Source of the DNA: Flammula alnicola
Taxonomy: Eukaryota > Basidiomycota > Agaricomycetes > Agaricales > Strophariaceae
Direction: 5' to 3'
NCBI GenBank assembly: GCA_015499995.1
Contig: JADNRV010000146.1
Location: 1 to 64,000 of the forward strand
Length of the DNA: 64,000 nt
Shown here: positions 1-64,000 of the stretch, piece after piece
Layout of the letters: every line of letters begins with the position of its first letter
Position numbering within the stretch: the first letter of the stretch is position 1
The notes under the pieces: generated by a model
The model's database searches: none
What the model saw: the letters and a program-made list of their open reading frames with translations, nothing else
What the model was told of the DNA's origin: nothing
Program-made: the position numbers and the translations under genes

Positions 1-1513
1 GAAGAAATCTGTACTACACACTGTAATGTATCCACCCCAGCCGTCACTTCCCAATTGTACCGCACCTTTCGAAAGGGCTTTCAACAATTTGACACTATTG
101 TCTCTCGTGTTTTCGTACATGCCCAAAACCCTGTTATTGACTTCATTAGTAAAACGACCCCTCATAAGAAAATCACGTACGCTTGAACAGTGACTTGAGG
201 AGTAGACATGAACGTGCCTCGAGTACGACTCCAAAAGTACCACCGCCTCCACACGAAGAGCAAAGAACAGATCTTGGTTTTGACATTTATTCGCGGTACG
301 ATACTGGCCATCCGAGTCACGATTTTGAATTGGAGCACTCTGTCAACACCAAGTCCCAGGGCAGGCGACATTGCACTATGGCCCCCGCCCTGCCACAGAT
401 TAAAAACATAAGTTTGTTCCATTTTCGAAAATTTGACAATCGTATACCCACCATCACCCAGCCACCCGATGCTCCAACACTAGGATCAGCTCTGCAACAA
501 ATGTAACATTGTTATCACGCGCCAAATCATAGATCGCACGGAAATTTTGGCCAGCCTGTCATATAAAGGTCTCCTGAGCTAAGTTAAAAATTACAGAGGC
601 AATGAGCACCAACCCCAATGGTGATGGCTGTGGTGGGCTCTGACGAACATCCCTCGGGGACGAAATTCCTATCAAGAACAAGCTACATGTTGGTTTCATG
701 AGAACCGCGTATATTTCATTAACAGAGAGTCCGTACCTTGTCAAGTTTACGCGTCTGTATTGTTGGTGGAACACGTTTTGAGCTTCACACATCGAGACAC
801 TTTGATTCTTGCAAGACGTACCCAGAGTGCCAAAGTTCCCGGCCCCGCGCTACGTCCGAAGTAATCGTGCTGCAAGCTAAAATCAGTTTATGGCATAACG
901 CAGTATATTCATTCGTACCCCAGAGTTTTTAATGACCAAGGGAACTTTAGTTTTCCGGTAAAAGCAAATGTTGCTCGGACATCGTTTGGACCTTTAATGT
1001 CAATCTTAAGTACCCGTCAAATTCAATATCGCCTTTTCGCAGTCAAGGGATGAAGAACACTCACATAATAGCTTGGTACACTTCCTTGTCGACACTGTTG
1101 CGGAGAAGAAAAAGCAATAGGGTTTAATGGATTGGCCCAATCAAGAAGGCATTCGTCGCCACTCGTTTGACAGGTCTCCCATTGAGGGAGTTCGTAAGCA
1201 CCGAAAGCGTCAGAACGGAATACTATTCGAGAGCAACGGGGTGAGCAACCTTAACGATGAAGAAACTCGTGGAAAACACACCATGGTCGTCGTATCTTGA
1301 CTGGATTTCTGCACACTGCACGGGGTCCGGCGTGTTCAATGCTCCTCCTTCCCGAAAAGAAAAGCAAGGTTGGGAAAATGGTACTCCGTTCTGAAGGCGC
1401 CCTCCGACAGTGTTATTTAGAGCCGTCCAATCTTGCGAGGTGACCACATTGGCAGTCATCAACTCCGACACGAACTTGAGAAGAGTCCATGGTGACGGAA
1501 GAGAGTCGAACAT
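1..1513 (-). pseudogene. Berberine-bridge-type FAD-linked oxidoreductase, decayed and cut by the window edge
   Basis: Read from 1513 down to 1, successive minus-strand segments match the order of a fungal FAD-binding oxidoreductase (BBE/6-hydroxynicotine oxidase type). They are DWTALNNTVGGRL near 1440; PQWETCQTSGDECLLDW near 1150; an IDIKGPNDVRATF segment near 990; VPLVIKNSG, an intron, then HDYFGRSAGPGTLALW near 840-950; NFVPEGCSSEPTTAITIG near 640; NNVTFV near 510; ADPSVGASGG near 470; ALGLGVDRVLQFKIVT near 320; and DGQYRTANKCQNQDLFFALR near 280. Plausible introns separate several pieces. Single-base and 4-base length changes (near 951-954 and near 460) throw neighbouring pieces into different frames, and the N-terminal CxC...W region is also out of frame. 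The usual product is secreted with a covalently bound flavin. The C-terminal third lies beyond base 1. The family is clear; that it is a pseudogene rather than sequencing error is inference. Confidence 0.75.
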
Positions 1514-3843
1514 TGGGTTGCCTAGATGTAATAGCTCGTATTGACTGGTATTCGCATACTTATAGCCCCGACAAATCTATTTCTGTCTGACAGACCAGAG
1601 TCCGTATTTGCGGGGTAGCGGCATCAGAAGCAGTTTGATATGTGTTAAAGCACATTGCAAGCCATGCACGCCCTCCAAAGATGGATCCACGTTGCGACTA
1701 TGATGACCTTCTTTCAAGCCCTCGCCCCCAACCTCCTGCGAACTTGTGGATCAAGGCGTGCTTCGAAATATTGTCAGAGGAGAATTTGCGCTCCAGAATT
1801 CGATAGCCAAAAGGTAGGAAAGGTAAGATAGGGAAGGTTTCTACCTCGGCCTATCAATCTGCGTCACTCTGGTTAGCTGCCAGGGCAATTGTCGATCCGT
1901 GGGGTGAATGCTGATGCTTGTCAAACCACCAGAGGCTCGAAACTCAAGACGTGAGCGTGAGGGCTTGAACGTCCATGTCAAGCTCTGAAAATGACATCGT
2001 ATAAGTGGGATAGGTAAAAGTAGAATCCTTGGAGGGCTTGGCGAGTTTCAACATCCGAAGCTTGAAGGAAAGGTACTTAGTTGTTAATGGAAAGAACAGG
2101 AAAGAACGGGAAAGTTGCAAATTAAAATTAAATTGCAATTGGGGACCGGCAACCCGTGCAACTTTTGCGTGACAGTAAAAGTGGCCACTACCGAAAAAGG
2201 TAAGCCGTGCTGATTTGCCCTTTTTGGACGCCAAAAACGCGTTTTTGCGACCTCTTTGTGCTGGCTTCCAGCCACAACGGAGAGAAAAACTGAACAAGCC
2301 ATTTTGTTTAATTTTCAATTCAAATGAGATTCTTGGGTACGGATTTTTTTTAAAATGTCTAGTTTCTGAGATCTGTGCTTCGTATGAAGGATATTGAAAG
2401 GTTGGACCCAAGAAATAAAAATCTGTTCCCAAGAATTTATTTAAACTATCAAAGCGAGCATTTTTCCTCATACAAACTAGTCTGTATCTGTTGAGGTCGT
2501 GAAGATATGCGGCAAGGCCGTTTCGACGGTGGTGGGTCGGAGTTTGAAATAGCAGAGCATTGCGGGTCCCCATCAATTGGTGGTGGGCAACGCCTGTTCA
2601 AAATGATGGTATTTGGTTGTGCTTGGCTGGACCTTCCCACCTGCCAATCTTCAAGAAGAAGTGTCCACTTTTTATATCATCTGCAATTCTCCCTCTATCC
2701 TCGAATTTAGAGCGTCATTCATCTTTAGGCAACATTTCAAGTCATTTGTTGCATTGAATAAGATAAATTCGCATTTTTAAGCTACTTTTGACGCGTCAAA
2801 CTACACCTTTTGACGTGTATCTCAACACAGAGTTCGAAATTCCGAAAATGAATGCAACAATTTATAGATTTCGTTGAAAGAATCAAAATGTTTCCGTAAA
2901 ATTAGTCACAGAAATGAGTCACAAAAACGTGAAAAGCCTTGGAAGGAATTAATACCTAGGCACGTAATTTAAGTGTGACAATTATGTGACAACGCGTCGG
3001 GAACGCCGCCTCGAGACGGAAAAAAAGTGCTTTACCTTCGAATTGGCCATTTTCAAACTACTGTGCAGCTAGACACATGTAAGAATGACATTATTCTTGT
3101 CTCATATAATGTCTGATTATGCTTTACTATGTTGTAGACTCGAAATACACCAAAATGTAATAGTTTTACGTCTCCTAACCTCCGCCTGATGAAGAAGAGG
3201 ATGCTGAGATGGCGGAATAAAACGGACAAGGTGTGGGTACTGTTCAAGGATAGAATTTTCCATCGATGCGTGCGTGAAACCTTGTGTCAATCATCCTGTC
3301 AATCATCCTTCTGATAAGATCTTTGCACAGATCAGCTCCCAGATTATCATACAATTCTACTTTCACTATTATTTTCACATAAACGGACATACATTAGTCA
3401 AGATATTCATATTACATTATTTCTACAACTATCCTATGGTGTTAGAACTAAGAAATCGTTGCGGAATGGATGAGATTCTGGTTTGGACACTTTTTCGAGG
3501 GTGATCTGCTGACTAAGCTTCCCATCAATCCAACCGGCCATGCCCACCACCACATCAATGCAATGGTTGCGAGACACGGCACGTGATGACTTCAGCTGAT
3601 CTCGTGACTGAAGCGCGTCGAACGCGCTGAGCTAAGTAATTAATTTCAAAGCTGGGAGGCTGCGAGTCCGATGCATCGCCACATTTCGCCGGCAATATAA
3701 AAATATTCTGAATATTTACCTAAGTATTTGGAGGTCAAACAGTAAGTTGTCAATAAGTATTTCACGCATTTTTGTTTTATAGCGGATCCTACAAGGATCC
3801 TAGTCAGACTCTTGGCAACAGCGGCGGGAACTTAGGTAACAAA
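1514..3843. other. No gene recognised
   Basis: This stretch is AT-rich. A 210-codon open stretch on the minus strand (1944-2576) shows no recognisable domain. Short purine-rich runs (GGAAAG-type words) repeat near 1810-1840 and 2090-2120. It may be old transposon debris or the 3' flank of the hydrolase gene. Confidence 0.5.
2787..2800. promoter_or_regulatory. 14-bp perfect palindrome containing an MluI-box core
   Basis: TTTGACGCGTCAAA is a perfect palindrome with ACGCGT at its centre, the core bound by fungal MBF-type (Mbp1/APSES) cell-cycle factors. A related TTTTGACGTG lies 16 bp downstream. No recognised gene starts nearby, so function is uncertain. Confidence 0.2.
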
Positions 3844-5177
3844 TCAAAATGTATTCTCCAGCCACGGATGGATTACTTCATCAACAATCTGAAAACTATT
3901 CTTCTCCATGAACATCATATGTCCGTTCCCAAAGATGCCGACGTCTGCGAGGGCGACATGGTTTACCTGTACCCCAGCCTGCGTTAGGAATTCTACGCTA
4001 CATTCATCATAGACTGTGTGATAACCTGACTCGGAAGTAATGAACAGTACAGGAATTTTTCCAAGGTTAGCGAGTTTACGAGCAGGGGCACTCTGCTGGA
4101 TGCAAGTAAAATTGGTAGTCGAAACGACGGCGACCGTGCTAATGTCGGAGACAGATTGGATGGGAGGTGTGAATGCGACCGGAATCTCAGTCAATCCATA
4201 CGGACGTGCCGCCAGCAAAGGTGGAAAGACAGCGTTGATGAAAGGTGGGCCCATGGGTTCGATGGTCACAATGGCTTTGACCAATAAGGGCCTAGCGTCT
4301 GCTATTGACCAGCCATATTGACCAGACTGCGAATGTGTAAGAATAATGGCGGGCTACGAAGGGATTCGCCACAGTAAGTTCGCCAGGTTGGATTGCATCG
4401 AAAAACGGATGATTACCCCAATTTTGTCCAACAATTCCACTCCAGCGTTATGCATCCTCACTGAGGCCTCGACATTTGACATGAGAAATGGCATCATGGA
4501 CACGTAGAAATTGTCGAAGGTGGGATCGCCTCGACTGCCATTTCCCGGCCATTGGGTATGGAGATGTGCTTGAGGCCATAGATTGAACCTCCGGGTCGCG
4601 GTGAACCTCTGCTCAATCGTGAGAGTGTCAAACATGCTTTGCGGTCCGTCGACTCCTTGTTGCCATGTAGAACGACCACGAGATGGTTGATCAACAATGT
4701 ACAGCTTAAGGAGATGTTGCGTTAGGAAGGGAGAATGAACTAGAAAAGTGCCCTTACTTCGTATCCTTTGCTCATAAAGTAATCTGCCCACCCTGGTCTC
4801 CCATCTGGAGTGTTCAGAAAATTTGTGCCGGTCATTCCTATCATTGAAATGTCTCCTTAGGAAATATAAACGAGAAAGAAAAAGCTGCCTGACGCACCGT
4901 TTCCATGAATCATCACAATCGGATATTTCTGCGTGACCTTCGCAGGGACCAGGTGTTCCACATACAATTGTCGAGTCGAAATTGCAGAGTCCCCAGATTC
5001 ATTGGAGTTCGGTATATATGAACCTCCTACGTAGAAATAGGATCGACTGTGAAGGATGCCCTCAAAGATGGTCTCGCTATTATCTCGAGGCCCAGTTTTG
5101 CTTTTGATATAACCGGAGAAAGTTGGGTGCACCCCAAGGAAGGCGGCACAGAGCAGAGCAAGAAAGGAGAACTTCAT
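3844..5177 (-). CDS. Secreted alpha/beta hydrolase (esterase/lipase-like)
   Basis: Starts at ATG 5177 with a hydrophobic signal peptide (MKFSFLALLCAAFLGVHPTF). The mature part contains PIVMIHGNG (HG oxyanion strand), an intron, then GMTGTNFLNTPDGRPGW and a short exon ending SKGYE. After a second intron comes LYIVDQPSRGRSTWQ. The nucleophile elbow is HSQSGQYGW at about 4320-4345, with Ser expected as nucleophile. A late HMMFMEKNS motif near the C terminus is the likely catalytic His. Stop is at 3844. Three or more short introns interrupt the gene. The product resembles the fungal secreted alpha/beta hydrolases of the lysophospholipase/esterase group of about 350-400 residues. Substrate cannot be inferred. 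Splice joints were read by eye, so the exact protein may differ by a few residues. Confidence 0.85.
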
Positions 5178-5802
5178 GGTACTAAGCGATCGACCCCAAG
5201 AAGTAGATTGATTAGAAGACCGATCCCTCGATGGAAGTCCTTCCTGGGTATAGTTGGTCATTTTTCGCCGAAACCCAAGTGACGAAGCTCCAGTGGCAGT
5301 CAGCTCAGTATACACAGACTGGTGTGCGGAGGGTGACAAACTTTCTGTGCGTCAATCGAGTTAGATGTGAAAATGGCTGAGGAAACTCGAAGCCAGCTGA
5401 AGTCAATGTTCCGGTCGCTCAGAGAAATATTTTCGACACAAAATAGACGGCGCTATGCAGAAAGCAGTGGTACCGCAGGCAGTAAAGCTATTCGTAAAGA
5501 GCATAAGGAGGCAAGCTCGGCGATAGTCGCGAGACTGAGTCTGATTGAAGTGAGAAATTTAGAGAAGCGACGGTCAGGTGATCGAGAGCAGTACACAGGC
5601 TCAAGCCTAAGGGAGCTCCAGTGGGCTTCGGTTCGAATCCACCAACCGATCCCCATGCCAAAAGAACATCAAAAAAACATTATTATTCATGACATAGGCA
5701 CCAAGAAAAATTACAATTGAACTCGAAGTCATTCAACCTTGTATAAGAAAGTTCGGTCATTGTCCGATGTCATTCAGGATAACATGGACAAGTGACAAAT
5801 CA
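5178..5802. other. Intergenic between hydrolase promoter and sugar transporter 3' end
   Basis: No gene is supported. It should hold the hydrolase promoter. A T-loop-like GGTTCGAATCC near 5630 was examined as a possible tRNA and rejected, because no acceptor or T stem forms. Confidence 0.5.
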
Positions 5803-8533
5803 TTATGCGCTCGACTTCTCCTCATGGTCATCAAGCCCGTGGGCATGTGCCTAAGCAATGATCAGAAAACCACGTCAGAAAGACGGTAAGGATAGGGTGA
5901 CTTACAACTTTGTCTCCTTCGCCTCTGTAGGCCTTTACGAACGTCTCATCTTCCGCAAGGATCTTCTTGCGGTATGAGTTCGATCCAATAACTAGAAGGG
6001 AAAGTGGGTCAATCATTGAAACTAGTTAGGGCGATGACAAAACGTACTTGAAGACTCGCGGTAGAGAAGATCGATTTGTTCCAAAGACAGACCCTTGGTT
6101 TCGGGGATGAAGAAGTAGCTGTGCAAATTAATCCGTAAGCGTGATGCCTTTCGACCGAAGGAAAAGAACATTTACGTGAAAATGAGGCATCCGACACAGG
6201 TTCCACCCCAGATGAAGAACACCTTCACGCCCAGATTCGCAGCCTTGACACCATTGACACCCGTTGTGGTGGGGTCAACAAGGTATGGGGTCGCATAGCC
6301 AATACCGAAGTTCCAGAGCCAATTGCTTGCGACGGAGAGCGACATGCCTTTGGCACGAATTCCGAGGGGCTGGTTGGAAATCAGATCAATGCTCATGCTA
6401 TAGCACTACGAAAAGCAAAAGACTCACGAAGATTTCTCCAGTAAGCACCCAGATGACGGGTCCCCATGAGGTAGCGAAGAAGGCAATGTAACTGGGAGCA
6501 AATATGAACATTTTGAACTTCACGGCCAGTCAAAATACTCACATGCAAGTGAAGGCAATCAACACTCTTTGAGCAGTGACGTTAACCTCAACACCACCAG
6601 GGACATTGTGGGGTTGGCCCGCAGTGACACCGACAATTGCGACAATGAATTCGCTCATGCACATGCCAAAAGCGCCAATGAGGAGGAGCTTCCTACGCCC
6701 GACACGGTCAATAAGTTGCACACCGACGATGGTCATGACGGTGTTGACGACATCGGCGATAATTCTGCAATTTAATTCATATATAAGCGATAAGTAAAGG
6801 GGGACAACAAAGTCGATGAACGAACTGGATGATGAACGCGTTGTGGATGCCAGCTTGTTTGAAGAAAGTCTGGCGAAAGTATGAGGGTTAGCTGCTAGAA
6901 CATTGGAGGCGTAGTCTGCATAACCTACAGTTCCGTAGTAGACTGAAGTTCATAACGCTGGGTCAGCTGAATCAAAGAACAACATAAGAAGACGAAACTT
7001 ACAGATGAAGTTGATTCCAGTAAGTTGTTGCCACTGAACCATGCGAACATGAGCATCCAAAAGACTAGGTAATATAAACGACTCGGTGCTTACGCCTTGC
7101 ATCAAGATACCAGTCCACGTCCTGAATCCATTTCTGTTTTCGGTACTCCTGAAGCAGTCGATGTAGCTACCAGCGTCGGCCTTCTGTTCCACGGCCAAGG
7201 CGGTGGCGATTTCGAGTGCCTCGGCCTCTACTTCCGGCGAGTCTGGAGGAAGGGTCATCAACCTTCCAAGAGCCTTCCTGGCTTCGGCTTGGCGGTTTTT
7301 CAGCAAAAGGTAACGAGGACTCTCTGGCAACATCATCTATTTTTACACATGGATATGTTCAGATCACATCATTCGATAGAGCCAAATGGATTGCAGCATA
7401 CCATTCCACCAGCCAAAATGGCAGCCCATACAAACTGTACTGCGATAGGAATCTATAACGAAAAAAAAAATGTCAGCAGATGCACATATGACCTTATAAT
7501 AGAATATTGTGATTTCATGGTAACTCAGGATATCATTTGCACCGGAACCAGTCGAACGGATATGAAAGGATTAACGAAAAAGAGCTTACCCTCCATGCAG
7601 AGTGGTTTGTTCGGTTTTTTGTGGCATTCAGGATGATGGCCGCGAGGAGGGCTCCAATGGTAACTAGTTAACCGAGACGAGCGGGAGGATACGTCAGAGA
7701 TATGAAGAAAAAGAGGTGAGGAATGTGGACTGACTGGCTAGTTGGTAAAGTCCGACAATAAGTCCACGAATCGCTTTGGGTGAACACTACACGGTGATTA
7801 TGGTTAGAAATACTCATATTGGGGGGTAAGACAATCGAACCATACCTCGGATTGGTACATGGGTACAAGGCATGATACTAGACCCTGTGATGAGCGGGTG
7901 TCAATCAGGGAGTCCTCAAGATGTTTTGTAGTAGAATGTGTTCTTACCACTCCAAAGCCGGCGATAACACGCCCAACAATGAAAGTTGGCCACCTAGCGT
8001 CCAGTTGAAGGCCAACTCCCAAGGAGAAGACCAAACATGACATGACAAGACCCCATTTACGACCGACCATATCACCCATTGGGAAGGCCAAAAGGGCACC
8101 GAAGAAAGTTCCAGCAGAAAGAATGGAAACCTAGAGCGCGTGGATTACAGACATTCCAGCAGTCGCGAGCAACAAGGTAAACTTACCACAAGAGATTTAT
8201 CGTTCGTTGGAATATAAAAACCCAAGCTTGAATCAAACTTCCCGAATGTTTGTAGCCAATCGTTCATGGCAATGACTCCTCCGATTGTTCCAGTGTCATA
8301 TCTATATGACCCGTTAGAAGAACATCATGGAGCATCGGCTTCGTATCTACGCACCCAAATAATATTCCACCAAAACCTGCCAATTGCAATGCGGTAAAAG
8401 ATGCCCGATGAGATCCCACTCAGTCGTATGATTTTTTAACGGAAAGCATACCTGCGAAGGCGGACATGATGATAGCCCATAGCAGCGACGATGATTCTAT
8501 GCCACCACCGGTACCTCCTGCACCTCCAGCCAT
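5803..8533 (-). CDS. MFS sugar (hexose) transporter, SP family
   Basis: Begins at ATG 8533 (MAGGAGGTGGGIESSS). The spliced reading gives all hallmark motifs of the fungal sugar porter family in order: GFGGILFGYDTGTIGGVIAM; the loop motif GDMVGRKWG; PMYQSE after TM4; PESPRYLL; WQQLTGINFI in TM7; DRVGRRKLLLIG after TM8; SWGPVIWVLTGEIF; and the cytoplasmic PETKGLSLEQIDLLY before the tail. The last exon starts after the acceptor TTGCTTAG and ends at TAA 5803, giving a short acidic tail. About ten small introns are present, and the inferred length of roughly 530 residues fits the family. It should sit in the plasma membrane and import hexoses by proton symport; the preferred sugar is not readable. 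It lies tail to head with the hydrolase gene on the same strand. Confidence 0.93.
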
Positions 8534-11272
8534 TTTTGAATATGCTTTTGAGAGGCGGGCTCGGTAAAAAGGTGCTAAAAGCGCAACAAAGGTGGGAGAA
8601 AGTGGTGCGAATCAACCGAAGAGACTAGGTTGATTTCGAAGCTAGCTTATATGGACCAGAAGAAGCCTTCATGGGACTAAAAATAACCAATTGAAATCGG
8701 CTAGAGGTGAAGCATGCGGGCTGAAGCTCAACTCCGGGGTTCGCGAACACATTGCGGGGGTGGGAAATCAGACAATGCAAAGGGCCAAGATCACTTGGGT
8801 CGATAGGGCAAGCTAGGCATGTATGGAGTGGGAATCGGATGTGTTTTGCTGGCATCATGCTGGCATCGAGTACTCTCCCGACAGCAGTATTTTTCGTTGG
8901 CCAAGCTCCGACGACATTTAGAATATGGAGAAGGCCAAACTTTAGCGATAGCTGAGCTGTCCGTACCGGATCTCCACCTGGTTAGAATGAAAACAGTCAG
9001 AATGGGTGTGCGAGAGTGGTTGACGACTGGAAGTCCCGTGCTGATGTTTATCCAGGTCTGCCTGTGCCGTGACCAACAATCGGACTCTGAAATGGGTCAA
9101 AATTCCATCTCCGCGAGCATCCCTTTTGTCGGGGAGGCGCTTGAACAAAGTCTCCATCAGTCTTCATCTTGCTATTCATCCATCCGAAGTTCTGAGGTTC
9201 TTCGTTCTCTTCGCCTCCCAAGGGTTGAAATTGAATCACAAGCACTTTTCAACAGAGAATTCTAAACATAAGCGACCTTACGCGACTGGATGAAACTTAA
9301 TAATAGAGTTGAATGTCCCGCAGTCTGTCAAGCAAGATCGCCATGTGGTCCGGTCTGACCCCATCGATACCCTTCTCACGAGGTGGCAGTAGTTTCTGCA
9401 GACCTTCTCCATATCGTATCAAAGCTATCCGAACCATCATTGGCAAGAAGAACGCGAAGGACCATTTAGCTTTCCTGCAAGATTTTCCCTAAGCCCCCGC
9501 TATCCAAGGAAGCGATGATCCGATTATCACTGGCGGCTATTATCTGCCAGCCAATTCACTGCCCATGGGGTTTCAAGGAATGCAAGTTCTATATGTTTAT
9601 GCATGGTGTCTAGATCGGGTAACGATGAAGCTCATTCTTATTTTACTCGTCCTTCAAACCCGAGAACTGAATGTAAACTATAGAGGGCAAATGAAAGTGG
9701 GCTACGAGGGCCTTGGATCCGGTCAAGAGAATATGCAGACGCAAAGAATGAAATCATGCATACCCTCAATCTGATGGGGCGGACAGCGTTTGACGGCCGC
9801 ACTAAGATGGCGGATGTAACAGTGAGAAAAGCAACGGTTTGAAAATAATATGACGGCAGCTCCGAGCTCAGTTCGGGTATTGGCGCTGAGCATGGCCAGG
9901 CATGACCGCTCATCGATCATCCGCCAGAATTTGTTGCATTCTTTCGTTGCCGGAGCAGGACACGATAGATCTGGCGGAACTCAAGACAATTCGGGGATGC
10001 GCTCACCGGGACCGTACATACTTGTGTGGCGTTCAAAGCGCTGGTTGGGAATGACCCGTGACCGTCGACTACGGTACGCATAGAACCACCGACAGCAGGC
10101 CGATTCAGAGCGACACTCTTCAGCGTAAACATTTCTCCCACTGCCAAGGCTGATTAATTTCATTCTTGTTTTCACAAGGGGAAGCGTGGTCAATTCGGGG
10201 GTTCCTGGCCAGATGGACTGGAGAAGGCTGGACAAAGTCATGCGGTTGGGAGAACATCAAAGAACAGAAATTTATATATATCCTAGCGACCTAAATAAAG
10301 TGTTCTAGAGTTCCGCGCCGAGTGCTCATTGCGCCAAAATTACATTATTATTTGTGGAGGGTCCATGAGGATGTATTGCTGGCATGCGGTAGCAGTCTAG
10401 AGCGCGACGGTGAGCAGGTGCTGTACCAAAATAGTGTGGCGCCAAACATGTACGCATTCCGCAAGATTGATGGTCGAACCCAACGTTCGAGTCTCCTCTA
10501 GATGCTCTCGCCTTACTGGACTCGAGAAGGTCTTCTCCGCCTCAAAAAATTACTCATGAAGCATTGCGCACTGATCGCACAGATACAGCACTTAGGCAAG
10601 TTGGACCCTGAGTATATTAGACGCCCAAACTCTCGGCGTCTCCATTCAGGTACGTCTAGTGGATGTGTTAGAAGCGCTTATTTCCACGATGAAAACGGTC
10701 CTTCCATGGACGCGCTTCAGGGGATTACGGAGCAGTATTCCGGTATACATTGATGCTAGTGTTCATCACGGGTAATCTTTGGACGATCCGCTATTTTGCG
10801 CCAATCAAGACCATCAGATACGAATAGTTGACTACCGTCGGAGCACCAGACGTCGGCAAGTTGCGCTACTCCGAGCTTTCTAAAGACCAATACTCGTTGA
10901 TTAAATATCGTGGCTTCTGCGCGTAAAGCTCGGAGCTCCGAGAAGGATCTGCGTACAGTAGCTTCGAATAGTCAGGCAAGCACTGTCAATGCTGTGCTAT
11001 GATGTCTGCAGTGAATAAAAATATGTTTCTATGTCATCTGACTAGCAGGGGGTCCAGTGGTTGAGCATCGAGTACTCTGACATCGACTGACAGTGGGAAT
11101 GCGGTGCGATCACAGCTTGTTGAGGACGCCGACGAATTTGCATCATCGCCTACTTACAATAACCTGTAGGAGGACTTTGTAGTAAAAAGGAAAACAACGA
11201 AGAACGAAGAACGAAGTAAACTAAATGCAGGTTGGTGAACTGGGCCAAAAATCGATGTGCCCATATGAAAAT
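8534..11272. other. Long gene-free stretch
   Basis: Open stretches up to about 148 codons occur (8819-9265 plus), but none shows a domain, signal peptide or convincing splice structure. The proximal few hundred bases should contain the sugar transporter promoter. The 3' end of the cyclin gene lies at the right edge. Confidence 0.45.
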
Positions 11273-12168
11273 TCACATTGGAAGGCTGGGTCGTCGCAAA
11301 AGGATCTCGAATACTCTCTGTTTGAAGGAATACGTCCCCTGTCTCGTTATTGACGGTCTTTGTGCGTCATCTGGTCCTGTTGACTGCGGAGGGATAACAT
11401 TAACCATCCTGTCCATGGCAGAGCTGGGGCGAGCCTCTCCATGTTCAAGTTCTGCGCATCTCGGCTGCGAACCCCAGGACGAAGAGTGATGGTTAACTTC
11501 TAAGACCTGAGTATCATGAGACGCGTCCTGGTACGCAGGTGGGGGAGGATTTAAACGCATGTCGTTTTCTTGGGCCCACTCGTCCGCAATGTAGTCGTCG
11601 GAATCCGAGGTGCTGTAGCCATATATGACTCTTTTAAACCAGGCAAACATCCCATGGTCAATTTGCACGTCCCACCGTAAAACGCGGCGGAGTTCCACCT
11701 CCATATTCACCAGCTCGTCGCATTCGAACTTGCCGTTCCCGATTCGCCACCAGAACCGCGGAGAACGGGGTGGGTTGTACATTACCTTGGCAGCGACGAT
11801 GTAAGAAGCAAGGAATAGGCGGTAGGCGTCATCACCATATGCGACGCTGAATGGGCTTGCATCTTTGTACTGGCAGAGCAGAGTCATGGCGGCGATTGCG
11901 ACGGTAACATCCAAGTCGGACACACGGAGCGCCAAGGATATGTACGCGGAAAGGTGCTTTTGCCACGCTGAACGAGAGGATGGATAGGGATAGTTTGAAG
12001 AAGCGAAGAGATGGATGATGTAGTTGGTGCAGACCTTAGTCACTAAATCATAGTTGACGCTAGTCGACGGTGACTGTCTGTCCTGTGCGTACGCCTGCCC
12101 TAATTTGGATCAATGAGGCACAACTTTAGGCGCCCAGGCTACTTACTGGCGGCATTTCCGGGATTCAT
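11273..12168 (-). CDS. Cyclin-fold protein (PCL/PHO80-like cyclin)
   Basis: ATG 12168 opens a short first exon (MNPGNAA). It is spliced through a GTAAGT...TTAG intron to an exon that runs to the stop at 11273, giving about 280 residues. The cyclin box region includes WQKHLSAYISLALRVSDLD, VAIAAMTLLCQYKD, YRLFLASYIVAAKVM, FECDELVNMEVELRRVLRWD and a following FKRVIYGY. This is the pattern of fungal PCL-type cyclins that activate Pho85-like kinases in cell cycle or nutrient control. The C-terminal 100 residues are polar and low in complexity, ending in a basic stretch. The start was chosen because the splice keeps frame and removes all upstream stops. Partner kinase and role are inferred from family only. 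Confidence 0.82.
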
Positions 12169-13795
12169 GCAGCGCAAATGCACAGAGCTGCCCGTTGGGA
12201 TAGAAGGGCGACTGCTGGAGTCTCTATGACATACAATGAGTGATATAATTTCTGGGAGCTCGAGACATCGATCTCCTTTCCGTAAGAATGGAGTGCGTGG
12301 TCACTGGTGGTCCACTGGTGGAACTCTGTCACATCGATCGCTCGAGACGAGACGGTTTGGCCAAGGGAGATGCGAAAGCTCTCTATGTACAATATTTTGA
12401 GACGTCTTCGAATGTACATCTCAGTCTCGATAACTCTTGACAACCAACATATGTCAGATAATGTCAGGGAATCCAACAAATAACTCGTGACTTCCACTTC
12501 AAGTTCCGGTCTGAGATACTTATCTTGAAAGAAATTGGGAGTGCCTGGGATGCGATAAAGCGCGAATTCACATGCGAGTGAAGCAAAGCTGCCGTATAAA
12601 AGAATAGAACAGAACAGAACAGGACTCACGGGCGTGAGCCTGATCAGGACAGCTCGGAAAATTGGATCGCCTTGGCATCGCCGGCAAACAAGTAGAATTC
12701 ACAACGGCCTCTAACGGGCTATATCAATGGGACTTGTTCATACTGGCATGAAAGAAATCGTAACGATTAACCGAAGGCACTCGACGCTATTCTATGACTT
12801 TTTTTTTGTTCTCCATGCTACACAAGTCTGAGACATAAGAAAACGCGAGCGACAGGCCAACGACTGATCGGAAACTGTCTGATCCGTGTGGAGAATATCC
12901 GGGAATACTCCGAGTCTAAAATGTTTAAACGCCCGTGAGAATTCGCTGAAATTACTGGTCCCATTGCGACGACTTGCAACTCACGGATCTTTTCCATATT
13001 CCTCTTGTCCAGAGCTTGTCTAAACCCTCTTCAAAGGGGACATGACTTATATTCGCGTTTGAATTTGGAGCTGTATCTTATTGTAGGGCAATTTTTACTC
13101 TATACTGTTCTATAACACTGACTGAGAGCGCAAAACAGCGTTTCGATTGAAAGCCGACGCAACATAGGCGACCATGTGCACAGCTGTGCACAGGGCCTTT
13201 CCTCATACTTATGCTACCACTTTCTGAATTGGCAATGTACATTCAATATCAATCTGGAATTCAGCCGCCCTGCGACCGCTTGAAAACTCGTCTCGATCTT
13301 GGACGATCTGCGGCGACATTTTTTGTTTTTGTTTGCAAACGTGCAAGAGTCAGGAAAGATCGCGGAGGATGGTAACCAGGATAAATATTTCTTCCTGAAA
13401 ACTGCAATCCCAGCTTGGATTTTCCCGGAAACCCAGTCCAGATACTTACCCCCGCCTCGCCTGGTGGTTTCTGCTTTTACTTGCTCCTTGTATTCTAAAA
13501 TTTCTATACCATGTCGACAGCAGGAGTCTCGTTCAGATGAACTCGATGTTTTGCGGTTGGGTGTAATACTGATACCGGCCTTTATTGATATGTGCTTCGT
13601 CGCATCTTGTTCTATAGTCTGAACTTTATATATGTCCTCATAGCGTTCGATATCACCCTTATTGGTTCTTTATCGACTCGTCATTTCAAGGAAGGGTTTC
13701 AGCGCTCCTGTCTGATCAAGAAGCCCTGTACTTACGAGAGGTTTGTTTCTGATTCTTCAATAAACTTATATATTCATTTGGAATAAACAAAAATG
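12169..13795. other. Intergenic; cyclin promoter and sequence upstream of the tRNA
   Basis: A 154-codon minus-strand open stretch (12165-12629) overlaps the cyclin start. It begins with GTG, lacks any domain and was not accepted. The rest shows nothing I can support. Confidence 0.45.
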
Positions 13796-13867
13796 AGCAG
13801 CATGGCGCAGTGGCAGCGCGCGGGGCCCATAACCCCGAGGTCACTCGATCGAAACGAGTTGCTGCTA
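13796..13867 (+). tRNA. Initiator tRNA-Met (CAU)
   Basis: A complete 72-nt cloverleaf without intron. The acceptor stem AGCAGCA pairs perfectly with TGCTGCT (13860-13866), followed by discriminator A. The D arm is GCGC/GCGC, and the anticodon arm CGGGG-CCCATAA-CCCCG carries CAT. The T arm is ACTCG-ATCGAAA-CGAGT. The A1:T72 pair, the run of G:C pairs below the anticodon loop and the ATCGAAA T loop (instead of TTCGAAT) identify the eukaryotic initiator, not the elongator. Confidence 0.96.
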
Positions 13868-16196
13868 TGATAAAGAAATAATATTCGTCATTATGCTTTT
13901 GCTGCATGATCTTCTTCGTTCATAATCTCATTGGTTGACTTCAGGGATAGATTGGATCATTGGATGCATCATCGCACATCTCTGAAGACTGAGAGCTCTT
14001 TGCGAGCACGGGCGCGGGGCGAGCGAGTTGCCGAACGCCTTCAAAACAAACAAGGACGAAATTGACGAACGTGGACTACCGGTTGGAATTTGCAATTTTG
14101 GCTCGAAACCTGCAACTTGGAATATGCCAGCCACCTCACTGTAAGGCTCTCTTCATGTTTATGGCCTTGCGGTTTGACGCTTTCTCCCAGAAAATCGAGC
14201 AACGATCTTCCATAAAGTATTTCTGAGCCTCGTTTTGAAGATCTTTGACTGGCATGCATCAGGACAGAGAGTCCGAGTCGCAAGTTCGAATATTCATGCT
14301 TGCAAAGTCGGAGAGCGATCCCTTCGCTAGAACTCTGGATTCTGGAAACAGTGGAATCTGGATTGACGACAGGCCTGGCCCGAGTGCTCCCCCGGTGACG
14401 CCTCTGTATTCACGTAATTAGCCCCAGTGCCGACGATCATAGAGGCAACGAAAGCATATACTGGACAGCCTGCGCCTCTGGATCTTCCTTTGGACCCGGA
14501 TTTCTCGAAGACTGATTGGAGTGCGGAGTACACCCTAGGGTCGGAAGACACTTGGCTCGTCTATCCAGAATCTTTCCCCTTGCACACCTTAGAAGAATAC
14601 CATTATTCGAGCACTCCATTGCAAAGCTCCATCTACGAGTTACCCACAGCGTTCAATTCCTTGTGCGAAAGGATTCCGCGTCTCCTCTACCGTCCCGGTC
14701 TTCGTCTTATCCATTTAACAACGATCTCTTCCTTTTTTGAGTATAGGAAACTCTCGTGTTCCATCTACCACAAATGAACGTCTTCCATCCTCTGTTGAAC
14801 AGGATACCTCGCGCTATATTTTATTATTCAACTTTCAACTGAACACCAGCTACTGATGGCATCCTTTCAAGCATCAAATGCCCTTGGTACACCATGCTGT
14901 GCTCTCTGGGACACCCTTCATGGTGGAAGCCCAAGCAGAATGGAGGATCTCGAGGCTGGACGCTTTCGGATGCTTGATACTAGTGAAAATGCCCCATGTC
15001 ATTCGGATTCGCAAAACTCTGGCTCTTCGGCAGGGCTTCAACAGTAGGCTTTCATGACATCCTCTTCCTGGTCAGGTTTCTGTCTGAATACGATTACCAG
15101 TGCCGTTCAACCGTTTCCATCCAATGCGTCGAGACTCTAGGATTTTTCAGCTTGGCGTCACTGCTGGAGACGTTTCAATAAATGCCTCATTTAGTAAAAC
15201 CGTACAACGTGGTATGCTAGCGTTGTGGCCCTTCGTTTCTTGTCACTGTCCTATCATCCTGCTTTTGTCGTAGCACAAAGTCGCGAATAAAGCTTGTATG
15301 TAGGTAGATGAGGAATCGCATGAATTTATTTGCTATAATTATGGGACTCCGGAGAGACGAGGCTTTGGTGGCTGTGCACCACGATGCACTCTTTTGCCAC
15401 CATCACCGTCGGTGACGGGCAGCTTGAAAGCGACAGAAACCTTCAAGATGGACACAGCGCACTCTTTCTTCCGTAACACCCTCGCCGCTCACGATTTACC
15501 TCCAGGATTAAGCATTGCCGTCAGCACAGTACGGCGGTAAGTACATTCCAGACTTCGGCGGCCTTCAAGCCTGCCGCGAAAGCGTGTGTCCAACGAGGCG
15601 TTTTATGTACGTTCTCGCAGCAGGGCTATGAGATTGGAGACTCATTTCGCGCCATTTCACGGCCACAGATGTGTTCTGAGGCAACGTGTTTGTCGTCATA
15701 TCACTGCCGAGCACAATCGAGGTGCCTCGTGGCTGAGGCTTGTGATCTATCTCCCTACTGTCAAGCCTTGTCTAATCTCCTTTGAGGTGAGAGCAGACTC
15801 TTTCAAGCCAGATCAAACCCGGACTTATGTTTCGAAACCTCGAGTAGAACTCAGTGGCAGGCTTGACAAGTATCAGATTGGCAGGGTGGACGCGCCGGAC
15901 AACGTGTTGGCCTGCCAAGGTGGCGATCCGAGCACTTACGCGCGATAATCACGACCCTTGGAATACGCATTCACACCTAAGTTCGGTATCGTGCATCACC
16001 CACCATGCCTCGACGCAACCTCCTGGCATCTCATTGATAATGCCTTAAGCTTCTTTTCCATGTCTTCGCATCCTCACCCTACCCACCAACACACTTGGTC
16101 TTCATTGCACTCATCGGAACACGAGCCTTCGACATCCTATACGACTTCATCCTCTCTATCTATTATATTCCTCACCACCGTAGACCGTAGACAACA
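13868..16196. other. Intergenic; WW-protein promoter at right end
   Basis: No complete gene is supported. A possible exon (MDTAHSFFRNTLAAHDLPPG..., 15450-15537) ends in a good GGTAAGTAC donor but cannot be linked to further exons. A 117-codon open stretch at 14427-14777 lacks recognisable features. The last 250 bases before 16197 are C/T-rich, as in many fungal promoters. Confidence 0.4.
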
Positions 16197-19100
16197 ATGA
16201 GCGCAACACCCCCCGGCACGCCGAGGCCGGCCTCGAAATGGGCCTCCCGTATGGGAGCAGCCATGCGCCGTTCGTCTACCATACTCAGTATCGCGCGCCC
16301 CTCGACACCTGCCTCTGGAGAGAGAGATAGTGATTCCTCCTCTCTCAGACGAGTTTCCTCGCGTGATTCTCTGACTGCACCTACAGTCGTGACCCCTCCT
16401 CCTACTCAGCTGGTGTCCGTCCCAACCCCAATCGCCGAGAGCCCAGCTCGCGAGGCAGAGGCCACGCAGCAGGAAACAGTCGGTCCATCGCCTCTAGCTC
16501 AGCAAACCGTGGTCGCAACTCAGCCCTCTGAATCGACTATCGCTGCGTCTCCAGAACCCGTTCAGCCGGCGGTCGCCACCGAGCAAGAGCGGGCCACCAG
16601 TCCGATTGGTTATGTGCCTCCTCCCGTTATCGACTCCTCTGTTGGAAATCCTGGCGCGTTTACCGACGATCCAGAGGCGTTACCCCAGCCTGACGTCGTG
16701 AAAGACCCGTACGCAGCAAGCAACACAGGTCCTCCTCCGCCCCCTGCTGAGGAGCAAACCACGAGTTCGGCTGAATTCGTTCCTCCTCCTGTCGTGGATT
16801 CCTCCGCTGGAAATCCCGGAGCCTTCACAGAAGAGCCTGCGACGTTGCCTCAGCCTGAAGTAGTGCAAGATGCTTATGCCGCAACTAACACGGCTCCACC
16901 ACCTGCTGAGGAGCATGCGGTCGAGGAGCAAGCAGTCGAGGAGCACGTAGTCGAGGCGAAAGAGGAGCCATTCACAGTACCCCTCGAAGCACCTGTCCTC
17001 GAGCAGACCCCATCTTACTTCGACAAACCTATGGCGGAGAGCATGCTTGACTTCGATCCTACCGAACACATACCGACCGAGTTCGTCGAGGCTGCCGATG
17101 CGAATACTTCCATCGCCGCGCCCGCGCCTGTACCGGAAGTGAAGCCGCAGGAGCCGGACTACGAGCACGGTGAAGCGGCATCGTATTACCGAGGCGAACC
17201 ATCCATGCCTATCGCTGAACCGCATCAGCCAGCCGCGGATGAATATCGCGGCGAGCACCAGAGCGAACCTGCTGCACAGGAGACTCGCCAGATGCCTGCA
17301 CCTGCCTTCGGCACCACCGTCATGCCGAGCTACGACCTGCCCGAGTACATGAGTCCGGACATCTGGGGTGGTGCTTCGCACAACCAGAAGCCGCACAATG
17401 TGTGGGCGTCGTCCAGTGTGCCTCCTCATGAACAGGAAGAGCAACGCCAGTACGTTGGATCGTTGCCCATTCCGATCCCTATTCCGGTTGGAGAACCAAG
17501 TGGCAATGGACACGGTAGTCTTCACAGTCGAGCGTCGAGTTTCAAGTACGCCTTTCATTTTTCCAACCTGGTATTTTGATCAAGGTGTTCATTATATTGC
17601 TTTATATAGGATGCCGAACCCGCATCCCGAAATTACTGAAGACCCTTTCGCCGATCCTGTCCCACCGATAATCGCTATCACGCAGTCGGAAGCACCACAG
17701 ATGCCTCAGTAAGCTCTATTTCATCCTTTCTTACCTCGAAAGGACGACATTTGACGCATATATTCATAGACCTGAAGTCTCTGAGCAACATTCTCAAATT
17801 CCGATTGAAACCCATGAAGATGCTCGAGGCGCAATTGTTATGCCATTGCCCGCATTCCACGAGGTCGTACCGCCACAGTAAGATTTTGTTAATACCCAGA
17901 CTCGTTAGGCAGGCATTGACTGTCTACTTTTCCAAGGCCAATACATCAGATTCCATCGCAGCAGTCAAGTTTCGGAGGTAGCAGGATGCTGGAGACCGAG
18001 TACGTGTTTCACATGTGTACTATGTTGTTATTTTACTGAGTCGCGTATTTTAGCGAAAGGATCCCTCTCCTGGCTCGTCCGACTACTCCCAACAAGCGGC
18101 CGAACTCCTACCTTCAGCCGGCACGTGTCCCAACTCCGACGAACCAGGCCTCCGTTTCGCCGTTGGCTTCATCGTCGTGGAACCCGCATGGTGTCTCTAA
18201 TCAACCTCGCTTGCACGAGCTCGGCTGGCTGGAGTACCACCTCCCAGATGGGACAATTTACTACGTACACCCGACGAAGCGTGTTACGACTGACGTCAAC
18301 CTGCGCCTTGAACGTGTGCTGACTGCCGTGGAGGCCTGGATGGACGAGAGGCGAGATGAGACGTTGGATGTCGGCGTTGAGGCATGGTTACGGGAAGTGA
18401 AGGACGGCAAGAAGGGCGGTGCAAAGGCAGGAGGAAGAGGAGGCAAGAAGGGCGACGTGGTGATTTACTTTGAGAGATATTGGGTCGATCATCACGCACG
18501 GACGGTCGTCAAGGATGATGAGGAGGACAGGAGGGTGATTGGGTATGTACGAGGACATATCCATGGACATGGAGGACATGGCAAGGGCAAGAAGCAAGCT
18601 GGAGCCAGTGCTCCTAAGAACGAAGAAGATCGTACGTCGTGATTGTTTTTCCCTCTTTCCTTCTACTGACGAGACTCTTTGTAGAGCTGGACATGGAGTA
18701 TCGGTTCTGGTCGTTCATGGAAGCTCATCCTGCGCACACGGCCCTGCCTCACAAGTCCAAGGCTGAAGCGATGGACGTATTGACTTGGGCATGGACTGGT
18801 ATGTTTCTTGCTCTATCATTTGTTGATGACAATTAACGCGATTCCTCATAGATCGTCTCTTGCCTTCTCAACGCCCAATTCCTGCACCGTTCACTCAGGA
18901 AGAGTGTCAAGAGTTGATGGCTCTGCTCCGCTCGTTCGACAGCGGTATGTTACCTTTCATTGTGAAGACAGCATAAGCTAAGCGTGTAATTTTCTAGAAG
19001 GCCATCACGATGACCACGGCATTCGAACTCGCGTGGTTGCCCGGATCCTTCTCCGCGTCGGTAAGATAATTATCGTCAATTGACATAGCTGTCCTCTAAA

Positions 19101-19922
19101 ATGACTTCTCTTAGCACTGTGGCGCCAAACTTACTTCCGCCCTAACAAACCGTTGCCAAAAGATGTTGGCTCAGCCGCCAACGCGCTGCCTGTCCAACAT
19201 CGCCCTATCCGTCGGGCAATGTTCGATTTCCTTATCTCTTGTCTTTGCCTTGGAATTCCATACCTCTTCCTCGAGCGAGCAAGATTGTCCAGCCGCGTCG
19301 ACCAAGAGTCTGGGATGTTCCGTAGCGGAAGCCCTCTGATCGTTATTGGGGCGTGTACCTGCTTAGTGGTAAGTCTCCTCCTTCCCCCACCCCTTTCTTT
19401 TCCACCAAGTTGTAAACCGCATATACCCACCTATCTTTCATGGGAAGGCTGCGATTGTGTTGAGCGCATCTGTGACCTTCCTTGCTTTGCCAGGTCTGGA
19501 CAATGTCGCGCGGACTGCAGGCATGGTGGCGGTCATCTTTGCCGCATTCTCGATGGTTGCGACGGGGGTGGCTATCCTTAGACATAAGGCAGATATGGAA
19601 CGCCCAATATCGCATGTAGGCATTGAGGGTCTGATGGTAATCTCGGTGTGTATCGATCTTGTTTTCTCTTGTGATGCATTGACTGAATACTCTATTATGC
19701 CAGAGGCGAACAGTTGCACTTTCCCTGCCGATGGTGTTCCTCACGTACTCCCTTATCGGATTCATCACTGCCGTCGTCCTCTACACGTTCCGCGGCGCCT
19801 CTGTTGATGATCCGCACATGATCAAGAATTCGTTTGAGGACTATACTAGGTGGACCGTTGTGGGTGTCGTGGGTGTGCTTGCGGGAATAGTGACGACTTC
19901 GATGCTGGTCCTCCGACGATGA
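16197..19922 (+). CDS. WW-domain protein with C-terminal membrane region
   Basis: ATG 16197 begins a Pro/Ser/Glu-rich first exon of about 450 residues ending at 17545. It is followed by small exons (17610-17708, 17770-17877 and others) and then a WW-like domain: LGWLEYHLPDGTIYYVHP at about 18210-18270. The second WW tryptophan is not evident. A Lys/Gly-rich linker leads to a conserved globular part (LDMEYRFWSFMEAHPAH, RPIPAPFTQEECQELMALL). At least four hydrophobic segments follow from about 19200 (FDFLISCLCLGIPYLFL; AIVLSASVTFLALPGL; FLTYSLIGFITAVVLY; VGVVGVLAGIVTTSMLVL). It ends at 19922 with LRR. WW domains bind proline-rich ligands, and the hydrophobic segments imply membrane anchoring. 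The biological role is unknown. The gene is convergent with the amino-acid permease, 268 bp away. The N-terminal part contains a two-copy internal repeat. Confidence 0.8.
16597..16920 (+). repeat. In-frame duplication of about 55 residues
   Basis: Two adjacent segments of the WW protein repeat the order YVPPPVIDSS-GNPGAFTDDPEALPQPDVV-KDPYAASNT-PPPP and FVPPPVVDSS-GNPGAFTEEPATLPQPEVV-QDAYAATNT-APPP. The offset is about 165 bp. The repeated part is proline-rich and probably unstructured. Confidence 0.8.
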
Positions 19923-20190
19923 TCATTTTTCTTACCTCTGTATATACTAGGTTACATCTCCATATTCCCTCTACTCATTCGTACGATATATATCGCAAAA
20001 AGCCTTTCTCAGAGTCCCATTACCCACGGAAATTTATTTGCTTCTCGCTGCATTTACTGTAGTTTGAATGGATGTATTTGACGAAATTATTCCAACCATG
20101 GATTATCATGCGAAGCGGACTCAGCAAGCTGCAATCACTCAAGAAGGCTACAACTATTTATCCCATGCGCTACAACTGCAGTTCTACCCA

Positions 20191-22641
20191 TTAGTTTACA
20201 CGTTCCTTGATCCAGCTCCGCGCCCGAGCCCAACTTGGGCGCCCCTCAACTACTACTTTTTCTTCATGCTCCTTACGATCGCGTGCACGAACAGCATCCC
20301 CCTCCCCAGGTCCCCAAACCGCATCGGTCTCAAAATCGACTTCAGATTTGGGCACGAAATGCGCGGTTTTCAACAGGAAGAATCGCTCGTATATCGAGTA
20401 TCCGCTGTAGAGTACGACATATAGCGCTACCCCAATATAGGTCGCAACGACGTTCTACGAGAAAAGGCCATGATAAGCACCAAATATTCGGTCGCAATTC
20501 ATAGAAACCAAAAAAAGGAAACAGCTTACCCGAGGCTCAAATGGCTGCTGACGCACAGCAGCATATCCCTGTGCGATGAACATCAAGGTGCCCAAGATGA
20601 TTACGCCTATAGGCAGTAATGGGTAGAACGGCTGACGATACGGCAAATCGGCCAATGACAATCCTTGAGATTGGTACGCCTGTCGGAATCGGATGGAGAT
20701 GAAGCCAATGCTCGTCCAGACCAGGAGAGCTGAGATTCCGTTAATATTGAGGAGCCAAGTGAACACGATGCCCTCGCCCCAAATCGTGGTTAGAAAAGTC
20801 AAGAACGCGAACGCAAGGGATAGTCTGCAAAGGTGATTGACATGAATGACCTGCAAGGACCACGAGGAAACGTAAAGCTTACAGTAGTGAAGGAACTGGC
20901 ACTCCTCGACTGTTGACCCATCCAAATACACGCGGAGCATCCCCAGCTCGGGCCAGCGATAAGAGCATGCGAGAGCTGGCGTAAAAACACGAGTTTGTCG
21001 CTGATAGTACGGCAGTTAGGAGGACAGCATTAACGACATGTGCGGCTGCCCAAAATCCAGCACGGACGAAAACAACGGTGATAGGAGAGGCGACTACGTC
21101 ACTATCTGAAGAACGACCATAATTCCAATCAGCATGAGGCGAAAATAAAAGGGCAACCAAGAAGAGAGCTCACTGAAAGCTGCAGTTAAGAGGGTGTCAT
21201 CTGCATGGTTGATGCACAGCCCGATGGTCAAGATAGTAAGGATATAAAAGAGGATGATGCGAAAGAAGGTGGCTTTGATGGCACGAGGGACAGATTTGTA
21301 CGGCTTCGCGGATTCTCCAGCGGCAACGGCGACGAGCTCGATGCCACCGAAAGAGAAAAACGCGTAGACGAATGTCTGAGCGAAAGCCGCAAAGCCTCCG
21401 ATGAAAGCTTGGCCGGCGTGAAAATTAGATAAACCCTTGAACGGCAAGAAATCAATAATGACGCTCTCAGGTCAGTGAAAGACAATCGACCAGCACATAC
21501 CGGACCAGGATGGCCTTTGACCCCTCCCCAGTCGAAGATCAAGCCTACGATAATGAAGAAGACGATCATTACTACTTTGATCATAGCAAACCAGTATTCG
21601 GATTCGCCTACATACACGCCAGTCAGCGTAAGTATGGAAGCAGAAATAACACAGACGAACCATAGACTTTGACGTGTATCAACTGTAACGCGAATATAGG
21701 GACGATGATGATGAGGGCCCAATGCCACGTCTGTAAGGCTTGTGTCCAGAACTGCAGAATTACGGCTGCGGCGGTCAATTCGCTTGCTAAATTGTACGTT
21801 AACAGATATGTAGTTTCAAAGCAGATTATCGATGCCGAATGGACTTACGTATTGAGAGACTCCTGAAGAGTCATATTATTTCAGTTTTAAGTACCTCGCC
21901 AGATACATGTAAAGAATCTCGGCGTACCATTGCAACCAGTAATTCCAACCTAACAATATCGAAAATAGCCTCAGAACCCTATCAAACGAGGTACATATGA
22001 AAGGTTGATACCAAGAGTGAACCCTAAGGCTGGTGAGACGAATCGTGTTCCAAACACGGAGAACGCGCCAGATACCGGATACATTGAAGACATCTCGCCA
22101 CTGAGATGTAAATATGCATAGCCGTCATCCACTGAGTCCATTGGGATTCGACGATGCGAAAGATCACTTACAGAGTGATAACAACCGTGTAGACGAACAG
22201 CCCAACGACAAAGTAGGACAGTAAAGCACTGCCAGGACCAGCCAGAGCAACGGCCTAGCATGCGAGTTGCAAATAAATTAGGAAAGAACTTTTTTATGGC
22301 GGTAAGGAAGAAACATACAGATCCTGCACTCAAGAATATTCCTGTGCCAATTGTGCCCCCGATAGCTGTTGTTTGAATTTTCAAGATGAGCTCGCAGGGT
22401 ACCGGGACTTCAAGTACGAAAACACCCCACCAATCATCACGAGATGTCGACTCTGCATTGCACGCTGTGTTTCGTTTCCATCCTCAGCGCCTAGTCTCTT
22501 CCAAAACCCGAGTTTCTTTCCAGGGACGCCATTCGGTTTCGGAAGATCCTTCGAGTACGCTTCAGAAGTACTTTCTTCTTTGAGGATACTCGACCTGGTG
22601 GAAGGCGGCCTTTCTTGAAGTTGTAGACCCTCAGAAGTCAT
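20191..22641 (-). CDS. Amino-acid permease, YAT/APC superfamily
   Basis: ATG 22641 begins a hydrophilic N terminus (MTSEGLQLQERPPSTRSS) followed by RHLVMI. After an intron comes AIGGTIGTGIFLSAGS, the signature of TM1 in fungal amino-acid permeases. Later exons give AVALAGPGSALLSYFVVGLF, GEMSSMYPVSGAFSVFG, LTAAAVILQFWTQ, FSFGGIELVAVAAGESA (TM6 motif), NAVLLTAVLSATNSCFYAS, PVPSLLLSLAFAFLTFLTT and the last helices. The polar tail ends WIKERVN at 20191. About ten introns are present. The protein should be a 12-helix plasma-membrane proton/amino-acid symporter. This is the intact member of a pair: a 3'-truncated copy lies at 50072-51439. The gene is part of a block duplicated within the window. 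Confidence 0.9.
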
Positions 22642-23040
22642 CGCGACGTCGAAGCGTTACCAAGAAAGCAAGCCAAGATTCCTGGGAAAGAGAAGCCTTC
22701 CTCCCCATCGGCTGTCAAGATATGAATACTCGTGGCCAATGGCGAGTGAAGACGCCATTTTGTTACATATCACTAGCGGTTTGAATGGCGGATACCTGCC
22801 CACATGGCGAAGGAGAGGAGAAGATCAGTACACCCCTGGGACCTTGTCGCGACGTTGAGTCTTTGGTCCGGGCGCATGCACCAGCGGCGGTGACGGAAAA
22901 CTCCGGGCCGCCATTGGTTGATGTATGTATGCGTTACGCCTTTAGGCGCGCGCTAAATAATGCAAGTACGCAAGGCATTCGGGTGAAATTTGATGACAAA
23001 AATTAAGCATGGATCATAATAACATCATGATCCACCACGG

Positions 23041-23471
23041 CTAGATGCACCTCCTCCTCCACTGTCCCTCTAACACGGAGCCATTATTCCATCCGCCGCC
23101 GGATAGACCACTTGCGCCTCCTCCAGACCCACCGCCGCACTACAAAATATTAAGAAGAAAACGGAATGAGTTTTATGTGACACATCATAAAGGAAGGACT
23201 CACACTACCGCAACCTGATATAGCACGCTTCAAAGGAGAGAATGAACAACACCGGAAACACCGTCAGACTCTTCTTCCACAATGTATAGCACATGGACCA
23301 CTTACCGTTGCTGCAGATCTCTCGTTCGATCTGGTCTCCGCTGCGTCCGGCCTTGGGACTTCTCACTACGGCTCGTCCTGGCTCACAAACGAAAACGAAA
23401 ACCCTGTACGTATATTCCGTCTCTGCGCAAGTTAGATGGCGAGGAGAGGGAAAGATAGGTGCCACGTACAT
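23041..23471 (-). CDS. Hypothetical small Cys/Gly-rich protein
   Basis: A tentative three-exon gene. ATG 23471 (MYVAPIFPSPRHLTCAETEY) runs to EREICSN at a GGTAAGTGG donor. A tiny exon (GCGS) lies between TATATCAG and GTGAGTCC. The last exon (CGGGSGGGASGLSGGGWNNG) ends at TAG 23041. The splice phases agree, and joining the exons gives a Cys-Gly cluster. No homologous family is recognised. Most of it lies in the part of block P that is missing from the second copy. It could be a chance reading. Confidence 0.25.
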
Positions 23472-24133
23472 CGCTCATCACTATGTCTGGTGGTAATTTC
23501 AGCTTCCCATTGTGCCTCCTCTTGTGCCTCCTCTTGTGCCTCTTGTTCCTAGCATGCCATCCACGTCGTAGTCCTCTGCGTCGCCGATATCAACCAGCTT
23601 GCTTGTGAGACCCGAGTGTCCTTCTCGCCGTCGTGCTGGTGGTTGATTGATAAAGGTCAATGCATCGACAGGAAGAACGGAATGGGACTTACCCTCAGAT
23701 GCCTCTGGACGATGTCATGGATATTGCAAGAACCCGCACTCGCAGAGCTTTAGCTGATTTAGCTATCGAAGCTGGCTCGAACATCTGTTGCGTCGGAGGC
23801 CAGCTTCTTATCCTTAACCGCCACCGCTCGCGCTCCTTGCGTATCAGCGGAGAAGATGGGAAGAGGGCGAACACCGACGTAGGTCGGAGATGCGTGGTGA
23901 TTGTGGGTGAGTCAGTTGTACGCGGTGTTGGGAACAGAAAAGACCGACGAAATAGGACGGCAGCTTCGTTGCGGGAATTGCTCGTAATTTGGATTCGGGT
24001 TCAAGTGCCTCAGAAAAGGCATTGGCAAGGGAAGTGTGATGGCTAACGGCGGTGGTGATGGGACGAAGGTGCGAAAGAGCATCGCCGCGATTGTCCTATC
24101 CTCCTCCTTATCCGCGAATACTCCAAACCTTCA

Positions 24134-24973
24134 TCATCCCAGCTTTTCTCCAGATGCCGATTCGGCGCAGAGGCGTGTTTCTACGGCGGGGTAGGGCAAA
24201 CCATCGGAGGAGAGCTTCCCGAAATCGACCCTCCATGGCTCGGCTTTGGCTGCTGCCGGTGCTGTTGTCGTCTCCCAGTTCCATCTCGCTTCCTTTAATT
24301 TGATTGTCGGGATGAAATCCAATCCAAAATCGTCATCCCAAATCTCAAAGGGTTCTAAAATACGAGTTTCCAGATATCAGAATGGTATGAACAGCACCTA
24401 AGCGAACGAACACGCACTGAGAGACTTGATTAGAGGCTGCAGCAAGGGCGGCGGCGGCGAGCGGAGGGACAGGTTGGCGAATGGAATCAGGGGTGACGAT
24501 GACGACGATAATGACGTGGCGCTTGCTGCTGGGGCTGGGGCTGCCGGTGGCGCTGGTTGTGGTTAACGTTGAGGTACCAGGGAGTAGAGGTCGGTGTGAG
24601 GAAGTACAACGAGCGCATGTTTGAAGATCCTGTTGACCCTGGTGCTGCTGATGTGGTTTGGACTAGAGGCTTCATAGACATAGACGATGTAGTTGACATT
24701 GATGGATTTGCGGAGGAGGCATCGATGTCGATGACTACGACGTCTTATTTGGGGATGTGGGCATCTGCGAAAAGAAGAGCAGAGCGTTGGATTGGGCACC
24801 GTTTCTTGAGAAAAAAGAATAGAGATAAAACATGCCGGGATCGTCATCGTCGACGTCGACATCGAAACGAATACTAGGCCCGATTTTCGTTCCTCCTCCC
24901 GTTCCTCGTCCAATTCCTGCTCTTCCCGCGATGAGTACGGCGTTATCACCCTATCCGAGGGTATCACAGCCAT
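24134..24973 (-). CDS. Hypothetical gene with a paralogue at 52.1-53.0 kb (structure unresolved)
   Basis: Three minus-strand segments are open in both copies of the duplicated block. The first (about 24830-24930) contains GTKIGPSIRFDVDVD. The second (about 24563-24730) is Ser/Thr/Met-rich, with ASSANPSMSTTSSMSMKPL in one frame and NYIVYVYEASSPNHISS in another. The third, after a TATTTTAG acceptor, begins EPFEIWDD. The donor of the first segment is GC (CCG/GCATGT) here and GT (GAG/GTATGT) in the paralogue. I cannot decide the correct frame or ends, and no domain is recognised. Differences between the copies include stops in some frames, so one or both may be decaying. Confidence 0.25.
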
Positions 24974-25581
24974 CGCATGCAGGATCCATAGGGGAGTGTG
25001 GGTTGCTGTTCAATGTGCATGTTGTATGCGGTGAGAGTTCTTTGACGGACGACTGAAGGGTTTGACAACTTAGAAGACGGCAAGGATACCCTAGTCAAAA
25101 AGTTGAACGTTTGCATTCATGTTCGAAACAACAATCAGAAAAGGATGTCGATGACGAGAAAGAGGGCAAAGCGCTTACGTGATGCACTGTCCTCGGCCCC
25201 ATTATCGTCGCCACCGTCCGTCTTCACACCATTCCTACTCCAGACGCCGCGTTTACATCCGATCTCTTTCTGTGAAATCATCCCCCACTATCTTCGTTAG
25301 CCAACCCCACTTCAACTTTCAAGTCATTCCATGGCTATCTGTGCGACGTGGCATGGCGGTATGGTGTAAAGGTTACTATGCACTGTAGCCTTGATTCTTA
25401 CGATTGTCTCGACTCTCGTTTGATTTTCCGCCATGTCAATCACGTAAAGGTACATACAGTAGGTGAAAGCGGTGAAAAGGCGGTGACATTTAACACGCCT
25501 CGCGTCCGACACGCGGTTTCCATGCTGTGATACTTAAGCCCTCGGTCAATGTGAGTGGCCTTCCCCCCCACCTTACCTGAA

Positions 25582-28500
25582 ATGCTTCCTTTCGTTCCAA
25601 GCTCCTTTGGCGACATCGTCGCCGCCGCAACCCTTGCTCTCTCAATTTACAAAGCTCTCAGTGACAGCACGGGATCCTCATACGAGTATCAATGTTTGAT
25701 CAGCGAACTGCGTTCGTTCCATCACGCCTTGCTATTCGTGAACAACGTAATTCGTGCAACTTCCCCCAACGAAACTGTGGTGCAGGATATCCAGGAAGAA
25801 GCCGCAACGTGTCTCAAATTGCTGGAGAACTTCTGGGATCGTATCAAGTCGTACCAGAAGGCTCTCGGTGGTGGAGGACGAAACTCCTCTTGGCGCAAAA
25901 TCGGGTGGGGTCTTTTCAAGGCCAACGAAGTTGCGGAGTTCAGACAGAAGCTTTCTCAACATAAACAAAATCTTACAGTGTTTTTGAGTGGAATGGGAAT
26001 GTAAGTTGGATCCCGCACTAAACGTCTTCATCATCACTAATGCTACGCTACCTCAGTTTCTTATTCTCCTACCACGCCGACGGCATTAGAGAGACCTTGG
26101 CGTCAATTACGACAGCAACGAAGGAGATAACGACAACAACGCAAGAGATACTCAGAGTCACAATACAGAAGCAACTACCTCCATCCCTAGCGTATGGTCG
26201 TGAAAACGCCGTGATCCTGATAAATGCGTTTGGGAAGCAGATGACGTTGCCAATGGAGTTTTGCTACTCACCAGACGTGCGCCTTTTATGTGCATTTCCT
26301 TCGTTACGCTCATATATCAGGCACAGAAACTTCACGATACTCTGATGCAGTACTTCAAGGATAAGATCGGTCGCGACTATGTTAGGCAGCACGAATACAG
26401 CATTTCCAGCGAGGATGGCAAGGCAGTCGTAAAGTATCCATCTCATTGGGGTTCAGTGGTGAAGAAAGGGGCGGTTGTTGTCATGAGCATGAAGGTGAGG
26501 AGGATAAAGCTGACGTCGAAGTCCACTGCGCTTCAGAGGACGGCATGTCCACGATGTTACAGAACAGATGTTGGTGTGATGCGGGACGAAGGATGGTTAG
26601 AGTGGTGAGCGTAATTTGCCATTTTTCCTTGCATTTAATGACGGTTGCATTCTAGTCGGCGTTGCGAACGACGCTTCGGTTGGGCGGATACGCCAATAAG
26701 AGCGGAAAAGCCACCTTTGAAGAACCTGAGCATTGTGGACTTCCGCAATATTCAGCTTGTGCCAGTAAAAAAGGTAAATACAAGCATTTGGTAGAGACGC
26801 ATTTGCAGTATTCTCACAATTTCCTTGCCTGTGATCCTTTCTAGCATGTACGCGAACTTGTTGATTGAGCACCGACCGGCCCTCTGACGATTCCGTCTTG
26901 CTTGCGCATTTCCAGATTGTACGTGGACTTGTTGATTGAGCCCCAACCGGCCCTCTGATGATTCCGTCTTGCTTGCACATTTCCAGAAAGTATGTGAACT
27001 TGTTGATTGAGCCCCAACCGGCCCTCTGACGATTCCGTCTTGCTTGCACATTTCCAGAAAGTACGTGAACTTGTTGATTGAGCACCGACCGGCCCTCTGA
27101 CGATTTCGTCTTGCTTGCGCATTTCCAGTATGTACGTGAACTTGTTGATTCAGCTCCTAACGGCCCTCTGACGATTCCGTCTTGCTTGCGCATTTCCAGA
27201 CTGTCAATATTCAGCTTGTGCCAGTAAAAAAGGTAAATACAAGCATTTGGTAGAGACGCATTTGCAGTATTCTCACAATTTCCTTGCCTGTGATCCTTTC
27301 TAGCATGTACGCGAACTTGTTGATTGAGCACCGACCGGCCCTCTGACGATTCCGTCTTGCTTGCGCATTTCCAGATTGTACGTGAACTTGTTGATCGAGC
27401 CCCAACCGGCCCTCTGACGATTCCGTCTTGCTTGCGCATTTCTAGCATGTACGTGAACTTGTTGATTGAGCCCCGACCGGCCCTCTGATCATTCCGTCTT
27501 GCTTGTGCATTTCCAGAAAGTATGTGAACTTGATTGAGCCCTGACCGGCCCTCTGACGATTCTGTCTTGCTTGCGCATTTCCAGAATGTACGTGAACTTG
27601 TTGATTGAGCACCGACCGGCCCTCTGACGATTCCGTCTTGCTTGCGCATTTCCAGAAAGTACGTGAACTTGTTGATTGAGCACCGACCCGCCCTCTGACG
27701 ATTCCGTCTTGCTTGTGCATTTCCAGGATGTACGTGAACTTATTGATTGAGCCCCGACCGGCCCTCTGATGGTTCCGTCTTGCTTGCGCATTTCCAGAAA
27801 GTACGTGAACTTGTTGATTGAGCCCTGACCGGCCCTCTGACGATTCCGTCTTGCTTGCGCATTTCCAGTATGTACGTGAACTTGTTGATTGAGCCCCGAC
27901 CGGCCCTCTGACGATTCCGTCTTGCTTGCACATTTCCAGTATGTACGTGAACTTGTTGATTCAGCTCCTACCGGCCCTCTGACGATTCCGTCTTGCTTGC
28001 GCATTTCCAGAAAGTACGTGAACTTGTTGATTGAGCCTCGACCGGCCCTCTGATGATTCCGTCTTGCTTGCGCATTTCCAGAAAGTATGTGAACTTGTTG
28101 ATTGAGCCCCAACCGGCCCTCTGATGATTCCGTCTTGCTTGCGCATTTCCAGCTTGTATGTGAACTTGTTGATTGAGCCCCAACCGGCCCTCTGACGATT
28201 CCGTCTCACTTGCACATTTCCAGCTTGTACGTGAACTTGTTGATTGAACACCGACCGCCTCTCTGACAGTCGCAATCACTCTGATTTTTCGCACCTCCAG
28301 AAAGTATGTGCCTCCGTAACATTGCCAGTCATATTCTATGCTCACTGACCGTGTCTCGCACATTGCAGTGGGTCAGTATTTCGTTTTAGGCGTAGCTGAG
28401 AATACTCATGTGTACTGGCTATCACCTTCCTCCTCTGGGTATGTTCTCAAGCTGACGGCCACTTCCATTTGCTTACATGCTTCCATAACATCTTCCAGAT

Positions 28501-28615
28501 TGAACTCGCGCAGGAAGATGCAAAAGCTGACGAAGCCAGTCGATGTGAGTGTTCTGGTAGTCCATGCTCGTTTTGTTCTGACAATGTTTATTTAGTTGAG
28601 GAAATTCTCCCCTAA
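25582..28615 (+). CDS. Fungal N-terminal-domain / ubiquitin-like-domain protein with single-codon exon array (copy A)
   Basis: Exon 1 (25582-26000) encodes MLPFVPSSFGDIVAAATLAL and LISELRSFHHALLFVNNVI. This helical domain resembles the fungal N-terminal domains found on STAND/NLR-like and ubiquitin-like-domain proteins. Exon 2 (26057-26276) and exon 3 (26321-26604) encode a ubiquitin-like fold region: ENAVILINAFGKQMTLPMEF, then LHDTLMQYFKDKIGRDYV and KKGAVVVMSMKVRR. A CPRC...CRRC pair follows, resembling a zinc ribbon. Exon 4 (26656-26773) ends NIQLVPVKK in phase 0. The intron array begins at 26774. The last exon (28499-28615) encodes IELAQEDAKADEASRCECSG and ends at TAA 28613-28615. ATG 25582 was chosen because both copies share it and lack an upstream in-frame ATG. 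Function is unknown; a signalling or self/non-self role is inference from domain company. Confidence 0.75.
26774..28498 (+). repeat. Tandem intron array with 3-nt exons (copy A)
   Basis: Units of usually 71 bp, each starting GTACGTGAACTTG or GTATGTGAACTTG, with a CTCTGACGATTCCG branch region, and ending GCATTTCCAG. Between each AG and the next GT lie exactly three bases. In order from 26845 they are CAT, ATT, AAA, AAA, TAT; then a 33-nt exon (27200-27232) beginning ACT. From 27304 they are CAT, ATT, CAT, AAA, AAT, AAA, GAT, AAA, TAT, TAT, AAA, AAA, CTT, CTT, AAA, TGG. Unit lengths of 68 and 77 also occur, yet the spacer stays 3 nt. The 33-nt exon repeats the end of exon 4 (NIQLVPVKK) and the first special intron, so the array also contains a higher-order duplication of about 460 bp. 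Confidence 0.9.
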
Positions 28616-28996
28616 GGCGAGACCTTTCATGCTACTGACCTAGATGCTGCTGTAGTCTTACACTCTCTACTATCTAGATAATTCTATTCCTCCCAGTTTC
28701 GCAGTATGTAGTATGCACCAGCACATTGATTGTCAACAAGGTCAACAGTAAATTTCAGAGTTCCTCATGTGGATGCCAGAACTATGCAAGGCGCAAGTGA
28801 GCGTTACTCCGAATATATCGACTGTCCATCTAACAACGATCCTAGTTCTGTGTGATGTAGTGAATCCCCCATCGATGATTTACGGTGTATCATTCAAGTG
28901 CCGGCAATGATCAAACCCATCCTTCCTCGCGCAATCCCAGTAGCGTAAAACGGAATCTCATATCTGCACATTATCTCAAAGTAACAACAGAATTTA
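28616..28996. other. 3' region between convergent genes
   Basis: Contains the 3' flanks of the ubiquitin-like-domain gene and of the membrane-protein gene. It is conserved in copy B (45850-46293), which has about 60 bp extra. No further gene is seen. Confidence 0.5.
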
Positions 28997-30132
28997 CTAT
29001 CGCTCCACCTTTCGCGGCGCCTTCTTCGTAAACGCCCCTCCTGCATAATTTTTGTCATCGAGATAGAGAGGAGGTGGCGGGCTAGATGAACTTTCTCCCA
29101 CTGCGTTTCGTCCAGTGTTTTCAGCGGCGTGATCCCTTCCGTCGCTCCATCGCTGGTCGCACTCGTATTAGCGGTCAATCCCACCGTACAGATCAGATGC
29201 CTGCAATCCGTAGCTCTGCGAGTGAGGTTGTACCCCAGCTGGATAATGCGCGCCGAATTCTGGAGGCGACGACTGAGGGTGCGGGAGTGGCGTAACGGCG
29301 TAACCCGTCACTGCGTAGGGATTAGTGGTGTGGTATTGTGGGGGTCTTCGCTGCTCGGATACGGAGCCGACTTGCGTCCACGACTGCCCAGGCGACAATG
29401 TGGACATGCGGAGCCCACCTCGTGTCCAGTACGCCTGGTTAGTGTTCGAAGCGGCGATGTTAGATGGTGTTACAGCCATTGGCACCCGCAGATTGACGGG
29501 TTGGAAGCATATTGTGGTGTACCGGAGGTTTGTGTCATTCCGGGAGTCGTTGGAGGTGTACCAGGCACGCTTGGCACAAAAGGAGGAGCAGGCTTTCGCT
29601 GCACTTTTGATATACGTCTTCCTAACATGTTCGGACTCCCGGGTTGTCCTTGTCCGCTGATCTGCGAGGAAAGCGGTCGAGGTTGAAGATCGTCTGAACC
29701 TGTCAGTGAAACTGAAGAAAAGAAAAGAGGAAAAGTCATTTGATCGTTAGAACTGCACAGAGGGTCAATGTAAGTAAGCGTACTGTCTGGAGCCCTATAA
29801 CTTGGAGGCCAATTCGGCGGCGGATAATGCCTCTCCCCGTTCTCTCGATGGCAACAACAACACCCCAGCTTGTACCAGCATACGAGCGCGAGTAGAAAGA
29901 TGATCCCCATCGTCACTATTGCAGGAATGAATAGGTTGTCGTGAACCACGTCGCTTGTCGTCGACCTCGCAGCGATAGGCATCGATAGTGGAAACTCTGT
30001 TGTTAAAGGTACTGTGGTGGCGTCGGTGTCCTCCCATGACCCTTCGATTGGGCTGGCCCGGCTCCGTAAGATGGCAAAACCACTGCTCGCGAAGACTAGG
30101 TGGCGGAGGACCTGCATGAAGCAAGAGAGCAT
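28997..30132 (-). CDS. Single-pass membrane protein with proline-rich tail (copy A, premature stop)
   Basis: ATG 30132 starts a signal-like N terminus (MLSCFMQVLRHLVFASSG). A short Ser/Thr-rich ectodomain and one transmembrane helix (AIVTMGIIFLLALVCWY) follow, then a CCCC juxtamembrane cluster and PPPNWPPSYRAP. An intron (29779-29712, CTAAC branch, TTCTTCAG) leads to GSDDLQPRPLSSQ and RRISKVQRKPAPPF. A further open segment (29168-29485) encodes STLSPGQSWTQVGSVSEQ and a Tyr/Pro-rich tail; its joint with the preceding exon is unresolved. TAA at about 29168 ends it after GGIDR. The paralogue at this point has CAA and continues about 55 codons. The same frame in this copy stays open to TAG 28997, so the stop looks recent. 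The layout resembles fungal Mid2/SKG6-like single-pass proteins; the role is unknown. Confidence 0.6.
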
Positions 30133-30789
30133 CGTTGGTGCTCTGAATCGACCTAAACGTCCAAATTTACGTTAAGCACAGCCTACGTTCATGGATGCGA
30201 AGTAGATTCTTTTTGTGATTGACATAGTACATACCTGCTTACCCTTAAAGAAGGTAGCACACTGCTTCATATCTGTCAATGTCGGGGTCAGGGCGAATTC
30301 TTTGGAATTGATTATGACTCTGGACGATAGGTCATGGTTATATATTTTGACCATTTTCCTCCTTGGACAAGGGGTTACCGGTTAACATTAAGAATAGTCT
30401 GCATCGTGCATGATGGAAGACCTTGGGGAAGAAGGCCAACCTCTCTATCGAGAATCCCAATCGTAAATGATTGTCATTTATTTGTCCTTAGATAAAAAAG
30501 ATTAGATAACATCCTATCTACCCTATATGAAGAGGATTCTCGAACGAGAGGATGGTTTAGCAACTGACTAAGTTTTATCGACCTAGGCGGACATCCAAGC
30601 AAAAGATAGCGAGACGTGTCGTATCCCACCACATTTACTGTTCGCTGTCGCCGGTAAGAGTTACAACTCGACAAGCCTGCACATTCTCTCGCTGAGATAG
30701 AAAATCGACCAGGCTATATCCTCGACAACCATCCTCGACAACCGCAGCTACCAATCCCCCTTCATCGTCCACCTTCTCGCCTCCTAGCA
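30133..30789. other. Divergent promoter region
   Basis: Lies between the membrane-protein gene (minus) and riboflavin kinase (plus) and should hold both promoters. The block-U duplication ends near 30412. The last 120 bp before 30790 are C/T-rich. No gene is seen. Confidence 0.5.
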
Positions 30790-31446
30790 ATGCTCCCGAC
30801 TTCTACCAACAACCTCGCAATCCCTAGTGTGCTTATGACTCCACTGCTCACCGCCCACCCACTCATCAACGGCCCCTCTATGGGGCTCGAAGCACCCTAC
30901 CCCCTGCAGATGGAAGGCAAGGTAATCAAAGGCTTCGGGCGTGGCTCCAAAGAACTAGGCATTCCCACCGCCAACCTCCCCGTTGACGAAAACCTGACAC
31001 CATGGATCGTCGATATCAAGTCTGGGGTGTACTTTGGCTGGGCGTCTCTACGCCTACCGCCGTCACATCCGAACCAACCAACGACAGCATCAGACACCAC
31101 CACCGCCACCACAGCCACGTTCCAGGAGGCGCACTCCGGGTTCAGCGTATATCCCATGGTGATGTCGATCGGGTACAACAAGTTCTACAAGAACACGGTG
31201 CGGTCGGCTGAGGCGCACATGCTTCACGAGTTCGGGACTGACTTCTATGGCGTCGAGATGCGCCTGCTAATCGCGGGTTTCATCAGGGAGGAGAAAGACT
31301 ACGACGATCTGCAAGGGCTGATCGAGGACATCCACATGGACTGCGATGTAGCGCGCAAGAGCTTGGACCGCGAGGCCTGGGCATTGCGGGAGACGGGCAA
31401 GGGCACGCTGGATGGGAGTTGGTTGGTGCGAGAAGCAGCAGAGTAG
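30790..31446 (+). CDS. FMN1: Riboflavin kinase
   Basis: An intronless gene of 218 codons. It converts riboflavin to FMN using ATP, the first step of flavin cofactor synthesis. The diagnostic flavokinase motif GFGRGSKELGIPTANLPVD lies near residues 48-66, followed by KSGVYFGWA, VMSIGYNKFYKNTVRSAEAH, MLHEFGTDFYGVEMRLLIAG and FIREEKDYDDLQGLIEDIHM. These cover the six-stranded barrel and catalytic Glu region of RFK proteins. A Thr/Ala-rich loop (about residues 93-113) is an insertion also common in fungal homologues. The length is slightly above the yeast-type enzyme. It should act in the cytosol or mitochondria. Confidence 0.95.
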   Translation: MLPTSTNNLAIPSVLMTPLLTAHPLINGPSMGLEAPYPLQMEGKVIKGFGRGSKELGIPTANLPVDENLTPWIVDIKSGVYFGWASLRLPPSHPNQPTTASDTTTATTATFQEAHSGFSVYPMVMSIGYNKFYKNTVRSAEAHMLHEFGTDFYGVEMRLLIAGFIREEKDYDDLQGLIEDIHMDCDVARKSLDREAWALRETGKGTLDGSWLVREAAE

Positions 31447-32261
31447 AATAGGGCTGTGGTATAACAATATGAGAAACAGAGAAGTGGGTGACGGGCGTAT
31501 GGGAATCTTGTGCTCGTTGCAGGTTGCTGACCAGTCCGAAGAAATAAGCTAATATCCTCCACTTTGGGTTCGTACTGTGGTGTAACGTTATCTGAGTAGC
31601 AGATACTCTATAACAGTTGTCAGAAGTCTCAAGGTTTTAGCATAAGACGATGACGGAGTGGAACGATGCCATCGGGGTTCCATATCGCCTCATAACAAGA
31701 TCATTCATGGGTTCCAGACCAAATGGCGGTATTGGGCCAGGTCGCGATGCAACTATGAAGTTCAAGATCTCCGGTCACAATTCAACGCGAGTTGGCTGAC
31801 TGTTCTGGAGTACGCTCAGCACTATCTCCATAGGCTCGTTACAGGGCAAATCAAAGCTATTCATTCACTAATCTGAAGGCTATATGTCCGTGGATAACTA
31901 CGTAAGACGACCGTACATCAACTACGCAGCTACACAATCAATCAACAAGGGACGGGGAGTAGGGGTTGTATGGAAACCACTTTTTTTTTGCTTTTGTATT
32001 TTAGTTTTGTAAATGGGTTTCGTCCGCGTGAGCGGTTACGGTGAAAAGGAAACCTGCCAGGAGACTGGAAGTTAGGCCTATATCTGGCAAGGTAGAGGTA
32101 GCAGAGAGGACGTACAAAAGAAAAGGCTAGACTTTGTAGCTGGATGGATACGGGTTCGGTGCGACTAGCGCCCCCAAGGCCGGATTCAGCGCTAATTAAT
32201 AAAAAAAAAAGCATCAAGCTAAAGTCACCAAGTCCAATTCCATGACTTACGCGACCTCTCG
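31447..32261. other. Intergenic, convergent genes
   Basis: 3' flank of riboflavin kinase and of the tentative gene at 32262-32714. It contains A- and T-runs near 31980 and 32200. No gene is seen. Confidence 0.45.
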
Positions 32262-32714
32262 TCATTTTTCAGAGAGATACTTGAGCTTGTTGACAAGTTT
32301 CTGATCCACAGGGGAGGCGGCCTGCGCCGTCTTCAGAGCAGTGGTCCACACGGAGTACTGGGTCGAGAACCCGGCGCGATTCTCCGTGAAGATGGCCCAA
32401 ACGTTCTCGTTGGCTGCAGATTTAAAGTCGTCGTTGGCGTCGTCGTATAGGGCGTGGTTCAAGGGCACTGGTGATAGAGAAGAGGAAGCTGCTGGGAGAC
32501 AAGTCACGACCGTCCTGACATGCTCACAGGCATGGCGAATCTTGCGGCCACATATGAGTCTAACTAGTATAGTGTTAATGGCATTACAGGATATTATATG
32601 CAAAGTACTCACAGGCCACCTGTATTCCATCGTCTCTGCCGCAATCTTTGCATTCTGCAAGAGGCCTCGGGGACGCCTTGTGTTATATTTCACACTGACA
32701 TTGGAGCAGGCCAA
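32262..32714 (-). CDS. Hypothetical intron-containing gene, start unresolved
   Basis: The last exon (about 32262-32474) encodes LNHALYDDANDDFKSAANEN, then VWAIFTENRAGFSTQYSVW and ends KLVNKLKYLSEK. An upstream exon reading RLICGRKIRHA is joined through a GTGAGC...TATCACCAG intron with matching phase. A third exon joins through GTGAGT...ACTATACTAG. No ATG was found in the frame required by the first exon, so the 5' end is missing or mis-read. No family is recognised. Confidence 0.3.
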   Translation of the reverse strand: MACSNVSVKYNTRRPRGLLQNAKIAAETMEYRWPVSTLHIISCNAINTILVRLICGRKIRHACEHVRTVVTCLPAASSSLSPVPLNHALYDDANDDFKSAANENVWAIFTENRAGFSTQYSVWTTALKTAQAASPVDQKLVNKLKYLSEK

Positions 32715-35059
32715 TCATGCTGACCCTAGGAAGCTGGGGCTCGGATACGCGTCGAGCAGGTAGTACGGTATCGCGTCGCACGCGATGGCAAGAGGCAAGC
32801 AAGGATGGATTCCGTGGCGGTGTGTCCGCTGGCCTACCTTATCTATGGACATGCACAGCCTCTCGTCCTATCTATGTAATCTATTCCAGCCAACTGCCCT
32901 GCCTGATCTCACTGCTACACCGGTACCGTTGCTCTCCAGATCTCTTACATCTAAATCATTGCACGCATACAGCCCAAACTCCTTGCTCAACGTTCAACGT
33001 GAAAGGCTTCATCGATGCATAAATGTTTGCACATCAGGAAAACTACACATTCCTTATAGGGCTTACATCACTTGAGAATGCTTGAGAGCTGTGGGCCTGG
33101 GCTGGGATCAGTTGGGACTGCGCGACGTCGCCCTGGCCGGCGGATACACAGGCCATAAAGGAGGTCGTTTCTGTGTGATTTCGCTGCCGGCGAGCGACCT
33201 TGGTATCCCTCTGCACACCGTCAACTTCAAATGCCAGCAACAAACCTTTCCTCGAATCCCAACCTCCCTTCAGACGCAAACCTCTCCTCAAGTCAATTTC
33301 CAACTTCGCGTTAAACACTACCCCTACGCGGGACTCATACCTCGTGCACACGCACTCTTGGTACATGCACACAGGACCTCTGCGCAAAAGACAATGTCCA
33401 AGAGCCTTGGAAACGCGGCTGACTTTGTGGACGCCATGGAGCGGTAGGGTGCGGCTATGGTGCTGTTTTATCTGGTCGGAGGTTGGGGGCGGTAGTGGGC
33501 GATGTCGGTGAGTGCCCGTCTTTTTTAGTGTTTGAGCAGGGGGAGGGGTTTGTTTTTCAAGTTTCTGGACGTTCTGGGTTTTTTTTTGTCGCCTCCTTGT
33601 GTTCATGCCTTTCTTCGCTTTCACGGGTCGGATGGATAGATGGATAGATTCATGCCACGCTATCTATCACTGCAGTGTGAGCCTGCACTTCTATGTGCTC
33701 GACATGATGCGTAGAGTGTTTTTTCATCTAGGTTTCGTTTGTCGGTCGTGAGTGTTACGCATGCGTTTGATGCATGGTGTCGAGTTGAGTTGACCGAATC
33801 CTTCTGCCTCATCCTCAGCGCGAGCTTTCAAATTTCATCTTTTGTGCCTTCTGCCCCAGTGAAAGGGTGCGTCGTTGGGCTTGGTATGCCCTGCGTGGAT
33901 GTCGCTGCTGGGCTACTGGAGGGATTGGAGATGCGAGAACCGCCCGAGGGTGAGGCGAGGCGGCAGCAGCAGTGGAGGTGGAAGCTGAGTTGAAAGCTCC
34001 AAGACCCGAACTGCGAGCTAGTGGAGATGACGTTCTATCTTGCGAGTAAGGTCGTCGAGCGTATGGATCCGGAGACCTACGGTGCTGGGCATGAGTATGG
34101 GTGGCGTGAAGGTGGTACGTGCTTCCCTTCGTTTTATTCTTTATTCCTTTTTTCTGCTTGCCTTTTGCGCTTATTCAATTGTTTGGTAACCGATTTTTCT
34201 TTTTTCTTTTACCCGTAGGCACACAAGACGTCGACGGATATTGCGCCGCGAGGGGCCAGCAAGCCACCTCCGCTCGTGCGGAAAACGCGCGTCGTCGCGT
34301 TCGGAAACGTTGTCTTTTGTTGGGAAACGCTTGGTGCCGTTTATGCCTGGGATGGTGGGGCGATTTTGGGCTTTGTTGGCGATGGGTTTCAGCACCGGGG
34401 TGCTTGAAACCTGTCGAAACGCAGGTGCCGTTATAGGAAGACAGACGGGGAGAAGAGAGGGAAGAAGGGATGGAAGCAGTTTGGAAGTGCTGGAACGGGA
34501 AGGATGTTAAGGGCGTCAAGTCGTTCTAAATTGTGGAGGGTTGCGGTACGGTTCTTGCCCTGCGTATTCTTGTGGCTAATTTATCTGCGTGAAAGGTGTG
34601 TATGCTACCGAAATACCACAAGTAGACGTCGTCGACTCGTTTCGCCGGGGGACGTATTATTGCAGTAAAAGGCGTGCTATCTACGTATTTTCGGTGCCGC
34701 GCTCTAGTCTGGAAAGGCTGTGAATTTTGTGATTGCCTTCTACTCGCCAACTCACCTTCGAAGCTCAAGATGGAAGAAAAGATAATAGGTGGAGATAGGT
34801 GGAGCGCATACTAATATGATACCATACATGACCCGAAAGAACGACTACCCTGGTGTTGGACGCGCACGACTATGGAGTGGAATTGTTTATCGCCCACTGC
34901 CAATATTCCAGCGCCAGGCGCATGATGAGGCCCAAAACAAATATTCGCTGCCAAAGTGATTTCTTCGAACCTACGAGAGGTGAATTTGACATCAGCTGAG
35001 CTCGAACTCGAACAGGTCGGTTGTGCGCACCGGTCTTGGCCGCGACTTGTCCTTATAGA
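32715..35059. other. Long stretch without a supported gene
   Basis: A minus-strand open stretch of 193 codons (33043-33624) and a plus-strand one of 121 codons (33082-33447) overlap each other. Neither has a recognisable domain. Pieces such as GLGMPCVDVAAGLLEGLEM (about 33880) look gene-like but lead to stops on both sides; they may be relics. Confidence 0.4.
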
Positions 35060-37933
35060 TCAGGAATAGGAATCAAGACCAATCGAGTGGGATATGTGTG
35101 TGATAATCTCAGATCGGCGAGTTATGTCCGAAAGAGAGGACTTCAAGTTCGCCTGTGTGACGTCCTCCAAGTTGTCATCATTGGAACCATCGTCAACAAG
35201 GCTGGCTACAGGCTCAGGACCGAAGAGCCTTGATAACTCGCCATCATATAGAGGGTATTCAGAACAAATCACACAGATTTCGTCATCAGAGTGTTCTCTG
35301 GAATGCTCCAAAAATGGGATTTCGGAGCGCTACGTGGTGGAAGATTACCACGATAAAGAACGATTATAGATTAAATAAGTCAATGATCAAGTCTCGGTTC
35401 AGTGGTGGTGAGGGTGGAACATCATACTTACTTTTATGTATTCCAAGGCGGCATGAGCTGCCCCTTCTCGTCTGCCAGACTCGAATTTTGGATACTGGAG
35501 TGCGCGATCTCTCAGGAGCTTTGCGAGACGCGGTTTTGCTGATGCTTTGGGTAGAGCCAATTCAAGCAATGTCAAGGTGCTTTGCTGTATCTCCTCATTA
35601 GTAGGCTTAAGATGATACCTGTCGAAGAATAAACCAGGGGGTAGTATCGCATTCAGCAGGTCGCGTCGCCTGCCGGGGAATAAGTCGTGAGTAGTACAAA
35701 GTAACGATCATTCTCAATGATGCTCAGATGAAATCGAGCAATTTCAGACTCACCCTGGGACTCGGAAGAGAAACTCCGCCAGCGCACCAGCAAGAATAGC
35801 ATACTTGTTCAAGTCGACAAAGAGTGGGCCTGCGCGAAGTGGGTCGAGGAGAAAATTCGATATTGTACGAGTCAACTCGCTCGTGTTCTCATGTTGGACA
35901 TAAATCTTTGCCAACACAGAGTCTCCGTGGGGAGATTGTCGATCTTTTAGTAAATTTGGTTGTTCCACATAGATAATTTGCTCCAGAAGACAGATTAGTG
36001 CCATCCGGTCGAAGTCATCAGCCATAAAGTCCTCGAAAGTTACAGCTGCAGCAAAAAAAAACTGAGCTTTGGTCGGGTAGACTGTGAGTTGCCGTCGTAG
36101 CCATTTGTCTTGAGAGTGGAGGTGAATTTGCAAAAGATTGTTTGTGGGATCCGAGGTATCCTATAGAAAAGGGTGTGCAGAAACCGGTCAGCAACTCGTC
36201 AAATTTCATTAGATTGAAAAAAATTCAGACCTCTCCCCGCAGCCAATCCAAAAAATAATCCCATAATTGTACAGCTTTATCGATATTGACCTGATCGACC
36301 TCTAAAATAGACGGTAGGAAGTCGATGTCACGCAAATCGTTTGAAAGCTCCGGAGTCAGGCACGATTCCGTGCAATGGACCATAAGGGCGGGAATAACCG
36401 ACGAGAATTTCCAACTTGCTGCGAAAAAAAGATCAAGCATGGTCGCCAATACTGGAAATGAGAGTTACGTACCTTCTGGCCGTCCTGAAGTGAACTGTAT
36501 GTACTTTCTGGCGATACGTGTGTGCCCCTTTTTGACATCAATGAAGAAAGCCTGAGATCGTGACGGGTCCAGAAGGAAGTCTCCCAAGGATGCGTGGTAG
36601 AGGCTGATCTCGTGCGTCCTATCTCGTGGTATATTTAGTACAGCATGCATATCAGATAATAGAATATCTAAATCCCCAAGTTGGTAGCCCAGGACTCCCT
36701 CAATGTAAAGTGGCGACCTCCGTCGGTCGTCAAATTGCCCGAACCCAATCTCCAAAGGATTTTCCACCCAAAGAATGATGTAAGAAAGGATCTCGAGCAC
36801 CTTTTCAGGTTCCTCCGCTGAAAACAAAATTTGGTGATAGAGGGCGTCAAGGACGGCAAAAGGGCTATCCTTGGCAAGAGAAGGCGATAGTCCCAGAATA
36901 ACACGCAACCTATCCTCGGGCCGATGCCTAGGTGATTCAGTATATTTCACAACGACGGACGCATAGATGAACTGTCCGGATGCTTTTTGGATAAGCATGT
37001 CAAGATCCTCCTCGCTCGGCCATATTGCTGGAAGATAAATCCCGAGTAAATGCTCCTCCTTTATTTGGTTGAACTTGGATATGAGAAACGTGCGGATATC
37101 GTTATTCGGAAGGTAGGTATCGTCGAGGGGTAATCCTTGCATCAACGAGCTCAACGGGTTGGAGTTGAATGCCTGTCGAATTTCGAGTTCGGGTCTGCTG
37201 GCAATAAGAAAGGATATCGGGATAGTCAACTGGTGTGCGGCTGCCGACAGGGCGTTGAGGATTTGTCGCTGGGATTTCCCGTCGCCGCATTCATCCAGCC
37301 CATCGATTATGATTACATTTGGGCGCTGTCGAAGGCGCGTCATCACCTTCTCGTCCTGCATCGCGCGGTTCAGAGGTTTGAGGACAAGTTCTTGCAGTTG
37401 GACAGGAAGAGATCGAGAAAAGATCGAAGGGTCCTCATCAACGGTTTCCCCAACGATCTCGCGTGTTTCGGGGATCAACAGACAGAGTTGAAAGGCGATA
37501 GTGGGAATGAAGAGTCTGTCGTTATTGCGCCCTGCCGTCGTCCGAGAGAAAAAGAAGCTTGCAGCGAGAATGCCTGCGGCGTGTAACATCTCCGCGATGG
37601 TCTGTGCGATGGCGGATTTGCCTGACCCAGCTGGGCCGTATAGCCACAAGAAGAACCGCAGATTTTCGGGATCCTCGATCCACTCCATGATTTTCCTGAG
37701 GACAGCCTCACGAGTACCAGGATGGCATTTCGGTGGGTCGTATCGCTCCGCCGAGTTGTGGAAGGCGCCAAAAGCGACATTCTGCCTGAGTATATCCCAG
37801 CCTAGCATGGATCGCCCCGAATCAGCCTCGTCCATGGACGCAGGAGTCACATACCTCGGTGGCTGGCAACATTCTGATTTTGTGCGACGAACGTCCCACC
37901 GCTAATGTGAAGGTATCGGGAATTGGCGAACAT
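35060..37933 (-). CDS. NACHT-domain ATPase (fungal NLR-like / nephrocystin-type)
   Basis: ATG 37933 opens a short exon (MFANSRYLHISGGTFVAQNQ), the typical start of agaricomycete NACHT proteins. A GTATGT...GCTAG intron leads to GWDILRQNVAFGAFHNSAE. The large exon contains Walker A GPAGSGKSAIAQ (about residue 75), sensor-like ASFFFSRT, Walker B VIIIDGLDEC and downstream FLIASRPE. After NACHT come helical segments (YHASLGDFLLDP). Later exons (from about 36423) include SWKFSSVIPALMVHC, DPTNNLLQIHLHSQDKW, RRRDLLNAILPPGLFFD and RYHLKPTNEEIQQSTLTLLE. The last exon ends SHSIGLDSYS at 35060. Splice phases are consistent throughout, giving about 780 residues. There are no ankyrin or WD repeats at the C terminus. 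Such proteins act as regulated switches, often in incompatibility or immunity; the specific trigger is unknown. Confidence 0.88.
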
Positions 37934-38839
37934 TGCAGTTGACTTCGAATACAAGGTAGCCGTGTCCACGCCCCGGCGAGAAAGATGTGGAAGCGGCTGA
38001 AGATACGGAAGTGGTTAAAAGGGACGGAAGTGAATGCTACTATTAGCACTCAAGTAAGTAAATACTCAAGCGCAGCCTGGTAGCAATAGCACAGCCCCTT
38101 TGGCAGGGCACTGCTCTACGACGCTTGGGAAGATTGTGGCTGTGCCAACCCATTTCGGCACTAATATCCGGCGATCACACAGTCTCAATCGAGTTGGGAA
38201 AAAACACTTGTCATCAATTTTTACTAATCTACACAGAGCCGTAGATATTCTCCCCAAGTAGACTGGGTTCGAGTCTACTCTACGACCGTGCGACTGTGCG
38301 AGACGTCTTCTTCTTGTGTCTTATCCGAGTCACATCTTATCTTATCGAAACGAAAGACGCACTCATCATATTTATGCACTCAGATGACTCCTGAAAAAGC
38401 AGGGGAACTGTCCGGGGTTGCGGAACGGTCGTTCTGGACAGTAGCCTGAACTATCGAACGTTCGAACAGCTAAACAGGATTATAGCGAGACACCACAGAT
38501 GGAATGGAACATCCTTACACTTCAAGAATTTTTAGCACTCTTTGCGCAGTGGGACGCGCGTCGAGTTCTGTCAAGTTGCTGTCAAGAGCAAGAGAGGCAG
38601 ATCCGATTTGTAGGAGCAGACGACGACGAGATGTACATAGGATAATTCAGAGAGGTACTTATCATCAGGGACACGGTGATGAGTCTCACTTCCCGCTAGT
38701 AGTAGTTGGCGGTGTTTACACAGAGAATCATTGATCACGATGGGGTCATGCGCTGAGAATGTGGACCGTGATATTCGAGGACCTGCTTTATAATATTCCC
38801 TCGCAGCAACACCCTAAGAATTCAGCGTTACTATCAACT
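37934..38839. other. Divergent promoter region between NACHT and dehalogenase genes
   Basis: No gene is supported. It should contain both promoters. Short open stretches show no domain. Confidence 0.5.
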
Positions 38840-40007
38840 ATGGACAATGTCAAAGCCTTGATTTTCGACGTGTTTGGGACTGTCGTGGACTGGCGATCCA
38901 GCGTGGTTGCAGAGCTTGAGGTACTGGGCAAGCAACACGGGGTAGCATCAGGTGTGTCTCATACTTGCTTTCAAACTCGGAATTTCAGATGAATTACTTA
39001 CCCGTTGATTGGTTTCTAGACACCGATTGGAACAAGTTTGCTCAACAATGGTACAGCGGTCATATCAAGAACACGTCCGTAGTCGACCTCCTCCACGCTT
39101 CTCGATACTGTGCTGACTCGATCTGTGGTGAAATCCAGACGACGCATTGCAGCTGGCGCTTCAGGCCCACTCAGTGTAGACGTCATGCACAGAGAGGTCA
39201 GCTCTTCTCATCCTTGTCGCATTGCATTCATTAATCCCAGTTGTCCTCGCTAGATCCTTGAAGACCTCCTAAGCTCTTCGGAATGGTCCCATATCGGTAC
39301 TCTGTGGGATGAAAAGACACGCCAACACTTAAATCTCGTCTGGCATCGTCTGAATGGTCAGGACTCGCTTCCAACTTTCATCAAATCAGATTGAGCCAGC
39401 AGCTAACCGCGCGACTCATTGAAGGCTGGCCGGATACTGTCGAAGGTCTACACTCGCTTAAAAAGCAAGCCATCATTGCGACCTTGTCAAACGGCAACGT
39501 TCGCCTGTTGATCGACATGGTGATCGCCAGCTCCTTCTCTCCTTCTGGCTACGAAGCTTAAATCATACGTCATGTTTAGGCAAAGCACGCCGGCCTGCCC
39601 TGGGACATGGTATTCTCCACGGAGCTCTTCAACACGTTCAAACCGTCAGTTTTATCCTTATCGTCTCCTTATTTTACATCCATCACCATCGTGCCCCTTT
39701 CTAAACACAAACTGATCCGTTTAATCCTATCAGGAACCCAAAAGCCTATCTCGAAGCCATGCGTCACCTATCCCTACCCCCAGAGAACTGCGCCATGGTG
39801 GCGGCACACATCTACGACCTGAGGGCTGCGGGGAGCCTGGGAATGACGACGATATATGTGCGCCGGCCACACGAGGACAGCGACGCCATCCAGCTGGATC
39901 TGGAAGTCAAGAGCAAGAAGGACGGCGGAGAGGTGGACTGCGTCGTCGATTCGTTCACCGAATTGGCCGAGATTCTCGCTCGTGCTGCTCCGGCTGGAGA
40001 GAATTGA
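38840..40007 (+). CDS. HAD-superfamily 2-haloacid dehalogenase-like hydrolase
   Basis: ATG 38840 starts MDNVKALIFDVFGTVVDWRS, with motif I Asp nucleophile in FDVFGT. Exon 1 ends at 38951. Exon 2 (from 39020) reads DTDWNKFAQQW, and following exons read RRIAAGASGPLSVDVMHRE and ILEDLLSSSEWSHIGTLW. Motif II is ATLSNGN after an intron. Motif III is Lys in FKPNPKAYLEAM, and motif IV is the acidic AHIYDLRAAGSLGMTTIYV. It ends AAPAGEN at 40007. Six or so short introns have consistent phases, giving about 260 residues. This is the pattern of type II (S)-2-haloacid dehalogenases, which hydrolyse 2-haloalkanoates. In fungi the natural substrate is often unknown. Confidence 0.9.
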
Positions 40008-43000
40008 GATTGTAGCTGAAGTGAGGCGGACGGGCTCGCGGGTGAGTCAATGTTTGTAAGTATGTGAAGTTATCGCACGCTCCTGGTCGTTGGCCATTGG
40101 ACGAAGCTGTTAATCGTCGCATCTCATATTCAAGTTCGTCCTTTATTAATTTCCGCCTTTCCATTTGTTTTTCCGGAGCCTATCCTTTTCTATCCCGCAG
40201 AGAAAGTTGAAATTTGTCCTCCTAAGTATCTACTCAAATTCAGGGCGTTTTTCCGATTCAGACCTGTCGTGGCCACTTACGTGATACACTGTACCATCTG
40301 ATTCTTCATATCTTCGCCCACCAGCCATCATCACACCGTTCGGCCAGCCTCACCACCACCAAGATGGGCACCCCTGTGCCGCTGACCGCTGCCTCCCACG
40401 CCGACGGCGAAGCGAGCACAGAGCAGGACCAAAATCACCACTTGTCTCCACTGTGGCCTGAAAACCTTTGCCAGACTCAATTCGCGATCGTCGTAAGCGT
40501 TCTCATTTTATTTATTCTTTCAGGTTTTTTCCACTAAACGCGCACTGTAGACGTAGCTCTAATGCCGCCGCCACCTATCGACTTGAAGAATACGACCCTC
40601 AACGTTCAGCGTTCAACGTTGGCCTCGTTTCGCCGCCAGGAGAACCATTGCTCGATCATTGTTCAGCGAATAGGCCATCCCAGCGAGTTATGGAATGAAT
40701 AGGCTAACCTGTCCATATCATCTCTGGCTGCCCTCGTCGCCATCGATGAGGTCGGACCCATCGTTCCACCATAGGCGCCACATTCGGGACCACCTCCACC
40801 GTCGGCGGAGCTCCTCTCATACGTGGAACTCGAGCAACCTGTCCCATCTGGGCTGGATCCGGAATCCGGATGGTGCAGCGGCTTTCAAAGCTGGCCGCTC
40901 TGCGATCTCCCTTCATCCTAATGCATCACCTTCCTCCCCAGATCTCCGACTTCCCGACTCAATTCAAAGTCTTGTACCCTCTCTTCGCCATTTTCAGTGC
41001 AAAAAGCCAACATAAACGACACCCCTTTAACCGAAACCATGTTTCACTCTGGCGCCCCCAATTCGGTTTCGTTTGGCGTAGCTGAAATGGTTCTCCTTCC
41101 TCCAAAACTTGAACACGCCTATCACTTACATTGGACTTATATTTCAGAGGAGGAGGAATTGGAGGTTGGAGGGCGGCGGTGCGACGTGCTCGTGCTGGGG
41201 TCAAGAATACGCGTTCGGCGCCCCACATCAAGGCTTGCCGCTTCTTGCAGCCGGACTCGATAACTTGAAGGCTTGCAAGAATACAACGTCCGCTCAATGC
41301 TCCAGAATTCGGTGATGGTGGATTCACATCATCCTCGGCATCTCCAACGGGTTCCATCCTCCGCTGGTCATCCGTTTTCCTTCTTGCCAGTTTGGTCGAT
41401 ATCTGGACCTCTCGCCATTCTCTGTCCTCGGCATCTCCAATGGGTTGCCTCCTCCGCTGGTCATCCGTTTTCCTTCTTGCCAGTTTGGTCAATATCTGGA
41501 TCTCTCGCCATTCTCTGTCCTCCAGCCATATCTGCGTCTGCGTTGAACATTTCATATGTAACACACGCCAGTTTATAGGCCGGGATCTACATGGAAGTTA
41601 CGAAAGACTCGCCCATCCCTTCGGATTAAAACCCAATACCACTTTGCTTACACTTTCGAGCATCGGAAGCGGTGGATGTCGAGGTTCGGTCCGGGGTGTG
41701 GGCACTGTCCGGGGCGCAATGCATATATCACTGCTGACAGTGGCGCTTTCTTTGGTTCGGCTTTTTTATCGCTTTTATTTTCAGCGCTTGATGAACTTGA
41801 CCTTCTTTCAGGGTACATATAATTTCACTCGTCATCCTACGGGGACTCCGAGTCGAATTCAGCTTTCCACTCCACCCTTGGTCGACGGGCAGGTCTGTGG
41901 CGAATCCACTTCTTTTCTTTCTCGTGTACGTTTTACCTTGGCCATTACTCTTCAACGCTGACTTGCTGTTGTAAATAGATATCTTCGTTTAAGTATGATA
42001 TCCAGACACGGCCCGACTGGACGGAATATGAAGTCGCGATTACCGGCATTGCAGAATTCTCCTGCGATACTAGGAGACGGGCAAGTATACCCTGCGAGTC
42101 AAAAAGTTGAACGTTGAAGTTGAAAGTGACCGTGAACAGTTGGCATTGTACCTACTGGGATGTCAGGATCAGCCCGGATTGGCGATTGTTCTTCTACCTT
42201 TCAATTCTCCCAGGCGAGCGTATCGCTCGCAGGACCTTCTGTGCCGCTTCGCACTGCCACCTCTGAGCGCTTGTCACCATGCACCCTCGTTCTCGTCTCG
42301 TCTCGTCAGCCCTTAAAGGGCGGCCAGTTTTATACGACAGTCAGAAAGGGATATACAAGGCCTCCATTATCTTCGCCCATCTTCATAGCTTGGCCGTGGC
42401 TATCTGTGGGTTCGCTGCTTTGTACGGTCCTCACGCCAACCAAACGTCCGTCAGAGAGCGTCGACATTTTCCATCAACCTCTCTTGTAATGCGCTAACCA
42501 AAATCGTCAATTTAGACCGTTTTTCTCAGGTTTCGCGCTGCTCATACGAGGCGTGCAGTAGACTTAGCTTCAATATGCCGAAACCCAGGTTTCAACGGCG
42601 TCGCCTCCTTTTCTCCCCCCTGAAAAGTCAGGTTCTTGGCAAGGAGCTTCATTTTCAAAGAGACCTCCTTGTCTAATTTTTGGATGAGGTCACTTCTTTT
42701 AGTTTCGGAGTTGCTACTGACGCATTTTGAGACGGTTACGATGAACCCTTTTTGTATCAATAGCTTTAAGAACATCCAAATGAGTTACCACTTGAAACGC
42801 TCGACGGCATGTAGCATCGCCTTATTGTCTCGTTCGATTGTTCGCCCATGTCACATCACATAAGATAGGTCGAGGCAGTGAAAAGGCGGTGAAATTTAAC
42901 ACGCCTCGCATCGGTAAAACCTGACATTATAAGGCATTTCGGAAATTTCCGACAACGCGGTTTCCATGCTGTGATACATTCTTTAGCCCTCGGTCAATGT

Positions 43001-43018
43001 GAATGGGCCTTAACTGAA
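40008..43018. other. Gene-poor stretch with possible small exons and the start of duplicated block U copy B
   Basis: A possible first exon at 40363 (MGTPVPLTAASHADGEASTE) reaches a GTAAGC donor and can be joined to an exon reading VALMPPPPIDLKNTTLNVQR. No longer gene could be built. A 201-codon minus-strand open stretch (40959-41564) carries an in-frame repeat. From 42073 the sequence is a diverged copy of 25078-25581. Confidence 0.4.
41333..41518. repeat. Two-copy 93-bp tandem repeat
   Basis: Units start at 41333 and 41426 (CCTCGGCATCTCCAA). They differ at only a few positions and are exactly 93 bp apart, 31 codons. Both are open on the minus strand (core TKLARRKTDDQRR) within a 201-codon open stretch, which makes coding possible but unproven. 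Confidence 0.8.
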
Positions 43019-45849
43019 ATGCTTCCTTTCGTTCCCAGCTCCTTTGGCGACATCGTCGCCGCTGCCACTCTTGCTCTCTCAATTTACAAAGCTCTCAACG
43101 ACAGCACGGGAGCCTCATACGAGTATCAATGCTTGATCAGCGAACTGCGTTCTTTCCATCACGCCTTGCTATTCGTGAACAACGTAATTCGTGCAACTCT
43201 ACCCAATGAAACTGTGGCGCAGGATATCAAGGAAGAAGCCGCAACGTGTCTCGAGTTGCTGGAGATGTTCTGGGATCGTATCAAGTCATATCAGAAGGCT
43301 CTCAGCGGTGGGGGACGGAACTCCTCTTGGCGCAAAATCGGGTGGGGTCTTTTCAAGGCCAACGAAGTTGCGGAGTTCAGACAGAAGCTTTCTCAACATA
43401 AGCAAAATCTTACAGTCTTTTTGAGTGGACTGGCAATGTTAGTTGGATCTCGCACTAAACGTCTTCATCGTCACTAATGCCATGCTACCTCAGTTCCTTA
43501 ACTTCCTACCACACCGACGTCATTAGAGAGGCCTTGGCGTCGATTACGACAACAACGCAAGAGATACTCACAATACAGAAACAACTAGCTCCATCCCTTG
43601 GGTATGGTCGTGAAAACGCCGTGATCCTGATAGATGCATTCGGGAAGCCGATGACGTTGCCACTGGACTTTTGCTCCTCACCAGACGTGCGTCTTTTTTG
43701 TGCATTTCCTTCTATACACTCATACGTCAGGTACAGAAACTTCACGATATTCTGATGCTGCACTTTAAGGGAAAGATCGGTCACGACTATGTTGAGCAGC
43801 ACGAATACGGCATTTCCAGCGAGGATGGTAAGGCAGTCGTAAAGTATCCATTTGAATGGGGTTCAGTGGTGAAGAAAGGGGCGGTTGTTGTCATGAGCAT
43901 GAAGGTAAGGAGGGTAAAGCTGACGTCGGAGTCTGCTGCGCTTCAGAGGACGACATGTCCGCGATGTTACAGAACATATGTTGGTGTGATGCAAGATGAA
44001 GGATGGCTAGAGTGGTAAGCATAATTTGCCAATTTTCCTTGCATTTAATGACCGCTGCAATCTAGTCGGCGTTGCGAACGACGCTTCCGTTGGGCAGATA
44101 CAGCAATACGTGCGAATAGGCCACCTTTGAAGGACCTGAGCATTGTGGACTTCCGCAATATTCAGCTTGTGCCAGTCGAAAAGGTAAATACAAGCATTTG
44201 GTAGAAATGCATTTTCAGTATTCTCACAATTTCCTCGCCTGTGAGCATTTGTAGAATGTACGTGGACTTGTTGATCGAGCACCGACTGTCTCTCTGACGA
44301 TTCCGTCTTGCTTGCGCATTTCCAGAATGTACGTGAACTTGTTGATTGAGCACTGACCGGCCCTCTGACGATTCCGTCTCGCTTGTGCATTTCCAGCGAG
44401 TATGTGAACTTGCAAGTTGATTGAGCACCGACGGGCCCTCTGACGATTCCATCTCGTCCACGCATTTCCAGTATGTAAGTAAACTTGTTGATTGAGCACG
44501 GACCGGCCCTCTGATTATTCTTCCTTGCTTGCGCATTTCTAGCCTGTATGTGAACTCATTGATTGAGCACCAACCAGCCTTCTGACAATTCCCTGTTGCT
44601 TGCGCATTTCCAGCGAGTGCGTGAACTGGTTGATTGAGCACCGACCGGCCCCCTGATGATTCCGTCTCGCTCGCGCATTTCCAGGGTGTACGTGAACTTG
44701 TTGATTGAGCACCGATGAGCCCTCTGACGGTTCCGTCTCCTCTACACATTTTCAGCATGTATGTGAACTTGTTGATTGACCATCGACCGGCCCTCTCACG
44801 ATTCCATCTTGCTTGCGCATTTCCAGATTGTACGTGAACTTGTTGATTGAGCACCAACCGGCCCTCTGATGATTCCGTCTTGCTTGCGTATTTCCAGCTT
44901 GTACGTGAACTTGTTTATTGAGCACCAACTGGCCCTCTGACAATCCTGTCTTGCTTGCGCATTTCCAGGCAGTAAGTCAACTTGGTGATTGTGCAGCAAC
45001 TGGCCTCTGATGATTCCGTCTTGCTCGCGCAATTCCAGGGTGTACGTGAACTTGTTGATCGAGCACCGACCGCCCCTCTGACAATTTCGTCTTGCTTGCA
45101 CATTTCCAGCAAGTATGTGAACTTGTTAATTGAGCACCAACTGGCCCTCTGACGATTCCTCTCGCTTGTGCACTTCCAGCTCGTATGTGAACTTGTTGAT
45201 TGAGCACCGACCATCCCTCTGATGATTCTGTCTTGCTTGCGCATTTCCAGGTTGTACGTGAACTTTTTGATTGAGCACCGACCGGCCCTCTAACGATTCC
45301 GTCTCACTTGAACATTTCCAGCGAGTACGTGAACTTGTTGATTGAGCACCGACCAGCCCTCTGATGATTCTACCTTGCTTGCGCATTTCCAGCTTGTACG
45401 TGAATTTCTTGATTGAACAACCGGCCCTCTGACGATTCCGTCTTGCTTGCGCATTTCCAGGAAGTAAGTGAACTTGGTTGATTGAGCACCGACTACCCCT
45501 GACACTCGCAATCACTCTGATTTTGCACACCTCCAGCAAGTATGTGCCTCTGCAACATTGCCAGTCATTCTATGCTCACTGACCATGGTCTCGCGCGTTG
45601 CAGTGGGTAAGTATTTCATTTTAGGCGTAGCTGAGAATACTCATGTGTACTGCCTATCTCCTTCCTCTTCTGGGTATGTTCTCAAGCTGAATGCGACTTC
45701 CATTTCCTTACATACTTTCATAACATTTCCAGATTGAACTCGGGCAGAATGCGGCAAAAGCTGATGAAGCCAGTCGATGTGAGTGTTCTGGAAATCCATG
45801 CTCGTTTCGTTCTGACGATGTTTATGTAGTTGAGGAAATTCTTTCCTAA
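43019..45849 (+). CDS. Fungal N-terminal-domain / ubiquitin-like-domain protein with single-codon exon array (copy B)
   Basis: Paralogue of 25582-28615 with the same exon plan: 43019-43437, 43494-43686, 43731-44014, 44066-44183, the intron array, then 45733-45849. The first donor is GTTAGT instead of GTAAGT. Exon 2 is 27 nt shorter than in copy A: an in-frame loss of nine codons within a threonine-rich stretch. The ubiquitin-like region reads ENAVILIDAFGKPMTLPLDF and KKGAVVVMSMKVRR; CPRC...CRRC is kept. The last exon has exactly the same length (117 nt) and reads IELGQNAAKADEASRCECSG, ending at TAA 45847. All exons are open with matching phases, so both copies look under constraint. Function is unknown. 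Confidence 0.75.
44184..45732 (+). repeat. Tandem intron array with 3-nt exons (copy B)
   Basis: Twenty 3-nt spacers, each between an acceptor AG and a donor GT. In order from 44255 they are AAT, AAT, CGA, TAT, CCT, CGA, GGT, CAT, ATT, CTT, GCA, GGT, CAA, CTC, GTT, CGA, CTT, GAA, CAA and, at 45604, TGG. Intervals between successive spacers run 68, 70, 71, 75 and 76 bp. Donors vary (GTACGT, GTATGT, GTAAGT, GTGCGT) but all fit the fungal donor consensus. Acceptors are CAG or TAG. Units are more diverged from one another than in copy A. Confidence 0.9.
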
Positions 45850-46293
45850 GGCGAGATCTTTCATGCTACTGACCTAGATGCCACTGTAGACTTACACAAC
45901 TCTACTATCTAGATACTTCTATTCCTCCCAGTTTCGCAGTATGTAGTATGCGCCAGCACATTGATTGTCAACAAGGTCAACAGTAAATTTCAGAGTTCCT
46001 CATGCGGATGCCAGAACTATGCAAAGCGCAAGCGAGCGTTACTCCGAATTTATCGACTGTCCATCTAACTATGCTCCAGGTCTTCCTACCACTAATGGGA
46101 CACCGAATCCACTAGTCATTATCAGAAAAGCGAGCCGCCCCTCAACGATCCTAGGTCTGTGTGTTGCAGTGAATCTCCCATGGATACGTTACGCAATGAT
46201 CAAACCCATCCTTACTCACGCAATCCCAGTAGTGTAAAATAGAATCTCATATCCGCACATCATCTCAAAGGAAGTTAGTAACAACAGAATTTA
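45850..46293. other. 3' region between convergent genes (copy B)
   Basis: Counterpart of 28616-28996 with an extra segment of about 60 bp near 46075-46140. No gene is seen. Confidence 0.5.
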
Positions 46294-47411
46294 CTATTGT
46301 TCCACCTTTCGCGGCGCCTTCTCCGGAAACGGCGCTCCTGCATAATTTTTGTTAGCGAGATAGAGAGGAGGTGGCGGGCTAGATGAACTTGCTCCCACTG
46401 CATTTCGTCCAGTGACTCCAGCGGCGTTATCCCTTCCGTCACTCCATCGTTGGTCATGCTCATATTGGCAGTCAATCCCACTGTACAGATTAGATGCCTG
46501 CGATGGGCCGGAGCTCCGCGAGTGAGGTTGTACCCCAGCTGGATGATGCGCACCGAATTCTGGAGGCGGCGACAGAGGCTGCGGGGGTAGCATAACGGCG
46601 TAACCCGTCGCTGCGTAGGGATTGGTGGTGTGGTATTGTGACGATCTTTGCTGCTCGGATACGGAGCCGACTTGCGTCCACGACTGCCCAGGCGACAATG
46701 TAGAAATGCGGAACTCGTCTCGTGGCCAGTACCCTTGGTTGGTGTTCGAAGCGGCGATGTTGGATGGCGTTGCAGTCATTGGCACCCGTGGATTGACGCG
46801 TGGCCGTATTGTAGTTTACCGGAGGTTTGTGTCATTTCGGGAGTCGTTGGAGATGTACCAGGTGCGCTTGACACAAAAGGAGGGGCAGGCTTTCGCTGCA
46901 CTTTTGATATGCGCCTTTCTAATGTGTTCGGACTCCCGGGTTGTTCTTGTCCACTAATCTGTGAGGAAAGCGGTCGAGGTTGAATATCGTCTGAACCCGT
47001 CACCGAAACTGAAGAAAAGAAAAGAGGAAAAGTCATTTGATCATTAGAACTGCACAGGCGACTGATATAAGTGTACTGCCTGAAGCCCTATAGCCCGGAG
47101 GAGGCCAACTCGGCGGCATGTAACGCCTCTCCCATTTCTCTCGAGTCTCAATTGCGACAATAACCTAGCTTGTACCAGCATACGAGCGCAAGTAGAAAGA
47201 CGACCCCCATTGTCACTAGTGCAGGTTGTCCGTCGCTTGTCATCGACCTCGCATCGATAGGTATCGATAGTGGAAACACTGTTGGTAAAGGTGCTATGGT
47301 GGCGTCGGTGTCCTCAGGCTCCCATGACCCTTCGATTGGGCTGGTCTGGTTCCGTAGGATGGCAAAGCCACTGCTAACGAGGGTACCGAGGACTAGGTGG
47401 CGGAGGTGCAT
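46294..47411 (-). pseudogene. Single-pass membrane protein (copy B, broken after the membrane helix)
   Basis: ATG 47411 gives MHLRHLVLGTLVSSGFAILR, a Ser/Thr-rich ectodomain and the helix LVTMGVVFLLALVCWY. Where copy A continues with a CCCC cluster, this copy has extra bases and reaches TGA at about 47148. Downstream, the same exons as in copy A remain recognisable: GSDDIQPRPLSSQ, RRISKVQRKPAPPF, STLSPGQSWTQVGSVSEQ. The C-terminal part is intact here to TAG 46294, including the NKNYAGAPFPEKAPRKVEQ tail that copy A loses by a nonsense change. Each copy therefore carries a different lesion. A cryptic intron that rescues the break cannot be excluded. Confidence 0.6.
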
Positions 47412-49059
47412 GAGGCATCATTGGCGCTCTCACTGACCTGAACATCCAAATTTACGTTAACGTTCATGGATACGAAGTAGATTCTTTTTGTGATTGACAT
47501 ACATAGCTGCTTACCCTTAAAGTAGGGAACACTGCTTCATATGTCGGAGTCAGGGCGAACTCTGTGGAATTGATTAAGACTTCATCGACATCAGGCTGGA
47601 AGACAGGTCATGATATATATTTTGACGATTTTCCTCGTTGGACAGGGGTTAACGTCAAGAATAGTCTGCATCGGGCATGATGGGTCCAAGTTCGGGCGAA
47701 GAGCATTCTATTTGACTTTGCTTGTCAAGACCCTCCCAGCATGGCTGCAGCTGGCAACAACTTTTCGCACCTCATTCATTCCAATGCTGTTCCTTCTCTT
47801 TCATGAACGTGATTTAGTGCGAGGTTCAATCTCGGAGCGAGACAAAGATATTTCAAAAGTGGACTTCAAGACCATTGCAGAACTGCGAAAGACGCTCCAC
47901 GGACTCGAAAATTTTCACGGAGAGCTTACGGAGCGACGAGCAACCTACGCCAGTAGGCAGCGCCTCCAGAACCTGCGCGAACCACGATGACGCGACGAGA
48001 AACTTCGAAAGCTTGCGCAGAACCACAGATTCAGCTCATCGCTGTCGAAGAATGTGTAAGGTCGGGCTTCTCGGCTGGATGAATCGCTTCATCGTATGAG
48101 GTGAATGAGAAAGGATTCAGAGGAGGTGCGAGGAGTCTGCGAAGAGCGCTCTGAGGAAAATGTCGACGGCGTATGGTGTATGAGAAGATCTTGGCCTGGT
48201 GAGCTCCGTGGTCGACGTGGTAGGCATTGAGCAGGCTGTCGACTATCCATATCAAGCTCGTTATCAACATAACCAAGCGTAATTTAGAGTGGACTCCCAC
48301 GGGTAATCCCTGAGGCAAGCAGCTCGAAAAAGCGTTAGTTAGTCAATAGTGAGAGGTGCATATCTAAATTGTCATCGATGGTTTCATCCTTCTCCTCACA
48401 AACCGACTGTTCAGCACCAAAAGCGTCCAAAGATACTTAAACGCGACTTGTCCTTCCCACCTTTTTGCAGAGTTATCTCAATAATTGCAAGGTGCGCCTT
48501 CATCCTATGATCTATATTACTCCTTTTCTCACCGCATTAACGTCCAGGTTAGTAAGGAACAGTGCGGGACGTTCCCATCTCCGACTTTATCCCATTTATA
48601 ATGGCTCGGAGGAGTGTCAGTCTGTCTGTCTTTAAACGTGCCTTTGTGCAGTGGAGCAAGAACTTGGACGGTGATCTAAAAACAGTGGTTTCGAATCGTT
48701 CTTCGTGCATTGGGTCTTTCCCTCATTCATTTTTTCGGTGGTCCCAGTTAATTTTTTCAACAGTTTCGTCATGGTCTCCACACGGGACAACACGTTCTCT
48801 GAATTAATCTTTTCTGTCCAGGCTGACCTGTGGTTCACTGGTTCATGTTCAGTCAATCCATAAAGCGTATATTTATTGATGGCTCGAACTAATTCCGACT
48901 TTCTCTTTTTCACTACGACATCGCTCCAACTCATATAAAACTCGAAGACTACCGTTGGTTCCACACCTAACCTAAAAACCAATCTGTATCATGAGACATG
49001 GACGAAAAAAATCGAGCGATACTAGACCTACAGAAAAAACGGCACATTTAGATATGACT
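47412..49059. other. No supported gene
   Basis: Block U copy B ends near 47681. A plus-strand open stretch of 126 codons (47610-47990) and minus-strand ones at 48031-48318 and 48632-48982 have no recognisable domain. The last contains a polar, coiled-coil-like stretch (RVETMTKLLKKLTGTTEKM) but no suitable start. Confidence 0.4.
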
Positions 49060-49558
49060 TTAAGTCTGCTTGTTGCAGATGAAAGATTCAATGTTGTCGT
49101 AAAGGCCTGAGGGGAGTTGGTTAACGGTTCCAGAGAGCAGAGTCCCAGAACCCTCGCAACCTTGAAGCCTAGAATAACGAGTAGAAGTGATCAGTTATAT
49201 GCCACAAGAATGCCCCCCCAAGGAGTACTGATACGCACCCATAGAATGTGCACGCGAAACCTGAGCCGATCTTGACACTCTCGGGTCTGTCCAGCCAATG
49301 AGCAGGGAGCGTGGTGCACACACCCTGTACGAGGGAATCGGGGGAGAAGCTTGCGCCAGTCAAGTTAACGTCGTCAAAGAAAATGACGGACAATTCGGCA
49401 AGTTCACTCTGGTGGGTGTTATAGGGGATGATGAGTTGAATGCAATAACAAGAGGGACATAAATGAAATCTTACGCGAGCGATGACGGCCGCATGGGCAG
49501 AGAATGCAGAGGCTGCAACAGCCAAAAGCAGACTGGCGAACTTGGCGTTGAAGTACAT
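49060..49558 (-). CDS. Small secreted cysteine-containing protein
   Basis: ATG 49558 starts a clear signal peptide (MYFNAKFASLLLAVAASAFS, AHAAVIAR after it). Intron 1 (GTAAGA...CACCAG) leads to SELAELSVIFFDDVNLTGAS and GVCTTLPAHWLDRPESVK, then IGSGFACTFYG. Intron 2 (GTGCGT...CTATTCTAG) leads to LQGCEGSGTLLSGTVNQLPS and the end FICNKQT at TAA 49060. The mature protein has about 95 residues with four cysteines (C in VCTT, ACTF, QGCE, FICN). This is the style of fungal small secreted proteins; effector or cell-wall roles are possible but unproven. It lies between the two halves of the rearranged duplicate block. Confidence 0.72.
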
Positions 49559-50071
49559 GTTTGTGAGATGAGATTGAGGCTTGTAAAAGAGTTTGTTGGT
49601 TTAGCAAGTCGATTGAGCTGCTGAAGTCTTGAAGAGAATTTGACCTCCTTTTTATACTGTTTGAAGCAGGAGACAGGAATCTTGGAAAGATATATGGGCT
49701 GTCGTGTCGATCACCCTTGACTTCGACTGAGGAGAAATCAAAGATAATATTCGCGATGAGTTCGGTTCCAGTATCAGAGGCGTCCGAGAAACTGGATAAG
49801 ACTAAGAATCCGTACTGAGTGTGGTCGGCCACTAGCAATCATGTATCCTGTCTGATTTTGCACTTGACTTTCGCTTCCTGCGGCATCGCTGCACCATACC
49901 CGCTCGAAATTTATAAGTCAGTTGGCACAAGTTGGCAAGACCTTTTCTCGTGTGTTGGCCCTTTCGACCACATCTGTCAATTTGTTCCATTCTTGTAATA
50001 CTGTAGTAGCTATTTATTTATGTCCTTGAAAGCCGTGAGAGGTGGATTGGCAGAAGGTCAGTCTCCTTTAC
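49559..50071. other. Promoter side of the small secreted protein gene
   Basis: No gene is supported. Block P copy B begins at about 50072. Confidence 0.45.
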
Positions 50072-51439
50072 AGAAGGTGGCTTTGCCATGGGCCTTGGGA
50101 CAGATTTGTATGGCTTCGCGGATTCTCAGGCGGCAACAGTGACGAGCTCGATGCCTCCGAAAGAGAAAAATGCGTAGACGAATGTCTAAGCGAAAGCCGC
50201 AAAGCCTCCGATGAAAGCTTGGCCGTCGTGAAAATTAGATAAACCCTTGAATGACAAGACATTAACAACAACGCTCTCAAGTCAGTGGAAGACAATCGAC
50301 CAGCACATACCCGACCAGGATGGCCTTTGCCTCCTGTCCAGTCGAACATCAAGCCTACGATAAATAAGAAGATGATCATTACTACTTTGATCATAGCAAA
50401 CCAGTATTCGTATTCGCCTACATACACGCCAGTCAGCGTAAGTATGGAAGCAGAAATAACACAGACGAACCATAGACTTTGACGTGTATCAACTGTAACG
50501 CGAATATGGGGACAATGATGATGAGGACCCAATGCCACGTCTGTAAGGTTTGAGTCCAGAACTGCAAAATTACAGCGGCGGCGGTCAATTCGCTTGCTAA
50601 ACCGAACGTTAACACATGCGTAATTACAAAGCAGATTATCGATGCAGAATGGACTTACGTATTGAGAGAGTCCTGAAAAGTCATATTATTTCAGCTCGCT
50701 GGATGTATCTAAAGAATCTCGGCACACCACTGCAACCAGTAATTCAAACCTAACAATATCAAAGATAGCCTATCACACGAGGTACAGATGAAAGATTGCA
50801 TACCAAGAGTGAACCCTAGTGCTGGTGAGACGAGTCGTGTTCCAAACACGGAGAAGGCGCCAGATACCGGATACATTGAGGATATTTTGCCACTGAGATG
50901 TAAATATGCATAGCCGTTATTCGCTGAGTCCATTGAGTAGTTTCGACGATGCGAAAGATCACTTACAGAGTGATAACAACCGTGTATACGAACAACCCAA
51001 CGACAAAGTAGGACAGTAAAGCACTGCCAGGACCAGCCAGAGCAACGGCCTAGCACGCGACTTGCAAATAAATAATTAGGAAAGAGCTTTGTTATGGCGG
51101 TAAGGAAGAAACATACAGATCCTGCACTCAAGAATATTCCTGTGCCAATTGTGCCCCCGATAGCTGTTGGTTGAATTTTCAAGGTGAGCACGCAGGGTAC
51201 TAGGACTTCAAGTACGAAAATAACCCACCAATCATCACAAGATGTCGGCTCTGCGTTGCACGCCGTGTTTCGTTTCGATCCTCAGCGTCCAGTCTCTTCC
51301 AAAACCCGAGTTTCTTTTCAGGGATGCCATTCGGTTTCGGAAGATCCTTCGAGTACGCCTCAGAAGTACTTTCTTCTTTGAGGATACTCGACCTGGTGGA
51401 AGGCGGCCTTTCTTGAAGTTGTAGCTCGTCAGAATTCAT
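50072..51439 (-). pseudogene. Amino-acid permease, 3'-truncated copy
   Basis: Aligns to the 5' half of the permease at 20191-22641, introns included. ATG 51439 (MNSDELQLQERPPSTRSS), GGTIGTGIFLSAGS, and ISSMYPVSGAFSVFG with Lys replacing the conserved Glu of GEMSS. Then come the helices to FSFGGIELV. At 50126-50128 a TGA replaces the Gly codon of AAGESA. Homology stops at about 50072, so the C-terminal six helices and tail are missing. It cannot make a functional transporter. Confidence 0.85.
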
Positions 51440-51620
51440 CCCGACGTCGAAGGGTTATCAAGAAAGCAAGCCAAGATTCCTGGGAAAGAGAAGCCTTCCT
51501 CCCCATTGGCTGTCAAGATATGAATACTCGTGGCCAATGGCGAGTAAAGACGCCATTTTGTTGCATATAGAAATGTCGGCTAGCGATTAGAATGGCTCAT
51601 CGTTATGTCTGGCAGTGATT

Positions 51621-53040
51621 TCAGCTTCCCACCATGCCTCCTCTTGTTCTTAGCATGCCGTCCACGTCGTAGTCGTCTCCGTCGCCGATATCATCGAGCT
51701 TGCTTGTGAGACCCGAGTGTCCTCCTCGCCGTCGTGCTGGTCGTTGGTCGATAAGGGTCAGTGCATCGACAGGAGCATTGGAATAGGACTTACCCTCAGA
51801 TGCCTCCGGACGATGTCGTGGATGTCGCAAGAACTGTACTCATATGATTTACTAGCTATTGAAGCTAGCTCGAACATCCCTTGAGTCTGAGGCCGGATCC
51901 GAGTCCCCTTTCTCAACCGCCGCCGCTCGCGGTCCTCGTGTATTAGCAGAGAAGATGGGAGGAGCGTGAACGCTGATGTAGGTCGGAGATGCATGGTGGA
52001 TGAGTAGGTAGGTGTACACGGTGTCGGGAACCGAAATGACCGACGAAATGGGACTGCAGCTTCATTGCGGGAAAGGCTAGTGGTTTGGATTCGAATTCGG
52101 TGTCATCTTCATCGTCCCAACCCTCCTCATGTGGCGAAGAGGCGCGCTTTTGCGGCGAGCTGTGCCCTCGAGAGTCGAAGGTGAGCTTCCCGAAATAGAC
52201 CGCTTCATGGCTCGGCTTTGGCTGCTGGTGCTGCTGTCGTCTCCCAGTTCCATCTCGCTTCCTTTAGTTGTGATTGTCGAGTAGAAATTCAATACCGTCA
52301 TCCCAGATCTCAAAGCGTTCTAAAACACAAGTTTCCAGATATCAGAATCATATGAATAGCACCTAAGTAAATGAATACGTACTGAGACCGGATTAGAGGC
52401 TACACAACAAGAGCGGCGGCGGCGAGGAGGGAGAGGTTGGCGAATGAGATGAGCGGCGACGATGACGATGACGATGACGTGGCGCTCTGGTCGTAGTTGA
52501 CGTTGAGGTAACAGGGGAGTTGCGGTCGGTGTGAAGAGGTACAGCGAGCGCATGTTTGGAGATCGTGTTGATCCTATTGCTGCTGAGGTGGTTTGGGCTA
52601 GAGGCTTCATAGACAGAGACGATGTAGTTGTCATTGATGGATTTGCGGAGGAGGCATGCATGTCCATATCCATGGCATCCTATCTTAGGGGTGGGCCACC
52701 GGCGAAAGAGAAAGTAGATAGTTAGATTAGGCACCGTTTCTAGAGAAAAACAAAGAGAGGAAAAACATACCTCGCCGACGTCAACATCGAAACGAATACC
52801 AGGCCCAATTTTCGTTCCTACCGCCTTCTCGTTGTGATAGACGATGTGTACAGCGTTATCAGCCTATCCGAGGGTATTAGAGCCATCGTATGCAGTCCAA
52901 GGGGTCGATGTGTGGATTGCTGCTCAATGAGAGGAAGGGGTTGCATGTTGCATGCGGTGAGATTTCTTTGACGGTCGACTGAAAGTTTGCTCACTGGGAG
53001 ACGGGCAAACATACCCTGGGAGTCAAAAAGCTGACCGTTG
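51621..53040 (-). pseudogene. Paralogue of the hypothetical gene(s) at 23.5-25.0 kb (structure unresolved)
   Basis: Segments open in this copy include DNAVHIVYHNEKAVGTKIGP then IRFDVDVGE before a GTATGT donor (about 52760-52850). A Ser/Thr-rich segment ASSANPSMTTTSSLSMKPL (about 52650) and ERFEIWDDGIEFLLDNHN followed by a stop (about 52270) come next. Further down, SSPQKRASSPHEEGWDDEDD is open while copy A has a TAG nearby. A final segment HSGLTSKLDDIGDGDDYDV ends MVGS at 51621. Several frames are open, so I cannot give one protein; it may be two small genes. Confidence 0.25.
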
Positions 53041-56000
53041 AATCATGATACCTTTTACTCGCATCTAGGAAACACCAATATGGCGATCGCAAATAAAAAT
53101 TGTCAACGTGTATACTTTACAAGACTCTCCATGAATTAGCATTATCCGAAATAAAGGACCTCAAATCCTGATTTATTCTTCTGTAAATAGTTTTAGAGTT
53201 CAAAGTATTTGTCCAATCGAAAAACTGCCAAGCTTACCAAATTGCAAATGATACGCTCATCAGTCATACACACCGCATTCCAGTCTAGCCTCGCTGCATT
53301 CAGATCCAAAGGAGCATCCTGACCCACATCGTTTCTTTCACCCATTTTCCAGGGTAGGTCCGTGACAACACAAGGCAAGTACGAGATCACTGGCTTGGTA
53401 AAGGCCTTGCTTGTGAGGGAAGAGTCCTTTCTGTTACTTGAACATCAGGAAACAATAAATTGATCGGTAGATTGAGCTCTGATTATGGAGACCATGTAGT
53501 CAACACCTTATCTACATTGCTAACAGTAGCTCCAGTAGCCGTACATAGTGCAAGGTTATTATTAGTACAGCAAGGTAGCCGTGAGAGTACTGCCCATAGA
53601 CACAGTTGTCTTGGCACATGGGTCAGTATCTTTAATAGTTGGCGGAGGGCTCACAGTAGTGCTACGTAAATGTGGATTACTATTACACTAACTTTTGTTA
53701 GTATGAATTTACATAAATATATTTTGGGTACATTTCTACGTACACAGCCAACATAAATAAAATTACTTTCCAAAGAAAAAAGGTGTGGCAACAGGATAAC
53801 TAGCCCAGAAGAGAATCTGAGCAGATGAGCGGGGGAGGCAAGAAGACTCAGAGGGAGCAGAGTACAAGTTCAAGTTGTTCTGAACATATTCACGAATTTT
53901 CGTCAAGTCAGTTCAGACTCAGCTCGATCACGTGATTGTGTTTGTTGAACGTTGAAATCCGACTTGATGCAACACGCGTCTCTTCCTTTTCAACCACAAC
54001 CACCATACCACACTCAGGCCTCAGCACCTCAGCGTTCATGTCGCTGACTGCTATGAACGGCCAACAGGAAACATCGCTGAAAGCACACACACTCCCCTAG
54101 CAACTCTCCAGGTAACACCCAACACCACCAACTATGAGCTGGCAGAACCCCAGGTACGTAGCAGACACCCCGCATCCCACTACTCACCATTACACTCCCT
54201 CTTTCCAGCAGAACACAGGGCTCGAGGTTAATGCCTCGCCCTCCAACCCTTGGGCCCCCCGGCGGCTCTCCGGTAACACCCAACACCAACAACAGGTGGT
54301 CCAGCGAACTCCCAAGGTACATAGCACAAACGCTAACTGACGAGACGGTTGTGGAGACAAAGCTTACCACCTGTTGCTCAATGGGAAGCCAGGAGTGACA
54401 CCGATACAACTAATATGTGACGTAGCATCCCCACCCCCCTCATGTATGTAGAAAATGGGAAATCAGCGGCGCATGAGCACGCCCCGGGAACACCAACTCG
54501 TAAGTGGCCCCTTCCTACCCTTGCATGCTGCTGCTCATACACACTTTTCGGAGCATGATCAAAGGTGCTGGCCTGCTCGCTGTGCGCCTTCCATGCTGCA
54601 TGACTCTCTTAGGTTCATGCTGCCTAGTTTACCAACTTTACCTTGTTAGTAGTTATTGTTAATAATAAAAAATCATTACTGTGTCATTTGCTTGATTCTT
54701 GAAAATGTTGCTTGATTAGTAGGCATAGTAGCCAGCATAGTCCTGTGTAGAGATTATCTATGTGCAGCTACTGGTGTCTACGTACACTTGGGTGTAGCTA
54801 TGACGGGCTACGTTGTAGGTGTGTTGACTACCGCATGTTACCTAACGGGGGTACTTGTGTACCGAGCTACCTCAGCTACGTAGACTACTGTGCGCTACTA
54901 ATCAAAGTTGTTTCTTCCTGATGAAGATGACGGTAAAAGACTGGGAACCCCAAAATTGAGGACCTGAAGCCGGACCACCTCAAAATGGTTTTGAAAATCG
55001 AATTCAATACGGCCTGAAAGGCAACGTGTGCCACTAGCTGATCTAATGTCGTCCATGGAATTGTGGGACAAGTTATGAGGGAACCACCGCGTCGCTTGAG
55101 GACCCCATGACTCCCAGGGAATGCTTTTGCTGCTTGGAAAAAATAATCCGTGTTCTCCCTCCTGGCCAGGAGTTCGGGGCTTTGCACCTGGTCCGGAAAA
55201 ACTTGCAAGAGCGCCTGCAGCCTGAGTGAGAAGGATCAAATGCTGCGTCACAAATGTAAACTCTTCTAAGGGAGAAGTTTGAAAGGAAACACCGAGCGTG
55301 AAAACTAGAACTTCGCTGAGGGGATCGTTGACAAATGGCCGCAGTGGGTCTGTATGAGACAGGAAGATGGAGGGCGAGGAAATAGGATTTGAGTTTGTAA
55401 AACTTGAAAGATATTGAATATGAGCTCTTTCTGCGAGTCGAGGGAGGAGGAGTGATTGAACCACCTGAACAGTGTCAAAATCCGCAGAGACGCCGTGACG
55501 GGATGAAACCTCAGAGGAGGGAGGGATATATAAAATGTCGAGCGAAGCATGATATCCTACATTTGGGATCAACAAGAGGTCCTCTCTCAAAAAGAGCACT
55601 CCACCATGAAAGGAGCGCTTCAGATTAGCCTTGACGCATCCTGCCTTCCAATTCCAAATATTGAGGAAGTGTAGGGACACTATGAACCCGAAGACCGGAT
55701 AAAGTTCCTGGGCAGCGACCACGCCCTCCCGAGAATTATTCCCGGCCTCACCAGGGAAAAAAGGGGGTATGACTTGGTGTACTCCCCGTCAAACTGGGAA
55801 TTCCGTAACCGGGAGTGGCCTAGGAATAATGTCCTGCGCCATGGCCACCATTCCCGGTTTCGTTTGGCAGGGTTTTTCTTCTAGTTTCACACGGAATACC
55901 TCCTAATGCATAATTTCCTGGTTCTACTGGCATTTTTCACTTGTATCTAGGGCTACTTTGTCTGGCATTCAGGTGATATTTTCTTAGCTTGGACGGTTTA

Positions 56001-56136
56001 CATATCATTCAAATGATCCTGAATTAATAATAGCAATGTACATGAGATCTAGTATGTAGGATGTAGTGGTACAATGGAACAACAAATCTACGGATGTGAT
56101 GAGAAATGTACAAACGGGCACATCGAATCAGAAGAC
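53041..56136. other. Gene-free, transposon-like accessory sequence
   Basis: No supported gene. A 274-codon minus-strand open stretch (54898-55722) lacks an ATG at its start and any domain. TCTCC-GGTAACACCCAACACCA occurs twice (about 54103 and 54268). TAGCTAC/GTAGCTA words are frequent at 54740-54900. The nature of the region is unclear. Confidence 0.4.
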
Positions 56137-57586
56137 CTATTCCCAATCGCTAACGTCGTCGATGTGTCGTGTGTCGGACAAGGTACGCGTTTGAGATGTT
56201 CGTTGAGCTGCCGAGGGTGGTTCGAGGCCTTCGTTGTCGCTTTCCGAGTCGGAGGAAGGCTGAATGACTTGGGCCTTCTGTGAAGCCACCGACTGCGACT
56301 TGTTGGTACGGTTGGATCGTCTGACTTGAGGAGGCTGCTTCTGCCTCTTGCACGGGCGGTCGTTGACATCGCTCTCTGCATCGTGTTCCTCCATTGGATG
56401 TTTTTTCGACGTCGAGGCTTCCTTCGCAGTCTTCTTGGTGGGAGGCATGTCGCTCAGATGCTCGCCATCATCGTCATCATCGGATTCGAATTCTGCGGCG
56501 TGTTTGCTCAGTTTGGCGGCGGTCTTCTGGCTCCGTGGATTCGACCCGTTGATTTCCTTTGAGCGCTTCGTCAACTGGGTGGTGCTCAGATGCTCGTTGT
56601 TGTTGTCCGCGGTGTGTTTCTTCAAGGTGGCGACCGTCTTCCGGCTCTTTGGATGTGACTCGTTACCCCTCTTCGATTTGGAGGTGCTGCAGCTGCTCGA
56701 GTTGGTGTTCTTGGAGAGGACCTTCTGGCTGCTCAGAGTCTCTGCGGTGTCGCTCAGATGCTCCTCGTCGTCGTCGTCGGGTTCAAGTTCTGGGGCGTGT
56801 TTGCTCAGTTTGGTGGCGGTCTTCTGGCTCCGTGGATTCGACCTGTGAACTTCTTTGGACCGCTTCTTCAGCTGGGTTGTGCTGCTGCTCGGGTCGATGT
56901 TCTCCTTGTCAGTATCAGAGGAGTCCGACTGTTTGTCTTCTGTCATCCTTCCTGAAGCCTTCGCCTTCTGGGATTGCTCATTCGCCTCTTCACGCATCTC
57001 CTTGTTGTGGACTTTGCGAGTGCCTGCAATGTAACCCTTTACCATATCGGCGATTGCCCAGTTATGCGGAAAACGCTCAGCTGTGAGATAAGGGAATTTG
57101 TTTCGAACCTATCGTACCTTCGTTAGCATGGAAAATGATAATAAAAATAAAGCATACGAGAAGAAAGACTTGGCCCAATTTCGCATGGTCCAGATTCTTA
57201 TAATATGCCGAGGAATTGAGACCGACTTTGATGCAGGATGCACGAACATAGTGCTAAACAGTAGATTAGCATAGAAACAAATGAAATGAAATGAACGCAC
57301 CCTCATCCTGTCATATACAACAGGCCCGTTCTCCAAATCACTCATTCTCATAGTCTCGTAGAGAACAAACCCCCTCTTTCGACTTCCTGCTTCCCCCCTC
57401 GGCTGAATAATTGGTTTGATGGCGGGGTTAGCGCTTGCTTGCTCCTTCTGCTTTTCTTCGACAATAGGTCAGTAACGCTTAAGTGAATAAATTTAACTCA
57501 CTTTTATACTTGCGGAGCTTGTGTTCGAGATCCTTGTTTCTTTGCAAAAGTTCTTCGAAGGTTGGCTGACTGTCGTCCGAGTCCAT
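56137..57586 (-). CDS. Hypothetical nuclear-type protein with internal charged repeats
   Basis: ATG 57586 (MDSDDSQPTFEELLQRNKDL) begins a short coiled-coil-like exon. Exons reading GFVLYETMRMSDLENGPVVY, HYVRASCIKVGLNSSAYYKN and FPYLTAERFPHNWAIADMVK follow; together they look like a compact conserved N-terminal domain. The last exon continues MVKGYIAGTRKVHNKEM into a long low-complexity tail of about 280 residues. The tail contains two to three degenerate repeats of the type TTQLKKRSKE, SNPRSQKTATKLSKHA, DDDDEEHLSD, ending DVSDWE at TAG 56137. Basic patches (PCKRQKQPP) suggest nuclear localisation. No domain name can be given. Tail codon usage is biased toward GAA/AAG-type low complexity. Confidence 0.65.
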
Positions 57587-58062
57587 GGTATTAGCAAACG
57601 GCGAGGCAAATTATGGATGATCGTGTAAGGCGTTGTCGAGAATCCTTCAAAATAGTGAGTCTGTAGATAGTATGAATGTCGAAATGGGTCCAGTCAGAAG
57701 GATGGACGAGGCAGCTGTCAGAGGTTGTGGAAGGAAAGCGACAAGAAAAAGTGAGGGTGACGATTTCTATGAAAGGAAATTATCACGGTGGCTATGCTAC
57801 TACATTGGCTATTATACACTACTAGTTACAATTTTTTCAACGCTACAAGTTATTGGTAATAGTAAAGAGACTGTGGTAATACTAGTTCAATGTAAACAAA
57901 TCGAAAGACGGTGGACAATGAAGAGATTTCAGGAGCGGGGAGGCGAGGAGCGAGATAGCGGGTCAGAGAATAGGATGATGCTGGGAAATTAACCCGAGTC
58001 ACGACGATGGATGTGAACAATCGAAAGAGAACGTACAAGGATGAGACGACAGGATTAGGACA
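57587..58062. other. Intergenic
   Basis: It should hold the promoter of the 56137-57586 gene. Nothing else is recognised. Confidence 0.45.
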
Positions 58063-58779
58063 TTAACTTGAGTCATGATGGCGTTTCTTCTCGAGTTTCT
58101 TTGTGATTCGATCGCGTCTGGGATAAAGGAATGTGAGCCGGTTGGAAATCGCCTCCAGAGTTCTTATCTCGCATTCTGCCCGAATGAGACTCTGCTTGCG
58201 ATGATAGGTTTTGGGAGATTCTGGCAATGCAGCATGGACAGAAGTGTTCTCGAGCAGGGAGAGAGCGACAGGAGCGACAGGATCTGGAGACGCGCTGATT
58301 TCTGCAGCGTTAGGAGCAAAAACCAGAGGGGATATTTTGATGTCCTGTCGCACAACCGTAGATTTTGGGGTATGCGGTGGTGGGGAACTTGGCGGAAGCG
58401 ATGATATGCCAGCATTGGCTGCATTTTTGGCCCAGGAAACAATTCCCTATCGATTGATATGATCAGCAAACGTTGAAATCAGTGAGAAATGATGTAACTC
58501 ACTCGTTCCTTAACGCTTCTTGTGTCCAATCCTGACGTTTCGGTTATGCTGCTTGTCTGAGCCTCAGGCTATTGATTTAAACATTCAAAATCAGCGTTTG
58601 GTGAGACCAGGAAGAGCTATACATACTTCGTTATTCGTCTCGGGTTCATGTTCCTCAAGTACTTCGCAATTCCTATCCAGCTCTGGATCCTCGTGTTCCT
58701 TGGCTACTTCACGGATCCTATTGGGCTCTGAATCGTCAACAATTGAGCTGACCCAATTATCGGATGCAAAATCAGCCAT
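58063..58779 (-). CDS. Hypothetical Ser/Pro/Glu-rich protein
   Basis: Three exons with matching phases: 58779-58627 (MADFASDNWVSSIVDDSEPN, HEDPELDRNCEVLEEHEPET), 58568-58503 (PEAQTSSITETSGLDTRSVK) and 58446-58063 (GIVSWAKNAANAGISSLPPS, then TPKSTVVRQDIKISPLVFAP and a basic end KKLEKKRHHDSS). Donors are GTATGT and GTGAGT; acceptors are CAATAG and CGATAG. About 200 residues, acidic N terminus, basic C terminus, no known domain. An upstream in-frame ATG would add about 20 residues. Confidence 0.5.
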
Positions 58780-58965
58780 CAACACGCTTGTCGCAAGATG
58801 ATGGGTGAGCATAGTTAAAGAGTTTTTCGTTTGGGGTATCAACTGTCAGAGGTATCGCTGGGTACAGTACGACGGGAGGGAGGGTAGTGGAGAAGACGAA
58901 ATGAGCAAAACAAATTGAAAGGAGTTGATAGAATCAGTTTCCCACGCGACAGGATTCCAGCAATC

Positions 58966-58999
58966 CTGATCCTAACGACATCTTCAGGGATATCCAGCC
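58966..58999. repeat. 34-bp direct repeat, left copy
   Basis: Identical to 59195-59228 (begins CTGATCCTAACGACATCTTC). In the right copy it encodes DPNDIFRDIQP of the transposase N terminus. Here the frame stops two codons later. Possibly a relic of an abortive insertion or duplication. Confidence 0.85.
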
Positions 59000-59058
59000 A
59001 TGAAGATGTTCTTCCCTTCAGCAAATCACCGCTGGCGACGCTGCTGGTGAAGCTCTGA

Positions 59059-61714
59059 ATGGCCATGCATGATAGAGACTGCAGATGGAGAAAGCCGCGC
59101 CTCGGCTACGCTACATCACTCAACGCAGTACTCTTGATTGTAAACACTCATGATGCCAGCTGCCAGTGCAGATGCGAACAGCCAGAGGACAACGCTGATC
59201 CTAACGACATCTTCAGGGATATCCAGCCTCTCTTGGACGCGTCTACCCAATATTACTTCGCGAAACAGCCCTCGAACCCGCTCGACAACGGAAGAGCAAA
59301 TCTTAACGACCGCCGCCATGTGTACGAGCAAGAAGGACGGGAAGAACTCAGCGAAGCCCTCGATTCGTTGTTAGACGTAGTAGGGGCGACTCTGCTGCAA
59401 TGCCCCCACGAAGGTGAGCCCATTTCTCAGACTTTGACTTTAACCGGGATAATTTTGGAATGGGCATGGGCGGTGGTCTCGGGGAAGAGGATTTGATAGA
59501 CGAGGATCTTGAGCGATTAATCGCTCAATTCGGTATGTTTATCCATCCTATAAACTCACCCCGCCATGCATTTACTAACCCTCAGAATTTCTAGCTGAAG
59601 AATTAACGGATGATGACCTTGATATGCTCCGAACTTTTGCTTTGAAAATCGAAGATCATCTATCTGACCAGACTTGGTCGAAAATCAGGCATACATACCA
59701 TCGACACAACATACCTTCGCTTAAGGTCACAAGAGCTCGCGTGGAGTTCCTCGCCGCTTATCGGCCTGTTGCGTACGACTGCTGTATCAAGTCATGCATC
59801 TGTTATGTCGGTCCACACGCAGACAAAACTCAGTGCCCATATTGCGAAGAACCGCGCAAGAATCATCTTGGCCGTCCTCGGAAGACCTTCACATACTCCC
59901 CGATCATTCCTCGTCTCCTCGCCGCCTTCAAGAATCCTGAGGCGGCCGTGCGCATGCTATATCGCGCCAAGTTCACCCCTCAACCGGATGTCGTATCGGA
60001 TATATGGGACGGAGACAACTACAAGAAACTAAAAGAGGAATATGTCACTATTGGCGGTGTTAAGCAAAACCACAAGTTCTTCAGCGACGACCGCGACATT
60101 GCACTGGGACTTTCGCTTGATGGCTTCTGCCCTTTTAAACGACGCAGTCAAACTTGCTGGCCTTTGATTCTTTTCAACTACAATCTGCCGCCAGATATAC
60201 GTTTCCACTTACACAACATTCTCTGTGCTGGCGTTATTCCTGGTCCTTTCAAGCCAAAAGATGCTGATTCATTTGTCTATCCGCTTGTGGATGAACTTCT
60301 GGAATTCTTATCCGGGGTTTCAGCGTTTGACATTACGACAAATCAACGCTTTTCACTGCATGCTTATCTCGTGGCCGTTTTCGGAGATATTCCTGCGATA
60401 TCGATGATCATGCGCATGAAGGGTCACAACGCGATCTTCCCTTGTCGGATGTGCACAATCAAAGGTGTCCGTGTGCCTGACAGCCGAAACACCACCCACT
60501 ATGTTCCTCTCTATCGCGCAAACCATCCAGTTGTGCTGGCACCTGGGGACAATGCAGAGATTCCTATCTATGACCCTGCTGATCTTCCTCTCCGTACACA
60601 TGACGAGTTTCTGGAGCAGGCTCGACATGTCCAATTTGCACCCAATGGTGCCGAGGAGCAACGCCGTGCGAAAGCGTGCGGAATCAAGGGAATCCCACTT
60701 CTTTCCCATCTCCCGTCGCTTTTGTTTCCGGTTTCATTCCCTTTTGACTTCATGCACCTTATCTGGGAAAATCTGATAAAGAATCTTGTCTTATTGTGGA
60801 CCGGACGATTCAAGGGCTTGGACGAAGGCTGCGAGTCTTATGAGCTTGGTCCTGGCGTATGGGAGGCAATCGGAGAGGCCACAAAAGCTTCCGGTTCCAC
60901 CATACCATCGTCGTATGCGACCGCTAGACCACAGAATGTCGCGGAAGATGCCTCTGCTTGTACGGCGGACTCGTGGTCTTTTTGGGCGCTTTATCTCGGA
61001 CCTGTTCTGCTCCGGGGGCGCTTCAAAAAGGAGATTTACTATAAGCATTTTGTTAAGCTGATCAAGCTTTTAAATATTTGTCTCCAGTTCGAGATAACAA
61101 AGGACGAGATCGTGGAGGTCAGAGTCGGTTTTCAAGAGTGGGTCACAACATTTGAACGGTCAGTTTTTTTCCGTTTCATATGCGCTCAAAAGCTGACTTG
61201 TATTTTCATATCTTAGAATCTACTATCAACATTCTCCTGACCGTGTGTCGCCGGTGTCGGCATGTCCGCTTACAGTCCATGCGCTCTTACATATTGCTGA
61301 TGGAATCGAAGCAATGGGGCCAGTGTGGGCATACTGGGCATTTCCGATGGAGCGCTTCTGCGGGCACCTACTGCGCTGCATTAAAAGCCGTCGCCATCCT
61401 TTTGCTAACATTGATTCATACGTTACAGCTGTCGCACAATTGGATCAGATAAAGAATCGATACAATGTTCACGATCAGCTAGCCCTTCTGCCGCCGAAGG
61501 AAGGAAATTCTCATGAATTTGCCTTCGATGAATGTAAGTCTTCTCACGTGTTCCTTCCATCCCTGTTCTCTGATTGCTTCACGATTGACAGATCCCACGT
61601 CAGTATTGTGTTTTCCGCGCCAAAAACATCCCGATATTCCCGACAGTCTTTACTCTATTATCGTCGCCACGCTAGCTACTCGTTATAACACAACACGCTA
61701 AAGATGCTTAGTGC
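59059..61714 (+). pseudogene. Tnp2-family transposase, N-terminal and central part
   Basis: Possible start ATG 59059; CQCRCEQPED and NDIFRDIQPLLDASTQYY follow. An intron of uncertain borders near 59410-59490 leads to EEDLIDEDLERLIAQF, a GTATGT intron, then EFLAEELTDDDLDMLRTFAL. A long open exon (to about 61158) carries a zinc-binding CCIKSCICYVG...CPYC, LGLSLDGFCPFKRRSQTCWP, PDIRFHLHNILCAGVIPGP, AIFPCRMCTIKGVR and the family signature FDFMHLIWENLIKNLVLLWT. After an intron come PLTVHALLHIADGIEAMGP and WAFPMERFCGHLLR (domain seen at the C end of Tnp2 proteins). The last exon (from 61593) reads YPTSVLCFPRQKHPDIPDSL to ATRYNTT and then runs into TAA through an apparent 2-nt insertion at about 61694-61699. 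It would catalyse element excision and integration; this copy is inactive. Confidence 0.82.
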
Positions 61715-63401
61715 GGGGTGTGTGTGAACTACTAGATAATCAAGTAGTCGCTTTCAATAGACTTTGTAATGTCTATTAGAGAGATACTATCAAATCCGAC
61801 TTGCTTCACTTTTAAATAACTACTTTACTACACTCAAACACCCAAATCAATGTTTAGTTGACTTAGTTCGTCCAAGGGGAGGATAATAGTTTTATAATAT
61901 CGATACCTGATAGTAGGTGTGCGATAAAAGAAGGTGTTTAACTATACAACGGCTCAGGCAAGGCCTTAGGCGCGTTTATAGCCAATGGGTCGTTTTAAGT
62001 CCAATAGACTTGTGTAAATTCTGGTCTGGTACTCGGAAACTAGTGCTCTATGCACAAACTGCTAACTGATCTCGCTTTGTCTTGTTCTCCAATTGAGAAG
62101 ATGGCTCTATGCCCTTTAACTTGTCTTTACTTGTCTCAAAAACTATACTTGTGGAAAGAGGCGCGCAGATGTCTGATCCGCCGACACTACAGTCCCTTAA
62201 CAATGGCCAGAGGCGCGTAGACGCTTTCGTCCACCGACACTACAGTCCAGGTCCCCAGATGTCCTTTGACAAAGGGTAGGTTTTGAACAAGTCACTTAGA
62301 CAGGTTCCTTGGCTTATAACTCTCTTTACTTGTCTTGGCGAATCACTTAGACACGCGTTCTCGTCTTAACAGTTCGTTTATATCGTTACTTGGTTTCTTT
62401 TTATATTATGGGACTCTCGCTTTGAAGCTACTTGGTACTTAGAGGTGAAACACTTAAGATATAATTCTTAAGCGCTTGTATCTCGTGGGTGGTAAATTGC
62501 TTGTATTCTACGGTGTTACAGGGCTGCTTATATACTACTGAGACGATATATTATTACATAGACGCAATGACGAGAATATAGAGATTTCATGGGCATTTGT
62601 GCGCGAGCGGCGGCCTTGTGGAGTACAGTTTCCGTGCTCATCCGCTCAATCATGCCTTTTTGGTTGGATCGGGAGCTCAGATCGTCGTCGGTTCGGCTAA
62701 CTTAAGCGCCTAAGACTTAATCCTCCTCGACCGCGTGGTATACAGGCTCATGACCTTTCGCTTTCATTGGTATCTTGTCCTGTCATTGGCTATAGACTGA
62801 CCGGAGCATAGACGCGCCTACATCTCGTCGGAGACGCTCGGGCAATCCACGCACGTTCTGTCCGAGATAATGCTCGTGATTAGGGTTGTAACCCTTCGTC
62901 CTTTGTACCCGGTATCTTGGTACCTTCGGCGTGCATCTGGGATCTCGCTGTGTCGAGTTATGCACCCCGGAAATCTTCCTGTACCCAGTTATTACCCGAT
63001 ATGGTATGTGTTCCCAATTTGGTATCCCTTTGATCCGAGCTTTGATCGGCGTTGCTACAGGCGCGTCTATGGGCGTCTGCTTTACCCCGGCTGCTCCACT
63101 GTCCTCGATGCCTTCGGCAATGTCACGCGACCTGTCCTGTAGTGTGCCTAGATGTCCGTTCTTTAATCTAGAGATCCGCGCCCTCGCTGTATAGGCCGGA
63201 TGGTTAAGACATTACTGAAAGGCGCCTATTTCCGTACACTTCATTAGATGTATTGACTAGTATCTCAATAGTTACTAATGATAATGTCTTTATTAAACCG
63301 CGCATTCCTCGTTATCTTGCATAGTTTCCTCTAGTCCTTAGTAGCCTTGTCATTGTAATGTCCGGACTTGTAACATTTAGACTACATTATAAGCTTTACT
63401 A
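61715..63401. mobile_element. 1.7-kb insertion inside the transposase gene, 5-bp target duplication AGTGC
   Basis: AGTGC at 61710-61714 and at 63402-63406 flanks 1,687 bp with no long open frame. Removing it with one AGTGC rejoins an open transposase frame on both sides. The left end begins GGGGTGTGTGTGAACTACTAG with a short ACTACT/AGTAGT inverted pair. The right end is GCTTTACTA, without inverted or TG...CA termini. A CCGACACTACAGTCC word occurs twice (about 62179 and 62233). It resembles a solo LTR or non-autonomous element in size and non-coding content; the class is not determined. Confidence 0.7.
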
Positions 63402-63406
63402 AGTGC

Positions 63407-64000
63407 TAAAAATAGCTCAGGTAAGAAGAATGGTAGTCCGTTCACAGCTAGCCGCTCGCGGTCTCTTCAACGCGCCATCGTCAAGGATCACTTCTCAGCT
63501 CAACAGGTCGAATTTTGGGGGAAATTTCGACGGCTTGGAGGCGGGGATACCATGAGAGCTGCGGCGATTGTCCAGTCCAATGCAGAGGATAGGCGTGATG
63601 CTTCCCATGTCAGAGTGCGTACTGTTCCTTAGCCTTCACCGATATCCCTCGTAATAACACGGTTTCAGTATGAACTATATGTCGACAAGTATACAAACCA
63701 ACCACGGAGGAAGCCCAAACTCGAACTCAAGACGTTTTACGGCCAAATTCGACAGATAATACTTGTGCGCATGCCGGCTACGCCACAACTTGGACTTGTC
63801 GATCCCGAAACAGTCATCCTCGCGTCAATAAAGAATTGTCCCATTGAGCGCCATAACGACCTCGACATGCACTACTACCGGAATGAACAAGGACGCACAG
63901 AGGTCGTCGATATTGCGGCCATTCAGTGTTTAGTCGGCCGCGTTTTCGATCGAGGTTGGTGGGTCATTATTGACCGTAGCGGAAAGTTGGCTCGTGCAGA
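63407..64000 (+). pseudogene. Tnp2-family transposase, C-terminal part, continues past the window
   Basis: Open from the insertion border: SAKNSSGKKNGSPFTASRSR, AIVKDHFSAQQVEFWGKFRR, LGGGDTMRAAAIVQSNAEDR, to HVR at 63614. A GTGCGT...GTTTCAG intron follows, then from 63669 YELYVDKYTNQPRRKPKLEL, KTFYGQIRQIILVRMPATPQ, DLDMHYYRNEQGRTEVVDIA and AIQCLVGRVFDRGWWVIIDR up to the window edge. These are the characteristic C-terminal segments of agaricomycete Tnp2-type transposases and continue the 59059-61714 part. Confidence 0.8.

Follow-up and report, generated by a model that had tools for sequence, protein, structure and literature searches.

The window considered here is the whole stretch of 64,000 nucleotides formed by bases 1-64000 of contig C53 in the Flammula alnicola genome, which was searched over 74.4 Mb in 861 contigs. 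It contains two paralogous genes, A and B, with the same predicted layout: four ordinary exons, an array in which very small exons alternate with short introns, a 46-nt exon and a last exon (Table 1). The array of gene B is the second and more diverged of the two, and lies 17 kb from the array of gene A. When the predicted junctions are spliced in silico, gene A is open from end to end for 398 codons, and gene B is open from MLPFVPSSFGDIV to its stop for 377 codons. Upstream of gene B, at 41332-41522 of the window, a 93-bp unit occurs in 2.1 copies.

Table 1. Predicted features of genes A and B (window positions) and of two related loci (contig positions).
Feature	Position	Strand	Remarks
Gene A exon 1	25582..26000	+	ATG; donor GTAAGT at 26001; predicted, GenBank model P0001; N-terminal helical region
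Gene A exon 2	26057..26276	+	starts at the earlier acceptor, as in P0001
Gene A exon 3	26327..26604	+	in-silico splicing
Gene A exon 4	26656..26773	+	ends ...NIQLVPVKK, phase 0
Array A	26774..28498	+	short GT..YAG introns separating 21 three-nt exons and one of 33 nt
In-frame exon of 33 nt within array A	27200..27232	+	ACT GTC AAT ... AAG, TVNIQLVPVKK
Gene A post-array exon, 46 nt	28499..28544	+	IELAQEDAKADEASR..; same tail used in GenBank model P0005
Gene A last exon	28596..28615	+	..FEEILP stop; TAA at 28615; preceded by a 51-nt intron
Gene B exon 1	43019..43437	+	in-silico splicing
Gene B exon 2	43494..43686	+	relatives favour this earlier acceptor; the alternative at 43527 is 33 nt shorter and also in frame
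Gene B exon 3	43737..44014	+	KLHD..; later acceptor, as in GenBank models; the alternative at 43731 gives two residues more
Gene B exon 4	44066..44183	+	CRRCERRF.. to NIQLVPVEK; zinc-ribbon-like
Array B	44184..45732	+	20 three-nt exons; introns 64-73 nt
Gene B post-array exon	45733..45778	+	IELGQNAAKADEASR..; in-silico splicing
Gene B last exon	45830..45849	+	..FEEILS stop; in-silico splicing
L012	C157:318500-326000		array 2452 nt, the longest; 31 one-codon exons and in-frame exons of 21, 18 and 18 nt
L009	C53:73000-79000		relative of L013; array broken by an insertion of ~1.4 kb, another insertion downstream

The triplets of array A read, in order, CAT ATT AAA AAA TAT / CAT ATT CAT AAA AAT AAA GAT AAA TAT TAT AAA AAA CTT CTT AAA TGG, where the slash marks the place of the 33-nt exon, and the peptide of the array is HIKKY-TVNIQLVPVKK-HIHKNKDKYYKKLLKW. 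The 33-nt exon, judged by its letters, arose through an internal duplication that copied part of the end of exon 4. The introns of this array are mostly 68 nt long (65-74), with GTAYG donors, a CTGAY branch region and YAG acceptors. A sequence-only reading of the window had described the array in these terms, with phase 0 on both sides and without a stop among its triplets, and parsing bears this out. The same reading spaced the units by exactly three bases, which is true for the 21 triplets but not for the 33-nt exon. The first intron (GTAAAT..., 71 nt) and the last ones are unlike the repeat unit in sequence. What it called the final exon is in phase 0 as stated, but is followed by one more intron and a further, short exon.

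Array B encodes N N R Y P R G H I L A G Q L V R L E Q W, i.e., the peptide NNRYPRGHILAGQLVRLEQW. Its exons 1-10 are at 44255, 44326, 44397, 44472, 44543, 44614, 44685, 44756, 44827 and 44898, and its exons 11-20 at 44969, 45039, 45110, 45180, 45251, 45322, 45393, 45461, 45537 and 45604. At three mismatches or fewer, array A holds 18 copies of a 21-base core of the unit and array B holds 11, while shuffled sequence gives 0.01 on average. The parser that defines the units requires a 3-nt spacing and GT..G/AG. After parsing, the sole interval longer than 74 nt in the intact arrays is the one that holds the 33-nt exon, and from this follows that no differently spaced unit is hidden in them.

Consider now the introns of the arrays, which over the family are 35-76 nt long and mostly 68 nt. 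In the six genes that, apart from L012, are complete from array to stop (see below), all 115 array introns start with GT and end with YAG, and 68 of the 114 that are shorter than 100 nt have a length of 68 nt (range 35-74). If retained, 85 of the 115 would bring in an in-frame stop, with the median at codon 7. When 106 unit introns from six distinct arrays (A, B, L010, L012, L013 and L016) are aligned, the invariant columns are G1, T2 and G5 of the donor and T38 and A40 of the branch motif, while the mean conservation of intron body columns is 0.88; these core columns were named after the alignment had been viewed. We take CTGAY to be the branch motif and A40 its branch adenosine. G1, T2, G5 and the terminal AG are also demanded by the parser, but T38 and A40 are not. 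The units thus have the GT..AG ends, in part imposed by the parser, and the branch adenosine conserved above the rest that mark spliceosomal introns. Since the units are copies by descent, neither columns nor stops count as independent samples.

Arrays are carried by A, B, L010, L011, L012, L013, L009, L014, L015, L016 and L017, with fragments at L018 and L019, and the runs of single codons number 12 to 31 per array. Seven genes (A, B, L010, L012, L013, L014 and L016) are complete from array to stop. Outside the counts for these seven are L011 and L009, which have insertions, L015 and L017, which are near copies of L016, and the fragments L018 and L019. L018, in which one exon has a parsed length of 2 nt, borders the end of a contig and has many one-base gaps. 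The seven complete genes have 150 array exons, of which 146 measure 3 nt and the remaining four 33, 21, 18 and 18 nt. Every one of the 150 has a length divisible by three and none contains a stop, so that any combination of splices stays in frame, as the sequence-only reading had it. The seven genes have one C-terminal tail in common, of the form [I/N]EL...EASRF.EI.., and the arrays in front of it encode 12, 20, 21, 32 or 50 residues. The array peptide is NIRYGRGHPLAGQLVRLEQW in L016, DKRIYLNIYEEKLNIVRLEQW in both L010 and L014, FPFINIRLEIQW in L013 and DFDDDFVKDTLEPLVNVDKDD-PQEHFKA-MSYFQA-KNVQD-LEHFKN-LAQQW in L012.

In three units of L012 the acceptor CAG is now AAG, and a TAG or CAG further upstream gives the 21-, 18- and 18-nt exons, all three of which end at the usual donor of the unit, in frame and without a stop. 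Were length free, three in-frame lengths in three would be expected with a chance of 1 in 27. Two of these exons, PQEHFKA and MSYFQA, are included in GenBank model P0005, where they are joined to IELAQEDAKADEASRFEEILP; this model uses only the larger array exons and omits those of one codon. Among the other GenBank models for Flammula, P0002, P0003 and P0004 stop before the array and P0001 reads into the units. L011 differs from L012 at 14 of the 2452 bases of the array; in L012 the tail follows directly after the array, and in L011 it lies beyond an insertion of ~3.6 kb in the last intron. L009 differs from L013 by one triplet (CCA for CGA). L015, L016 and L017 show the same array pattern on three contigs (C643, C479 and C560), either by recent duplication or as haplotypes that were assembled separately.

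The arrays could in principle belong to an antisense gene or a structural RNA. The consensus unit lacks a stop in every minus-strand frame, and this gives long minus-strand open reading frames, of 243 aa in B and 322 aa in A. However, minus-strand stops break all seven arrays tested, where the longest frame is 147-322 aa in 986-2458 nt, Rfam has no match between 26000 and 46800 of the window, and the arrays are flanked by sense-coding exons. We regard this explanation as very improbable.

Two homology searches returned 22 and 74 proteins, in all 88 distinct ones, and two of these, from other species, run through the place of the array. P0011, from a 1486-nt contig of JGI source, reads FRNIRILLVER-SLLWVELVELLALARRREKW-CQAEAEEANRFVEIS: seven residues follow FRNI, then come 20 contiguous residues ending in W, and then the tail. 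Array B has the same number of one-codon exons and also ends in W. P0024, from a 1081-nt contig, has 22 contiguous residues ending in W when counted in the same way. Many other environmental proteins of the family stop at ..GWLQW or similar, where intron 3 begins, whereas the contigs of P0011 and P0024 run through intron 3 and the other junctions; with the gene's other introns missing, they probably derive from cDNA. A homology search from the C-terminus of P0011 matched only P0011 itself. P0025 was set aside as evidence: it is without the shared tail, and it contains VREL, which looks like a read-in intron.

GenBank models of the family stop at one and the same point across several genera of mushrooms, which a run of one-codon exons after exon 4 would explain. 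Models that, by their protein frames, read into a unit are P0006 (..VRELVY) and P0008 (..LYVSWLIEHSLSL) in Galerina, P0081 (..VREPVN) and P0007 (..NVR) in Phlegmacium, P0023 (..HVR) in Pholiota, P0010 (..AYVALFI) in Psilocybe, P0012 (..MYTNKLIEHWPPL) in Gymnopilus, and the environmental P0040-P0043 and P0045. A pattern for such read-through flagged 16 of the 88 proteins, and P0012 was added by eye; P0002, P0003, P0017 and P0059 were rejected as false hits in the domain part. Read back by eye from the protein frames, most fit YAG, three bases and GTRYGTGA, and two units in a row fit P0008, P0040/P0045 and P0043. These by-eye readings suggest that the array architecture is common to Galerina, Phlegmacium, Pholiota, Gymnopilus and Psilocybe.

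Two other readings of the arrays can be weighed. The first is an intronic minisatellite, where a single splicing event would take out the full 1.5-1.7 kb, or the protein would end shortly after entering it. Two predicted models agree with this, P0001, which reads H, then VRELVD and a stop, and P0005, in which the one-codon exons are left out. But a single large intron would not need donor and branch columns that are invariant over the units, all 150 array exons are in frame and open, and P0011 and P0024 have a peptide here whose length matches. The minisatellite is, on balance, unlikely. In the second reading the exons are real but mainly alternative, so that free skipping gives many in-frame isoforms. 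This is what the sequence-only reading had proposed as a large isoform family; it is favoured by the in-frame length of every array exon and has a parallel in flatworm micro-exon genes, for which PMC7653826 describes protein variation by exon skipping. Yet the 20 and 22 residues of the intron-free P0011 and P0024 are about the full number, and the last six codons are unchanged in the three paralogs B, L016 and L010. These two observations point to inclusion of the units as the rule, and we find mainly alternative exons rather improbable. Of the earlier interpretation, then, the serial one-codon exons are supported by the splice columns, the seven paralogs and P0011 and P0024, but a large family of skipping isoforms is so far not supported.

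How codons and introns change in relation to each other can be followed at three levels. In the aligned units, the first two triplet columns have the lowest conservation of all (0.32 and 0.46), and the third (0.64) falls in the range of the more variable columns of the intron. Inside single arrays, identity is 80-94% for introns and 34-49% for triplets (with an earlier parse of L011), when about 37% triplet identity is expected from column composition. Between paralogs the picture is different. When B is compared with L016, 53 of 60 triplet bases are identical at equal positions, while the best match of an intron is at its own position in 5 of 17 cases; triplets, as these comparisons indicate, mostly keep their place between close paralogs, and introns less so. 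Change amounts to 7 of 60 triplet bases and 143 of 1173 intron-body positions in this pair, and because triplets here change as fast as introns, the comparison does not show purifying selection on all codons. Between L010 and L014 there are no changes in 63 triplet bases and 45 in 1184 intron-body positions (P = 0.09). The last six codons, GTT CGA CTT GAA CAA TGG, agree at 18 of 18 nt among B, L016 and L010, with 3.7 changes to be expected from the introns (P = 0.016). Stop triplets are absent from the 125 triplets of the six distinct arrays, where 4.2 are expected from column composition (P = 0.014). The tests of codon conservation and of absent stops are each modest, and jointly they speak for a coding role.

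In array A, 13 pairs of introns differ at two positions or fewer, and only two of the 13 share the 5' triplet and two the 3' triplet. The codons are therefore decoupled from the introns, and simple tandem duplication of an intron with its codon was rejected as the sole process. The decoupling could reflect either conversion limited to the introns or selection on the codons. Closely similar introns with unrelated flanking codons are also what would be seen if an introner-like element, i.e., a mobile intron family, had struck the array gene many times by chance, and such elements occur in fungi (PMC4457414). But all 160 genome matches to the unit head (three mismatches or fewer in 24 nt) lie within the array gene family, and not dispersed over unrelated genes, in a search that would miss more diverged solitary copies, and random insertion is not expected to give an exact 3-nt, phase-0 spacing. 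Such an origin is most unlikely. A pattern scan of bacterial and archaeal contigs did not find the array pattern.

The protein into which the array codons would be joined has a recognizable domain. In Pfam, ULD_2 (PF22893) scores 55.5 bits in spliced gene B (E 6.7e-15, gathering score 24.5), and PigL_N scores 16.9 bits, below its cutoff of 27.2. ULD_2 is alone above cutoff in gene B, and the NOD domain (NACHT or NB-ARC) that would make it an NLR or STAND protein is not among the domains found. In the AlphaFold model of P0011, which has a low overall confidence (65.6), a helix spans residues 258-284, with pLDDT of 61-86 in this block; it takes in 17 of the 20 variable residues (255-274) and ten residues of the tail. 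The array thus likely encodes most of a predicted C-terminal helix in a protein with a ubiquitin-like domain. Foldseek with the model of P0001 gave 728 matches at E <= 10 and none at E <= 0.001, and among the 50 matches listed of the 728 nearly all are ubiquitin-fold proteins or their complexes. That the helix has a role in recognition is speculation.

Taken together, the 3-nt spacing, the invariant donor and branch columns, the frames that stay open into a shared tail and the contiguous peptide in relatives make it quite probable that the arrays are serial one-codon exons, about 20 per run, likely joined stepwise into most of the predicted C-terminal helix. To exemplify how this may work, let each unit of ~68 nt be a complete short intron, so that the codons would be joined singly as one intron after another is removed. 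Splicing would run from 5' to 3', and with 3 nt between them two neighbouring introns could hardly both be defined at the same time. Removal of the upstream intron would place the codon at the end of the exon being built, and the donor that follows would then be free. In recursive splicing, too, removal is stepwise, with the donor regenerated at the junction. Recursive splice points, however, are found mainly in very long introns, and in the arrays each step would leave one codon behind. To splice over 20 introns out of 1.5 kb around exons of 3 nt is a demanding task, and this counts against the serial-exon reading. Such exons are nevertheless feasible, since single 1-nt exons have been proven in Fusarium (PMC12940212) and Arabidopsis (PMC4674806).

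The introns of an array, being so alike, could also provide homology for recombination, and unequal exchange within them would add, drop or swap whole codons in frame. From such exchange would follow that introns remain alike while codons differ and that arrays encode unequal numbers of residues; the variable peptide lengths and the in-frame 33-nt exon of A fit this gain, loss and swap of codons. Carried further, the gene would be a codon-shuffling gene, in which intron homology and unequal exchange within and between paralogs edit single codons in frame and produce a fast-evolving, variable helix, old and present in several Agaricales genera, possibly for self/non-self or pathogen recognition. 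We put this forward as a tentative idea that is somewhat more likely wrong than right. If true, it is exon shuffling at the smallest possible grain. If transcripts confirm the one-codon exons, they also suggest a route by which recombination within introns may alter a protein segment in steps of whole codons.

Among known systems, the micro-exon genes (MEGs) of Schistosoma and tapeworms are closest, with runs of consecutive tiny exons divisible by three. The working definition in PMC7653826 asks for seven exons or more, with micro-exons (<70 nt and divisible by 3) making up at least half, and a run of at least four. Predicted gene B falls under it, with 20 of 26 exons of 3 nt in a run of 20, and on predicted splicing the arrays are an extreme form of micro-exon gene in this sense. 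There are also differences. According to PMC10526429, MEG exons are mostly 15 nt long (6-81 in the text, 3-81 in the abstract), MEG introns are 0.1-5 kb and the products are secreted; the Flammula array exons are nearly all 3 nt, between look-alike introns of ~68 nt and always 35-76 nt, in a mushroom and in a ULD_2 protein. The 1-nt exons of Arabidopsis APC11 and Fusarium CYP621A and the consecutive micro-exons of RPS24 (3, 18 and 22 bp) show that exons of 1-3 nt can be spliced, but they number one to three per gene, against 12-31 one-codon exons in series here. Fungal introners and introner-like elements, and also stwintrons, are closely similar introns in many copies, as in the arrays. Introners, however, are dispersed over genes and stwintrons are nested, one intron within the splice site of another, whereas array units are serial with exons between and confined to one gene family at the stringency used. 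Fungal NLR repeats (WD, ANK and TPR) share tandem look-alike units, copy-number change and variable positions (PMC4986451); there the repeat itself is protein, but what repeats in the arrays is an intron, and each unit contributes mostly one codon to the protein. The sequence-only reading had called the architecture undescribed. Indeed, no serial one-codon exons were found in the accessible parts of the open-access literature searched (including PMC13149111, PMC9860276, PMC10526429, PMC11590231, PMC12940212, PMC4674806, PMC4986451, PMC7653826, PMC12686416, PMC8831610 and PMC4974935), but the principle is shared by the flatworm genes.

If transcripts confirm the predicted splicing, the arrays are an extreme with regard to exon definition, with at least 20 consecutive, mostly one-codon exons in a short-intron fungus, and a single stretch of 1.5 kb allows both stepwise splicing and the limits of intron definition to be tested. 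Other such genes may hide from gene finders that do not allow exons of 3 nt.

The triplets also have a composition of their own. The third base is T or A in 117 of 125 triplets from the six distinct arrays, compared with 47% for the exons of gene B that flank the array. The donor after GAA and GCA triplets is GTAAGT (GTGAGT once), and that after NNT triplets is mostly GTACGT, so that, to judge from these letters, the choice of codon seems to be coupled to the donor that follows it.
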